Below are positions 1 through 51,323 of a stretch of 51,323 bases of DNA, one piece after another. Positions within the stretch are counted from its first letter, which is position 1; the number at the start of each line of letters is the position of its first letter. The translations under genes and the position numbers were made by a program. The notes beneath the pieces were generated by a model. It saw only the letters and a program-made list of their open reading frames with translations, ran no database searches and had not been told where the DNA came from. This DNA is from Planctomycetota bacterium. Lineage in GTDB: Bacteria > Planctomycetota > Phycisphaerae > Sedimentisphaerales > Anaerohalosphaeraceae. The DNA lies in assembly GCA_019456225.1 (NCBI GenBank), contig VRUI01000031.1, forward strand, positions 1 through 51,323. Reading direction: 5' to 3'.

Positions 1-227
1 TGCGTATCGAGAAAACTGTTGCAGAAACGGTCAAAAACATACCCCGACTCCGAACGTCTGAGCAAAACCTTGTAATATCGTAAAGATTTTTCGTCGGGAC
101 CGGCCGCGCCGGCATCTTCAGCTATAACGGTTGAAGCGGCCATCATGACAAGTAACAGCATAGTGTTAACAACAAACCATGCTTTGTCCTTAGAACAATT
201 ATTACTCGTTATTTTCAACTCGTCCAA
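1..227 (-). CDS. Secreted protein, N-terminal part only (cut by window edge)
   Basis: The reading frame runs off the left edge, so only about 75 N-terminal residues are visible. It is proposed to start at a TTG (225-227) because an AGGAG lies 7 bases upstream (235-239). Residues about 16-36 form a charged-then-hydrophobic signal peptide (WFVVNTMLLLVMMAAS followed by TVIAEDA), so the product is exported. The mature start contains LRYYKVLLRRSESGYVFDRF, which resembles the first helix pair of large planctomycete TPR proteins, but that match is from memory and weak. A good promoter lies about 280 bases upstream. The function is unknown. Confidence 0.6.
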   Translation of the reverse strand, partial: MDELKITSNNCSKDKAWFVVNTMLLLVMMAASTVIAEDAGAAGPDEKSLRYYKVLLRRSESGYVFDRFCNSFLDT

Positions 228-789
228 CAGTTCTCTCCTGTCATGATGTAAAAGAAAATTTCATAGCCGGTAACGATCCAGATTCGACAAAATCAGAGTA
301 GACAACCCATGAATTAATCACAATGAGTATACAGAAACTCCCTGCTGATTAAGTAGACGCTACAACCCCGAAAAAGTTTCAAAAAAATTGGGATTTCCGA
401 TAATTAATCGAAAACTATCTCCGAAAGTCCTCCAAATGTTGATTTTGAATACAATGCAACAAAATTGTCAAGGATTTCGGCCGGGCGACATAGCAATCAT
501 ATTATTGCTAATATCATAGCATGGAATCAAGATATGTCAAGTGTTGAATACGAAATAACTCACTTTTTACATTAATTTTACAATAACGCATAAAGACATT
601 TCAGTAGGATCAGCCACTCAGCCCGATCTACCTTGTAGTAAGACCTGAAGCAGAAAATTGCATTACCCCCACGCATGACATTGCGGGTATACATACACTG
701 CAGTTGCATTAAACCCCACATATAGAATCATCAACCAAGAATATCTAAGGCTGCTCATTAACCTGACAGATGGCTAACCGAAGTGATAG
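228..789. other. Intergenic region with a long leader
   Basis: This 560-base AT-rich stretch has no convincing gene on either strand. It holds the minus-strand promoter at 513-540 and, between it and the TTG start at 227, about 280 bases of possible untranslated leader. No riboswitch family or tRNA was recognised. The part from 541 to 789 also contains nothing I can name. Confidence 0.4.
513..540 (-). promoter_or_regulatory. Sigma-70-type promoter for the partial secreted gene
   Basis: On the minus strand there is a perfect TTGACA (-35, 535-540), a 16-base spacer and TATGAT (-10, 513-518). It points at the TTG-started secreted protein, leaving a leader of about 280 bases. Confidence 0.55.
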
Positions 790-981
790 TCAGATATCCT
801 GCTCCTGATCGCTATCTTTCGTCGGAATCGAATAGTCTCCATCAAACCAGGCTCCCATATCGATAAGTTTGCACCTTTGCGAGCAGAAGGGGAAGAATTT
901 GCTGTTGAATTGTTTTTTTCCGTCTTTATTAGTACAGGTCGAAGGGGTGACTTTGCCGCACTTTGGACATTTGAATTCCAT
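790..981 (-). CDS. yacG: YacG family zinc-binding protein (DNA gyrase inhibitor)
   Basis: This 63-residue protein has the full YacG signature: CPKCGK at residues 5-10, then FCSQRCKLIDMGAWFDGDY at about 32-50, which gives the C-x2-C ... C-x3-C zinc site. In Escherichia coli YacG binds GyrB and inhibits DNA gyrase; the role here is inferred from the family. It lies 48 bases downstream of the DksA-like gene on the same strand and may be cotranscribed with it. The acidic C-terminal tail (DSDQEQD) is normal for the family. Confidence 0.88.
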   Translation of the reverse strand: MEFKCPKCGKVTPSTCTNKDGKKQFNSKFFPFCSQRCKLIDMGAWFDGDYSIPTKDSDQEQDI

Positions 982-1029
982 TTACCAATCCTATTATTCT
1001 ACTCTAACCAGGTGATCGGCCAGTATGAG

Positions 1030-1809
1030 TTAAAAATCCTCGTCTTCCTTGTCTTCCATCTCCTCATAGTCAAGCAGATCGTAGACCAACTGAGATTCAT
1101 CATCATTCTCTTTTTCATCAGCAAAGTCGAAGTCTTCGTCGTCATCAAAGACTTTCTCGCCTTCTATTATCTGGCCTTTTTCAACCATAGTGGCGTATTT
1201 AATGCAGTATTTGGCCCATGGATTAGCCTCGAGCCGTGCTTTTGAGATATTCTTGCCGGTCCCTACGCAGAGTCCGTATATTCCATCGAATATGCGTTGT
1301 AATGCAAGGTTGATCTCATAGAGGAGTTTTCTTTCGCCGTCCATAAGTCCCAGTGAAAATTCCTGTTCGAAATTATCGGTGCCCATGTCGGCCATGTGGA
1401 TTGGCATGCTGGAAAGGTCGCCTGCTGCGTCAAGGCGGGATTTTTTCAGGGCCTCATTTTCTATAAGATTTACATCGCCTATGATCTCTCGGCGTTTGTT
1501 AAGAAGGATATTTTTGAAGTGATCGAGTTCCTTGGCAGTAAGTTTGCTTTTCCTCTTTTTAGATTTCCTTAAAGTCGATTTTCGGGACGCAGCTTTCTTA
1601 ACCGCTGTTTTTTTCTTGATAGCTTTCTTGACTGACGATTTCTTTTTGGAGGCTTTTTTTACAGCAGCTTTCTTTTTAGAAGCTTTTTTCCCCGTTTTCT
1701 TTGCCGCTGCTTTCTTTGCTACCTTCTTGACAGCTTTCTTTACGGATTTTTTTGCCGTTTTCTTCTTTGCAGTCGCCTTCTTCGAAGTTTTCTTAACTTT
1801 CTTTGCCAC
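1030..1809 (-). CDS. DksA/TraR-type protein with long lysine-rich H1-like N-terminal tail
   Basis: The first about 95 residues are almost only K, A, S, T and V in KKAxKKK-type repeats, like histone H1 or AlgP tails. They are followed by a DksA/TraR coiled-coil region and a C-terminal block aligning with the family zinc finger (GIYGLCVGTGKNISKARLEA ... KYCIKY). The usual C-x2-C and C-x2-C pairs are reduced to C-x2-G and C-x2-Y, so two of the four zinc ligands are gone. An acidic tail of about 40 residues ends the protein. I chose the GTG at 1807-1809 because AAAGG precedes it at good spacing; an ATG seven codons upstream (1828-1830) has no ribosome binding site. DksA-like proteins bind RNA polymerase; the basic tail suggests DNA or nucleoid binding (inference). 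Confidence 0.72.
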   Translation of the reverse strand: MAKKVKKTSKKATAKKKTAKKSVKKAVKKVAKKAAAKKTGKKASKKKAAVKKASKKKSSVKKAIKKKTAVKKAASRKSTLRKSKKRKSKLTAKELDHFKNILLNKRREIIGDVNLIENEALKKSRLDAAGDLSSMPIHMADMGTDNFEQEFSLGLMDGERKLLYEINLALQRIFDGIYGLCVGTGKNISKARLEANPWAKYCIKYATMVEKGQIIEGEKVFDDDEDFDFADEKENDDESQLVYDLLDYEEMEDKEDEDF

Positions 1810-2003
1810 CAAAAAGCCTTTCGTAATCATTTTTTACATATACACTTACAATAATGGACCAGTGATTATCAAACAACCCTAGCCGGGTATTATACCCAAA
1901 TCGGCACTTTATCCTAAGAAAAAAAGCTCAACATTGAAAAATTATATAAAACATTTGCTGTATTGGCTATAAGTGCTGTTTATTAAGGGGTTTATGGAGT
2001 TTT

Positions 2004-2807
2004 TTAAGCGGTGGGCGGCTGATTATCCCGTGCAAATTTACCTAATGGCAGAAAAAAGGACTCAGTCCCGATTTTTCCCGAAAAACCGCTAACCTGGAAC
2101 GTTTTTTCAAGATTTTCAACAGAAAAGATGTTTTTCGGGGGTCCTATAATATAATCAGTTTGCTCTGAGATTAAAAGAACCTCATCGCAGTACTGCCCTG
2201 CGAGATTAATGTCGTGAGTTACGGAAATTATCGTTTTCCCCTTTTCAACCTGCATCATTTTCAGAAGATCGTATATTTGCACCTGGTGTCGAAGGTCCAG
2301 ATAGCTCGTCGGTTCGTCAAGCAGAAGAATCGGTGTGTTTTGGGCAAGTGCTCTTGCTATAAAGACTCTTTGCCTTTCACCGCCGCTAAGTTGTGCAAGT
2401 TGGCGGTTGGCGAATTGCTCTGTTTCGGTTGCTTTCAAGGCATCGTTTACAATTTGCCTGTCCGTTTTGCTTTCAAAACCTCCGCTGGAGAAGTAGGGCG
2501 TTCTGGCCATCATTACGGTTTCAAGAACTGTAAATCCAAACACAGGAACGAACTCCTGTCGAACAACGGCGATTTTTTTTGCAAGCTGGTGTGATTTGTA
2601 ATCGGCAATATTTTCAGAGTCGATTATTATTGTTCCCATAGTTGGCGCAATAATTGAGCTTAGAAGTTTAAGCAGTGTGCTTTTTCCTGCGCCGTTGGGT
2701 CCGGCGACAGCAAGGAACGTCCCTTTGTTAACCTGGAAACTGATATTTTCGATGACGGGAGTTTTGTCGTATTTATACGAAAGATCTTTTACCTCTACGA
2801 TTGCCAT
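2004..2807 (-). CDS. ABC transporter ATPase, FecE/BtuD type (siderophore or cobalamin uptake)
   Basis: This is the cytoplasmic ATPase of an importer, 267 residues, normal for the family. Walker A is GPNGAGKST (about residues 35-43), the signature is LSGGERQR, Walker B is PILLLDEPTSYLD, and the H-loop is SVTHD. Its start overlaps the end of the upstream permease gene by 13 bases, so the two are translationally coupled. It is the last gene of the mutL-binding protein-permease-ATPase run. The substrate (vitamin B12, heme or iron-siderophore) cannot be told from sequence alone. Confidence 0.92.
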   Translation of the reverse strand: MAIVEVKDLSYKYDKTPVIENISFQVNKGTFLAVAGPNGAGKSTLLKLLSSIIAPTMGTIIIDSENIADYKSHQLAKKIAVVRQEFVPVFGFTVLETVMMARTPYFSSGGFESKTDRQIVNDALKATETEQFANRQLAQLSGGERQRVFIARALAQNTPILLLDEPTSYLDLRHQVQIYDLLKMMQVEKGKTIISVTHDINLAGQYCDEVLLISEQTDYIIGPPKNIFSVENLEKTFQVSGFSGKIGTESFFLPLGKFARDNQPPTA

Positions 2808-3823
2808 ATGCCTGCCTTTCGTGAATATTTAACAAGCAGTACAAGGAAAAACGGCCCGCCGATGATAGCGGTCACAACGCCAACGGGAAGTTGAGCAGGA
2901 GCAACGACCACCCTGGCAAGCGTATCGGCGGCAACCAGAAAGGCGGCGGCTGAGATCGCACTAAGCGGTATCAGTTGCCTGTGGTCCGGCCCGAAGATCA
3001 GCCTTATCGCATGCGGTATGATCAGACCGACAAAACCGATCAAACCGCTAAGAGACACCGCGATAGCCGTAATCAATGCCGCGACAGCAAACGCTATCGT
3101 TTGTGTCCTTGCGGTGTTTATGCCCATGTTTTTCGCGTCGATCTCGCCAAAGCTGATCGCGTTAAGTTGACCGCTTAATAAGAACAAACACACGATCCCG
3201 GCGATAACAAATCCGGCGCTGAGCCACAGAACCAAAAAGCTCTGTTCGGACATATTGCCCATCAGCCAGAAAATAGTTGAAAAGACCTGGTCGCTTTTAG
3301 CTACCGAGGTGATGAACATTATCATCGCGGAAAAGAACGCGTTGACGACTACACCGGCAAGCAGCAAACCGGTAACATGCATTCGTCCGGTAAGTTTACC
3401 GATAAACCACACAAGCCAGACCGTCGAAAGCGCACCGGCAAATGCGAATACCGCCATCGGCGAGTGGCCCAAAATAGTAAAGTTGACCCCGGCAACTACC
3501 GCAAGTATCGCTCCAAGCCCCGCTCCGCTGGAAATACCGAGTATATAGGGATCGGCGAGCGGATTTCGCAAAAGGCCCTGAAACACCACGCCCGAGCAGG
3601 CAAGAGCAGCCCCGATTATCGCGGCAAGTATGATCCGCGGCACGCGAATGTGGACATATATTTTATAATCGGGGTTGATGCCTCCGTTTTCATGGTCACC
3701 AAATATATTTTTGAATGAAATGTCTTCCGTTCCGATCATAGAACAAATCGCCATTAGTGCGACCAGTAAAAGGCTTGCGATTAAAATCCGTAAAGCTAGT
3801 TTTTTTGGGGTTAGCAAACTCAT
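2795..3823 (-). CDS. ABC transporter permease, FecCD/BtuC family
   Basis: This 342-residue membrane protein has about ten hydrophobic segments and the FecCD hallmarks: RVPRIILAAIIGAALACSG near residue 60, GLLRNPLADPYILGISSGAG near 85-104, and GLIGFVGLIIPHAIRLIFG near 265. These form the translocation channel and the cytoplasmic loop contacting the ATPase. It overlaps the binding-protein gene by 4 bases (start at 3823, previous stop at 3820) and the ATPase gene by 13 bases. The three genes form one importer. Confidence 0.93.
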   Translation of the reverse strand: MSLLTPKKLALRILIASLLLVALMAICSMIGTEDISFKNIFGDHENGGINPDYKIYVHIRVPRIILAAIIGAALACSGVVFQGLLRNPLADPYILGISSGAGLGAILAVVAGVNFTILGHSPMAVFAFAGALSTVWLVWFIGKLTGRMHVTGLLLAGVVVNAFFSAMIMFITSVAKSDQVFSTIFWLMGNMSEQSFLVLWLSAGFVIAGIVCLFLLSGQLNAISFGEIDAKNMGINTARTQTIAFAVAALITAIAVSLSGLIGFVGLIIPHAIRLIFGPDHRQLIPLSAISAAAFLVAADTLARVVVAPAQLPVGVVTAIIGGPFFLVLLVKYSRKAGIWQS

Positions 3824-4719
3824 TTTGTAGTTTCAAATATCTCCGGTCTTATGCACTTTGCGATTATTTCAACGCCTTCGTATAGTCTTGGTCCAAGCTG
3901 CGAAACATTGTCTCCGTCAATACAATAGATACGGTTGAGTGCCACTGCGGGAATATTTCCAAACCTGCTCCAGTATTTCATCGCTTCTTTTTTTTGTTTG
4001 ACCAGATCGTCTGTTCCCATGGATGGCTCGATTATTATATCTGGAGCTGTTGCAATAACCTGTTCTGATCCGATTGGCGGATATTTGTGTATTGTTTCAC
4101 CTATCGCGTTTACGCCGCCGGCCAATTCGATCAATTCGTTGATAAATGTGTCGGTTCCGGCAACGCGAAGAGGTTCTCTCTGGATGACCCATAATACTTT
4201 AAGTTTTTCTTTGCTGCCAATTTTAGCAGACAAGTCCTCTAGTTTTTTTCTTATATCTTTCGCCAATTCATCTGCCGCATCTTCTTTGCCCGTCGCTTTG
4301 CCAATAGTGTCAATAGTGTCAAAAAATTGGCTTACCGTTTCGATTTGCAGCGTGAGGCAATTATATCCCATTGCCGATAGTTGGTTGGCGAGTTTTTTTT
4401 GTTGAGGAAAATCCAGTGTGACAACAAGGGCAGGTCTAAGCGCGATCACCGCTTCAGTATTCGGTTGCCAAAAGGTTCCAATGCGAGGTTTTCTGGCAGC
4501 TGCTGGGGGAAAGTCGCTTCCGATCGAAACTCCCGATATATTGTTACCGAGTCCGAGAGCAAAAAGTATTTCGGTAAGATTTGGTGCGGCGGTGACGATT
4601 CGTTCTGGTTTTAAATTTATCACTGGGTCAGAGGTATTTTGGTCGTTGGAATCGAATAAATAAAAGCCGCCGCAAGTCCAAAGAGTAAGCGCCAACAATA
4701 GTAAGGACCATTTTTTCAT
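3820..4719 (-). CDS. Periplasmic substrate-binding protein of the ABC importer (BtuF-like)
   Basis: This 299-residue protein opens with an export signal (KKWSLLLLALTLWTCGGFYL). The cysteine after LWT could be a lipid site, but threonine just before it is unusual. The BtuF/FecB fold is clear from RIVTAAPNLTEILFALGLG, the GTFWQPNTEAVIALRPALVV segment, and a long helix between the two lobes. It would deliver substrate to the permease encoded next door. The start lies 3 bases after the mutL stop, so translation is probably coupled to mutL, an odd pairing of DNA repair and transport that may only reflect gene packing. Confidence 0.87.
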   Translation of the reverse strand: MKKWSLLLLALTLWTCGGFYLFDSNDQNTSDPVINLKPERIVTAAPNLTEILFALGLGNNISGVSIGSDFPPAAARKPRIGTFWQPNTEAVIALRPALVVTLDFPQQKKLANQLSAMGYNCLTLQIETVSQFFDTIDTIGKATGKEDAADELAKDIRKKLEDLSAKIGSKEKLKVLWVIQREPLRVAGTDTFINELIELAGGVNAIGETIHKYPPIGSEQVIATAPDIIIEPSMGTDDLVKQKKEAMKYWSRFGNIPAVALNRIYCIDGDNVSQLGPRLYEGVEIIAKCIRPEIFETTK

Positions 4720-4722
4720 TAT

Positions 4723-6603
4723 TTAAAACCCAGTCCGCTTAAACTGCTTTTCCAGGTCGCCCATAGTAAATCGTATTGTAGTCGGTCTTCCGTGCGGGCA
4801 TCTCGATGCGCGTTCGGTGGTCTCTTTATCTTTTATCAACTGCTGCATTTCCGATTGCGACAGCGGCTGCCCCGCTTTGATCGCTGCCTTGCACGCGGCC
4901 ATATCGAGAACTTCATGGATGAGCAACTCGGCGTCCAGACCAAGATTTTTGTCGGTAAGCTTGTCGAGCAGGTTAGTGACGAACTCAAGCGAATTAAGTT
5001 TTTCAAGCATCGCAGGAAATGCCTGTATCGCCATCGTCGACGGCCCGAACGGCTCAAGTTCGATCCCAAGTTTTCCGATCAGCTCTGAGTTATTCTCTAT
5101 AGCCTGCCTCTGATCGGCCGTCACATCAAAAGTTTCCGGAATCAACAGCCGCTGCGATACGAGTTTGCCGCTGTTTAGTTTTCCAGCCATCTCCTCATAG
5201 ATTATCCGCTCGTGCAATGCATGCTGATCAATGATCTCAAACCCTTCTTCAGTCTGCATTACAATATAGCTGTTGTGGATCTGCAGAAAATCACCGCCGC
5301 CTGCAGGCGCCTCTGTATCTTCGCCCGCAAAGTCCGGCAAAGGCTCCATTGCGGCAGGGGGCCTCCTAAAAAACTCTGTGCGATGTCCGCCGCCGGCAGG
5401 GGGCCTGTCATACCCAGTTGCAGTGTTCGTACCGACTCTGTGCGAACCGCCAAATCCCAACGGTTTTTGCGGCGTACCCCCAGATTTGTGATTCTTAAAG
5501 AAATCTCCCATAGCCGCCGCGATGCGTTCTTTTCTTGACCCTTCCGGCGTCTGCAATTGATCTGCCCCGTCAACGCTTATAACAGGCCTCGATAGGTTTG
5601 CTTTTACATCGAGATTGGTGCTGAGAAGTTTTTCTCGCAATACGGCAAGCACCTGCGAATGGATCAGGTTGGCGTTGACAAACCGGACCTCGGTCTTTGT
5701 AGGGTGGACGTTGACGTCATAGTCAGCCGGGTCGATCTGCAGAAACAGAAAAACTATAGGATGCTTGTTCGGCTCAAGGAGTCCGCGATAAGCCTCTTTC
5801 AGAGCATGGCTGATAAACCTGTCCTTGATGCAGCGTTTGTTCAGGAAGACATACTGGAATTTATTATTGCCCCGTGATGCACATGGCTTGGCCAGCAGGG
5901 CGCTGATCTCAACGCCTCTTTCGCTGCTTTGCGTCTCCAAAAGGTCAGCGGCGATCTGTTTGCCGAAAAGTTCTTCAATACGTTTGCGCCGGCTTTGACC
6001 GGCCGTAAGCGTGTAAAGTTGGCGATTGTTGTGGATCATGGTCAGGTCAAGATCGCAATGCGAAAGGGCGATCCTGGTAAAGTGTTCGGTAATGTGGCTC
6101 ATCTCGGTATTGGAGGTACGAAGGAATTTTCTGCGAGCCGGCAGTTTGTAAAAAAGGTCCCGAACTTCGATAGTCGTTCCGCAATCGCCGCTGCAGGGCC
6201 TCACCGCCTCTTTAATACCGCAGTCGATCGAGATAGTATTTGCTTCGATAGAGTCCCCCGTTCGGCTCGTCAGCGTCGTTTTGCTGACCTGCGCAATGCT
6301 CGCAAGTGCCTCACCGCGAAATCCCATCGTCGATATATTGAAAAGATCGTCACGGCACTTCAGCTTGCTCGTCGCATGCGGCAAAAACGCTTTCGCAATA
6401 TCTTCGGTATCTATCCCGCCGCCATTATCAGTCACAGAAATAAGCTTACGCCCGCCGTCTTCGACCTTCAGCACAATCTTAGTCGCCCCCGCGTCGATAG
6501 CGTTTTCCAGCAGTTCCTTAACGACGCTCGCGGGCCGTTCGATAACCTCGCCGGCCGCGATCATATTGATCATATTGTCATCAAGAATTACAATTTTAGA
6601 CAT
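4723..6603 (-). CDS. mutL: DNA mismatch repair protein MutL (endonuclease type)
   Basis: This 626-residue GHKL ATPase has ENAIDAGAT, DNGGGI, HATSKL and GFRGEALASI in the first 105 residues. The C-terminal domain keeps the metal-dependent nicking site DQHA-x2-E-x4-E (residues 459-470), ACKAAIKAGQ near 570 and CPHGRP at 602, so this MutL should nick DNA itself, as in bacteria without MutH. The linker (about 350-440) is glycine- and proline-rich and contains short nucleotide repeats. No mutS is in the window. A palindromic leader repeat sits just upstream of the start. The protein recruits downstream factors to mismatches bound by MutS. Confidence 0.96.
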   Translation of the reverse strand: MSKIVILDDNMINMIAAGEVIERPASVVKELLENAIDAGATKIVLKVEDGGRKLISVTDNGGGIDTEDIAKAFLPHATSKLKCRDDLFNISTMGFRGEALASIAQVSKTTLTSRTGDSIEANTISIDCGIKEAVRPCSGDCGTTIEVRDLFYKLPARRKFLRTSNTEMSHITEHFTRIALSHCDLDLTMIHNNRQLYTLTAGQSRRKRIEELFGKQIAADLLETQSSERGVEISALLAKPCASRGNNKFQYVFLNKRCIKDRFISHALKEAYRGLLEPNKHPIVFLFLQIDPADYDVNVHPTKTEVRFVNANLIHSQVLAVLREKLLSTNLDVKANLSRPVISVDGADQLQTPEGSRKERIAAAMGDFFKNHKSGGTPQKPLGFGGSHRVGTNTATGYDRPPAGGGHRTEFFRRPPAAMEPLPDFAGEDTEAPAGGGDFLQIHNSYIVMQTEEGFEIIDQHALHERIIYEEMAGKLNSGKLVSQRLLIPETFDVTADQRQAIENNSELIGKLGIELEPFGPSTMAIQAFPAMLEKLNSLEFVTNLLDKLTDKNLGLDAELLIHEVLDMAACKAAIKAGQPLSQSEMQQLIKDKETTERASRCPHGRPTTIRFTMGDLEKQFKRTGF

Positions 6604-6631
6604 AAGGAATAAGATTCTTTTAAATGAAAAT

Positions 6632-6682
6632 GCCTCGGCCGCCAGGCCGAATCCTTCAATTATAAATCATCAATTATAAATA
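6632..6682 (-). repeat. Leader repeat family A, copy 1 (hairpin plus AT-rich tail)
   Basis: The hairpin TCGGCC-GCCA-GGCCGA (6635-6650) is followed on the plus strand by a doubled ATCAATTATAAAT-type AT-rich tail. It lies in the 85-base gap between gpmI and mutL, so on the minus strand it falls in the mutL leader. Copies with the same core are at 18493-18506 and 35616-35631. Confidence 0.6.
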
Positions 6683-6688
6683 TTGAGT

Positions 6689-8263
6689 TTACTCAATAAG
6701 GCTTTCGCCAGTCATCTCTGCCGGCTTATCCAGCCCCATTATATCAAGCATCGTCGGTATCGCATCTGCCAGTTTTCCGCCATCGCGCATTTTTTTGCCC
6801 GTAAACCGTTCGTCGAATACTATCATAGGCACCTTGCCGACCGTATGTGCGGTATGTACCATATTGTTTTTGGCGTCCCACATCTTCTCGAAGTTTCCAT
6901 GGTCTGCCAGTATAACCGCTCCGCCGCCCATTTCCTTAACTTTGTCGAGAATCTGTCCGACACAGTTATCGACCGTCTCGCCCGCTTTGATCGCCGCATC
7001 CATCACGCCTGTGTGTCCGACCATATCCGGGTTTGCAAAGTTCATTATGATCACGTCATACTTGTTTGTTTCCAGCTTATCGAGAACAACCTTGCAAACT
7101 TCGTTGGCGCTCATTTCCGGCTGAAGGTCATACGTGCGTACCTTCGGCGATGCGACGATCTGCCTGCCTTCGCCTTTGAATGGTTCTTCGCGTCCGCCGT
7201 TAAAGAAGAACGTAACGTGTGCATATTTTTCTGTCTCTGCGCATCTAAACTGTCTTAGCCCAAGATCGCTGAAATACTGCCCCGCGATATTCTCCTGGGC
7301 CTTCTGTTTCGCGAAAGCGACGGGAGCGTCGATACTGGAAGCATACTCGGTCATGCAGACAAAGTAAATTTTCGGTTGAACCAGCCTGTCGAAACCCATA
7401 AAATCCTTGCCTTCGACAAATGCCCGGGTAAGCTCACGCGGCCTGTCGCCTCTAAAGTTAAAGAACACAACGCTGTCGCCTTCTTTGATAGTGGCTTTAG
7501 GATTGCCATCTTCGCCGGTGATGCAGACAGGTTCAACAAACTCGTCGGTTTCATCTTTTGCGTAGCTCGCTTCCATAGCCGCCGCCGCACTTGTCGCCCG
7601 TCCGCCGATTCCCTGCGTAAGACACTTGTAAGCACGCTCTACACGCTCCCATCGGTTGTCACGGTCCATCGCGTAGAACCGCCCGCAGACCGAAGCGATC
7701 TCACCAACGCCGATTTCACCCATCTTCTTTTCGATCTCAGCGATATACCCCGCTCCGCTGGTAGGGGGCGAGTCGCGGCCGTCTGTGAAAGCGTGCAGAT
7801 ATACAGCCGTCAGGTCATTGCGTTTCACAAGTTCCAGCAGCCCGTAAAGATGCCCCAGCAGCGAGTGAACGCCGATATCACTGCACAGCCCCATCAGGTG
7901 CAGTTTGCCTTTGTTAAGTTTGGCATGTTCGACGGCTTTGAGCAGTTCTTCGTTTTCAAAGAATTCCCCGTCCCGGATAGAAACGGTTATCCTCACCGAA
8001 TCCTGATAGACTACCCGCCCGGCCCCGATATTCTGGTGACCGACTTCGCTGTTACCCATAGTCCCTGCCGGCAGCCCCACATCCTCGCCGCTGGTCTCAA
8101 TCAGGCAGTTGGGATATTCGCTCATCAGCATATCATCGACAGGCGTTTTGGCCTGTTTGACCGTATTAAACTTACTTTCCTCGTCGTTTCCATTATAACC
8201 CCACCCGTCACGAATGATCATAACATAGGGTTTGTGTTCAAGAGCAACCTTACCTTTAAACAT
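6689..8263 (-). CDS. gpmI: 2,3-bisphosphoglycerate-independent phosphoglycerate mutase
   Basis: This enzyme interconverts 3- and 2-phosphoglycerate in glycolysis and gluconeogenesis, in the cytoplasm, with two manganese ions. The 524 residues match the family length (about 510). Visible hallmarks are RDGWGYN near residue 18, the catalytic serine in GNSEVGHQNIGAG near 70, HAFTDGRDSPP, GRFYAMDRDNRW, NFANPDMVGHTG, ADHGN and HTAHT, which carry the metal ligands. GGGAAATTTA before the ATG serves as ribosome binding site. It reads toward mutL but is separated from it by a repeat-bearing 85-base gap. Confidence 0.97.
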   Translation of the reverse strand: MFKGKVALEHKPYVMIIRDGWGYNGNDEESKFNTVKQAKTPVDDMLMSEYPNCLIETSGEDVGLPAGTMGNSEVGHQNIGAGRVVYQDSVRITVSIRDGEFFENEELLKAVEHAKLNKGKLHLMGLCSDIGVHSLLGHLYGLLELVKRNDLTAVYLHAFTDGRDSPPTSGAGYIAEIEKKMGEIGVGEIASVCGRFYAMDRDNRWERVERAYKCLTQGIGGRATSAAAAMEASYAKDETDEFVEPVCITGEDGNPKATIKEGDSVVFFNFRGDRPRELTRAFVEGKDFMGFDRLVQPKIYFVCMTEYASSIDAPVAFAKQKAQENIAGQYFSDLGLRQFRCAETEKYAHVTFFFNGGREEPFKGEGRQIVASPKVRTYDLQPEMSANEVCKVVLDKLETNKYDVIIMNFANPDMVGHTGVMDAAIKAGETVDNCVGQILDKVKEMGGGAVILADHGNFEKMWDAKNNMVHTAHTVGKVPMIVFDERFTGKKMRDGGKLADAIPTMLDIMGLDKPAEMTGESLIE

Positions 8264-8706
8264 TAAATTTCCCGTTGTTTACATGCAATTTTAATAGTTA
8301 GACACAAAGAAATGCAAAGTATAACGCAAACTAACCCAATTACAAGCAAATAAACCCAATTTACCCACGCCAAACCAAAAGGAAAACACCCAAAAAGCTA
8401 ATAGCTAATTGCTACCAGCAATACAGCCAAATCTTTTGCATAAAAAACTGAAAAGAAAACCGATGAAATAGATATAGTGCCTCTATCTCATCGCAATATC
8501 AAAAAAACCGCGATAACAAACCGCAAACGCCAAATTCAAAGGATATTCCGGATATTTAAAAAAATGCAACCGAAAAATCGGTCAAAAACGGTAAACCTTG
8601 GTATCATTTTTCGAGGATTTTACTAACTAAAATCCAGGCCTTAACATAATCCAAATATAAATAACCGTTCATAACGTCCGTTCCTGCGTACCCTAACACA
8701 AAAAAC
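8264..8706. other. Intergenic region between gpmI and the VOC gene
   Basis: This divergent, AT-rich gap has no coding signal on either strand. The plus-strand promoter for the VOC gene begins at its right edge. No clear minus-strand promoter for gpmI stood out. Confidence 0.3.
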
Positions 8707-8735
8707 TTGCACATCAATATCCAAACAGATATAAT
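8707..8735 (+). promoter_or_regulatory. Sigma-70-type promoter for the VOC-fold gene
   Basis: TTGCAC (8707-8712), a 17-base spacer and a perfect TATAAT (8730-8735) lie 59 bases upstream of the chosen ATG. The longest possible frame would start at the TTG inside this -35 box, which argues for the downstream ATG. Confidence 0.6.
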
Positions 8736-8793
8736 AATATACTGTTCAAATGAAAATAATTGCGGTTTCACTAAAAAACGAAAGGGATTGAGT

Positions 8794-9114
8794 ATGTCTG
8801 CAGCAGAATTTCATCATTTTGGCGTTCCAACGAATGTCAAACAGGAAAATGAGATTTATATCGAAGGAGCCGGCGTAAACATCACCGATGCCGAATCTCA
8901 CCCGTATGGCGTAGAATTTTTGCGTTTTGATGCCGACAGCCCCATGCCAGAGGCCGTCAAAACAAAATGCCACGCCGCATTTAAAGTCCCCGATCTCGAT
9001 GCGGCCCTAAAAGGCCAGAACGTCATAATAGAACCATTTGACGCAACCGAGACCCTAACTTGTGCTTTTATCACCGATGGTGACGCGGTTATCGAACTAA
9101 TGCAGGAAAAATAA
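8794..9114 (+). CDS. Small VOC (glyoxalase-fold) family protein
   Basis: The 106-residue product starts at the ATG at 8794, preceded by AAAGGG at 7 bases. It has the single-module betaalphabetabetabeta pattern of vicinal-oxygen-chelate proteins: EFHHFGVPT at the start, CHAAFKVPDLDAALKG in the middle, and an AFITDGDAVIELMQ end. Histidines and the terminal glutamate sit where metal ligands occur in the family. The substrate is unknown. It is monocistronic, with its own promoter. Confidence 0.62.
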   Translation: MSAAEFHHFGVPTNVKQENEIYIEGAGVNITDAESHPYGVEFLRFDADSPMPEAVKTKCHAAFKVPDLDAALKGQNVIIEPFDATETLTCAFITDGDAVIELMQEK

Positions 9115-9236
9115 CTATTTGTGTTACCCTCTATTATTAAAGGTTTTAGATATGAAAGATATTAGCAGACGCAATATGACCGGTAGCGAAAAAGAGTTAG
9201 ATTAAAGCGGTAGATCACCGTGATTCGCTAATATTT

Positions 9237-9265
9237 TTGACTTTTAGTGAAATTGCCGATATAGT
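9237..9265 (+). promoter_or_regulatory. Sigma-70-type promoter for the TPR lipoprotein gene
   Basis: TTGACT (9237-9242), a 17-base spacer and TATAGT (9260-9265) lie about 87 bases upstream of the ATG at 9352. Confidence 0.55.
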
Positions 9266-9351
9266 TTTTAACTAAACCGATTTACCCGTCGGCTTGGGAA
9301 ATATATTGGCTCGAATATTGGAAGATTATTATTTTCTTAAGGGAACTTTTC

Positions 9352-10476
9352 ATGTTTAATCGTGGAATATTTTGTAAATTCGTTTTCGTAATTCTTATTG
9401 CGTTAGCAATTGTCTTTTCCGGCTGCGGCGACCCGGATCGCAGTTCCGGTGGCCCAGGTACTGACCATAGTTCAGGGACCTGGAAAGTTGGCCGCAAAAA
9501 TGCCGATACTGAGGCAGTAAAACTGTATGTTGACGCAATGATGCTCAACGAAATCAAAGAGTGGGATGAGGCGATTAAGAAATTGAACGCCGCGGTAGAA
9601 CACGCTCCCGAATTTTCCCTGGCATACTCTTTTAAAGGTGATATTTATCAGCTTACAAAGCAATACGAAGTCAGTGCCGATTCATACGATCAAGCTACCA
9701 GGATCGACCCATGGTCATTTAAGGACTTCGCCAATCTCGGTAAGGTCTGCCAGATCATAGAGAATTTTACCAGAGCTGTTAAGGCATACGTCTCTGCCTG
9801 CGAAATAAAGACAGACAACTTTGATGTCCATCTTGGCGCCGGCAGATGCTTCTACGAGTTGGACAATTTCGATCTTGCGTTCGGATATTGTCAGCGAGCT
9901 AAGGAAATTGACCCGAATACGGGAAATGTAGATGTTTTGCTGGGTGATATACATATAGCCAAGTCTGATGCCTATTTATTGGACAAGCAGGATGATGCCG
10001 CCAAAGCGAGTTTGGCCAAGGCTGTCGCTTCTTATAAAAGGGCACTGGAGATCGATGGCAATAAGCCTGATACAATGGTCTCGTTAGCTGTAGTTTACAC
10101 AAGACAGGAAAATTTTGATTTTGCCGAAGAACTGCTTCATTCGGCTATCGAGAAGGACCCAAACAGCAGTACGGCGTTTCAATACCTTGGTTTTGTGCAG
10201 TTGAATCTGCATAAAGAAGACCTCAGCCTGGCGATGAACAGTTATAATAAAGCCGTAGAAATCGACGGTAATGATTGGATGGCACACAAGGGTCTCGGCG
10301 TAGTTTACATGCTTAAGTTCTTGATAGTCAGGGATAAAGCGGAGAAACAGAATACACTGGACAATCTGGATAAAACCTTCAAGCTCAAAGCGATGGAAAA
10401 CTGGGATGTATCACTGACTATTAAACCGGATCAGCCACATTTGAAAAAACTTTACGAGGAATGCACCAGCAACTAA
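9352..10476 (+). CDS. TPR-repeat lipoprotein
   Basis: The 374-residue protein begins with a lipoprotein signal (FVILIALAIVFSGCGD; lipid cysteine about residue 25), then a short Ser/Gly/Pro linker and about seven TPR units. The units show the usual A-x3-Y ... A ... P pattern, for example AVEHAPEFSLAYSFKGDIY and YKRALEIDGNKPDTMVSLA. Such proteins act as binding scaffolds, here anchored to a membrane and facing the periplasm. AAGGGA 8 bases upstream supports the start. lspA, which processes lipoproteins, follows 52 bases downstream on the same strand and may be cotranscribed. The partner is unknown. Confidence 0.82.
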   Translation: MFNRGIFCKFVFVILIALAIVFSGCGDPDRSSGGPGTDHSSGTWKVGRKNADTEAVKLYVDAMMLNEIKEWDEAIKKLNAAVEHAPEFSLAYSFKGDIYQLTKQYEVSADSYDQATRIDPWSFKDFANLGKVCQIIENFTRAVKAYVSACEIKTDNFDVHLGAGRCFYELDNFDLAFGYCQRAKEIDPNTGNVDVLLGDIHIAKSDAYLLDKQDDAAKASLAKAVASYKRALEIDGNKPDTMVSLAVVYTRQENFDFAEELLHSAIEKDPNSSTAFQYLGFVQLNLHKEDLSLAMNSYNKAVEIDGNDWMAHKGLGVVYMLKFLIVRDKAEKQNTLDNLDKTFKLKAMENWDVSLTIKPDQPHLKKLYEECTSN

Positions 10477-10528
10477 TTGCCATTACAGGCAGGTTTGATA
10501 GTTCACCCCGAAGGGAATACGTATAAAG

Positions 10529-11116
10529 ATGCTTGAAAGGATGCGAAATTATATTAAGGAGGTCAAATATCCTTCGCTGGGAGATCACCTTATTTTCTGG
10601 CCGATAATAGTTATCGGCGTCGCAGCCGATCTCTGGAGCAAGACGGCTGTCTTCAAGTGGCTAGGTTGGCCGGAGACTCCCAATAACGTATACCACGTCG
10701 TCGAAGGATTCTTTACAATAGTCATGCGTGAAAATACCGGGGCGGCTTTCAGCATAGCGTCAGGACAGCGAATACTTCTGCTTTCGGTGTCAATTATCGC
10801 GTTGTTTGTTGTTATCGGAATTTTTCTGTTTGGCAATATCCGCCATAGACTTATGGAAGTTGCGCTTGCTTTGTTTACTGCCGGTATATTCGGCAATCTT
10901 TACGACAGGGCTTTCAATGATGGCAAGGTAAGGGATTTCCTGGACTTTTACGTCGGCGATCATCACTGGCCGGCTTTTAATATCGCCGACAGTATGCTCT
11001 GTGTCGCCGTCGGTATGCTGGTGATATTTAACATCAAGCATTCCAAAGACACAGAAGCCCTAAACGCAAACGCCGGGCCAGATGAACAAGAACCCAAAGC
11101 GCCAGCGCAGAGATAA
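10529..11116 (+). CDS. lspA: Lipoprotein signal peptidase (signal peptidase II)
   Basis: This inner-membrane aspartyl protease cleaves lipoprotein signal peptides after lipidation. Four membrane segments are visible together with the family motifs: DLWSKTAVFKW (about 31-41), MRENTGAAFSIASGQ (about 67-81), the catalytic aspartate in GNLYDR, and the second in FNIADS. At 195 residues it is longer than usual (about 165). The extra C-terminal 25-30 residues (around TEALNANAGP and KAPAQR) are encoded by copies of a dispersed GC-rich repeat (11051-11080, 11091-11115), so the tail looks acquired and probably plays no catalytic role. Confidence 0.93.
   Translation: MLERMRNYIKEVKYPSLGDHLIFWPIIVIGVAADLWSKTAVFKWLGWPETPNNVYHVVEGFFTIVMRENTGAAFSIASGQRILLLSVSIIALFVVIGIFLFGNIRHRLMEVALALFTAGIFGNLYDRAFNDGKVRDFLDFYVGDHHWPAFNIADSMLCVAVGMLVIFNIKHSKDTEALNANAGPDEQEPKAPAQR
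11051..11080 (+). repeat. Dispersed repeat family C, copy 1 (inside lspA)
   Basis: The core AGCCCTAAACGCAAACG, followed by CCGGGCC, closely matches the intergenic copy at 20557-20584 (AGCCCTAAGCGCAAGCCGGG). It encodes part of the extra C-terminal tail of LspA. Confidence 0.65.
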
Positions 11117-11145
11117 AAAAACAAAAACCCGAAGCGTAAGGGCGT
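11091..11145 (+). repeat. Dispersed repeat family C, copies 2 and 3 (end of lspA and downstream)
   Basis: Copy 2 (11091-11115, core CCCAAAGCGCCAGCGCAGAG) supplies the last codons and stop of lspA. It is nearly identical to 11514-11537 inside the UvrC-like gene. Copy 3 (about 11127-11143, core CCCGAAGCGTAAGGGC) runs into the left arm of the palindrome at 11140. Confidence 0.6.
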
Positions 11146-11318
11146 GTTGCCCAAATACTAAATTCTAATATCTAAATCCTAAGCAAACTCAAAATACGAA
11201 TTACCGAAATTCAAAACCCTATTCTGACGCAGTCAGAAACGTTTTGAGCGTTTGAATTTAGATATTAGTGCTTGTTTAGTATTTAGAATTTAGTGCTTAG
11301 GAATTCGGCAACACGCCC
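11140..11318. repeat. Long imperfect palindromic element between lspA and the UvrC-like gene
   Basis: GGGCGTGTTGCC (11140-11151) is repeated exactly inverted as GGCAACACGCCC (11307-11318). The 155 bases between are AT-rich and built of shared words such as TAAATTCTAA, TAATATCTAAAT and CCTAAGCA on opposite strands. No coding frame is present. It fills the convergent gap and resembles a miniature mobile or repetitive element. A CGCCAGCGCAGG word right after it belongs to repeat family C. Confidence 0.6.
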
Positions 11319-11334
11319 GCCAGCGCAGGAATAA

Positions 11335-12606
11335 TCACGACTCCATTTCGAAACGCTTTCTTATCATCCATGCCAGCTTACCTGCGTCGGGTAATTCTTT
11401 CCCTGAGTTCGACGAACAGTTTATCCATATTCCCGCCGGTTTGCTTCGATAAAGAAATGAACACAAAAGTGCAAGCTGCTCGGAGTATGTTTTGTGATCG
11501 GCGCGGCTGCAGGAGCCCGAAGCGCCAGCGCAGGGATAAGACCCTTCAGTACCACCGACATCCTGCCGCCTTTTTTTCTCTGTTTTGCAATCCGCGCGGC
11601 TGCCCGACAGGGGGGCCGCGGTTAATTTCTTTAACAATGACTTATGGAATTTTTCAATCTTGTCAAGATTGAATGGCGCAAATTCAACGATGCCGGTTTC
11701 GGTGATCAGAAATGCCGACAACGTCTGCGTCTTTTTTCGTTTGCCTTTGGTTTTAACTTTTGCTGACAGGTCTATATGCAGCACCGCAACATCTTTGAGC
11801 CTGCCTGTCCATTTGTATTGGTACCTGGCAATCAGATCGAGTTGTTCGATCTGATTTTTAACGTGGTTTGCCAGTTCAAATTCCAATTCTCCGCAATAAC
11901 GTCCCATCTTTTCATTCAGCTCGGATCTGAACTCATCGACATTGCCCGACGCTGCCGATATCGCGTTTTCGATTTGCCGCTGGTATTGATCCCTGGTGAT
12001 CTTTCCGACGCATGGAGCCGGGCAGTTTTCCATTTGTAAATACGGGCAGCTTGCCGCTTTTACCGGGTTTGTCGCAAGTTCCGGGCGATGGCAAAGGGTA
12101 AAAGCGTTTTCCAGGGCATTGACAAATCCCGTCGCCGACTTGCGGCTCTGGAACGGGCCAAAAACAATTTCATCGTTTGACGGCAAAGGAGAAGATACGA
12201 TAGAAAAGCTCGGCCATTTTGCAGAAGGGTTGATCTTTACGAGGTTCAATTTTGGAAAAGAAATAAGGTCCGCGTAATTGCCCGGCCAGAGAGTTTTTGC
12301 GATGGTGGAATGGTTCATCGCGGCCTTGAAATCATTATAACAGCATAAGTAGAAAATATGCCTTACGATTGAGGTGATCTCAGGGCGTTTAGAAGGCGTT
12401 GGTGTTTCTTCGGTATACAAACGAGCCCTGGCAGTACGGCGGATGTTGGCGGCAATAAGGAGTTGAACGGGGCGATTTTCGGAATCGGCAAAAAGTATCA
12501 CCCCCTTGCACGCAGGCAGAGCAACAAGATGACAAAGTGCCTGATCTCGTTGGAGGTTCGGATCAATATCCAGACCGCCGTCAAATAGATCTTCGTATAT
12601 TACCAT
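11335..12606 (-). CDS. UvrC-like protein lacking the C-terminal nuclease (Cho-like or regulatory)
   Basis: The 423-residue product matches the N-terminal half of excinuclease UvrC: a degenerate GIY-YIG-like block (LPACKGVILFADSENRPVQL), the GPFQSRKSATGFV segment, the cysteine cluster CPYLQMENCPAPCVGKITRD, and a UvrB-binding-like helix pair (GRYCGELEFELANHVKNQIE). The catalytic Tyr and Arg of GIY-YIG are not evident. The C-terminal RNase H-like nuclease and HhH domains of UvrC are missing. Near residues 335-375 it carries an in-frame insertion built from repeat DNA (11488-11603). It may be a planctomycete UvrC paralogue with binding but uncertain cutting activity. Confidence 0.68.
   Translation of the reverse strand: MVIYEDLFDGGLDIDPNLQRDQALCHLVALPACKGVILFADSENRPVQLLIAANIRRTARARLYTEETPTPSKRPEITSIVRHIFYLCCYNDFKAAMNHSTIAKTLWPGNYADLISFPKLNLVKINPSAKWPSFSIVSSPLPSNDEIVFGPFQSRKSATGFVNALENAFTLCHRPELATNPVKAASCPYLQMENCPAPCVGKITRDQYQRQIENAISAASGNVDEFRSELNEKMGRYCGELEFELANHVKNQIEQLDLIARYQYKWTGRLKDVAVLHIDLSAKVKTKGKRKKTQTLSAFLITETGIVEFAPFNLDKIEKFHKSLLKKLTAAPLSGSRADCKTEKKRRQDVGGTEGSYPCAGASGSCSRADHKTYSEQLALLCSFLYRSKPAGIWINCSSNSGKELPDAGKLAWMIRKRFEMES
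11488..11603 (-). repeat. In-frame 93-base duplication carrying repeat family C
   Basis: TGTTTTGTGATCGGCGCGGC (11488-11507, plus TGC) and TGTTTTGCAATCCGCGCGGC (11581-11600, plus TGC) are direct repeats, 20 of 23 bases alike and 93 bases apart, exactly 31 codons. Between them lies a family C copy (11514-11537, core CCCGAAGCGCCAGCGCAGGG). In protein the duplication reads SGSRADCKT and SGSCSRADHKT, so the reading frame is kept. Confidence 0.7.
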
Positions 12607-12642
12607 CTTATAATAATCAATTATAAATAATCAATAATCAAT

Positions 12643-12670
12643 CTCAAACTGGCCAGCCGGACAGTTGGAG
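12643..12670. repeat. Stop-proximal palindrome family B, copy 1
   Basis: CTCAAACTG (12643-12651) pairs with CAGTTGGAG (12662-12670) with one mismatch. It lies directly after the stop codon of the FabZ-like gene (12672). AT-rich ATCAATTATAAAT words, like those of family A, adjoin it on the UvrC-like side. Confidence 0.5.
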
Positions 12671-12671
12671 T

Positions 12672-13145
12672 TCACACCCTCATTCCGGTTATTATAGTAT
12701 CGAAAACTTTTTTCCCGTTTACGACACCCTGTACCTCGGCACTGAACTGTCGGCTGCGAACCTTGCAAATATGACTGAGCATGTACAGTCTGTCGCCTGG
12801 GACAACAGTGCCCCTGAACTTTGTTTTTCCGATCCCTGAAAAACCGATAAAGCCGGTTAAACCGTAAACTCGCTTCATGAAAAAGCTGGCTAACTGTGCG
12901 GCTGCTTCGACCATTATTACACCTGGCATAATCGGTCTGCCGGGAATATGCCCGCGAATCCAGAATTCGTTATCAGTGACGTCTTTGTAGCCGACACACT
13001 GAAGCTTTTCGAGATCTGCCCAGTTAACAGCGTCAAGCTGGCTCATCTCAAACGATTGCGGATTTTCTTTGGCAATATCTTCTTTTCCGTACTCAATTTT
13101 GTTCAGATCAAGCGCGGAGATATCGAATAATAATATCGGAGGCAT
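12672..13145 (-). CDS. FabZ/FabA-type beta-hydroxyacyl-ACP dehydratase
   Basis: The 157-residue hot-dog-fold enzyme carries the family active site GHIPGRPIMPGVIMVEAAAQ (about 80-99), with the catalytic His and, on the partner strand, Glu. It would remove water from 3-hydroxyacyl-ACP in fatty acid synthesis. I chose the ATG at 13145 because GAGGG lies 5 bases upstream; the longest frame adds 16 unlikely residues. FabZ is usual, but the extra N-terminal about 50 residues (MPPILLFDISALDL onward) are longer than in Escherichia coli FabZ and typical of planctomycete and chlamydial-like variants (recall). The Hc1-like gene lies 117 bases upstream. Confidence 0.83.
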   Translation of the reverse strand: MPPILLFDISALDLNKIEYGKEDIAKENPQSFEMSQLDAVNWADLEKLQCVGYKDVTDNEFWIRGHIPGRPIMPGVIMVEAAAQLASFFMKRVYGLTGFIGFSGIGKTKFRGTVVPGDRLYMLSHICKVRSRQFSAEVQGVVNGKKVFDTIITGMRV

Positions 13146-13262
13146 ACGCACCCTCAGGAAGTAATAACATAATTCCGCTACTGAAATACACAAGAAATAC
13201 GCCTGATGAACTTAAAGCACTCAGTTGCATATTTCAGAGCGGAAAATGATTCTTAGCAGTGA

Positions 13263-13436
13263 TTACTGGCTTGTTCTTAGTTCGAGAATCCGATTTCGAA
13301 CTACCTGCGAAGCCTGTTTAATCTCCTGCATTTGTTTGCGAACCCGAGTACCTGCAGCTTTGTTTCCTCCGGCAGCTTTGTTAATGTCGGCTTCAATTTC
13401 GTTTACCAATGATTTGAGGTCTTCGTATTCCTGCAT
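13263..13436 (-). CDS. Hc1-like histone H1 family nucleoid protein, 57 residues
   Basis: This short gene reads MQEYEDLKSLVNEIEADI, then NKAAGGNKAAGTRVRKQM and QEIKQASQVVRNRILELR before the stop. The pattern (E-D-x-x-KA-xGNKAA-x-RVR-x-L/M-x-x-I/L) matches the N-terminal domain of chlamydial histone-like Hc1 and small planctomycete homologues. The ATG at 13434-13436 has GGAG 8 bases upstream. Helical and charged, without the lysine-rich tail of chlamydial Hc1, it likely helps compact the nucleoid. It has a candidate promoter at 13493-13521. Confidence 0.8.
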   Translation of the reverse strand: MQEYEDLKSLVNEIEADINKAAGGNKAAGTRVRKQMQEIKQASQVVRNRILELRTSQ

Positions 13437-13492
13437 CAAAACATCTCCAAAAAAGATTTAAATTACAGTTTCAGTTACAGTTATGGTTAGAA

Positions 13493-13521
13493 AGCCTAAC
13501 AATAGCTTTCACGTTTGTCAA
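13493..13521 (-). promoter_or_regulatory. Candidate promoter for the Hc1-like gene
   Basis: On the minus strand, a perfect TTGACA (13516-13521) is followed by a 17-base spacer and a weak TAGGCT (13493-13498), about 57 bases before the ATG at 13436. Confidence 0.4.
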
Positions 13522-13570
13522 ATAAAATTCCAGTGAAAAGTTTCAAACAAATCAATGAAAACTTGATCGA

Positions 13571-14047
13571 CTAGGAAAAGTGCTTTTTTGTCAACTCGGC
13601 AATTCTTTTGCCTCTTCGTGAGCACTGTTTTATTACTCTATCGTCAGGTTTGCCGATTGATACTGGACCGTAATGGTCGCCTTGTGGGTCACCCTGGATT
13701 ATCATGCCGTGAATAAGGAGGGCATGTGTCATGTTTAGTATTGTAGTTTCGTTTCCGCCGCCGATATTTGCCGAACTGCTGAAGGCAGCACCTATTTTAC
13801 CGTCAAATTTACCGTGTTTACTGACAGAATCGTCGAAAAGCTTTGCTAATGGTGCTGCCATGTGGCCATAGTAGGTAGGAGATCCAACAACGATCGCATC
13901 AGCGGCCATAAGGTCGTCTACCGATGTGTCGGCGACGCTTTTGCATTTTGTGGCGACTCCTTCGTTATTCATAGATTCGGCGATGGTCTCTGCCATCTGG
14001 CGAGTATTGCCGCTTCGTGAATAATAAACTACAAGTCCGTTTGCCAT
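13571..14047 (-). CDS. Flavodoxin-like protein (WrbA/flavodoxin family)
   Basis: The 158-residue flavodoxin-fold protein starts with the FMN phosphate loop YYSRSGNTRQMAETI (about 8-22). SPTYYGHMAAPLAKLFD (about 56-72) is the WrbA-like second flavin loop, and GKIGAAFSSSANIGGGNET (about 84-102) the third. It probably carries electrons or reduces quinones in the cytoplasm. GAGGGCAAA before the ATG sets the start. The LolA-like gene starts a few bases upstream on the same strand, so they may share a transcript. Confidence 0.85.
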   Translation of the reverse strand: MANGLVVYYSRSGNTRQMAETIAESMNNEGVATKCKSVADTSVDDLMAADAIVVGSPTYYGHMAAPLAKLFDDSVSKHGKFDGKIGAAFSSSANIGGGNETTILNMTHALLIHGMIIQGDPQGDHYGPVSIGKPDDRVIKQCSRRGKRIAELTKKHFS

Positions 14048-14067
14048 TTTGCCCTCTTAAAGAATCA

Positions 14068-14865
14068 TTATTTCTTAATAGGATGCTTATTTTCGCTGAA
14101 ATCTCTCGGCGTTTCAAGCATAAAAACGCTATCTTTTAAATTTTTATTGATTTTTGAAAGATTGAGTTTTATGTCGTATATGTCGCCTTCAGTTGATGTT
14201 GTGATTATCCTTGCCGGTAAAAACGTCTTTTTGTCGATGCGAAAATCGATAGAAGTGTAGTTTTTTGCGTATAAAGAGCCTTTTTTGGCAACTAGCTTGA
14301 GCCTTACCTCTTTATCATTGGCGTTTTTGTCCTTGGCTGGGATCGTAATATCGAAGTTTTTCCTCAGGTCCTCTTTATTACTAAAGCCTATCATAGGAAA
14401 ATCTCTGCCTATAAGCTCAAATGCGTCTACAGGTTTGTCCTTTTTGGCCTTCTGGTAGTGGTTTACGGTTTTATTCTTATAATCGACGATCTTTAGCCAT
14501 ACACCGTCAAAGAAGTACTCTTCCTTTCGTTTTTCCTTTTTTTCGTCCTCCTGCTTGAAAGTGTCAAACTTTATTACCAGTTTTGAGGCCTTGTTGGCTT
14601 TTTTATAGTAAATTTTGCCGGTTCTGGTGATCCTGGAATCGAGCAACTCGGGGTCCTGGATAAAAAGGTAATCGATCTTTGCCTGGTAAGTCTTAATTTT
14701 TGCGTTTTCGGTGTTAAGTTTTAACAGGATCACATCGATCGCGCTTAGCGGCTTGGCGGCGGGGGCCTTGTCTTTTTTTGACCCGGCGGCGCAGCAGGTA
14801 GAAGCCTCGGAAAACCCAAGCCCAATAAATAGCACTAACACTGCGATGGAAAATATTCTTAGCAT
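14068..14865 (-). CDS. LolA-like secreted lipoprotein carrier-fold protein
   Basis: The 265-residue protein has a signal peptide (FSIAVLVLFIGLGFSEAS) and the LolA/LolB-like half-barrel pattern: repeated antiparallel strands such as GKIYYKKANKASKLVIKFD, EEYFFDGVWLKIVDYKN, and a final SVFMLETPRDF. The mature N-terminus is Lys/Ala-rich. Proteins of this fold carry lipids or lipoproteins through the periplasm; the cargo here is unknown. It sits between an HAD phosphatase (13 bases upstream) and a flavodoxin (20 bases downstream), suggesting one transcript without a clear functional link. Confidence 0.72.
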   Translation of the reverse strand: MLRIFSIAVLVLFIGLGFSEASTCCAAGSKKDKAPAAKPLSAIDVILLKLNTENAKIKTYQAKIDYLFIQDPELLDSRITRTGKIYYKKANKASKLVIKFDTFKQEDEKKEKRKEEYFFDGVWLKIVDYKNKTVNHYQKAKKDKPVDAFELIGRDFPMIGFSNKEDLRKNFDITIPAKDKNANDKEVRLKLVAKKGSLYAKNYTSIDFRIDKKTFLPARIITTSTEGDIYDIKLNLSKINKNLKDSVFMLETPRDFSENKHPIKK

Positions 14866-14877
14866 AATTAAAATCCT

Positions 14878-15471
14878 TTATTTTGAGTTAATATCATCGA
14901 TTATCTTTAGCACCATGTCAAGGGTAACTATTGAAAAATCGGCATATTCATTAAATTCATCGGCATTTTGATGCGTTTCAATGAGGACACTTATCGCTCC
15001 TGCTGCTTTTGCGCTCATCAGGTCATGGACGAAATCTCCGACAACCAGCGATTCTTCGGGCTCACAACCGAACAATTTGCAAAGGTGCAGCACGCCAAAA
15101 GCGTCGGGTTTTACCGGGCCGTCTTCACGGGCGTAAATAGCATCAAAATGCAGACCGTGCTTTTGTTCTATGACGATCACGTTGCTTCTTTTATTGCGGG
15201 TAAGGATCCCGACGGCGATTGACGATCTGCTAAGCTGCAGGAGTGTCTCCTTTGCCCCGATATTGAGGGTGGATATTTCAGCAGCATGATCCTCATGGCG
15301 TTCGAGAACCGCCATTGCTTTTTCCCTCTCGCTTTCACTCATCGCTTCCAGGGCTTCGAGAATAGAAAGACTTTCATGCTTGATCCCCATTTCTCTGCGG
15401 ATCAGGTCAAAATCAAGCACTGGCTCAGTTATCGTTCCATCGAGATCAAATATTACGGTTTTTATAGACAT
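14878..15471 (-). CDS. HAD family hydrolase (phosphoglycolate phosphatase-like)
   Basis: The 197-residue product has HAD motif I in VIFDLDGTITEP (about 6-17), motif II around GILTRNKRS (about 95), and motif III/IV in KPDAFGVL and VVGDFVHDLMSAKAAG (about 125-160). A helical cap lies between I and II. It hydrolyses phosphate esters; phosphoglycolate or a beta-phosphoglucomutase-type substrate is possible. I start at ATG 15471 (MSIKTVIF); a TTG three codons upstream (15480) is an alternative. Neither has a clear Shine-Dalgarno. The gene reads into the LolA-like gene. Confidence 0.85.
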   Translation of the reverse strand: MSIKTVIFDLDGTITEPVLDFDLIRREMGIKHESLSILEALEAMSESEREKAMAVLERHEDHAAEISTLNIGAKETLLQLSRSSIAVGILTRNKRSNVIVIEQKHGLHFDAIYAREDGPVKPDAFGVLHLCKLFGCEPEESLVVGDFVHDLMSAKAAGAISVLIETHQNADEFNEYADFSIVTLDMVLKIIDDINSK

Positions 15472-15641
15472 AGGGCACAAAATATTTATACGATTGTTCC
15501 ATTATTTCAGACGCTTGTGTTCATCAGGATATCGACATCCTTTGCTTATTTTGTTAATTTTACGGAATATTTTGTCTTTTGTTCTAACAATCCCTTTTGA
15601 TTTCTATTGCCATTTGCGCCTGTTATGGTTATATTTTTGTA

Positions 15642-16352
15642 ATGGAAAATGAAATTGACATTAGAAAAGCGGCCCGGCAGTTACTCGAGATCGATGAGTT
15701 TTTTGCCGGAGATTTTACGTTACGAAACCAGCAGGACCCCGACGAGGCGCCTTATGACCAGCCGGCAGGCCTTAAAGAAATCGCAGCCGAAGCGGCGAAA
15801 TGCTGCCAGTGCGGCCTTGGCGAAACCCGGACCAACCCTGTCCCCGGTGAAGGCAATCCGAACGCAAGGGTCGTATTCGTTGGCGAAGCTCCCGGCGCAG
15901 ACGAGGATGCCCAGGGCCGTCCGTTTATCGGCAGGGCAGGCAAGCTTCTCGAAAAGATCATCAACGCTATGGGATTTAAGCGTCAGGACGTTTATATTTG
16001 CAATATTCTCAAATGCCGTCCGCCGGGCAACCGCGATCCGAAACCCGATGAGATCGAAAAATGCCTGCCGTTTCTGCATAAGCAGCTTGAGTTGATCGGC
16101 CCGGAAATTATCGTCGCACTCGGCGCACACGCGGCGCAAACTTTGCTCGAAACCAAAAAGCCAATCGGTCAGCTTCGCGGGAAATTCCATGAATACTATA
16201 CGTCCCAAGACGCCGAACCGATCAAGCTTATGCCTACGTATCACCCGGCATACCTGCTGCGGAATTACTCAGTAGATAATCGCCGCCGCGTCTGGGAAGA
16301 CATGCAAAAGGTCGTCGCAGAGTTGGGGATCGAACTGCCTACGAAGAAATAG
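15642..16352 (+). CDS. Uracil-DNA glycosylase, family 4 (iron-sulfur type)
   Basis: The 236-residue enzyme removes uracil from DNA. It has the family-4 motifs [20 protein letters not shown] (about 82-101) and HPAYLLRN (about 202-209). Cysteines for the 4Fe-4S cluster are visible: CCQC before GLGETRT, and the pair in LKCRPPGNR and EKCLPFL. I took the ATG at 15642 because the region upstream looks non-coding, but no strong ribosome binding site is visible, so the start is uncertain. It stands alone, divergent from the HAD gene. Confidence 0.92.
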
Positions 16353-16377
16353 CATCCTGTCAATCATTTCTATTCGA

Positions 16378-17397
16378 TTAAAATCCGTAGCCGAAAATTT
16401 GTTCTAATGTGTTTTTTGCCCCCCATAGTATGTCTGCGCAGCAGGCGGTGTAGAATGTAATCCAGATGGCAAAGCGGAAATTTGCCGGTTTTGCAGATAT
16501 CGGGATCGTTGCGGCGGTCAGCAGGGCGGCAAATGCGAAAATCGCCCCGGAGAGTGTCTGTCTGTTTGTAAAGGCTATCGCCGAGAGGGCGGCGGTGAGG
16601 ATGAAACAGAGCAATGCCCATAAGCGGAATTTTTTCTTTGCCCGGATCAGGTTTTCTGCGCCTATCGCCGCCAGGATAGAGCATGACATTACCGCCAAAA
16701 GTCCCCAGGCTATCGGCGGGGTCTGCACAATCGGAGTGCTAAATGACAGGGACATGGCGACAGCGGCGATGATTATTAATGTTATGCTGCCGGCGGAAAT
16801 ATAGATCAGCACGCCGAATATTACCGCGCATAGCGGCAGGTGGTAGAAACCGTATACGAAGTCCTGAGCATTGCCTGTAAGAGGCAAGGGGATGCCTGCA
16901 AGGTTTTGAAGATGTGCATTTATCAGGGGCATTGGGAAAAACGGGCCTATGGACGGCAGCGTCAGCAAATAAAAGAACAGAGGGATCACCAGGCCGGCAA
17001 GGATTGCCAGCACTGCTTTTGCGGCGTTAGGAAATGCGAGTAATTTTTTTGACGGCATGATGAATGCCGCCGGGATAAAGAGCCATGGAATAATCGCAGC
17101 GGGTATGCCCGCAAAACGATGGTACGCTGAAAAGGCAAGCGTTAGCGGGCAGAAGGCATAAATTGCGCCGGCGAGGATGGATGCGCTGAAGGTTTTGACG
17201 TAACAGGTGCTTAGCAGGAAGCAGCCTAAAGCACCTATCGGGGGAATAATGATAAAGAAATATTCGACGCGGGAAAAATTTTCCAGGTAGGGCAGGTACA
17301 TGTACAGCGACAGCAAAAAGAAAATCAAGGCGGCAGCTATAGGGCCCGGCGGTATGCCGGCGATCTTATAAATCCGTTTAGAGAGGGTGGTTTTCAT
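16378..17397 (-). CDS. Integral membrane protein of unknown function
   Basis: The 339-residue protein has about ten hydrophobic helices with short loops, many of them small-residue rich (for example PIAAALIFFLLSLYMYLP and LILGALLxx-type segments). A YHRFAGIPAAIIPWLFIP segment after the third helix vaguely recalls the membrane part of YfhO-like glycosyltransferase families, but the loop motifs of those enzymes are not evident. The gene ends 25 bases from the uracil-DNA glycosylase stop (convergent) and follows purM by 24 bases on the same strand. No function is assigned. Confidence 0.7.
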   Translation of the reverse strand: MKTTLSKRIYKIAGIPPGPIAAALIFFLLSLYMYLPYLENFSRVEYFFIIIPPIGALGCFLLSTCYVKTFSASILAGAIYAFCPLTLAFSAYHRFAGIPAAIIPWLFIPAAFIMPSKKLLAFPNAAKAVLAILAGLVIPLFFYLLTLPSIGPFFPMPLINAHLQNLAGIPLPLTGNAQDFVYGFYHLPLCAVIFGVLIYISAGSITLIIIAAVAMSLSFSTPIVQTPPIAWGLLAVMSCSILAAIGAENLIRAKKKFRLWALLCFILTAALSAIAFTNRQTLSGAIFAFAALLTAATIPISAKPANFRFAIWITFYTACCADILWGAKNTLEQIFGYGF

Positions 17398-17421
17398 TAG
17401 AGACTGCCGCTCAAACCCGCA

Positions 17422-18480
17422 CTACATGGTTACTTGGCCTGTGCCTTTTGTTATCGTTCCGATCAGGTAGACTGTTTCGCCGGAGGCCTTTAGTTTTTCA
17501 GAAATATCGGCTGCGTGGTCCTTGTCGACTATCAGGACGTATCCTATGCCCATGTTGAATACTCTGAACATTTCCTGCTCTTCTACAGGTCCTGCCTTCT
17601 GGAGATATTTGAAGATGTCGTTGACCGGCCAGCTTGATTTGTCTATCGCCGCGTCGCAGTCGTCCGGGAGCACTCTTGGGATATTGCCGACCAGTCCGCC
17701 GCCGGTTATGTGTGCCATCGCGTGGATCGGCAGGTCGTTTTCGTAATCGGCTAACAGGTTTACGATCGATCTTACGTATATTTTTGTAGGTTCGAGCAGG
17801 GCGTTGCCGATGGTTTTCCCACCGAGACCTTCCGGTTTATCGGTTACATTGAGCTTTTCCTGTTTAAAGCAGATGTGTCTTGCCAGCGAAAAACCGTTGC
17901 TGTGGACACCATTGGAACCAAGGCCTAAAATCACATCGCCTTCGACAACTCCGTCGGATTTTACGATCCTGTCGCGTTCTACGACTCCCACGGCAAAGCC
18001 GGCCATGTCGAATTCGTCTTTGCGATAAACGTCGGGCATTTCGGCTGTTTCGCCGCCGATAAGGGCACAGTTGGACTGTTTGCAGCCGTCTGCGATCCCT
18101 TCGACCATCTCGGCGATGCGCTCTGGTTCGAGCTTGTTGACGGCGAGGTAGTCAAGAAAGAACAGCGGTTCTGCGCCCTGGACGATCATGTCGTTTACGC
18201 TCATGGCGACCAGGTCGATTCCGATGCTGTCGAATCTGCCCATCTCCTGGGCGATCATGATCTTTGTGCCGACTCCGTCCGTGCATGAAACGAGGACGGG
18301 GTTTTTGTACTTCTCTTTGCCGTCTTCGTTGAGTTGGAAGAGCCCGGCGAATCCGTTCTCCAAACCGATTACCCTCGCCCCGAAAGTGCTTTTGACACTC
18401 TTGCCGATGCGTTCGACCATCCGGTCATTCGCGTCGATGCTGACGCCCGATTCTTCATAGCTGACATATTTTTTATCCAT
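17422..18480 (-). CDS. purM: Phosphoribosylformylglycinamidine cyclo-ligase (AIR synthetase)
   Basis: This enzyme makes aminoimidazole ribonucleotide, the fifth step of purine synthesis, with ATP. The 352 residues match the family. Visible motifs are SCTDGVGTKIMIA (about 64-76), IGIDLVAMSVNDM (about 87-99), the GGETAEMPDVY loop (about 140-150), and AHITGGGLVGNIPRVLP (about 254-270). It follows purF by 63 bases with a hairpin repeat in between. The start ATG has a poor ribosome binding site; the hairpin just upstream may affect translation. Confidence 0.96.
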   Translation of the reverse strand: MDKKYVSYEESGVSIDANDRMVERIGKSVKSTFGARVIGLENGFAGLFQLNEDGKEKYKNPVLVSCTDGVGTKIMIAQEMGRFDSIGIDLVAMSVNDMIVQGAEPLFFLDYLAVNKLEPERIAEMVEGIADGCKQSNCALIGGETAEMPDVYRKDEFDMAGFAVGVVERDRIVKSDGVVEGDVILGLGSNGVHSNGFSLARHICFKQEKLNVTDKPEGLGGKTIGNALLEPTKIYVRSIVNLLADYENDLPIHAMAHITGGGLVGNIPRVLPDDCDAAIDKSSWPVNDIFKYLQKAGPVEEQEMFRVFNMGIGYVLIVDKDHAADISEKLKASGETVYLIGTITKGTGQVTM

Positions 18481-18484
18481 AAAA

Positions 18485-18540
18485 AACAGCCCCGGCCGAC
18501 AGGCCGAATCCTCAATTTTGATTTTTAATTTTTAATCTTT
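18485..18540 (-). repeat. Leader repeat family A, copy 2
   Basis: The hairpin CGGCC-GACA-GGCCG (18493-18506) lies 13 bases before the purM start and is flanked by AT-rich ATTTTTAATTTTTAAT-type sequence toward purF. The core and flanks match the copies before mutL and before the FIST gene. It may be a leader structure or a mobile repeat. Confidence 0.6.
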
Positions 18541-18543
18541 GAT

Positions 18544-19977
18544 TTAATCGATATTATCGAAAAGCTGCATCTGGTGGCGTTCCATGTGGAACTTGTTTAC
18601 GACGGTGTTTACAGGTATTTTGTATTCGCCGCTCCAGCATGCCGTACAGTAATGGTCCCCGGGCAGGGAAGCGCAGGAGAGCATCCCTTCAAGCGAAATA
18701 TAACCAAGCGTGTCCACCTCGAGATAATCGCGTATCTCGTCGAGTGTACGTTTATTGGCGACAAGCTCCTCATGTGTCGGGAAATCGACGCCGTAAAAAC
18801 ACGGATATTTGACCGGCGGACAGCTGACACGCATGTGTATCTCGGTGGCGCCTGCTTCTCTAAGCGATTTTATCTTGCCTTTTGTCGTAGTTCCCCGGAC
18901 GATGGAGTCATCAACTACTACCACGCGTTTGTCTTTTACGGTTTCTTTGACTACTGCAAGTTTGAGTCTCACGGCAAGTTCGCGAAGTTCCTGCGAGGGA
19001 GCAAGGAAGGTTCTGCCGACGTAATGACTCCTTACGAAACCCATATCGAAAGGTATGCCGCTTTCGCTGGCATAGCCGACTGCTGCAGAAGTTCCAGAGT
19101 CCGGTACAGGTATGACTACGTCGGCATCGACTGGGTATTCCCTTGCGAGTTGTTCTCCGCAGCGTTTGCGGACCTCGTGGACGTTTTCGCCGAAAACCAT
19201 GCTGCTTTGCTTGGCAAAATAAACATGCTCGAAAATACAGTGGGCGGGAGTGACTGTTCCGGGTTTGACAAAGAATTTGCTGGTCAAACCGTTTTTGTCG
19301 AGTCTGATGATCTCGCCGGGTTCAACGTCACGAATATAGTCGGCTCCGATGGTATCGAATGCGCAGGTTTCGCTTGCGACGCAATAGGCGCCTTCTTTCG
19401 TTCTGCCGATGCTTAAAGGGCGGATTCCGAAGGGATCTCTGGCCGCTTCTATATGGTCGGGGAACAAAAACAGTATAGAATATGCACCCTGCAGATGGTT
19501 CAGTACGTGTCCGAGTGCGTCGGGTCTGGCGGCATGGCTTGGTTTTGCCAGGAGGTGGACGACGATCTCCGTATCGTTTGTGGATTTGAAGATGTGACCG
19601 TATGCTTCGTATTCGTCCCGTAAGAGGCCGGCGTTTATAAGGTTGCCGTTATGAGCGACGGCGACCTGCCCCCGCGAATATTCGCTAAGGAAGGGCTGGG
19701 CGTTCAGCGGGTTGCTGGAACCGGTGGTCGAATAACGAACATGGCCGATAGCCATTGGGTTTTGGAGCTTTTCGAGCATGCCTCGACCCCCACGGAAAAC
19801 GCGGCTGACCTCACCCATCCTGGCGAAAGATTTGATATACTCTCCGTCACTGGAGGCGATACCCGCCGATTCCTGTCCGCGGTGCTGCAAACTGTGGATC
19901 CCGAAATATGTTTTTTGTACAGCATCAGGGTCGCCGTAAATGCCGAAAACCCCGCATTCTTCTTTCTTGTCAGCCAT
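18544..19977 (-). CDS. purF: Amidophosphoribosyltransferase
   Basis: This enzyme commits PRPP to purine synthesis. The 477 residues start with a 7-residue propeptide (MADKKEE) before the catalytic Cys8 in CGVFGIYG. The glutaminase domain (YSTTGSSNPLNAQPF) precedes the phosphoribosyltransferase PRPP loop VVVDDSIVRGTTTKGK (about 350-365). Four cysteines in the positions of the Bacillus-type 4Fe-4S cluster are kept (HCIFEHVYFA, KYPCFYGVDF, YCTACWSGEY), so oxygen-sensitive maturation is expected. It is upstream of purM. A candidate promoter is at 20021-20047. Confidence 0.96.
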   Translation of the reverse strand: MADKKEECGVFGIYGDPDAVQKTYFGIHSLQHRGQESAGIASSDGEYIKSFARMGEVSRVFRGGRGMLEKLQNPMAIGHVRYSTTGSSNPLNAQPFLSEYSRGQVAVAHNGNLINAGLLRDEYEAYGHIFKSTNDTEIVVHLLAKPSHAARPDALGHVLNHLQGAYSILFLFPDHIEAARDPFGIRPLSIGRTKEGAYCVASETCAFDTIGADYIRDVEPGEIIRLDKNGLTSKFFVKPGTVTPAHCIFEHVYFAKQSSMVFGENVHEVRKRCGEQLAREYPVDADVVIPVPDSGTSAAVGYASESGIPFDMGFVRSHYVGRTFLAPSQELRELAVRLKLAVVKETVKDKRVVVVDDSIVRGTTTKGKIKSLREAGATEIHMRVSCPPVKYPCFYGVDFPTHEELVANKRTLDEIRDYLEVDTLGYISLEGMLSCASLPGDHYCTACWSGEYKIPVNTVVNKFHMERHQMQLFDNID

Positions 19978-20020
19978 TATTGTCCCGAAAAGTTAATAAC
20001 TATTCCAGTTAAAAGCGCAG

Positions 20021-20047
20021 TTTATACTATTGTCAAATGCAAGTCAA
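20021..20047 (-). promoter_or_regulatory. Candidate purF promoter
   Basis: On the minus strand, TTGACT (20042-20047) is followed by 15 bases and TATAAA (20021-20026), and a second TTGACA lies at 20031-20036. The spacing is short, so this is tentative. Confidence 0.35.
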
Positions 20048-20195
20048 TTTTTTATTCAGAATCTCATGCCGAATGCAATAAATATACCTACATGGACGTT
20101 AAATGTTCAGTAAATCGGAAGTATTTGGCTTAAATAAAATTGATGCTTGCCGCGGCAGTTGACCGAACAATAAAATATCTCGTCAGTATTAGTTC

Positions 20196-20224
20196 TTGAC
20201 TAGCCGATCTGTTTTTGGTATAAT
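20196..20224 (+). promoter_or_regulatory. Strong sigma-70-type promoter for tatA
   Basis: TTGACT (20196-20201), an exact 17-base spacer and a perfect TATAAT (20219-20224) lie 55 bases upstream of the tatA ATG. A longer frame beginning at this TTG is therefore not the real start. Confidence 0.75.
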
Positions 20225-20279
20225 ACCGAATAAATATTGTCTTGTAATAAAACACCCTTACAGAATTAAGGATTTTAAA

Positions 20280-20525
20280 ATGATTGAAAATATTCAAAAT
20301 ATAGTTGCTTTTGGAATGCCCGGCGGACCCGAATGGATCATCATCCTTATTGTTGCTGTCCTGATATTTGGCAGGCGTTTGCCTGAGATCGCCCGCGGTA
20401 TGGGTAAAAGTCTAAGCGAGTTCAAGAAGGGCGTTCGTGAAGCACAGGATGACGTAACCAGCGTGGTCGACGATGACATCAGCCCCATCGAAGAAGCAGA
20501 AGCAGAAGAATCAAAAGACGCATAA
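20280..20525 (+). CDS. tatA: Sec-independent translocase protein TatA
   Basis: The 81-residue protein has one N-terminal membrane helix (PEWIIILIVAVLIFG) after a short periplasmic segment, the FGRRLPEIARGMGKSLSEFK amphipathic helix (about 29-48) with the conserved Phe-Gly, then an acidic tail. It forms the pore of the Tat system, which exports folded proteins. The ATG at 20280 has TTAAGGAT upstream. tatC lies convergent just downstream, an unusual layout since the two are often one operon. TatB could be elsewhere, or absent as in minimal Tat systems. Confidence 0.95.
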   Translation: MIENIQNIVAFGMPGGPEWIIILIVAVLIFGRRLPEIARGMGKSLSEFKKGVREAQDDVTSVVDDDISPIEEAEAEESKDA

Positions 20526-20556
20526 AGCTATTTGTCTCCTGCAATGATAGACCAAA

Positions 20557-20584
20557 CAGAAGCCCTAAGCGCAAGCCGGGCTAG
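20557..20584 (+). repeat. Dispersed repeat family C, intergenic copy
   Basis: The core AGCCCTAAGCGCAAGCCGGG, ending in CT, forms a short imperfect hairpin in the convergent tatA-tatC gap. It closely matches the copy in the lspA tail (11051-11080). Confidence 0.6.
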
Positions 20585-20680
20585 CCACTGTGCTTAAAAC
20601 ACTCCAAGGGGCTCGCATCGTTCTGTCGAAGGCGACCCCATTTTATCTATAACCTGCAGCATCTATCGTAACGGAGACGT

Positions 20681-21760
20681 TTAAATCTCAATCGCCCGTT
20701 CCTTGCGTTTCCTCATAAATCTGCATGCCAGGATACTTATTTCAAATAATATGTACAAGGGCCCGGCAAGTCCAAGCTGCGATACAAAATCCGGCGGGGT
20801 GATCATCGCAGACAAGATAACAAGCCCCAGGATTACGAACTTGCGGTTTTTGGTTAGCATCTCTATTGAAACAAGCCCCATACGTTCGGCGAACACAATG
20901 ACAATAGGCATTTGAAACGCAACGCCGAACACCAGCGTAAGCAGCAGGATCATATTAATATAGTCCGACGGTCTGAACTGGGAGGTGAAACCGAGGAATT
21001 CATCAAATTTGACGAAAAACTTCATAGTAAGCGGGGCGATGGTTGTCATGAAAAAGATACTGCCCGCGATAAAAAGAATCGCACTGGCCGGCGCTACGGA
21101 ATATGCGAACTTCTTTTCCTTTTTGTACAGACCGCTCGCCACAAAAGCCCATATCTGCCAGAATACCCATGGACAGGTCAGCATTAGGCCAAAAATCAGG
21201 CTTGTTTTGAGATAGACCATAAACCCTTCTGAGGGACTGATCGTGGTAAGTTTCTTTTTCTCCTTAACTTCGTATGGGGTAAGATATGCGAAAAAGCCCT
21301 CTGAAACACCGGTAGATTTCAATTCCCCAACTGTTTCAGGTATCTCCATATCTTTGTCGTATGGAGTTATTTTGAGCGTAAGCTGTCCGGATGTGCTGTT
21401 GGGGTCATCTTCTCCATTTTCATCAGGAGTTAGGTTAACCATATAAATATTTGACGCGTCGATAGATTTGCGTTTCTTTTTGCTCGCAAGAATTTTCCTC
21501 GCGTTTTCGTATGGGATGAGATTAATTACATATCTATCTGACGGATCGAAAGAAGCTGTCTTTTGATCCTTTCTGATATCCTTCATAGCTTTATCATACG
21601 GGATAAGCAGCAGGTCGATAAGAAAACTGCCGAAGCACATGCAGATCACGAGACCGATGAATAATCCGGATATCGCGAGTATCAGACGCGTCCGCAACTC
21701 CTCCAGGTGGTCGCCCAGGCTCATCGAGGCCATCTGTTCTTCTTTATCTAAATGTGTCAT
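20681..21760 (-). CDS. tatC: Sec-independent translocase protein TatC with expanded first external loop
   Basis: The 359-residue TatC is over 100 residues longer than usual (about 250). The start shows the family DHLEELRTRLI (about 17-27); the core then runs SPSEGFMVYLKTSL (about 175-188), six helices, ITPPDFVSQLG (about 330) and the basic tail. The extra length lies in the first periplasmic loop (residues 52-185), built from about five degenerate copies of LxPY[DE]-headed units 29 residues apart (one is 21). TatC binds twin-arginine signals. The gene is convergent to tatA, separated by a repeat-bearing 155-base gap. Confidence 0.93.
   Translation of the reverse strand: MTHLDKEEQMASMSLGDHLEELRTRLILAISGLFIGLVICMCFGSFLIDLLLIPYDKAMKDIRKDQKTASFDPSDRYVINLIPYENARKILASKKKRKSIDASNIYMVNLTPDENGEDDPNSTSGQLTLKITPYDKDMEIPETVGELKSTGVSEGFFAYLTPYEVKEKKKLTTISPSEGFMVYLKTSLIFGLMLTCPWVFWQIWAFVASGLYKKEKKFAYSVAPASAILFIAGSIFFMTTIAPLTMKFFVKFDEFLGFTSQFRPSDYINMILLLTLVFGVAFQMPIVIVFAERMGLVSIEMLTKNRKFVILGLVILSAMITPPDFVSQLGLAGPLYILFEISILACRFMRKRKERAIEI
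21197..21607 (-). repeat. Internal tandem repeats in the TatC periplasmic loop
   Basis: Residues 52, 81, 110, 131 and 160 each begin a unit (LIPYD, LIPYE, LTPDE, ITPYD, LTPYE), with spacings of 29, 29, 21 and 29. Each unit ends with a copy of the S-x2-[GR]-[FY]-x-[VA]-[YN]-like strand that in normal TatC occurs once before the second helix (SEGFMVYL). Confidence 0.65.
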
Positions 21761-22012
21761 TTATAAAAACCCTGTATTTCATTACTCGCGTTGCTGCCAA
21801 ACGATTATTGTAACCAATTTTGCATTAAATATCAATTTCTTTATTGATAAAAGACTTTCTTGTGGGGTTATATATTTACAGTTTTTATTGTTTTTTCAGA
21901 TTTTGGTGATATTATAGCCCTCTTCAATTCAACACAAATGTGTCACCGTATGTAAAAGATATCATATTTTTGTGATCCTGATTGCTGGCTGCTGGTAGCT
22001 GGAGGCTGTTTT

Positions 22013-22786
22013 ATGTTTGATTTTGGTTCTTTTGAATTGTCGTCTATGCAGTGGGCGATGCTTGCCTTGACGGCGTTTCTGGTCGGTATCGCCAAGACGG
22101 GCATCCCCGGGGTAGGGGTTATTGCCGTTCCGCTTATCGCGATTGTTTGGACAGACGCAAAAGAGTCGGTGGGTCTGCTTTTGCCGCTGCTGATATTCGC
22201 CGATCTGTTCGCCGCCGGTTATTACCGCCGCAAGGCCATGTGGGGACACATTATCCGTCTGCTTCCGTGGGCTATCGCCGGTATTATCGCTGGTTACTTC
22301 ACTATGAAAAATATCGACGGAAAGCATTTAAAGCCCGTTATCGGCGGTATCGTACTGGCAATGCTGGGGCTCAACTACTTCCAGTCGGCAGGGGGGAAAA
22401 AGCCCAAAGACAGCGAGATCGCTTTGCCGTCGCACTGGGCTTTTGCAGCAGTAATGGGCCTTGTCGCCGGGGTTATAACGATGATGGCAAATGCGGCAGG
22501 GCCGGTGATGATAATTTATCTGCTGGCGATGCGTCTGCCGAAAACAGAGTTTGTTGGAACAGCGGCATGGTTTTTCTTCATAGTCAACTGGATAAAAGTT
22601 CCATTCATGATAAATCTCGGCCTTGTTAGCACCCAATCGCTGAAATTGAACGTAACGCTGTTTCCCCTGATAGCAATCGGTGCGGTAGCCGGAATCCTGA
22701 TCCTCAAACATATCCCCCAGAAAATATTCAATAAATCAGTCCTGATCCTGGCCGCGGCAGCTGCAATAAAATTACTGCTTTCGTAG
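22013..22786 (+). CDS. TSUP family (TauE/SafE) sulfite/anion exporter-like permease
   Basis: The 257-residue membrane protein has eight hydrophobic helices and the TSUP pattern: two inverted halves with FLVGIAKTGIPGVGVIAVPL (about 21-40) and MGLVAGVITMMANAAGPVM (about 151-169). TSUP proteins move sulfite, sulfonates or related anions; the substrate is unknown. A GGAGG 8 bases upstream supports the ATG. The gene is alone between tatC (divergent) and the discoidin lipoproteins. Confidence 0.85.
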   Translation: MFDFGSFELSSMQWAMLALTAFLVGIAKTGIPGVGVIAVPLIAIVWTDAKESVGLLLPLLIFADLFAAGYYRRKAMWGHIIRLLPWAIAGIIAGYFTMKNIDGKHLKPVIGGIVLAMLGLNYFQSAGGKKPKDSEIALPSHWAFAAVMGLVAGVITMMANAAGPVMIIYLLAMRLPKTEFVGTAAWFFFIVNWIKVPFMINLGLVSTQSLKLNVTLFPLIAIGAVAGILILKHIPQKIFNKSVLILAAAAAIKLLLS

Positions 22787-22952
22787 AGTAAAAAGCTCGA
22801 AAAATTCTATGTTTTTTGAAATATATCCGAGTAAATAAACGTTGAATTGCATAATTACTACTGTTGGGATATGAATCTGGGCGAATATGTGAGATTTTTT
22901 GCCGTAATGATTAAGGGATAAACTTTTTAGCTCACCAAGGCTGGTATTATGT

Positions 22953-22980
22953 TTGACAGTACTGTATTTTATTGTATTAT
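22953..22980 (+). promoter_or_regulatory. Promoter for the discoidin-like lipoprotein pair
   Basis: A perfect TTGACA (22953-22958), 16 bases and TATTAT (22975-22980) lie about 65 bases before the first lipoprotein's ATG (23045). Confidence 0.65.
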
Positions 22981-23044
22981 ATTGGGTTCAGAATTATCTG
23001 AGTGTTAGAATGTGAATTTGCTTTTATATACGGATATAATTATT

Positions 23045-23809
23045 ATGCTTGATAGAAGATTTGTACAAAAAGCTGTTGTTATCTTAATGTTGGCGTTTGC
23101 GGCGGTTGTTTTTTCGTCCTGCAGGAAAGATACCCCTGTCGATAATGAAAAAGAAAACGGTAACGAAACCACCTCAAACACTAATGCCGGAATGATTCTG
23201 CTTCCGGTTGAGTTACCCGAAGCCGTGCCGGGTGCTACTCCTGTCAATCTTACGGGTATCCCAAATCTCGAGGAAGATACCGGTGCATCGCATCCGGACT
23301 TTTTTGTTCCGGAAGGCACAACAAATGTTGCCCTCAAAAAGCCGGTTACCGGCACGGATGAAGATCCGATCGGAGGGCCTCTCTCGATGATCGTTGACGG
23401 AGAGATGAAAGGTGACGAAGGCGGCTACCTGACGCTCGGCCGGTTTGAGCAGCATATTACTGTCGATCTTGAAGTCCCCCATGAGATATATGCAATAATG
23501 ATCTGGCATTATAACAAGGAAAAACGTGTTTACTTTGACGTTGTAGTACAGATCGCAGACGACCCTGATTTTACTGAGAATATGGAGGTCGTGTTTAATA
23601 ACGACGATGACGGTACGCTGGGCCTCGGCATTGGTAAGGATAAGAATTACATTGAAAACGGTAAAGGCGAATCTGATTACTCAAAGGGCAAGCTCATTAA
23701 TGCCAAAGGGACAAAAGGACGATATGTCCGCTTTCACAGTAACGGAAACAACTCAAATGATATGAACCATTATGTAGAGGTTGCCGTATTCGGAAAACTC
23801 GTTGAGTAA
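23045..23809 (+). CDS. Discoidin-like (F5/8 type C fold) lipoprotein, paralogue 1
   Basis: The 254-residue protein has a lipoprotein signal (VVILMLAFAAVVFSSC; lipid Cys about 24), an acidic low-complexity linker, then a single galactose-binding-like beta-sandwich of the F5/8 type C group: KKPVTGTDEDP, VDGEMKG, QHITVDLEVPHEIYAIMIWH, and a terminal GRYVRFHSNGN ... HYVEVAVFG. These domains bind sugars or surfaces. I start at ATG 23045, which lies in front of the signal sequence; the longest frame adds 11 residues. It is 95 bases before a close paralogue. Confidence 0.78.
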   Translation: MLDRRFVQKAVVILMLAFAAVVFSSCRKDTPVDNEKENGNETTSNTNAGMILLPVELPEAVPGATPVNLTGIPNLEEDTGASHPDFFVPEGTTNVALKKPVTGTDEDPIGGPLSMIVDGEMKGDEGGYLTLGRFEQHITVDLEVPHEIYAIMIWHYNKEKRVYFDVVVQIADDPDFTENMEVVFNNDDDGTLGLGIGKDKNYIENGKGESDYSKGKLINAKGTKGRYVRFHSNGNNSNDMNHYVEVAVFGKLVE

Positions 23810-23904
23810 TTGTTTTGCTAAAGCTGAATTCAGGGAAAAATGCAAGTGCACGGATTTATGTGAATTCTAATTAAAATTTATTTATTTTCAGAGAGGTATT
23901 AATT

Positions 23905-24720
23905 ATGTTTGACAGAAAATTGTTGCGAAAGATTATTGTTGTATTATTGCTGGCCGCTGCCGCGATTGTTTTTTCTTCATGTAAGAAAGATACACCCGAT
24001 GATAATGAAAAAAAGGATGATCCGTCTCCTACGGTGTTGCCGGAACCCATTGAAGACGGCACTCCACCCGAAGATAATGATAAAAAGGAAGAGGTTGGAA
24101 TCAAAACAGACGCTGCTGCCGGCATGATACCGCTTCCTGTGGTATTGCCGGAACCTATTGAAGTCGGCACTCCTATACCAATTCCTAAAGGTGAAAATAT
24201 GGAAGAAGATACAGGTGACGATCGCCCGACTTTTTATGTTCCGAAAGGCACTACAAATGTCGCTCTCAAAAAGACTGTCACGTGCCCCGATGAGGATATC
24301 ACGCCCGAAGAACTTGAAAGGATCGTCGACGGTGACATGAGCGGAACCGACGGTACCTGGGTCGAGCTTGGCTTGTACGAACAGCAGATAACCATTGACC
24401 TTGGCGCCCCCCATGAGATAAGCGCGATTTTGCTCTGGCATTATTTCAAAGAAACAAGAGTTTACTATGACGTTGTCGTTCAGACAGCAGACGATGCTGA
24501 TTTCATTACGAATGCCAAAACACACTTCAACAATGACTTCGACGACACCCATGGCATCGGCGCCGGTAAAGACAAAAATTACGTTGAAAAGCCAAAGGGC
24601 AAACTCATCAACGCTAAAGGTATTAAGGGACGTTATGTTCGCCTCTACAGTGCTGAGAACTCAGTAAACCAGTTGAACCATTACGTCGAGGTAGCGGTAT
24701 TCGGTAAACGTGTTGAATAA
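23905..24720 (+). CDS. Discoidin-like lipoprotein, paralogue 2
   Basis: The 271-residue product is a tandem duplicate of the preceding gene: lipoprotein signal (VVLLLAAAAIVFSSC), acidic linker, and the same beta-sandwich (VDGDMSGTDGTW, QQITIDLGAPHEISAILLWH, GRYVRLYSAEN, HYVEVAVFG). Its linker holds an internal repeat, LPEPIEDGTP and LPEPIEVGTP, absent in paralogue 1. GAGAGG 8 bases upstream sets the start. The M48 peptidase begins 2 bases after its stop, so the two are translationally coupled. Likely surface-anchored carbohydrate binding (inference). Confidence 0.8.
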   Translation: MFDRKLLRKIIVVLLLAAAAIVFSSCKKDTPDDNEKKDDPSPTVLPEPIEDGTPPEDNDKKEEVGIKTDAAAGMIPLPVVLPEPIEVGTPIPIPKGENMEEDTGDDRPTFYVPKGTTNVALKKTVTCPDEDITPEELERIVDGDMSGTDGTWVELGLYEQQITIDLGAPHEISAILLWHYFKETRVYYDVVVQTADDADFITNAKTHFNNDFDDTHGIGAGKDKNYVEKPKGKLINAKGIKGRYVRLYSAENSVNQLNHYVEVAVFGKRVE

Positions 24721-24722
24721 CC

Positions 24723-25499
24723 ATGGGTATTTTTTATAATCTAGGCAGAAAGGCAGGACCGAAAATCCGCAAGGGTCAATGGATTTGGCACTCGCTTACC
24801 GGTTCTACCGGCGATGCCATAGCCGCTGAGTACCGTGTCGGCTGTGATATCGCCGCTGCCTTGCGCATGGAGGTTCCTTGCGATCAGTCCTCCGGCGATG
24901 CGGTGTTTATACAGAAGATCGGCAACAAACTTTCCAAACGCGTGGCGAATAAACTTCGCATGTTTAATTTCGAGATAATAACCGACGGCCCCCCAAACGC
25001 ATTCGCATTGGCAGGGGGGTTCATATTCGTTACCCGATCGTTGCTTGAACTGTGCGACCGCGACGAAGACGAGATGGCTTTTATAATCGCACACGAAATG
25101 GGGCATATTATTCGCGGCCATTCGATGGATCGCCTCGTCAGCAGCACGGCATTTTCGGTTTTGTCAAAACGTCTTCCAGGCGTCGGTGCAATAGGGGCCT
25201 GGCTGAAGGGAACCGGGTTGAAACTGCTGGAAAGTGCATACTCCCAGCAAAACGAATTTACCGCTGACGAACTCGGTACGAAACTCGCGATTGCCGGCGG
25301 CTACGATGAGAATGCATGCGAAAGGCTGCTGTATCGCCTGGCCCGGACAAGCACCGGACCCGATGACGAGTCTTTGGCGAAATATTTCGCTACACATCCG
25401 CCTTTCAACGAACGAATTGCAAACGTAAGAAAAACCATCAATGAAGCGGCCCCAAAACAATTAAAACCGCTGCCCAACGACAAAACCGACAACGAATAA
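24723..25499 (+). CDS. M48 family zinc metallopeptidase
   Basis: The 258-residue protein has the zinc site H124-E-M-G-H128 in AFIIAHEMGHIIRGHS, and the third ligand E178 in QQNEFTADELG, as in BepA/YcaL/HtpX-type peptidases. The NAFALAGGFIFVTRSLLEL segment before it is also conserved. No signal peptide or membrane helix is clear at the N-terminus, so location is uncertain. The start is 2 bases after the second discoidin lipoprotein's stop, without a ribosome binding site, implying coupled translation and a shared task, perhaps processing or quality control of those lipoproteins (inference). Confidence 0.88.
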   Translation: MGIFYNLGRKAGPKIRKGQWIWHSLTGSTGDAIAAEYRVGCDIAAALRMEVPCDQSSGDAVFIQKIGNKLSKRVANKLRMFNFEIITDGPPNAFALAGGFIFVTRSLLELCDRDEDEMAFIIAHEMGHIIRGHSMDRLVSSTAFSVLSKRLPGVGAIGAWLKGTGLKLLESAYSQQNEFTADELGTKLAIAGGYDENACERLLYRLARTSTGPDDESLAKYFATHPPFNERIANVRKTINEAAPKQLKPLPNDKTDNE

Positions 25500-25642
25500 T
25501 TTTTGAGTAATACCAATGGTATTTATTTCTCACGCGTTGCAAAAGTTTTAAGTTGTTGTAAAAGAAGGTTTTACCCGCGGATAAATGCACGCGAATTTTC
25601 TAAAATCCGTATAATTATTATCAAGTTGTGCTTAGGATACTT

Positions 25643-26764
25643 TTACTTAATTTGACAGACGCCCATCGCTTTTCCTCTTTGGTTGCCGACACCTTGCCAG
25701 ACGATTGTATTTTTGTGTACCGATGGGGCAAGTCCATAATATTTACGGGCAAGCTCGATCTTTGTCGCTTTGAGTTCGTTAGAGAGCTTGCATACTTCAA
25801 TTTCGCCGCCTGACCTGGAATTTCCTCCTTCTGTTAGATTGACATAGACTATCACGTCACTGTCGATAGCCGGTTGTTTTTGCGAACCTTTTTCTCTTAT
25901 GATCGCAACGACTTTGATGTTCACGATATCGGCTATACTGGCACCGTATATATCCCCGCCGTCATTTCTATGATCGGTCCAGACAACCGTTTTGCCGGAG
26001 ATAACCGGATTGTACTGGCCGCCCTTATCATCGCAAACGGTAAATACCTTGATATTAGAGAGGTCAGATATGTCAGCTCCGAAGATATCGCCTCCGGCTT
26101 CCCAGACTACCAGATCACCGCAAATATCGATGACTCCGTCATAATACCTCGAGGAACTATGGCATGGATAAGGATCCCGTTTACCTACATTTTTAGCGAT
26201 AGTAAAATACACGGACTTTTCGATATTACGGATATCGGCGCCGCATACATTAAAACTGGTATTCCACCAATTTTTCGCCTCTTTGCCTTTCGGCATCGGG
26301 TCCAGATTAAGATGTTCAAGCCATACGACCTTATTGCCGGAAACGGCAGGGTGACTGTAAGATTCGCTCATTGTGTACTCTCGGAGCGTTATTTGTTTGT
26401 CAGTACTCAGGTTTCTGGCGAAGACACTGAAATTTGAAGGCTCGTGCGTCCAGGGTTTTTTCCACCTTGGGCCGCCGCACCACACCAGTATATCCCCGTC
26501 AATCCTCGGCTGAGTATCGATACCACGCTGCTCGATCTCTATAACCGGACTTTCAACTCCGTCTTTAAGGTATTTGTATTTGAGATCCCACGTATAATCG
26601 CACGCAGGACCGACAGTATAAACAACAATATCGCCGGAAACATCGCCATAATAAGCTGTTCGTCCAATTTCACTGAGATCAAGATCCTCCCAGGAATCTG
26701 ACCCCCCAAAAATAAATCCACCAAAACCCATCAAAAACAACGATACCGCAATAAATCTACTCAT
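25643..26764 (-). CDS. Secreted beta-propeller protein (TolB-like repeats)
   Basis: The 373-residue protein begins with a signal peptide (FIAVSLFLMGFGGFIFGG). The rest is made of about six repeats of a TolB/WD-like blade pattern, each with a -VVW-...-DIYGASI or -DIFGADISDLSNIK- edge (for example SGKTVVWTDHRNDGGDIYGA and GDLVVWEAGGDIFGADI). AAGGAG 8 bases before the ATG is a strong ribosome binding site. It is likely a periplasmic or extracellular binding protein; the partner is unknown. Confidence 0.78.
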   Translation of the reverse strand: MSRFIAVSLFLMGFGGFIFGGSDSWEDLDLSEIGRTAYYGDVSGDIVVYTVGPACDYTWDLKYKYLKDGVESPVIEIEQRGIDTQPRIDGDILVWCGGPRWKKPWTHEPSNFSVFARNLSTDKQITLREYTMSESYSHPAVSGNKVVWLEHLNLDPMPKGKEAKNWWNTSFNVCGADIRNIEKSVYFTIAKNVGKRDPYPCHSSSRYYDGVIDICGDLVVWEAGGDIFGADISDLSNIKVFTVCDDKGGQYNPVISGKTVVWTDHRNDGGDIYGASIADIVNIKVVAIIREKGSQKQPAIDSDVIVYVNLTEGGNSRSGGEIEVCKLSNELKATKIELARKYYGLAPSVHKNTIVWQGVGNQRGKAMGVCQIK

Positions 26765-27646
26765 TTCGTTCTCCTTAAATAATAATGATTATTGTCGCTT
26801 TATATATACTGACGGAGAAATAGATGATACGTTACAAAAAAAATAACAATAAACCTGCATGGATTCTATAGTAGATATATACTATTTGTTTTCTTTTGGT
26901 CCTGTTTTAAAATAGCTGTTCTTTCTGTACTTTACTTAATGACCGCCAAAAAGCTTATCCCTCGCTGCCGCGACACGCCCTTAACAGGCAGTTATGAGGC
27001 ACTCTGAGCCCGATTTAGCGACAATTAGTAACTGATCGGCGACTATCATGATCTAATGTAGGAAGTGCTGTATTAGGCATGTAGACACCAAATATGAGCC
27101 ATACAGGCCATTTTGATTAGCCTTGCCGAGAAACGTAATTTCCCGACATTTCATCGCCAGGCCGTGATAACCCATACCTTGCTAAACCGCCATAAAAACC
27201 AAAAAGCCAAATCCTAAGCTGACTTTCTATTTTTATAACGACGGCATGGTATTATTTGCGGCTGTAAAGATGAGCTAAAAGTTTTATGCAAAATCCATCT
27301 TATAGAGGGCGGGGTATTTGGTGACTTTATAATAAAGCTTAATGACAAATATATTCGCTTAGAGGTTTAAATATACAACTTTGAGTATCAAAGACATTCT
27401 TTTAACGAGTTGATAAGTTATATGTTTAGTTAATGAAAGTTTAATATCTAATCAAATTCTCATTATTTATTGTTCTTAGCCGAAAAACCAGACTATCTCA
27501 AAAGTCCGATAAGATATGTTATGTTGCATTCGGCCTTGCGAAGAAAAAAGCGAGTATTGTGAAGAATACCCGCTTTTGGTGATATAACTTAGGTTTTCAT
27601 TGCAGATGCCGAAATTTAATGCTTTTGGGCCTGTAATAAAGGACGT
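26765..27646. other. Long intergenic region between the beta-propeller and TPR genes
   Basis: This 880-base stretch contains no ORF with coding character and no RNA family I recognise. The terminator of the TPR gene lies at 27545-27577. The rest (26840-27500) is AT-rich with a GC-richer patch near 26950-27190. A decayed gene or an unrecognised RNA is possible. Confidence 0.35.
27545..27577 (-). terminator. Rho-independent terminator after the TPR gene
   Basis: On the minus strand the hairpin AAAGCGGGTATT-CTTCAC-AATACTCGCTTT (one mismatch) ends in a T-run; it lies 70 bases after the stop of the 27647-29257 gene. Confidence 0.75.
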
Positions 27647-29257
27647 TTATTCGTATCGTTCGCTTATTGCGGTTTTCGCCGTCTCTGTCAGACGATCCCA
27701 TGTTGCTATCGCTCTATCGACGAGCCCTAGATTTTCCAGTACGACCTCAATGTTTGTCGAGGCGTCCGGCTGAGTGTAGTTTTCTTTCATTGTGTTTTCG
27801 AGATTGCAGAGCGCCGAAGCAAATTTTTCCTTGTTGCAGAACAGTATGGCAGTCTGGTAATGGAGATTTACTGTCTCTGCGTTCATTGGGTCGGTTTCTA
27901 CGAGTTTCTTCATTGCGAGCTCTTTTTCGTCGCACTCATAGAGACACAGTGCTAATTTGCTTATGACTCTCGAATGGGTTGGATTGATCTCCAAAGCTTT
28001 ACCGAAAAAATCAATGGCAGCCTTGAAATTACCGATCACCATCATCAGCATCCCGAATTTGTAATGAATATCCGCGCTTCTTGGTGACTTTTCCATCTGC
28101 GCCCTGTGGGCGTTTATGACATCGTCAATCGATAACGGCTGGCTTCCGTTTTCTTGACAATTGCCAAGGCTTTCGCTCAGGGCAGCCTGCAGGTGCAAAG
28201 TTGCCGTCTCAGAGAACAGCAGGTTGCTGTTTTGCTGTATTGCCGTTGCCAGTGACAGCGTTGCGTATGCCTCTTGTTCGTCGCCTGACATTTTCTGGGA
28301 AATGGCAAGCCCTACGTATGCGTCGACGATCTCATCGTTAATCTCGATCGCACGGTTGAACTGGGCAGCCGCCTTCGATGGGCAGTTTGTTCTAAGGAAA
28401 TGCGTTCCCAGCTTTATGGTCGCTTCGAGATAGTTTGGCTGGATCTGGATCGCCTTTTCGAAGTGAACGATCGCCTCGGCGATCATATCAGCTTTGCTGT
28501 AAATATCAGCCATCCGAACAAAGAGGTCCGCCTGGACGCCGACTTGCTCGATAAGCCACTGGATGCGTTCTATTGCTTCATCGAAACGGCCTGCTTCTAC
28601 AAGATCGGCTTCTTCGGACTGGCTTTCGTCATGGAAGTTATCGGGATGAGCGACGATTGCCATATTAAAAGTGTCTATGGCGATATCGTACTGTCCGTCC
28701 GCACACAAAAGATAGCCTAAAAGTACCAGCGATGAGATATCTTCCGGGTGTTCGACAGTCAGGAGCCTGTACTGCTCAATAGTCTTGTCCACCCTGCCGC
28801 TGTTTAAATAAATCGAAGCCATACGCTGACGCGGCAATTGAAGGTGGCTTTTGAATTTTACGCAGTCCTGATAGAACTCAAGAGCCTCGGCCTGTCGGCC
28901 TAAAATTTCGTTGCAATAGCCTAGAATATATAGTGCCATGGTATTGCTTGGCTGACGGTAATATATCGACTGAAGATGCTCGAGTGCCTCTTCGGGTTGA
29001 TTTCTCTTTAAACAAATAGCGACTGCGACCATTCTGCCGTTGGTGCATTCAGGCTCTTCGAAAAGATAGAATTTCAGTTTCTCTTCTGCCTCGTCGAGAT
29101 CGCCGCTTCCGAGAAGATCTATTATCTCTGCGAAATCCGATTTGCGAACATCAATTTCCGACAGATCCCTGACCGTTACAGCATTTAACCAATGCCATAT
29201 TAAGTCGGAAGCGTTAACTGTTATTGCCTTACCGAAGATTTCCAGTAATTTGCTCAT
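27647..29257 (-). CDS. Tetratricopeptide repeat protein
   Basis: The 536-residue protein is almost wholly TPR units, about eleven by eye (for example YYRQPSNTMALYILGYCNEI, YLNSGRVDKTIEQYRLL, AIQIQPNYLEATIKLGTHF and ALEINPTHSRVISKLALCLY). There is no signal peptide, so it is probably cytoplasmic. AAAGG before the ATG sets the start. TPR proteins mediate protein contacts; the partners are unknown. The gene stands alone, with its own terminator. Confidence 0.83.
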   Translation of the reverse strand: MSKLLEIFGKAITVNASDLIWHWLNAVTVRDLSEIDVRKSDFAEIIDLLGSGDLDEAEEKLKFYLFEEPECTNGRMVAVAICLKRNQPEEALEHLQSIYYRQPSNTMALYILGYCNEILGRQAEALEFYQDCVKFKSHLQLPRQRMASIYLNSGRVDKTIEQYRLLTVEHPEDISSLVLLGYLLCADGQYDIAIDTFNMAIVAHPDNFHDESQSEEADLVEAGRFDEAIERIQWLIEQVGVQADLFVRMADIYSKADMIAEAIVHFEKAIQIQPNYLEATIKLGTHFLRTNCPSKAAAQFNRAIEINDEIVDAYVGLAISQKMSGDEQEAYATLSLATAIQQNSNLLFSETATLHLQAALSESLGNCQENGSQPLSIDDVINAHRAQMEKSPRSADIHYKFGMLMMVIGNFKAAIDFFGKALEINPTHSRVISKLALCLYECDEKELAMKKLVETDPMNAETVNLHYQTAILFCNKEKFASALCNLENTMKENYTQPDASTNIEVVLENLGLVDRAIATWDRLTETAKTAISERYE

Positions 29258-29552
29258 TGTGACCTTTCCTGCCTTTGTAGAAACATCTTGGGAGATACAT
29301 GTATTGTTACTGAAAATGTATCGACATTGATCAGGGTACGCTTAATCGACATTTGTTCAAATTGAGTTTCAAAGAGGGTTTTTCTTTGCTGAAATCACTG
29401 GTTCTGATGACTGTAACGGTTATCGTCAGGTCAATGGGTCAAATAAGGCTTTTGCTATCTGGACGTCCCCCCTGCCGGGTTTATGGGACGAAGGAAAAGG
29501 ATTGAATAAACAGTGAACAGAGAAAAGCTATTCTCTGGTTCATATATATGCG

Positions 29553-29588
29553 CAAAAAAAAAGCCCAGCTTTTGGCTGGACTTTTTTT
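29553..29588. terminator. Bidirectional rho-independent terminator after the cold-shock gene
   Basis: AAAAAAAAAGCCCAGC-TTTT-GGCTGGACTTTTTTT forms an 8-base-pair stem (one mismatch) with A/T runs on both sides, about 32 bases downstream of the cold-shock stop at 29621. Confidence 0.85.
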
Positions 29589-29620
29589 GGTGGCCATAAA
29601 GACTCAACGATACCCTGCAA

Positions 29621-29824
29621 TTAAGCAGGAGATACGTTTGTAGCACATGGGCCTTTTTTGCCCTGGCCAACTTCAAATTCTACCTTCTGATTTTCATCAA
29701 GAGTGGCATAACCTTCCATCTTGATCTCAGAATGATGAACAAAAAGATCGTCTCCACCATCGTCCGGTTGAATAAATCCAAAACCCTTGCTTGCATTGAA
29801 CCATTTCACTGTACCTGTACTCAC
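29621..29824 (-). CDS. Cold-shock domain protein
   Basis: The 67-residue single cold-shock domain has both RNA-binding motifs: [12 protein letters not shown] (RNP1 as KGFGFI, residues about 13-18) and DLFVHHSEI (RNP2). It binds single-stranded nucleic acid and melts RNA structure. The start is a GTG (29822-29824) with CAGGGAG upstream. A promoter about 110 bases away leaves a long leader, as is usual for cold-shock genes, and a strong terminator follows. Confidence 0.95.
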
Positions 29825-29934
29825 AATAACTACTCCCTGGCATGCTTTTACGCTGCTCTAATAACATCTCTCTATCATATTTTTTACAAAGCATATCCTT
29901 GAGAGACGGAAGAATACACTTCTTTAATTAACAA

Positions 29935-29962
29935 TATATAGCGAAAGTTAACAAAAGTTCAA
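29935..29962 (-). promoter_or_regulatory. Cold-shock gene promoter with a long leader
   Basis: On the minus strand TTGAAC (29957-29962), 16 bases and TATATA (29935-29940) lie about 110 bases upstream of the GTG start. Confidence 0.4.
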
Positions 29963-30285
29963 TAAAAAAATCGAAAAAATTAAAAAAAACTTTAATCTTC
30001 AATAATATCTTCAAGGAGTATATCAATTATGCCCGCCACCGCCCTGCCGTTTTTTATGAGACTACCGGCGGCTACATCCAGTAGAGTGTATTTTTCAGTG
30101 AGAAATAAAAACAGCGTTTACCGGCTTTAAACAGCTGTTTAATGTGCTCTTGAGCGATTTCCGAGAGGAATAATAGATATATTTTAATGCTTTTCAGGTA
30201 TGTCTGCCCGCCTAAACTGTCCATCAGAGGGAGGTTTAATATTGACAATTGGCCGCTAAGGATCTGCAATATGCCTTAAAAAAAC

Positions 30286-30315
30286 TTGACAAAGAGTGTG
30301 CTTAGAAAGTATGAT
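30286..30315 (+). promoter_or_regulatory. Promoter for the coiled-coil lipoprotein gene
   Basis: A perfect TTGACA (30286-30291), 18 bases and TATGAT (30310-30315) lie about 130 bases before the TTG start at 30448. Confidence 0.6.
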
Positions 30316-30447
30316 ATATTATTGAATTCCCTGAATAACACGGTGTTTTTCATAATTCTCTTTTCTACTAATATATTTACCGAATGTGGCCGAATTATTA
30401 GATCTACGGTTAATTATCATTGAAAATAGCTATTTAAGGCGATTGTT

Positions 30448-32319
30448 TTGATACGATATACACTACTTATTGCAGTGTCGGTTTCAATCCTGCTGAGCGG
30501 ATGTTCAGAGAAACCTGACAGAAAAGCGGCTAAAGAAGTCAGAAAGAGTGCAAACGACGCTCGAAGTGCCATTTCCAGGGGCAGGAACGATGCCCGGCGT
30601 ATTATCCGCGAAGGCGAACGGGCTGCCTTGGAAGCGATCAAGAAAGGCGATCCTGACGGCGCAGCGGATATTTCTCAGAAACAGTTCAATAAGGCTCAAG
30701 AGCGAATCTCAGAAAGCTTTGAGCAGGCTCGGGCCAAGATCGAACAATCTCTGCGGAAAAACCGTAATTCCGGTAATGCTGAAACTCCGGCTTTGATAAC
30801 AAGCGGTAATATTCTTTTCTCACAGGCTCTTCACTTACAGTCAGCCCTTGCCGGTGCATCATCACCGATCGATTCTTTCTTAGATAATATATCGAAGAGA
30901 GTATTGCTTATGGGAGACCTTGCGACGATCAAGAAGCAGCGTGAAACGTTGATCACAGCTAATGAAAAAGAGATCCGGCAGTTCAGGGACGTTCTTGAAA
31001 AAGGTACGGCTGCTTATCCCGGGCTTACGGCAAAACTCCGGGCAGAAGAGAAAAAACTTGTAGATATAGAACGTCAGATAAAGGCATTGGAGGTTGAGGC
31101 CAAAAAAGCCCGTGACACAGCAAACAGTATCGAAAAGTCAGCTGTAAAAAAACTTCGCGCCGCCGATGCTTTATCCGGAGATGAAAAACTGGCACTTCAA
31201 AATGAGGCTTTCGATCTGCGGTTGTCGAAGAAAAAGTATTCGATGCACCTGCAGTCTGCTAACGACAAGATAGCGACCCTTGATACCAGGGCGGCGATAA
31301 TCGCGCCAACTGTCACTAAGATCGTTAGCGACATATCTGCTATAAAGGATAGAATCGATAGTATAATCAAAGCTGGCGGAAATGATAAACTTCGCGGCGA
31401 CATCAAAGCAATCGAAGCTGCCTATAACGTACATGCCGATTCGATCAAGGGCAATATCGATGGTGTGGGCGCTGCTTTGAAGACTTATCTTGCCGCATTC
31501 GATGAGGTGACCGCCCTGCTTGATCAGGCGTTGGGTCTGTACGATAAAGTCAAACGCGGCCCGAGCAGACAGACTGCTAAAAATCGTAAGGCGGCATGCT
31601 ATCTGTGGAAAGCCGGTGTTTATACCGAGTGTTTGAGAACACAAAAGAATCTAATCTCCAGGATCAAATCGATTATCGTCGCTTCAGATGAGGCAACAGC
31701 AGATAAGCTTGCCGCGATAGTCGATGCCTCTTCGACGAAGGTAGATGACCTCGCTAATAAAGCGATAGAAAATTATGACCTTGCAGCAAAAGAATACGAA
31801 GGTGTTCCCGGAAATGGCGAATTTGCCTGTTCGGTGCTTAAAAGTCGTATACTGGCACTTTACGGCAAGATGACTCTCGCCGAATATCTCGGTGATACGG
31901 CCGCGAGCAAGTCGGATGAAGATAAGTTTTATGCGATGTCCGATGATGCCTCAGAGAACGCTGAAGAACTTGCCAAGTTGGCGAAAGAGTGCGACCCGTT
32001 GTTTGCTAATTCCGTTACGCGTAGAATGCTCGACGGTGAGATCGATTATACTCCCAAACTCCGTGTTGACCTGGCGGGGCATTACGAAGGAATTCGCAAG
32101 GATTTCCAGTCGTGGAATAAACTTAAGGGTACCGATAAAGAAGCTGAGGTTAACAGACTGATTGTAGTTTTGGAAGAAATGAAACCTGCAGAAGATCCTG
32201 AGGCGTTTGATAGAATTCTTGAGCCGGAACTAAAGCTGCTTAAGGCGGCAAAGAAGAAGGGATTTGACGAAGACACTTCGCCAGGCGCCAATTCTTACGG
32301 TGCTGACCCAAACTATTAA
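30448..32319 (+). CDS. Coiled-coil lipoprotein of unknown function
   Basis: The 623-residue protein starts at a TTG (30448-30450) with AAGG 8 bases upstream; the next residues give a lipoprotein signal, YTLLIAVSVSILLSGCSEKP. The body is highly helical and charged. The first 150 residues are Lys/Arg/Ala-rich; coiled-coil heptads run from about 150 to 330 (for example RAEEKKLVDIERQIKALEVE). The C-terminal part has regular helix pairs that resemble degenerate TPR. It is likely anchored in a membrane and facing the periplasm as a scaffold. A family B palindrome follows its stop at once. Confidence 0.7.
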   Translation: MIRYTLLIAVSVSILLSGCSEKPDRKAAKEVRKSANDARSAISRGRNDARRIIREGERAALEAIKKGDPDGAADISQKQFNKAQERISESFEQARAKIEQSLRKNRNSGNAETPALITSGNILFSQALHLQSALAGASSPIDSFLDNISKRVLLMGDLATIKKQRETLITANEKEIRQFRDVLEKGTAAYPGLTAKLRAEEKKLVDIERQIKALEVEAKKARDTANSIEKSAVKKLRAADALSGDEKLALQNEAFDLRLSKKKYSMHLQSANDKIATLDTRAAIIAPTVTKIVSDISAIKDRIDSIIKAGGNDKLRGDIKAIEAAYNVHADSIKGNIDGVGAALKTYLAAFDEVTALLDQALGLYDKVKRGPSRQTAKNRKAACYLWKAGVYTECLRTQKNLISRIKSIIVASDEATADKLAAIVDASSTKVDDLANKAIENYDLAAKEYEGVPGNGEFACSVLKSRILALYGKMTLAEYLGDTAASKSDEDKFYAMSDDASENAEELAKLAKECDPLFANSVTRRMLDGEIDYTPKLRVDLAGHYEGIRKDFQSWNKLKGTDKEAEVNRLIVVLEEMKPAEDPEAFDRILEPELKLLKAAKKKGFDEDTSPGANSYGADPNY

Positions 32320-32347
32320 TTCAAACTGACATTCCGGTCAGTTCGAA
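32320..32347. repeat. Stop-proximal palindrome family B, copy 2
   Basis: TTCAAACTGAC (32320-32330), a 6-base loop, then GTCAGTTCGAA (32337-32347) with one mismatch, start directly after the TAA of the coiled-coil lipoprotein gene. An AT-rich tail follows, so it may act as a weak terminator. Confidence 0.55.
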
Positions 32348-32400
32348 ATTTATTATTGATGACTGCTCATTAAAGGAAGCTGCATTTCGGGCAAGTATTG

Positions 32401-33249
32401 CTATCTGCTTTGTTCGTTTTCTGTAGCCTGTCTTAGTATCTTCTTTTCTTTTCTGGTCAGGCTTTTCATTCCTGATTTGTGAACCTTATCGAGTATTTCA
32501 TCGACATTGACATAAAGATCCCGTTCCTCGGTGATCTTCTTTTCCCATTTGCCATTGTTCATTTTCATGCGCGTCTTCTGCAGCCACGGCTGCCACAGGA
32601 CATATACCGCACCGACTGCCATCCCTGCCAGGTGTGCTGCTTCGCCGCCTGCGTTATCGCCGGAGAGCAGCCCTACCACGCTAACCAGCACCAGGATCCC
32701 CGCAAGAACCAGTAAGGGTACCGGGATGATGCCGTAAATATAAACTTTTGCGTGGGGAAACATGATGGCACATGCGGCGATAATCCCCAATACCGCTCCT
32801 GATGCACCCACAAGATTGCCTTGCGACATCATAGGAAAGCCAATGTGGTAGAGGATCGGATAAGCAAAACCTCCCATGGCACCGCAGATGAGGTAAAACT
32901 TCAGGAACCGTTTGCTGGACCAGAGTGTTTCGAGGTTTGGACCGAAAAAGTATAGTCCGAGCATATTAAATAATACATGCCAGACGTCGTCAGTTGAATG
33001 CAGGAACTGGTATGTAATTACTCGCCACAACTGAAGTGACTGCCCGACAGTTACTGTCGAAACCGAAAACCAGTTGTGAATCCCTGCTCCTAACGAAGTC
33101 TTCCTGAGCAAGAATGTAACAACAAAAACCGAAAGATTGATGATGAGCAGCCACTTAACAACAGGCGTTACCCGCGGCAATAATATCTGGCGGCGGCACG
33201 AACCGCCTGAATAACCATCTCTATTGTAATCTCTCTCGTAAATACCCAT
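32401..33249 (-). CDS. Rhomboid family intramembrane serine protease
   Basis: The 282-residue protein has an N-terminal cytoplasmic stretch and six membrane helices. Rhomboid motifs are present: WHVLFNMLGLYFFGPNLE (first loop and helix 2), catalytic serine in GASGAVLGI, and catalytic histidine in AAHLAGMAVGAVYVL. It cuts membrane proteins within the bilayer. The C-terminal 60 residues are charged and cytoplasmic. AGGA 6 bases upstream supports the ATG. It is convergent to the coiled-coil lipoprotein gene. Substrates are unknown. Confidence 0.92.
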   Translation of the reverse strand: MGIYERDYNRDGYSGGSCRRQILLPRVTPVVKWLLIINLSVFVVTFLLRKTSLGAGIHNWFSVSTVTVGQSLQLWRVITYQFLHSTDDVWHVLFNMLGLYFFGPNLETLWSSKRFLKFYLICGAMGGFAYPILYHIGFPMMSQGNLVGASGAVLGIIAACAIMFPHAKVYIYGIIPVPLLVLAGILVLVSVVGLLSGDNAGGEAAHLAGMAVGAVYVLWQPWLQKTRMKMNNGKWEKKITEERDLYVNVDEILDKVHKSGMKSLTRKEKKILRQATENEQSR

Positions 33250-33340
33250 ATAGAATCCTATTTGCTGCTTTCATAAAATATCAATATATTGTATTATATC
33301 GGCAAGATTAGCCCTGATTCAATCGGAAAAATGCTAAATT

Positions 33341-34507
33341 ATGGACAAATTTGACTTTTTAGACGAGAGGCTGACCGATTTACGAGAAAAACACCTGTTT
33401 CGAGGGCTAAACACCATCGAATCGGCCGATGACGGCCTGGTGAGATTTATGGGCTGCGATTCGCCTAAAGTGCTGTTCTGCAGCAACGATTACCTGGATA
33501 TCGCCGCCGATAAACGCGTAAAAGAGGCGGTTTGCCAGGCGGTAGGCAAATACGGCTATGGTGCGAGCTCTTCGCGGCTTATCTGCGGGACGCACAAGCT
33601 CCATTTGGGCGTTGAAGAGGCTTTTGCGGGCCTGTTGGCATGTGAGAGTGCCCTGCTGTTTAATTCCGGCTGGACGGCAAATGAAGCCGTTTTAAAGACA
33701 CTGCCGCAAAAAGGCGATCTCGTTTTGCTGGACCGATATGACCATGCCTCGATCATCGACGCAGCGAAGTCATCTGAGGCGAAATTTCATACTTTCCGCC
33801 GTGATGACCTTTCACGACTGGAGAGGTTTTTGTCGAACGAAGCGTATAATCGGAAATATATCGTTACAGAGAGCGTTTTTTCGATGGATGGCGACAGAGC
33901 GGACCTGCAAAAGCTTGTCGAATTAAAGAATGCTTACGGGGCGATCCTCATCGTTGACGAGGCACATGCCGTTGGGTGTTTTGGACCAAACGGAGCCGGG
34001 CTGATAGAAGAGCTTGGTCTGTCCGCCCAGGTCGACATTATTATTGCCCCGCTTGGCAAAGCCTTCGGTGCCGGCGGAGCGATTGTCGCCGCACAAAAAA
34101 ATGTCATCGATTACCTTATCAATAAAGCCCGTCCGTTTATATACACAACCGCCCCGCCGCCGGTTAATTGTGCCGCGATCATGGCGGCATTGGATATCAT
34201 AAAAACCGAACCGGCAAGACGAAAAAAACTCGCCGAAAACGCACAGTACCTTCGCGCCGAACTTACCAAAGCAGGCTTCGATACCGGACCAAGTTCGACT
34301 CACATAGTACCGGTTATCATCGGCGATGCGGAAAGGACAATGAGGGTTTCTACAGAGTTATTTGAGATGGGATATTTCGCCTGCGCAATACGCCCGCCAA
34401 CCGTAGCAAACGATAGTTCACGGCTGAGGATATCTTTGCAGTGCAGCCACACCGCCGAACAGATCGACGGACTAGTCAATGCTCTCAGGGTTGTCCTATC
34501 TGCCTAA
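33341..34507 (+). CDS. 8-amino-7-oxononanoate synthase-like PLP enzyme (BioF/KBL family)
   Basis: The 388-residue alpha-oxoamine synthase joins an amino acid to an acyl thioester using pyridoxal phosphate. Key blocks are FCSNDYLDIAADKRVKEAV (about 45-63), GASSSRLICGTHKLHLGVEE (about 73-92), HASIIDA, VDEAHAVGCFG, and the PLP lysine in APLGKAFGAGGA (about 235-246). The residue pattern fits BioF (biotin synthesis) best, though KBL cannot be excluded and no other biotin genes are nearby. The start ATG has only a weak ribosome binding site. The 3' end overlaps the convergent FIST gene by 12 bases. Confidence 0.82.
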   Translation: MDKFDFLDERLTDLREKHLFRGLNTIESADDGLVRFMGCDSPKVLFCSNDYLDIAADKRVKEAVCQAVGKYGYGASSSRLICGTHKLHLGVEEAFAGLLACESALLFNSGWTANEAVLKTLPQKGDLVLLDRYDHASIIDAAKSSEAKFHTFRRDDLSRLERFLSNEAYNRKYIVTESVFSMDGDRADLQKLVELKNAYGAILIVDEAHAVGCFGPNGAGLIEELGLSAQVDIIIAPLGKAFGAGGAIVAAQKNVIDYLINKARPFIYTTAPPPVNCAAIMAALDIIKTEPARRKKLAENAQYLRAELTKAGFDTGPSSTHIVPVIIGDAERTMRVSTELFEMGYFACAIRPPTVANDSSRLRISLQCSHTAEQIDGLVNALRVVLSA

Positions 34508-35575
34508 AATGGTCACCATCAGATGCCAGCCATTCCCTGAGCTTAATACACCCTCTGGCTTTTCGGCAACATCTGCCGGGCCTATCTCGCCGGCGCAATA
34601 AGTCCCGAAGATCGGGGTTGTTTTGCCGAACTCTTTTTGGATTGCATCCAGCTCGTCCTGGAGATTGTCGAGTCTGCCTTTTCTGCCCGCACAGTTAAAT
34701 GCCAGAGCCGCGATAGGCTTAGCGTCAAGATTTGCGAGAGCTTCGGCGAAACCTTCACCGGCTGACGAAATAACCTCCGAGTTTTTCTGGGCCTTTCTGC
34801 CTGACAGCGATACCTTGAAATCGCCCGAGAGCATAAATGCTATTGCGCTGTCGGTAAACATCTTGCCCTGGTAATAAACATAAGTCTGGCCGGGATTCTT
34901 GTTTGCCGATCCGCCGGTGATAGGAAAATCTTTGCCCAGAACTTTGTGAGCGCCTTCGACTACATAAGCATTCTTTGGCGAGTGAGCATCCGGGATAAGC
35001 ACCATAAGTTTTGAGTCTTCCGTTTTTTGCAGTTTAGAAGAAATGCTCGCCCCGGCATCCTGCAACCGCTGCTGCAGTTCGTCGAGATTATCTTCCTCCG
35101 TCAATTTAGAGACCCCAAGATTCTCTTCAAGTGCCGCCGAAACAGATATACCCGCCCCGCCGATGCCGATGACTCGTATTGTATCATTATCCGAACATCC
35201 ATCCTGCCCAAACGAACCATAAGAAGCAAAGCCATAAACGATACTGCTGTCAAATACAGAGCATACACCCTTAAGGGCTTTGCTCTTTGCGGATTTATCT
35301 TCAAAGTATTCAGCAATGATAACAGCATGAACAGGAGCATCGCCCATTTGCTGTTTTAACGTAAATGCCGCCATCTGTCCAGCATAAAAGGGATTGTTGC
35401 CGACGCGATATTGATGTGTACCGTCGTGAGCGGCGACCTTTATGACAATATCTCCGCCAGCTATTGCGGCAGGTGAGGACGCAGGATTAGTAACTGGTTT
35501 GCCGCAACCGGTCATTGTAATTATCGCTGCAATTAGAATTGCCAATATAAAGTAACTTTGTGTTTTTCCGAACAT
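34496..35575 (-). CDS. Exported FIST-domain lipoprotein
   Basis: The 359-residue protein begins with a lipoprotein signal (YFILAILIAAIITMTGC). The rest matches FIST N and FIST C (VHAVIIAEYFEDKSAKSKAL, GFASYGSFGQDG, and FNCAGRKGRLDNL to TPIFGTYCAGEIGPADV). FIST domains usually sit in the cytoplasm and are thought to sense amino-acid-like ligands; here the signal puts it outside the cytoplasm. I chose ATG 35575 because GGAG lies 7 bases before it. It overlaps the convergent bioF-like gene by 12 bases; a family A repeat lies just upstream. Confidence 0.82.
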   Translation of the reverse strand: MFGKTQSYFILAILIAAIITMTGCGKPVTNPASSPAAIAGGDIVIKVAAHDGTHQYRVGNNPFYAGQMAAFTLKQQMGDAPVHAVIIAEYFEDKSAKSKALKGVCSVFDSSIVYGFASYGSFGQDGCSDNDTIRVIGIGGAGISVSAALEENLGVSKLTEEDNLDELQQRLQDAGASISSKLQKTEDSKLMVLIPDAHSPKNAYVVEGAHKVLGKDFPITGGSANKNPGQTYVYYQGKMFTDSAIAFMLSGDFKVSLSGRKAQKNSEVISSAGEGFAEALANLDAKPIAALAFNCAGRKGRLDNLQDELDAIQKEFGKTTPIFGTYCAGEIGPADVAEKPEGVLSSGNGWHLMVTILGR

Positions 35576-35599
35576 TTTGATCTCCATAAATAAATTATT

Positions 35600-35694
35600 G
35601 TTTTAATAAAACAGCTTCAGCCGTCAGGCCGTTTCCATCATTATACATTATACAATATGGTACATCCCGGCTTTACGTCGGGAATCATTATACA
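35600..35694 (-). repeat. Leader repeat family A, copy 3, plus a second hairpin
   Basis: CAGCC-GTCA-GGCCG (35618-35631) matches the core of family A, followed by AT-rich words and the hairpin CCCGGC-TTTAC-GTCGGG (about 35666-35682). It lies in the leader of the FIST gene. Confidence 0.5.
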
Positions 35695-35696
35695 TT

Positions 35697-35722
35697 TCAA
35701 ACTGGCCGACCGGCCAGTTTGA
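35697..35722. repeat. Stop-proximal palindrome family B, copy 3
   Basis: CAAACTGGCCG-AC-CGGCCAGTTTG is a perfect 11-base-pair stem (35698-35721), starting 6 bases after the stop codon of the CBM9-like gene. Confidence 0.6.
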
Positions 35723-35727
35723 GTAAG

Positions 35728-36786
35728 TCAGTACTTCGTAGTACAGAATCCCCATTCGAGTTTGCTGTCAAAGGGTGGTTTTTGTTCCCACTTAACGCCC
35801 TTCCACGACGACCATGCAAACTTGCTTCTCTGGGAATTCCAAAGACCGCTGAATTGTCCCAAGTCTCGAATACCCGTACCGTCCGGGTCGTGGACAAGGA
35901 AGGACATCTGGTAATCTCTGCCGGTCATTGGTTTTAACTTTGGCATTAACGAAAATGGTATAGAGCATTCATAGACTGTGAGATTTTTTTTGCGTTTGAC
36001 AACGACTTTAACATCTTTGACATGCAAAGGCGCAAGTGCCCTGTCTTTGCCGGCGATGGCGATCTTGTCGCCGGGACGCATTAACAGAAAGCATTTGTCC
36101 GTGGAGAGGAAACCGGGCGAATCGACGATGAGAAATTCATACCGCTGTGATTTCTGGTCCACGGCGGTCGGTGTATTGGTTTTTCTAGGGGCGATAGCGA
36201 ACTGTACGGCGTCTATCGGCTTGTCGGATTTAGCTTTGTATCCGGAAAGTTTATCCTCTTGGACTTCTACGGCAACATTAAAATACTTTTTGTTCCAGCC
36301 GGTCCGGATTATTGTTTTGCGGTCTTTGGTAACAAATGAAACAGGAACGGCAGGCTCCCAGTCTTTCAGCTTCGCATCGATTTTGGGCTTGAATACCGGG
36401 GTGGTCGCGACAAAAATATTCCGCTTAAAAACTTTTTGATCACCGCCGGAGATTACGGTAATCTCAACGGGATAAGAGTTGGATTTGAGATCGATCGCCT
36501 TGTCAATCGTGATCGAGACTTTTCTGGTCTCTTCGGGTTTGAGCGAAAGATCGATCTCGCCGGGAGAAATATTCCAGCCCTTCGGATATTTAATCTGCAT
36601 TTTGCAACTGAAAGGAGCATCCTTCCGGTTTTTTACAATGATATGTGTATTCGGGCCGGTAGACGGCGGCACGATGATATTTTCGGCGCGGACAAGGAGC
36701 GGGAAATGTTCTGCGAAAATTATGGAGCTAAACCCGCAAATGCAGCCTGATATAAGCATTATCTTAAAAACGCAGTTTTTTTGCAT
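35728..36786 (-). CDS. Secreted protein with NEW3-like and CBM9-like domains
   Basis: The 352-residue protein has a signal peptide (FKIMLISGCICGFSSIIFAE). An Ig-like domain resembling NEW3 follows (NTHIIVKNRKDAPFSCKMQI, and PEETRKVSITIDKA), and then a family-9-like carbohydrate-binding domain (KIDAKLKDWEPAV, IIRTGWNKKYFNVAVEVQED, RYEFLIVDSPG). It may bind or act on polysaccharide at the cell surface (inference). The ATG at 36786 has AAAAGGTG 8 bases upstream; the longest frame adds 16 residues. A family B palindrome follows the stop, and an orphan small gene is divergent. Confidence 0.72.
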   Translation of the reverse strand: MQKNCVFKIMLISGCICGFSSIIFAEHFPLLVRAENIIVPPSTGPNTHIIVKNRKDAPFSCKMQIKYPKGWNISPGEIDLSLKPEETRKVSITIDKAIDLKSNSYPVEITVISGGDQKVFKRNIFVATTPVFKPKIDAKLKDWEPAVPVSFVTKDRKTIIRTGWNKKYFNVAVEVQEDKLSGYKAKSDKPIDAVQFAIAPRKTNTPTAVDQKSQRYEFLIVDSPGFLSTDKCFLLMRPGDKIAIAGKDRALAPLHVKDVKVVVKRKKNLTVYECSIPFSLMPKLKPMTGRDYQMSFLVHDPDGTGIRDLGQFSGLWNSQRSKFAWSSWKGVKWEQKPPFDSKLEWGFCTTKY

Positions 36787-37087
36787 ATCAAACACCTTTT
36801 CGATATTTATCGGATTCGGAGCAACTGTCATCATTTATAAGTCATTTAGCCGCATAACTCAAGTCTTTTTCCAAATAATTCAGCAAAAGTACTTATGCTT
36901 ATGGACTAAGCTGCAGGCATTAAATGCCGATAGAACGTCTGATACTTTTGAAGTACGAATCAAAATATAGTTAGTCTTTTACAAATGAGATTGAACGCAA
37001 GATGTTCATAAAATTTAAACGCCAAAGCTTGACCCATACTCTCTTGTATGGTTCAGGTCAGGCCTGATTAAGTAATGGGGGCAGCAA
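36787..37087. other. Divergent gap with small hairpins before the 86-residue gene
   Basis: The 300-base gap contains a perfect 6-bp hairpin CCATAC-TCTCTT-GTATGG (37034-37051) and a palindrome TCAGGCCTGA (37058-37067) just before the ribosome binding site of the next gene. No promoter is convincing and no RNA family is recognised. Confidence 0.35.
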
Positions 37088-37348
37088 ATGGATCCTAAAA
37101 GGATATATGAATTGATACTTTCCGGCAGTAAGGCTTCGGACGATGAGGTCTATAGCGGTTTTGATGTTTCTGAGATCATCGACGAATTTGCCGTAGTCAA
37201 CAGGGCCGTGAAAGAATTAGAGAATGCGGTGGGAGATTTTGAAAGTCAAACCGGATTTAATAATGACTTTACGGCAATCAATCGCAAAATGCAAACGAAA
37301 AAAATGGCCCTGGAATTTGAAGGGGTTGACGCAGCGTACGAGATGTGA
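37088..37348 (+). CDS. Small protein of unknown function, 86 residues
   Basis: This acidic small protein (MDPKRIYELILSGSKASDDE onward) starts at an ATG with GGGGGC 6 bases upstream, a strong ribosome binding site. It is helical, with a hydrophobic-charged pattern DVSEIIDEFAVVNRAVKELE suggesting a coiled coil. No signal, metal motif or known family is visible. It lies alone between the CBM9-like gene (divergent) and the exopolysaccharide operon end (convergent), and is followed by a family B hairpin. Confidence 0.6.
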   Translation: MDPKRIYELILSGSKASDDEVYSGFDVSEIIDEFAVVNRAVKELENAVGDFESQTGFNNDFTAINRKMQTKKMALEFEGVDAAYEM

Positions 37349-37350
37349 CA

Positions 37351-37374
37351 CAAACGGACCTTCAGGTCGGTTTG
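37351..37374 (+). terminator. Family B hairpin after the small gene, possible terminator
   Basis: CAAACGGACC-TTCA-GGTCGGTTTG (37351-37374) has one mismatch and is followed by a T-rich run AGAGTTTTTAG. It begins 3 bases after the stop at 37348. Confidence 0.55.
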
Positions 37375-37432
37375 AGAGTTTTTAGTCTTTAGGGATGGAT
37401 TCGACCATTTGGCCGAGGCATACTATAAAAAA

Positions 37433-37464
37433 AACTCAAACTGACTGATTAGCCAGTTTGAGTT
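37433..37464. terminator. Bidirectional terminator ending the exopolysaccharide operon
   Basis: AACTCAAACTG (37433-37443) pairs perfectly with CAGTTTGAGTT (37454-37464), with an A-run on one side and a T-rich run on the other. It separates the small gene from the operon that ends at 37506. It also belongs to the family B palindromes. Confidence 0.75.
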
Positions 37465-37505
37465 AATTTTGTTAACAGTAACCTGATATTCCTATAGCAT
37501 TACGA

Positions 37506-39731
37506 TCACGACGTAAGTTTTGGTTTAACCTTTTGATACCGATTATACGTATCGTATTTCTCATGGAAGTATCCGCCCTTCATTGACTTGACGCCCACAA
37601 GTATGGTTCCTAATACGTTAGCATTGACCTCTTTGAGTTCGCGTAATGCACGCTGAGCTGCTCCGCGTTTGGTTTGTTCGGCATTGAATACCAGTATTGT
37701 TCCATCGACTTCAGAGGCGAGTATCTTTGCCTCGCTGACCAGCAAAGGAGGACCGTCAATTATGACGTAGTCATATTGTTGACGGACGGTTTTTATCAAC
37801 TCGATCATCTTGTCACTTGCAAGCAATTCCGAAGGATTCAGAGGAAGCGGGCCGCTGTCAATAATATCGAAGCCGTCAAGTTCCGAAGAACGGATGACTG
37901 AATCCTTGCTGCACTGATCCATAAGATAGTTGCTCAAGCCGAAATCGGGATGCTCAAGCTCGGTACCGTCGGACTTTCTTCGTTCAAAAAGAACCGTCGT
38001 CGCAGGTTTTCTGAAGTTAGTATCGATCAAAAGAACACGTTTTCCGTCGGCAACGAAAGTATAGGCGGTATTAACGGCAACTGTTGTCTTACCGTCGCCG
38101 GGGTTACCGCTGGTCACTAGCAATGTCTTGTGAGAAGTTCCGGAACCGGACAGTGTTAAACTGGTCCTGAACTGACGATACGCCTCGCTCATGATCGAAT
38201 AGGGAGCTTCGCGAACGACATGATAAAGATTGAGACGTTTGACGGTCCTGTCCTCTGATCTGTGACAGATCGTACCGAGTAAAGGAGCACGCATGTGCTT
38301 GATAACTTCGCTTGGCGAACGGAGAAGGTCGTTTAATAACTCAACTGCAAACGCAAGTCCTATACCGATCATAAACCCTAGTAAAAAACCGCCGGGAAGA
38401 AAAATCAAGAGCTTGGGCGAACTCATTTCCAGAGGCTCCCTTGGACTGAGACCGATCTTAACTTTTGAAAGTGTAATAATGTTAGCCTTTACAATACTGA
38501 GCTTTTCAATAAAGCTGTTCATTTCTTCGAGTTCTGCGCGTTTCGCATCTCTCCTGACAACAATTGTCTCGTAATCGGCTCTAAGCCGGGAAACATCTCT
38601 GTACGTGTTACGGGCACTTTGAACCTGTGCCTTCTGAGTTACGAGTTTAGCCTGAAGCCTGCTTAATTGTTCCATTTCGAAGGCCAGTTGAGCATCTACG
38701 AACAACGCACCGATCTTGGCTTGCCACTTCATCAAAGCAGTTTTTTGCTCGTCAAGAGCCTTGGCGGTTTCCTTGACGCGATTATGGTCGTCTCCAAACG
38801 AAGACTTAAGTCTTTTGAGCTCGACTTCCAGGGTATCGACTCTCAAACGCATATTTCTCGCCAACTGGTCCTGCTCAACGCGTTCCTTGACGATCTCATC
38901 ATAATCGCCGCGGTTTTTACGCCTGGTCAGAATGATGATGTTTTCATTCGTTTCTCCAATTTCTGTGGTGAGTTCATTTTCCACTTGCTCTAGATTTGCG
39001 AGTGTATCGTCGAGATAATCGCGATAGGTTTTCTGACCCAGGGAGGTGTTCGTAGTATCACGCATACCTTTGAGATCTCTTTCAAGTGCATCAAATTCTC
39101 CCTGTATTTTTTTATGCTGTGCTCTAGTCGCTTCAAGTTTCGCCCCGGAATCGTCCCCGGCGGCTTTACGCTCTTTAGCTAGGAATAGGCCGATTGCTTC
39201 ATCGACAGTTTCTTTAGCTTCCTTAGGAGATGAAGTTTTCATTGATACGACAATATGACTTCTATCCCTGGCCGCTGAACCACGCAGATTATCCGCCAGG
39301 TATTCGACCTTGTCAGCGGTAGTTGTATATTTCTTAAACCACTTCATTTCGCGAATATCGTCATCCAGAAGAAGATCCTGAAGAAAACCCTGGTCCCGGA
39401 ATCTAAAAGCCTTTGTAGAACGGAACTGATAAAATAGATCCGGGTTCGGCTGGGGGCCACCTATCTTCGTCGGATCGACATCGATAGGCGGCAGAACCTC
39501 GATAGCGCCTATAGAAGTATATTTCGGAAAGTATGTCTTCACTAAGAACCATGAACCGACGCCGGCACATGTTCCAAGAATAGTAAAAACAACTATCATG
39601 AAAATATGTCGCCGGATAATACCGACAATCTCTTTGGGAGTCATTGTACTTGCTGCAGGACCGGAATTTGCGGGGTCTCGCCGGGCAGGTACACGCACTA
39701 CTCTACTACCTGGTTGTATTTCGTTAGCCAT
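37506..39731 (-). CDS. Polysaccharide chain-length protein fused to tyrosine kinase (GumC/Wzc type)
   Basis: The 741-residue membrane protein has an N-terminal helix (IFMIVVFTILGTCAGVGSWF), a Wzz-type periplasmic domain with long coiled coils (about 60-430), a second helix (LLIFLPGGFLLGFMIGIGLA, about 432-455) and a bacterial tyrosine-kinase domain: Walker A SGNPGDGKTTVA, A-prime LLIDTNFRKP, Walker B YVIIDGPPLL. The C-terminus ends with a tyrosine cluster (YFHEKYDTYNRYQKV), the usual autophosphorylation site. It sets polysaccharide length and regulates export. It is the last gene of the exosortase-exopolysaccharide operon. Confidence 0.93.
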   Translation of the reverse strand: MANEIQPGSRVVRVPARRDPANSGPAASTMTPKEIVGIIRRHIFMIVVFTILGTCAGVGSWFLVKTYFPKYTSIGAIEVLPPIDVDPTKIGGPQPNPDLFYQFRSTKAFRFRDQGFLQDLLLDDDIREMKWFKKYTTTADKVEYLADNLRGSAARDRSHIVVSMKTSSPKEAKETVDEAIGLFLAKERKAAGDDSGAKLEATRAQHKKIQGEFDALERDLKGMRDTTNTSLGQKTYRDYLDDTLANLEQVENELTTEIGETNENIIILTRRKNRGDYDEIVKERVEQDQLARNMRLRVDTLEVELKRLKSSFGDDHNRVKETAKALDEQKTALMKWQAKIGALFVDAQLAFEMEQLSRLQAKLVTQKAQVQSARNTYRDVSRLRADYETIVVRRDAKRAELEEMNSFIEKLSIVKANIITLSKVKIGLSPREPLEMSSPKLLIFLPGGFLLGFMIGIGLAFAVELLNDLLRSPSEVIKHMRAPLLGTICHRSEDRTVKRLNLYHVVREAPYSIMSEAYRQFRTSLTLSGSGTSHKTLLVTSGNPGDGKTTVAVNTAYTFVADGKRVLLIDTNFRKPATTVLFERRKSDGTELEHPDFGLSNYLMDQCSKDSVIRSSELDGFDIIDSGPLPLNPSELLASDKMIELIKTVRQQYDYVIIDGPPLLVSEAKILASEVDGTILVFNAEQTKRGAAQRALRELKEVNANVLGTILVGVKSMKGGYFHEKYDTYNRYQKVKPKLTS

Positions 39732-39843
39732 TTTAATTAATCTCCTAATCTAGACGCACAAAGTATATTCGTTTGAATAAAACGCGTCGTTATAATTACT
39801 GCTTTTCCGATAATAATCATTATTACAATTAATCGCAGAAAAC

Positions 39844-42800
39844 TTAATTTGATACTCTCGCCACTGCGGCAACCAGCTCTTCCTTGTCCTTTGCAGATAA
39901 AGCATCACCTGCTAGTTCCAGTGCTTTTATATAGTTATCTTTGGCTTCCTGCATTTCAGAAAGTCCTTCGTGAGCCATACCAAGGTGATTAACAAGATCC
40001 CATGGCAATTCAATACTGTTTTTTTCGATGATACCTATGGCACTATGGAGCAGCTCCTTGGCCTTCTTGTGTTGGCCGGACTTGCACAGCGTAAAGGCGT
40101 AGGTATCTATTACGTTAGAGTCATTGGGACTGACTTTATATGCTCGTTTGCCGTATTCAACGGCCTTGTCGATATTGGTGCCCGTTTTGGCAAAGAAGTA
40201 AGCGAGGTTGTTCAGTACACCAGGATTGTTGGGATTTTTAGACAGCATTAAGGTATTGGCCTTGATAGCTATGTCGAGATATTTGTCGCTTGCGTTTCTC
40301 ATATATGCACCAACTGCAATATTGGCCTTGATTGCGAGCATATCAAGATGCCCGCCGCTGTCGGGAGGCAATCCCTTCAGGCAATTATCAACATAAGCTA
40401 TTGCCTCATCGAACTGTTGTTTGCTAGCCATGATCGTCGACATCATGCGGTTAGCGGCAAACGAATTCGAGTCTCGGGCAAGTTCATTCTTGCACCATTT
40501 TTCAACTTCTTCAACACCGATGACGTTTGACATGTTATTGAGTATTTTAAGGACAAATAAATTGTTCTCACCGCTCGCTTCAATGGCCTTATAGAAATAT
40601 TCAAGCGTTTTTTTGCGTCTGTCGAGTTTATCTTCAGCTTTTGCCATATTCAGATAAGCAACAGGCGCATACTTTGTATCAATGTACTTTGCGGCAACAT
40701 CAATAGCTCTTTGATATTGCCTGGAGCTCATGATTGCCTGGAGATAACCTTCAAGTATAACAAAAATGCTTTTGGAACCTTTTCCAAGTTCCATGGCCGT
40801 AAGGAAGTATTTTTCAGCATCGTAAAATTCGCCCTCAATAAGAGAAAAACGACCGGCTCGGAAATGCCAGTTGATGCTTTCGGGATACTTCTCCAGAGTT
40901 TTCTTATAGAAAGCAATAAGATCGGTTTTTCTGCCGCTCTTAGTATAAAGTTGTTCCAGCATGTTCATCATACGCATTGGGGCGCGGTCGTCCTTCAATG
41001 CCGAAGAAAGAACCCCGATGGCCCTTTCGGTATCGCCGCTCCTGGTATAGACCTTTGCCAACTCTATTTGAATTATCGAGTTGTCATCGATACGTCTGCT
41101 CTTGTCAAGATCCTGAATAGCTTTATCGTAATCGCCGCCGATACTGTGGATCTGGCCCCTTAAACGCCACGCAATAGCGTTATCCGGGTCGATTGCAAGA
41201 TATTTATCAATGAGTTTTAGAGCTATTTCAAGTTTACCGTTGGACATAGCCGACCACGATTCCAGCAATCGACCACGACGCTCGTCAGGGTACTTGGTAC
41301 GGAAACTGCCAAGTAAAGAGGTAGATTCGCTCACAAGACCTGCATCAAGGTACAACTGGATCTGGAGGAGTTCATTGCCAACATTCTTATTGATCGACAA
41401 AAGATCTTGAGAATACTTTATGAGCCCTTCCTTATCCAAAGTCTCTTTACAGGTCCTCATAAGCCCTCTTAAGACCTTTTCATTTTTAGGATCTGACTGA
41501 TGCAATTTAATAAGAATTGCCTTCGCTTTCTCAAACTGGCTGTCACGAAGATGGAACACCCACAACAACTCTTCGCGATCTTCAAGGATCTTTACCGCCT
41601 CATCGTGTTTGCCGGTCAATCTCAAGAAATCACAGTAAGCATCGACAACTGCATCGACTTTGGGAGCCATCGCATAAGCCTTTTCGAAGGCGGGTTCGGC
41701 GATGTCAAAAAGTGCCTGCTTCACGGCCTTGTTGATCGTGCGATCAGCTAAATCTCTGGCCATATTACCAAGCAAAATAAAATTCCCTACAGTTGGAACG
41801 CGTTTTGCAAGTTTCTGCTGAATAGAAATCGCCGCTACCGGGTCGCTTTCGCTAATAAACCTGGCAAGCAAACTCTGGATCTGCCACTCGTTCGGATTCA
41901 AAAATACCGCTCTCACAAGCGCAGTCTTCATCTCTTCCCGATGAGTTTCGGTTACTTTGATACCAAGCGCGATATTCCTGGCCTCGATTGCGAGTACTAC
42001 TTGCTTTGCAACAATACCATCCAGTGAATTGATACTGGCGGCAGCCTTAGCGTTCCTGACCGCTTCTTCGTATTCGCCTTTCGCGGCATATATCTGGCTC
42101 TTTAGAATATATGCATATGGTAATATTGGACGAATCTCCAGGCATACATCAATCCTCTTAATTGCACTGTCATATAGCTTTTTGGCAATATCTATCCGGG
42201 CAATAAAAAATTCTCCCCCGCAAGAGTCAATATTATTCTTTTTCACAGTCGTAAGAATCGCACTAGCTGCATCAAAATCATCCAATTTCAATGCCGCGTC
42301 AAAAAAGCCTCCGACTGCATCGGTATTGTCCGGGTCGATCTTAAGAGCGGCTTTGTACTCGGCAAGTGATTTCTCATTTTGACCCGCTGAAAAATAAAAA
42401 CGACCAAGAAGGACATGACGCCGTAGCTCATCGGGCGTATCGTTGAGAATACGTTCGCGAATTTCATTTTGTTTTTCGCCAGGAACATTTAACGGATCGG
42501 GTTGAGCGAAGATTGCCTTGTAAAAAAGAGCATCGGCGTTATTTTCCGCAGCAGCAATGTAAGAATCGATTAGTTCAAAAGCTTTTTCAGTTTCGCCGTC
42601 TCTGAATAATTGACCGCAGATGCCGGAGGGGAATGCAAATTCGGGTAATCCAATTTTTATAAGCTTCCTGGCAACCATAAAACGTTGCGTCTGGAGTTGC
42701 TTTATCTCTTTTTTAAGAGACTCAGTATCTGCCTTATAATCGTCAGCCTCCGGATCCAATGCAGATAACTGTAATGTCAACGCAGAAAGGTGAGTGCTGA

Positions 42801-44934
42801 GAAGCTTCAATCGCAAACTGGCAGTCCGGGTGGACTCGGGATCCATTTTTGAAAGTTTGTTTTCTGCGCCAACAAAATTCCCTTCGGACAAATCACAGAT
42901 GACGAGTATGGATTTACTGCGATCATTGCTGCCATACTTCCCCACGAAGACATTTTCAACAACTTCTTTGGCATTGGGATACTGCTTCATCTGTAATAGC
43001 AACTCAGCGTATTCGAGCAAAGCGTCAGGTCTGGTACTGGCAATACTTACATAATTACTGCTCCCAAATTTGTTAATAAGAGCGTCCGAAAGAAACTCTA
43101 CTCTGGAACCTATCTCAGTCCTGCCTTCGAGCAGTTTGGAAAGAAAATAGGATACGTCGGAATCAACGGTCTCTGTCGCTTTCAGCAATTTCTGCGCGTA
43201 ATACAGATTAGAAATCGCAGTAATCTTGTCACCTTCTACCATCGCCAACAGACCGTCCCATTTCCTCTTAACAAACTCGTTCTCTTTTTTGAACTGTTTG
43301 ATCTCATGGATCGCAGCTTTGGCATCGCTTATCGAACGCTCGCTTCGAGCATCGTCATTTTCTGCCTGAGCGATCATGGAACGTTCAATATGAGATTTAG
43401 CCAGATATTGATAAATGAGCCAACGATAATGCCTAGCCGCTTCTTCATTAGGACCGGCTTCGACGCTAACATCAGGGAAACCAAGGGCGTTTTCTGCTAT
43501 TTTAATACCCGCTTCAAGCGAACTGGCGTCACTTTCGACGATTGCCTTTTTGAAAAAAAGCTCCGAAAGACCGATAGCATAAATAGCATTTTCCTTATCA
43601 AGGGCAATCGCTTTTGACATTTCCTCGATCTGTCCGTCAATATTAAACAGTTCGGCTACTCCAAGAGACCGCGAAAAGGCTGCATGGACATCTGGAGACG
43701 AGGGATACTTTGCAGAAAGAGCTATATATTCATCCTTAAAAGGCTGGAATAATTGTGATTCTATTAACTTTATGATTTTCTTTCCCTCTGTTAGAAAAAC
43801 TTCAGGGTCAGACATCATAAGAAAATCTGAAAAGGTCTCTTGAATTTCAGAAGTTAAAGGAAACGCCGCCGAAAGCGCGACTAATTCATTCTGGAGTTGT
43901 TTCTTATTCCTGGCTACCGCTGCCTTAGCTATTTTTAATTTATCTTTAAGGTCGCCGGTATTTTTGCTGTTTTTCAGCGACGCCAGGGTCTTTTCAAGGG
44001 CTTTTACTTGTTTCATATCTCTCAGAGATCCACCCAGGCCCATCCTCAGCGGGTTAAGCGCCCCTACTGTCTTGAAAAAACGTATATTCAGCCAGTTTAC
44101 GTTCGCCTTGGCCTTATCTTTGGCTTTTTCAATACTCAATTGAACGATCTCTTCCTGTTTTACCCTGGCCTTATCAAAAGCAGATGTAAGACCGAGATTT
44201 CTTTTGATCTCACCCTGTTTTAAATACGCCTGGCTGAGCAGTTCGTAAATTTCAACATCGCCAGGATCAATTTCCAGCAGTTCCTCAAACTGCTTTATCG
44301 CTTCAACAACATACTTCTCCGGGTATTTTTCTACATCTGCTATTTCCAGCGTCGCCCAGGCACGTATCTTTAAAAGGTAAGGAGTAACGGGTATATCCTG
44401 TTCCTTCATCACGTCGATAAGTTCAACGACCAGCTTTTCGATTCTAACCCATAGCGAAGAATTGCCGCCGGGCATTAACGCAACAATGCTCATTTGCTGA
44501 TCATAAAAATAGTTAAGCTGTTCTCCCCTTGCTTTGATATTCTTAGGATTGATCGTTATGATACCGTTCCAATAGCCATGAATTTTAGACCAATCGGGCG
44601 AATAAAATTTGTTATCCATTGCATGAAGATCGGCCAGGATAAAAAGCAATTCCACACGCTGTTCGTCATCATTGGCGCAACCCGCAGCGGCACCATAATT
44701 CCGTCTAACTTCTTTTAGAGCCTCTTCGACTGCCTCGATAGCCTCTTCGCTGTAATCGGCTTTGGCGTCATAATCTTTGATAAGAGTTTCTGCCTGAGCA
44801 AGGGCGATTTCAGCTTTAGCGATATACTCAAAGGGGTCCTTGTTGAGTTTCAGTATTACGACCACCACTGCCAGCAGAACGAATATCATAAATGCTGACC
44901 CGATAATTACAACTTTTTTATTCAACCTTGCCAT
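39844..44934 (-). CDS. Giant TPR protein of the exosortase system (PrsT-like)
   Basis: The 1,696-residue protein has one N-terminal membrane helix (VVIIGSAFMIFVLLAVVVVI, residues about 9-28) and then several dozen TPR units, such as EYKAALKIDPDNTDAVGGFF and RAYKVSPNDSNVIDTYAFTL. Its neighbours (exosortase, EpsI-like, Wza- and GumC-like) and architecture match the PEP-CTERM-system TPR protein PrsT, but it is nearly twice as long as those I recall. The ATG at 44934 is favoured over a TTG three bases upstream; AAGGGA supports either. It likely scaffolds the export machine on the periplasmic side. Confidence 0.82.
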   Translation of the reverse strand: MARLNKKVVIIGSAFMIFVLLAVVVVILKLNKDPFEYIAKAEIALAQAETLIKDYDAKADYSEEAIEAVEEALKEVRRNYGAAAGCANDDEQRVELLFILADLHAMDNKFYSPDWSKIHGYWNGIITINPKNIKARGEQLNYFYDQQMSIVALMPGGNSSLWVRIEKLVVELIDVMKEQDIPVTPYLLKIRAWATLEIADVEKYPEKYVVEAIKQFEELLEIDPGDVEIYELLSQAYLKQGEIKRNLGLTSAFDKARVKQEEIVQLSIEKAKDKAKANVNWLNIRFFKTVGALNPLRMGLGGSLRDMKQVKALEKTLASLKNSKNTGDLKDKLKIAKAAVARNKKQLQNELVALSAAFPLTSEIQETFSDFLMMSDPEVFLTEGKKIIKLIESQLFQPFKDEYIALSAKYPSSPDVHAAFSRSLGVAELFNIDGQIEEMSKAIALDKENAIYAIGLSELFFKKAIVESDASSLEAGIKIAENALGFPDVSVEAGPNEEAARHYRWLIYQYLAKSHIERSMIAQAENDDARSERSISDAKAAIHEIKQFKKENEFVKRKWDGLLAMVEGDKITAISNLYYAQKLLKATETVDSDVSYFLSKLLEGRTEIGSRVEFLSDALINKFGSSNYVSIASTRPDALLEYAELLLQMKQYPNAKEVVENVFVGKYGSNDRSKSILVICDLSEGNFVGAENKLSKMDPESTRTASLRLKLLSTHLSALTLQLSALDPEADDYKADTESLKKEIKQLQTQRFMVARKLIKIGLPEFAFPSGICGQLFRDGETEKAFELIDSYIAAAENNADALFYKAIFAQPDPLNVPGEKQNEIRERILNDTPDELRRHVLLGRFYFSAGQNEKSLAEYKAALKIDPDNTDAVGGFFDAALKLDDFDAASAILTTVKKNNIDSCGGEFFIARIDIAKKLYDSAIKRIDVCLEIRPILPYAYILKSQIYAAKGEYEEAVRNAKAAASINSLDGIVAKQVVLAIEARNIALGIKVTETHREEMKTALVRAVFLNPNEWQIQSLLARFISESDPVAAISIQQKLAKRVPTVGNFILLGNMARDLADRTINKAVKQALFDIAEPAFEKAYAMAPKVDAVVDAYCDFLRLTGKHDEAVKILEDREELLWVFHLRDSQFEKAKAILIKLHQSDPKNEKVLRGLMRTCKETLDKEGLIKYSQDLLSINKNVGNELLQIQLYLDAGLVSESTSLLGSFRTKYPDERRGRLLESWSAMSNGKLEIALKLIDKYLAIDPDNAIAWRLRGQIHSIGGDYDKAIQDLDKSRRIDDNSIIQIELAKVYTRSGDTERAIGVLSSALKDDRAPMRMMNMLEQLYTKSGRKTDLIAFYKKTLEKYPESINWHFRAGRFSLIEGEFYDAEKYFLTAMELGKGSKSIFVILEGYLQAIMSSRQYQRAIDVAAKYIDTKYAPVAYLNMAKAEDKLDRRKKTLEYFYKAIEASGENNLFVLKILNNMSNVIGVEEVEKWCKNELARDSNSFAANRMMSTIMASKQQFDEAIAYVDNCLKGLPPDSGGHLDMLAIKANIAVGAYMRNASDKYLDIAIKANTLMLSKNPNNPGVLNNLAYFFAKTGTNIDKAVEYGKRAYKVSPNDSNVIDTYAFTLCKSGQHKKAKELLHSAIGIIEKNSIELPWDLVNHLGMAHEGLSEMQEAKDNYIKALELAGDALSAKDKEELVAAVARVSN

Positions 44935-44968
44935 CAATAGTTTCCCTTACATCACTGCCCTGTGGGCG

Positions 44969-45775
44969 TTATTCTTTTTTTGATTTGTCATTAATATTTG
45001 GTTCGGTATTTTCGTCACTCTCTATTTCATCCAGATTCGGCCAGTGTTCATTTTCCAGTAGCGGCAAAATCTTTGACATCAACTTTTCACTGGCGGCAAT
45101 ATTCTGTTCATCGCTGGGCCTGCTCCTGCCGCCGAAACCTCGTCCGAAAAACTCCCATTCAACCTTCGAGAAAAACGAGTGCTTACCGCGAAGATTTTTT
45201 CCGAGCACCCTGCGAACACCGGTTCTTGTGCATTTATAATCGTTATTCACATTAAAGAAATACATCCGTGAAAAGTCTGGATCTGAGGACCAGGCATCTG
45301 AATTCGAATTTCTGAAAACTAAAAGCCTCATCTCGATCGGATTTGCCTGCCCTTCGATATTTAGAAAATTATGCCTTGCAGCGATCTTGTCGTAACCCGA
45401 ACCAATAAAACATTCATCTGGTACATGGGGCACCCTGTCGGACTTGCCATAGTAAGTAATAAACAGAGAGCAAATCCTAACCGGGCTTTTTTCGTCTACT
45501 TCAGTGTCCTCTAATAACCACTGGATATAATCTTCAGTTCCAAGGGCCTCAAGGACCTCTTTATTAGCTATCTTGGTTTTATTAATTACCTTATAGGGAG
45601 CCAACTCTTGCGCGTCGATCTCATCGAACGATTTTTGCAGAGCAATGGGCGCCTTTCGCGTGACCTTTATTATCCACTTGAACACTACTCCTTTACTAAC
45701 GCATGCCAGCATAAGCAATGTCACACATGTCAAAAACGCTGGACGAGTATATGCTTTGATTTTGCTATTGGTCAT
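44969..45775 (-). CDS. EpsI-like exosortase-associated protein (DUF3485 type)
   Basis: The 268-residue protein has an N-terminal signal anchor (AFLTCVTLLMLACVSKGVVF). Its core LFITYYGKSDRVPHVPDECF, followed by IGSGY, fits the H-x-P-x2-C-x2-GSG signature of EpsI proteins that pair with exosortases. EpsI is often fused to or beside exosortases; its biochemical role is unsettled. The ATG at 45775 is chosen for its AGGAG at 6 bases, which shortens the longest frame by 8 residues. Its start overlaps the exosortase stop by 11 bases, so the two are translationally coupled. Confidence 0.8.
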   Translation of the reverse strand: MTNSKIKAYTRPAFLTCVTLLMLACVSKGVVFKWIIKVTRKAPIALQKSFDEIDAQELAPYKVINKTKIANKEVLEALGTEDYIQWLLEDTEVDEKSPVRICSLFITYYGKSDRVPHVPDECFIGSGYDKIAARHNFLNIEGQANPIEMRLLVFRNSNSDAWSSDPDFSRMYFFNVNNDYKCTRTGVRRVLGKNLRGKHSFFSKVEWEFFGRGFGGRSRPSDEQNIAASEKLMSKILPLLENEHWPNLDEIESDENTEPNINDKSKKE

Positions 45776-46763
45776 TTCTTCTCCTGACAATAACATCATC
45801 GCCGGAGTTTGCTACAACTCCAACTTCACCCGATGATACGGAATCATTTTCCAGAAGATTCTCCATAAACCATGCAACACCGCCGTATAGACCAAAAGCA
45901 AGAGGAAGCATCAATAATCCAAGCAAATCGTGGTAGATACCTGTGGCATATTTAGCATTACCGAGAACAAAAATGAATCCGGTGATCGTGACACGGACAA
46001 TATTGCATATAACGGCTATCGGTATCGTACAGGCAAGCAAAACAAGACGCTGCCATGCAGGGCGATAGTGTAAATAGGCCATAGCCACACCAAGTGCGAC
46101 AAAAGTCATCAGCAAACGCATACCACTGCACGCTAGTGCGACATCAAGGGGGGAATCAAGTGCCCTGCCGTTGTGGATTACATCGACAACAGTACCGCGA
46201 GCCGTAGCTTCCACTCCGCTATACAGACTGAGAGCTACAGCAGATACTTTGGCTGCAAGCAAACGGAGAGGCATCGTAGCTGAATATAGAAACCTGTCCG
46301 GAAGCGGAACGGCAAAAATTAGATAAACCACCGGAAGCCACGTATAACGAACAAGCTTCCATCCGCCAAAGAAGAGCACACACGCCCCTACTGCCGCAAT
46401 AGCTGTCAAAGGCTGGAAATAACCAACCTTAAAATGAACTATGTTGAGAGGGTGAAAGACCAGGCAGAATATAAGCAAAAACAAACCAAGATAATCTGTC
46501 CTGGGCGTCAGCGACAGGATATCTTTCTTATGCTGACTGAGAAAATACAAGCTGAACACCGGAATCAAAAAACCGTGTGACCAGCTGGGATCCGCGAACC
46601 ACTTGCCGACGACACCCATTACAGCTTCGTAAAAATATACATAGATCAGAATTCCGATCACCGCAACCTTGACGTACATCTCAACACCAGGCGAAGACAA
46701 ACATACATCTTCTTGCCTGACCGGTTCGCAAACAGTGGAAACAGGTTCAATTTTTTTATCCAT
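45765..46763 (-). CDS. Exosortase (Xrt family transpeptidase/protease)
   Basis: The 332-residue integral membrane protein has about eight helices and the exosortase core: WSHGFLIPVFSLYFL (about 61-75), catalytic Cys212 in LACSGMRLLMT, catalytic Arg257 in NIVRVTITG and His278 in YHDLLGLLMLPLAF. Exosortases cleave PEP-CTERM-like sorting tails and link proteins to the envelope or release them. The subclass cannot be fixed by eye. It precedes the EpsI-like gene (overlap) and follows the Wza-like gene (166-base gap). No substrate with a sorting tail is in the window. Confidence 0.93.
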   Translation of the reverse strand: MDKKIEPVSTVCEPVRQEDVCLSSPGVEMYVKVAVIGILIYVYFYEAVMGVVGKWFADPSWSHGFLIPVFSLYFLSQHKKDILSLTPRTDYLGLFLLIFCLVFHPLNIVHFKVGYFQPLTAIAAVGACVLFFGGWKLVRYTWLPVVYLIFAVPLPDRFLYSATMPLRLLAAKVSAVALSLYSGVEATARGTVVDVIHNGRALDSPLDVALACSGMRLLMTFVALGVAMAYLHYRPAWQRLVLLACTIPIAVICNIVRVTITGFIFVLGNAKYATGIYHDLLGLLMLPLAFGLYGGVAWFMENLLENDSVSSGEVGVVANSGDDVIVRRRNDQ

Positions 46764-46929
46764 AATATTACATACTACTAAGGTCTTACGGTTTTGTATA
46801 CTTAATATTTATGCAAAATAAAACATCTGATTATCATCCGAAGCTACGCCCGATAATAACAGGCCGTAGCTAGCAACCATAAAATATCGACTCGGAAACG
46901 ACCCGCCTGTAAACCTGTGAAAATGCATT

Positions 46930-48468
46930 CTAAAAACCAGAGAATTGTCCAAACCTGTTGCTGTAAGCAAAATTGCGGTCATAAGTAAAACCGACGCCGG
47001 TTCTGACAAAGAAAGCATTACGAAGGCTGGCAAGGAATCTCGCAGAACCATGCGTACCTACATTGATCGTATCGTTGGGCTTAATAAAAAAGTCCGGCTG
47101 AAGCCCGGCGGCGATCTTCTTAAGATCAACCATGACAATAACCTGCCTGTTGCGAGCTATACGCCTGGTAACCTCGACCTTTGACGGCCAGGCCAATTGT
47201 CCGAGCCCGCCGGCTGCTGATATTGCCTGAACAAGGGTCATAGGACGACCTGTAAGATTGATCGGTTGCCGCCTGACAACATTGCCGAGTATGTAAAACT
47301 CGCCGATAACATCAAACGGAACACGGATAACATCACCTGAACGAATTATGATATTGTATTTTGGGTCTCCCCCGAAAAGTTTATCCTTTGGGATCTTAAT
47401 AACACGCGACTGAGTTCCGCCGGAAGCGATTTTGTCCCAACCGAATGAACTGGCGTCATCGCCTCCGGTAGCAACTGGTTTCTTTGCCGGTTTAACTTCT
47501 GCCGGTTTTGCCTCTTGATCTGTACCCTTAACAGAAACAGGCACATACTTTCCATCCTCGAAAACCCACTCGATCTGCCCCGAATCTGACTTGCCCTCGG
47601 AAGGCTTTGAAGAAACATCTTCAATAACCGCAAGAACTTCCTTTTCATCATCGGCTATCATTTCAGACGCGGATATTACCCTATCGCTCTTACCCGTAAA
47701 TCCCATGCTGTAAGACGGAGATATAAGATTTAACAAACCGTCTTCTGAAACGTCCTCGGCGCCGTCACCTTTAATTGTGTTTTTGATTTTGGGAGGTGCA
47801 TCAGCAGGAAATTCAATTGCATCTGGTGCCATCTCAAGGTTTTGTACGTCGATACCTGTTGACTGTCGAGTAACGTAAATATAAGAAGCATTAAACTGGG
47901 CAATACCGCCTGCGATAGCAATAGCATCCAGAAGACGGAAGTTATAACGAGGAAGGATATAACGCGAAGAACGACTTACACCTTCGCCTTCGATCGAGAA
48001 AAGCTGGCTTTCAGATCTGAAAAGCGAAACCTTAACAGATGGATTCAGTAAAATAGCCGGGTAGAGAATGTCCTTGATTTCTTTTTCAAGTTCGGTTTCG
48101 GTAAGACCGGCGGCATAGATAATACCTACATTCGGTATCGAAATCTTGCCGGTCTCTGTGACGATATATTCGTCAAGAAACGAACGGCCCTCCTCACGAA
48201 GTTCATAAATGCTGATCCTGAGCACATCACCTGCGCCAAAAACATAATCCTGTTTACCAGGAATTATGTCCTGTGGAAACGGTTCCTCAGCATTGGCGTA
48301 GGTACTTTGGGGTTCCTCGCCGACACCAAGTGTATCAAGGATGATATTATCAACAGGGATCCCACTAAATCCACCAAGCCGTGTGGGGTCTAGAATATCA
48401 TCTGAACACCCAATACAACAAATACATAAACACAAAGATAGTCCGAAAAATACAGTTTTATGTCCCAT
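46930..48468 (-). CDS. Polysaccharide export lipoprotein (Wza/SLBB family)
   Basis: The 512-residue outer-membrane lipoprotein starts at ATG 48468, preceded by AGGAAAG; the signal ends at FGLSLCLCICCIGC. The poly-export domain (YVFGAGDVLRISIYELREEG, ETGKISIPNVGIIYAAGLTE) is followed by SLBB domains (FSIEGEGVSRSSRYILPRYN and FYILGNVVRRQPINLTGRPM). A low-complexity, Lys/Pro/Ala-rich insertion near residues 315-345 interrupts the second half. The C-terminus (FVRTGVGFTYDRNFAY) is beta-rich. It forms the channel for exopolysaccharide and is the first gene of the exosortase operon. Confidence 0.92.
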   Translation of the reverse strand: MGHKTVFFGLSLCLCICCIGCSDDILDPTRLGGFSGIPVDNIILDTLGVGEEPQSTYANAEEPFPQDIIPGKQDYVFGAGDVLRISIYELREEGRSFLDEYIVTETGKISIPNVGIIYAAGLTETELEKEIKDILYPAILLNPSVKVSLFRSESQLFSIEGEGVSRSSRYILPRYNFRLLDAIAIAGGIAQFNASYIYVTRQSTGIDVQNLEMAPDAIEFPADAPPKIKNTIKGDGAEDVSEDGLLNLISPSYSMGFTGKSDRVISASEMIADDEKEVLAVIEDVSSKPSEGKSDSGQIEWVFEDGKYVPVSVKGTDQEAKPAEVKPAKKPVATGGDDASSFGWDKIASGGTQSRVIKIPKDKLFGGDPKYNIIIRSGDVIRVPFDVIGEFYILGNVVRRQPINLTGRPMTLVQAISAAGGLGQLAWPSKVEVTRRIARNRQVIVMVDLKKIAAGLQPDFFIKPNDTINVGTHGSARFLASLRNAFFVRTGVGFTYDRNFAYSNRFGQFSGF

Positions 48469-49013
48469 TTCTTTCCTAGCATTAAAAAATAAAATACTAA
48501 TCATAACAATTTTCAGGTTAATATGCTTTCCCGTTTACATCTACAATGACCGATAGTTTTGTGAAAAAAGCGGTTTTTACACAAAAAGCCAATATTATAA
48601 GAAAGCTATTGAGAGATAAATCGGCTTAACAACACACCGCCTTTACCTGTTTTTTACTATAAATCTAATCTTTAAAGCAAATTACGACAAAAAAACAAGG
48701 TTTTCAACTTAAAACAATAAAGGCATCGCCGACCTACAGCAGTAATCTTCATGGCTGTAACACCATCACAATAAAATGGAATCAAAGGCTTAACAAGTGA
48801 TACTTACCAAATGCCAAAATGTTCAGACTTTCAGCAAAATAGAACCGAACAATTTAACAATGTGTCAACTGGATGAATAAAAAGGAAGGAACTACAGTCA
48901 TTTAAACCAGATAAATAGTGCTTACAGGCATATAATATGTATCTGACCACCGCTATAGATCACCGTGGACAATGAATTTTCTCAAATAACCGAAAGTTAA
49001 AGGTATTAGCAAG
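48469..49013. other. Leader/promoter region upstream of the exopolysaccharide operon
   Basis: This 545-base AT-rich gap precedes the Wza-like gene on the minus strand. A TATAAT (48594-48599, minus) has no good -35 at 17 bases, and another TTGACA occurs near 48865. A small hairpin TACAGC/GCTGTA spans 48735-48759. No riboswitch was recognised, and no gene fits. Confidence 0.4.
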
Positions 49014-49721
49014 CTATGGCTGCGTAGATACCAATCCAAAAGACGTATAGTCAATTTTCATTATGCGATCCGCAGGTCTGCCGGCACTATCAGTATTGTA
49101 AATGTCAATTGAAGCAGGAAAAAGCTTATCGCTATCTGGAAGTTTGCGCAGATTATAACTTCTGGCCGTGATCAATAGTTTTTTATTCGAATTATTTATC
49201 TCAACCCAATTCATCTTATTACTTGAAACTTCGCGATAGACTTTTTGAGTTATCGGGCCTCCCTGGCGGGCATACATGATAATCGGCTGATACATCTGTC
49301 CGGCAATACTGACCGGATCGAGCATTATTCCTTCCCTTTCGCCAAGAAATCCGCCTCTCGCCGAAACAGAAAGAACAATCGCCTGGGCAATTTCCCTGCT
49401 GCACATTAAAACCTGCAATTTGGAGGAATCACCGCTAATAGTTGTATAAACGCCTTTATTAAGCACCCATTCGAAATGGCCCTCAGGCTCGTGCGTTTTA
49501 ATCCTGATCCCCGAATCCTCGGGATATATCGTATGCTGCTGTTGGCTAACGTATCTGCTGCCCTGATCGTCATAATATGTAATGATACATTTGGCAGTTA
49601 TTTCAGGACCCGAAAAGATTATCGGGTCCTGAACCCGCTTTGCCGGACCCTGTTGACACCCTGAAACAGCAATAAAAACGATACAGCAAGTAAGAAATAA
49701 TATTCCGCGTTTACGTTCCAT
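49014..49721 (-). CDS. Lipoprotein of unknown function
   Basis: The 235-residue protein has a lipoprotein signal (ILFLTCCIVFIAVSGC; lipid Cys about 22). The mature part is beta-rich with alternating hydrophobic strands (FEWVLNKGVYTTISGDSSKL, IIMYARQGGPITQKVYREV), perhaps a LolA-like half-barrel, but no family can be named. It reads toward the exopolysaccharide operon with a 545-base gap and may or may not be part of that system. Confidence 0.65.
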   Translation of the reverse strand: MERKRGILFLTCCIVFIAVSGCQQGPAKRVQDPIIFSGPEITAKCIITYYDDQGSRYVSQQQHTIYPEDSGIRIKTHEPEGHFEWVLNKGVYTTISGDSSKLQVLMCSREIAQAIVLSVSARGGFLGEREGIMLDPVSIAGQMYQPIIMYARQGGPITQKVYREVSSNKMNWVEINNSNKKLLITARSYNLRKLPDSDKLFPASIDIYNTDSAGRPADRIMKIDYTSFGLVSTQP

Positions 49722-49873
49722 ACTTTAATCCCTTTATGTCCATTTGTTATTAAAACCTGATTATAACACAAAAAAGCAAAAAATCAAGTTTTAGCAAAAA
49801 TTTAACGATCATAATGCAACAATTATCCGGCTACCGGTATGAAATCGTCTTGCAGGGTCGAAAAACGACCGGA

Positions 49874-51001
49874 TTACGGTCCGGGAGGCGGATTTTCGGC
49901 TTTTACTTCTGCTGCTAGCTGCCATATTTTCGGGAGTGTGTAATCGAAAATCTTCTTGTAACTGTCACAGAAAAAAGTTTCCATTTTTAGATCACTATCG
50001 GCTATTCTTCTGTCTTTTGGGCAGCCGCCGCGGCAAATATCGTAGTGTCTGCAAACTATGCATTTATTCGGCAATTCGCGTTTTCGCTTGTTAAATTGGC
50101 GTTTTTTGGGGCTTGAGGCCAGTTTTTCTATTGGGGTTTCCATAATATTTCCGAGGTATGCGTCCTCTTCGACAAAAAAGTCGCAGCAATACACCCCGCC
50201 GTTGTGCTCTATTACTATATAGTCTGCGCATTTTGGCATGAATGTGCACTCGGTATGTCCCTGGCCGAGGCAGTGCGACAGGATACTGTCGAACGATCGG
50301 ACGCTTACTTTGCGGACGCCGTGGGCCTGCCAGCGGTCGAATATTCTGCACATGAAATCGGCGTATTGCGTTGGCGTGATCGAAAAATCGGCGATTTTAC
50401 CGGTGTCAGGGTCGTTTTCGACGCACTGGACGAACTGCAGGAATTTGACTTTTTGGGCCATGAAAAAATCCCATACCTCGTCGGGGTGGGTGACGTTTAT
50501 GTTGTTTAGCAGGACGAGGATGTTGTATTGTACGTTGTGCTGGCGGCATTTGGCGATGGCGGCCATCACCTTGTCGAAGGTGCCTTTGCCGGTGTGGCCG
50601 AGGCGGTAGGTGTCGTGGTAAGTCTTTGGCCCGTCTAGACTTATGCCGACGAGGAAATTGTTTTCGGCTAGGAACTTGCACCAGTCGTCGTCCAGGAGGA
50701 TGGCGTTGGTTTGGAGGGCGTTGGTTATGGGCTGGCCGGAAATCGCGTATTTTCGCTGAAAATCGACGATTTTTTTGTAAAAATCGAGGCCCATCAGGGT
50801 TGGTTCGCCGCCCTGGAAGGCGAAGCTGCTGTGGGGGAGGTTGAGTTTTAGGTAGCTGGAGACAAGTTTTTCGGCGACGGCATCGCTCATGCGGTGGGCG
50901 TTTTTGCCGAAAATGTCCGTTTTTCGTGAATAAAAGCAGTATTTGCAGTCTATATTGCAGTCTGGGCCGGTTGGTTTTATTAACAGCGTAAAAGGACGCA
51001 T
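49874..51001 (-). CDS. Anaerobic sulfatase-maturating radical SAM enzyme (anSME-like, SPASM)
   Basis: The 375-residue radical SAM protein starts LLIKPTGPDCNIDCKYCFYS, giving the C-x3-C-x2-C cluster site, followed by FAFQGGEPTLMG (about 60-71). The C-terminal SPASM cysteines are present (HTECTFMPKCADYIVIEHNG, VYCCDFFVEED, CIVCRHYDICRGGCPKDR). Such enzymes oxidise a Cys or Ser to formylglycine in sulfatases under anaerobic conditions. No sulfatase lies in the window, although Phycisphaerae usually carry many. It has its own promoter region on the right. Confidence 0.88.
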   Translation of the reverse strand: MRPFTLLIKPTGPDCNIDCKYCFYSRKTDIFGKNAHRMSDAVAEKLVSSYLKLNLPHSSFAFQGGEPTLMGLDFYKKIVDFQRKYAISGQPITNALQTNAILLDDDWCKFLAENNFLVGISLDGPKTYHDTYRLGHTGKGTFDKVMAAIAKCRQHNVQYNILVLLNNINVTHPDEVWDFFMAQKVKFLQFVQCVENDPDTGKIADFSITPTQYADFMCRIFDRWQAHGVRKVSVRSFDSILSHCLGQGHTECTFMPKCADYIVIEHNGGVYCCDFFVEEDAYLGNIMETPIEKLASSPKKRQFNKRKRELPNKCIVCRHYDICRGGCPKDRRIADSDLKMETFFCDSYKKIFDYTLPKIWQLAAEVKAENPPPGP

Positions 51002-51323
51002 TAAGTCTCCATTTCAAAATTATAACTTATATACCATCATACATAAGATCGGCTTGGATGGTACCTCTTTTTTGGCGGTTTTGGGAAGTTTTGCATGTGG
51101 GATTTTGGGCTAAAAACGGGTATTCAGGACATTGTCGACATTTCCCACCTGTCGTTTTGGGCGTTTTTTTTGAAATATATTGAAATTAATTGACATAAAT
51201 TGCGATATTTTGACTTTTTTTGAATTATTTTGACTAAAAGCGCGCACTTTTGAACGTTTTTTGACACCTAATTCAGAGGTAAACTAAATTCTTGATACCC
51301 GTAGTGTCGCTAAGTAGGGGTTT
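51002..51323. other. Upstream region of the radical SAM gene
   Basis: The last 320 bases show no gene. Repeated T-rich words (TTTTTTGA, TTTTGACT) occur around 51160-51260. A promoter for the radical SAM gene probably lies here but is not clear. Confidence 0.3.

Follow-up and report, generated by a model that had tools for sequence, protein, structure and literature searches.

How does a short repeat, found mostly between genes, come to be translated within one, and does its presence there reveal a repeat adapted to coding sequences? This question is raised by a UvrC-like gene on a 51,323-nt stretch of DNA (hereafter "the window"; contig C75) from the 4.45 Mb, 152-contig assembly of a planctomycete of the Anaerohalosphaeraceae. 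An earlier note on this DNA had described a direct repeat in the gene enclosing a copy of a dispersed repeat. It had likened the arrangement to the Rickettsia palindromic elements (RPEs), which are dispersed palindromic repeats found in frame, as an extra peptide, in many protein-coding genes.

The UvrC-Like Host Gene

The host gene was called as an open reading frame (ORF) at positions 11335-12606 of the minus strand and encodes a 423-residue protein. NCBIfam UvrC-type models match this protein with scores under their curated cut-offs, and no Pfam match was found. The AlphaFold2 model has a mean pLDDT of 89.2. Its best Foldseek match is the UvrC GIY-YIG domain 1yd6 (E 7.6e-3, probability 1.00, target TM 0.75), and nothing was returned at E ≤ 0.001. 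Four cysteines (C172, C187, C195, and C199) are invariant across the 30 aligned UvrC-like sequences, and a Cys cluster of this kind is a feature of UvrC. Model and alignment thus point to a divergent relative of the UvrC family, with a predicted GIY-YIG-type N-terminus and a conserved Cys cluster. A search of a collection of genome contigs with the protein found no relative.

The Insert and Its Flanking Direct Repeat

The gene-downstream copy of a 23-nt direct repeat lies at 11488-11510 (encoding SRADHKT) and the gene-upstream copy at 11581-11603 (encoding SRADCKT). The copies are identical at 20 of 23 positions, and their starts are 93 nt, or 31 codons, apart, so that the frame is kept in an open ORF of 423 residues. 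The motif SGS(C)SRAD-x-KT therefore appears twice, as SGSRADCKT (residues 334-342) and SGSCSRADHKT (residues 363-373). On these points, the earlier description proved accurate; the "93-base duplication" of which it spoke is a duplication of 23 nt with a period of 93 nt.

The 70-nt insert between the two copies (11511-11580) encodes EKKRRQDVGGTEGSYPCAGASGSC (residues 343-366). It harbors a REP-A copy at 11512-11539 (plus strand, antisense to the UvrC-like gene), the core of which, CCCGAAGCGCCAGCGCAGGGATAA, occupies 11516-11539. After a 9-nt spacer follows a degraded REP-B copy at 11549-11570 (plus strand), recognized by genome search and local alignment, with three mismatches to the family pattern. 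The insert is hence a head-to-tail REP-A/REP-B pair, and an insert of a single family was ruled out, its second half being REP-B. In a survey run at loose thresholds, same-orientation A-then-B pairs were found with spacers of 4-6 nt at L001, L109, and L135 and of 21 nt at L113, and B precedes A at L012, L025, L029, and L285. These pairs at other loci identify the insert as a recurring repeat pair.

The direct repeat abuts the REP pair closely, 1 base before REP-A and 10 bases past the matched part of REP-B. The 23-mer is confined to these two sites in the 4.45 Mb genome (up to three mismatches allowed), which makes it a local duplication and not a dispersed repeat. In dinucleotide shuffles of a 376-nt region, none of 300 reached the score of the direct repeat (14 observed, 11 in the best shuffle). 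A cross-copy control, pairing the upstream flanks of one REP-A copy with the downstream flanks of another, gave 2 of 348 pairings scoring at least 14; by this control, about one such pair per 87 REP-A copies could arise by chance. It was given less weight because the swapped flanks have other dispersed repeats in common. The shuffles and the closeness of the abutment speak against a chance pair, and a chance direct repeat was rejected on the shuffle result and the uniqueness of the 23-mer in the genome.

The extra segment is absent from all 29 orthologues that were aligned with their loci (the search matched at least 11 more genomes, which are not part of this alignment), and an ordinary conserved stretch, the outcome that the earlier note had named as refuting an insertion, was ruled out by this comparison. 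Between residues 329 and 374, the linker of the window protein counts 44 residues, against 8-11 in 28 orthologues and 25 in L061; L073 has unrelated additional residues immediately before the linker stretch. Once the insert and one repeat copy are removed, the window linker reads LTAAPLSGSRADHKTYSEQL, a length near that of the nearest orthologue (L050, AQEPGPSGRNRLGELM). The relatives compared all lie outside the genus and this orthologue is 47-49% identical, so that the empty site is visible at the protein level only. In the AlphaFold2 model, residues 331-370 have a mean pLDDT of 40-55, as compared to 89-97 for the blocks on both sides. The inserted segment is thus predicted mostly as a low-confidence loop, in which the model nevertheless draws a helix at residues 337-347.

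Two Repeat Families, Mainly between Genes

REP-A copies have the consensus AAACARAAGCCCGAAGCGCRAGCGCAGGGATAA. The C-variant of the core pattern has 86 matches in the genome and the V-variant 98 (up to two mismatches), and the reversed pattern has none; REP-B has 84 matches, and its reversed pattern again none. The repeat is therefore abundant elsewhere in the genome and dispersed, as the earlier note held, except that the enclosed segment belongs to two families and not to one. The other outcome that the note had named as refuting, a core missing from the rest of the genome, is thereby set aside. The stretches around 86 REP-A places contained 92 copies with up to four mismatches and 87 with up to two, so that the sample covers 87 of the 98 places. 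For REP-B, the sample comprises 76 copies, drawn from part of the 84 places, after removal of repeats of one and the same context and of copies situated closer than 250 nt to the end of a stretch.

Genes were called by a simple codon-score script, which is not a tested gene finder. By these calls, 61 of the 92 REP-A copies are intergenic, 9 lie across gene ends, and 22 are within ORFs, 13 of these ORFs being terminated by the stop codon of the element itself. Five of the remaining nine were inspected, three (C5 44560, C83 11238, and C91 17757) were judged from coordinates alone to be start-codon artefacts, and the ninth is the UvrC-like insertion. Of the copies called in ORFs that do not end on the REP-A stop, most have the appearance of start-codon artefacts or are placed at the end of a gene. 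REP-B copies are distributed likewise (66 intergenic, 5 across gene ends, 5 within ORFs), and four of the five internal ones, being at most 18 codons from the called start, are most likely start-codon artefacts as well. Accepted as truly internal are three of 92 REP-A copies and one of 76 REP-B copies. The three REP-A copies are located in the UvrC-like gene, at a menC-menE junction (L121), and, with four mismatches, in the linker of a membrane-protein ORF (L100); the sole REP-B copy is that of the UvrC-like gene. Near REP-A, an ORF of 100 codons or more ends on the same strand in 52 of 87 cases and antisense in 11, and the UvrC-like copy is the only one of 87 crossed antisense by a scored ORF. 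With such a mostly extragenic placement, the UvrC-like insertion is exceptional for both families.

Both families consist of units of 20-40 nt, in high copy and mainly intergenic, as expected of REPs. REP-B is predicted to form a stem-loop of -16.3 kcal/mol (z -6.5, none of 200 shuffles as good). The REP-A consensus fold is weaker (-8.0 kcal/mol, z -1.7, matched or bettered by 12 of 200 shuffles; opposite strand z 0.5), and the window copy folded in context yields z values of 0.06 and 0.38. Inverted halves GCGC/GCGC and CCC/GGG are present in REP-A, with imperfect placement. At L030 (contig C77, about 50745-50950), 57-nt units with one REP-A copy apiece form a tandem array. The window has no Rfam match at the gathering threshold, which rules out a known structured RNA, and phage carriage is not supported, with no exact repeat match among viral contigs.

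Around the UvrC-like locus, three REP-A-like copies are gathered inside 450 bp. The second lies at 11093-11116 (plus strand, two mismatches), and its TAA terminates the neighboring lspA gene (10529-11116). The third, at 11128-11334 (plus strand), directly adjoins the UvrC-like gene at its 3' end and may be interpreted, from its sequence, as a split REP-A: between CCCGAAGCG (11128-11136) and GCCAGCGCAGGAATAA (11319-11334) lies a segment of about 180 bp, the ends of which are the 12-nt inverted sequences GGGCGTGTTGCC (11140-11151) and GGCAACACGCCC (11307-11318). The same end sequence occurs, without a partner, behind GCG(C/T)AA half-sites at L137, L267, and L287. Another dispersed palindrome-like repeat, TCAAACTGGCC...GGCCAGTTTGAGT, is found at 12644-12671, 35697-35724, and 37436-37463, with six copies in the window at 67% identity or more.

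Distribution in Relatives

The REP-A core, with up to two mismatches, has a match in 11 of 59 relatives (36 in G004 and 10 in G034). Across the phylum, the relaxed core without mismatches occurs in 9 of 294 sampled genomes, one of which is apparently the window's own, with 109 copies in G121 and 89 in G178. The exact repeat occurs in 20 named records, 12 from one Anaerohalosphaeraceae MAG, 7 from other planctomycete MAGs, and one labelled Omnitrophota. A GTAG tag is carried by 74 of the 89 copies of G178, by 10 in G004, by 3 in G034, and by 2 of 87 in the window's genome; none is tagged in G121 (0 versus 109 untagged matches) or G105. In the window's genome, the tag position is degenerate, mainly AAAG or GAAG, and REP-A looks, by sequence similarity and despite its weak fold, like a member of the GTAG REP kind whose tag would have been lost in this genome.

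For sites in common with G004, 20 of its stretches were set against 424 ORFs located close to the 87 copies of the window's genome, and matches came from ORFs beside two of these copies. In one, the gene is 72% identical and is followed by REP-A in both genomes, though with the orientation reversed; the other match reaches 40% identity. In G004, REP-A also lies in an apparent longer shared repeat unit (L162, L164, L168, L170, and L172; left flanks gcaaggaagaaaac...). In G178, many GTAG-tagged REP-A relatives form opposite-strand pairs about 70-250 nt apart (C2, C4, and C10).

Mobilization by a RAYT was considered as well. REP-A (up to four mismatches) and REP-B (up to five) are absent from the 1.6-2.6 kb around five own, three G004, and one G003 Y1-transposase-like matches, and no RAYT linkage was found at the genes examined. 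Two RAYT-like Y1 transposase genes, L141 (C47) and L143 (C34), lie between flanking repeats peculiar to them, 70-nt direct or 41-nt inverted ones, and their stretches contain neither REP-A nor REP-B.

Origin of the Insertion

The locus very probably records the insertion of a REP dimer into the UvrC-like gene, with a 23-bp target duplication, in frame and tolerated in a linker. The head-to-tail dimer (REP-A, 9-nt spacer, REP-B; a 70-bp insert) would have entered the gene, and 23 bp of target would have been duplicated on insertion. A total of 93 nt and an open frame would have kept the reading frame and lengthened the protein by 31 residues, tolerated ahead of the last conserved segment. As the preferred route, the dimer may have been copied into a staggered break, the fill-in of which would produce the direct repeat, possibly with template switching from REP-A copies about 180-400 bp away, rather than being moved by a cut-and-paste transposase. 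We infer the single event, its neutrality, and the staggered-break filling or template switching.

This duplication is not the habit of the family. In a scan of the flanks of 87 REP-A copies, three outscore the window copy; two of them are units of the same tandem array, and the third, at C38, is a 50-nt pair set apart from the element. The score of the window copy is equalled by a 14-nt flanking pair at C11. No common or constant-length flanking duplication was found among the 87 copies, which rules out a general target-site duplication of REP-A as in a MITE or transposon. Since such duplications are generally absent, the one observed here would reflect an unusual event rather than the way in which REP-A ordinarily spreads. 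The same general absence agrees with a course in two independent steps: the linker would first have undergone tandem duplication or slippage and the REP pair then have entered between the copies, or the reverse, the 23-nt repeat thus being no target-site duplication. The tandem 57-nt units of contig C77, each with REP-A, are a point for it too. The close abutment on both sides is, however, explained more simply by one event, and we regard the two-step course as rather improbable.

Is the repeat instead an RPE-like coding element, adapted to insert and be translated in genes, of which this insertion would be one of many? The UvrC-like insert keeps the reading frame and is read as part of a linker, and the two further internal REP-A copies also lie in linkers, so that the parallel with Rickettsia stands as far as the in-frame insertion of a dispersed repeat goes. 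It is not supported for a spread through coding genes: truly internal copies are as few as counted above for both families, and the ORFs ending near REP-A lie mostly on its strand. An RPE-like adaptation is thus quite improbable. That the inserted residues are now functional in the UvrC-like protein is most improbable, since the segment is mostly of low confidence in the model, the helix drawn there notwithstanding, and is missing from the aligned orthologues, although the frame has stayed open while REP-B decayed. A REP dimer inserted with its target duplication remains our preferred reading.

Stop Codons, C-Terminal Tails, and an Apparent Gene Fusion

Scored ORFs entering REP-A in sense end on its terminal stop in 12 cases and read through in 3 (binomial P 0.0003, the expectation being one frame in three); this stop is TAA, or TAG in one. 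The number of ORFs ending on it depends on the definition: 13 by the gene caller, 14 by the longest ORF of at least 100 codons, and 12 by the coding-score filter. ORFs of at least 100 codons are those of the window lspA and of L014, L028, L030, L099, L102, L109, L110, L117, L120, L128, L133, L135, and L138; the L099 ORF, intergenic by the gene caller, may be no gene. The resulting C-terminal tails are KQKPEAQAQG or variants thereof, that of LspA being EQEPKAPAQR. The LspA C-terminus is variable among relatives, and comparison of the tail is uninformative. If long tails from read-through are selected against, the stop bias would follow with no special role needed.

At L121 (1015-3408), a single 797-residue ORF joins MenC-like and MenE-like parts in frame, and the linker between them, TETQTEARSASAGIK, overlaps REP-A (about 2053-2086 of L121). 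The ORF was computed from one draft assembly, and the MenC and MenE activities are predicted from similarity. No in-frame ATG, GTG, or TTG is present in codons 331-420 of the fusion in the window's genome, which leaves the MenE part without an ordinary start there. Among the 34 genomes searched, menC and menE are separate genes in six relatives, with no comparable match in the rest. Three of these (G004, G005, and G043) have the two in different frames. In the other three (G010, G019, and G013), a stop separates the parts: menC ends on TAA or TGA, and an ATG, presumably the menE start, follows one codon on in the same frame. Judged from these sequences, L121 holds an apparent REP-associated gene fusion.

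Stops and fusion together suggest a tentative and, on balance, unlikely wider role for the REP of this planctomycete lineage as portable protein code: inserted in sense behind genes, it would give a stop and a KQKPEAQAQG tail, and in another frame at a junction it would fuse MenC to MenE through a REP-encoded linker. If true, the repeats would help to shape gene ends and gene fusions, beyond decorating spacers.

Relation to Known Repeats and Significance

RPEs, which PMC3733652 also cites, and the present repeats share a dispersed palindromic sequence read in frame as an additional peptide, and they differ in that the latter are mostly extragenic, form a short REP pair, and belong to a different phylum. 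In REPINs, REP units are arranged as opposite-strand pairs, and RAYTs mobilize such REP doublets. REP units and pairs are found here too, including the opposite-strand pairs of G178. Unlike REPINs, however, most sampled REP-A copies of the window's genome are solitary or follow an ORF in sense, and, in contrast to RAYT-mobilized REPs, neither REP-A nor REP-B borders any of the five own Y1-transposase-like matches.

Close to the present repeats are also the GTAG REPs. According to the available text of one report (BMC Genomics 2013, PMC3733652), these are present in R. baltica, supply a TAG stop to neighboring ORFs, and allow degenerate tags in some families, and tyrosine transposase genes show no obvious correlation with the repeat families. 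The same text documents intragenic REPs in other bacteria, with uvrA and uvrB among the hosts, more than half of these inserts being dimers or groups that encode 20-30 residues (PMC3733652). As far as that text describes them, the likeness extends to short dispersed palindromic repeats lying mainly downstream of genes, to dimers, to occasional in-frame intragenic copies (nucleotide-excision genes included), and to the supply of stops. The present case differs by the tag, degenerate in the window's genome, and by the 23-nt duplication flanking the window copy. The novelty that the earlier note had claimed for planctomycetes is weakened by this precedent (PMC3733652); no intragenic planctomycete REP was seen in searches of an open-access library, supplements and subscription papers being beyond reach.

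The UvrC-like insertion is hence a new case of a known type of event, the intragenic insertion of REPs. It extends this type to an apparent phycisphaeral planctomycete, with a clear flanking duplication. Together with it, the ORFs that end on a REP-A stop and the apparent repeat-borne fusion bear on how short repeats may alter protein ends and join genes.
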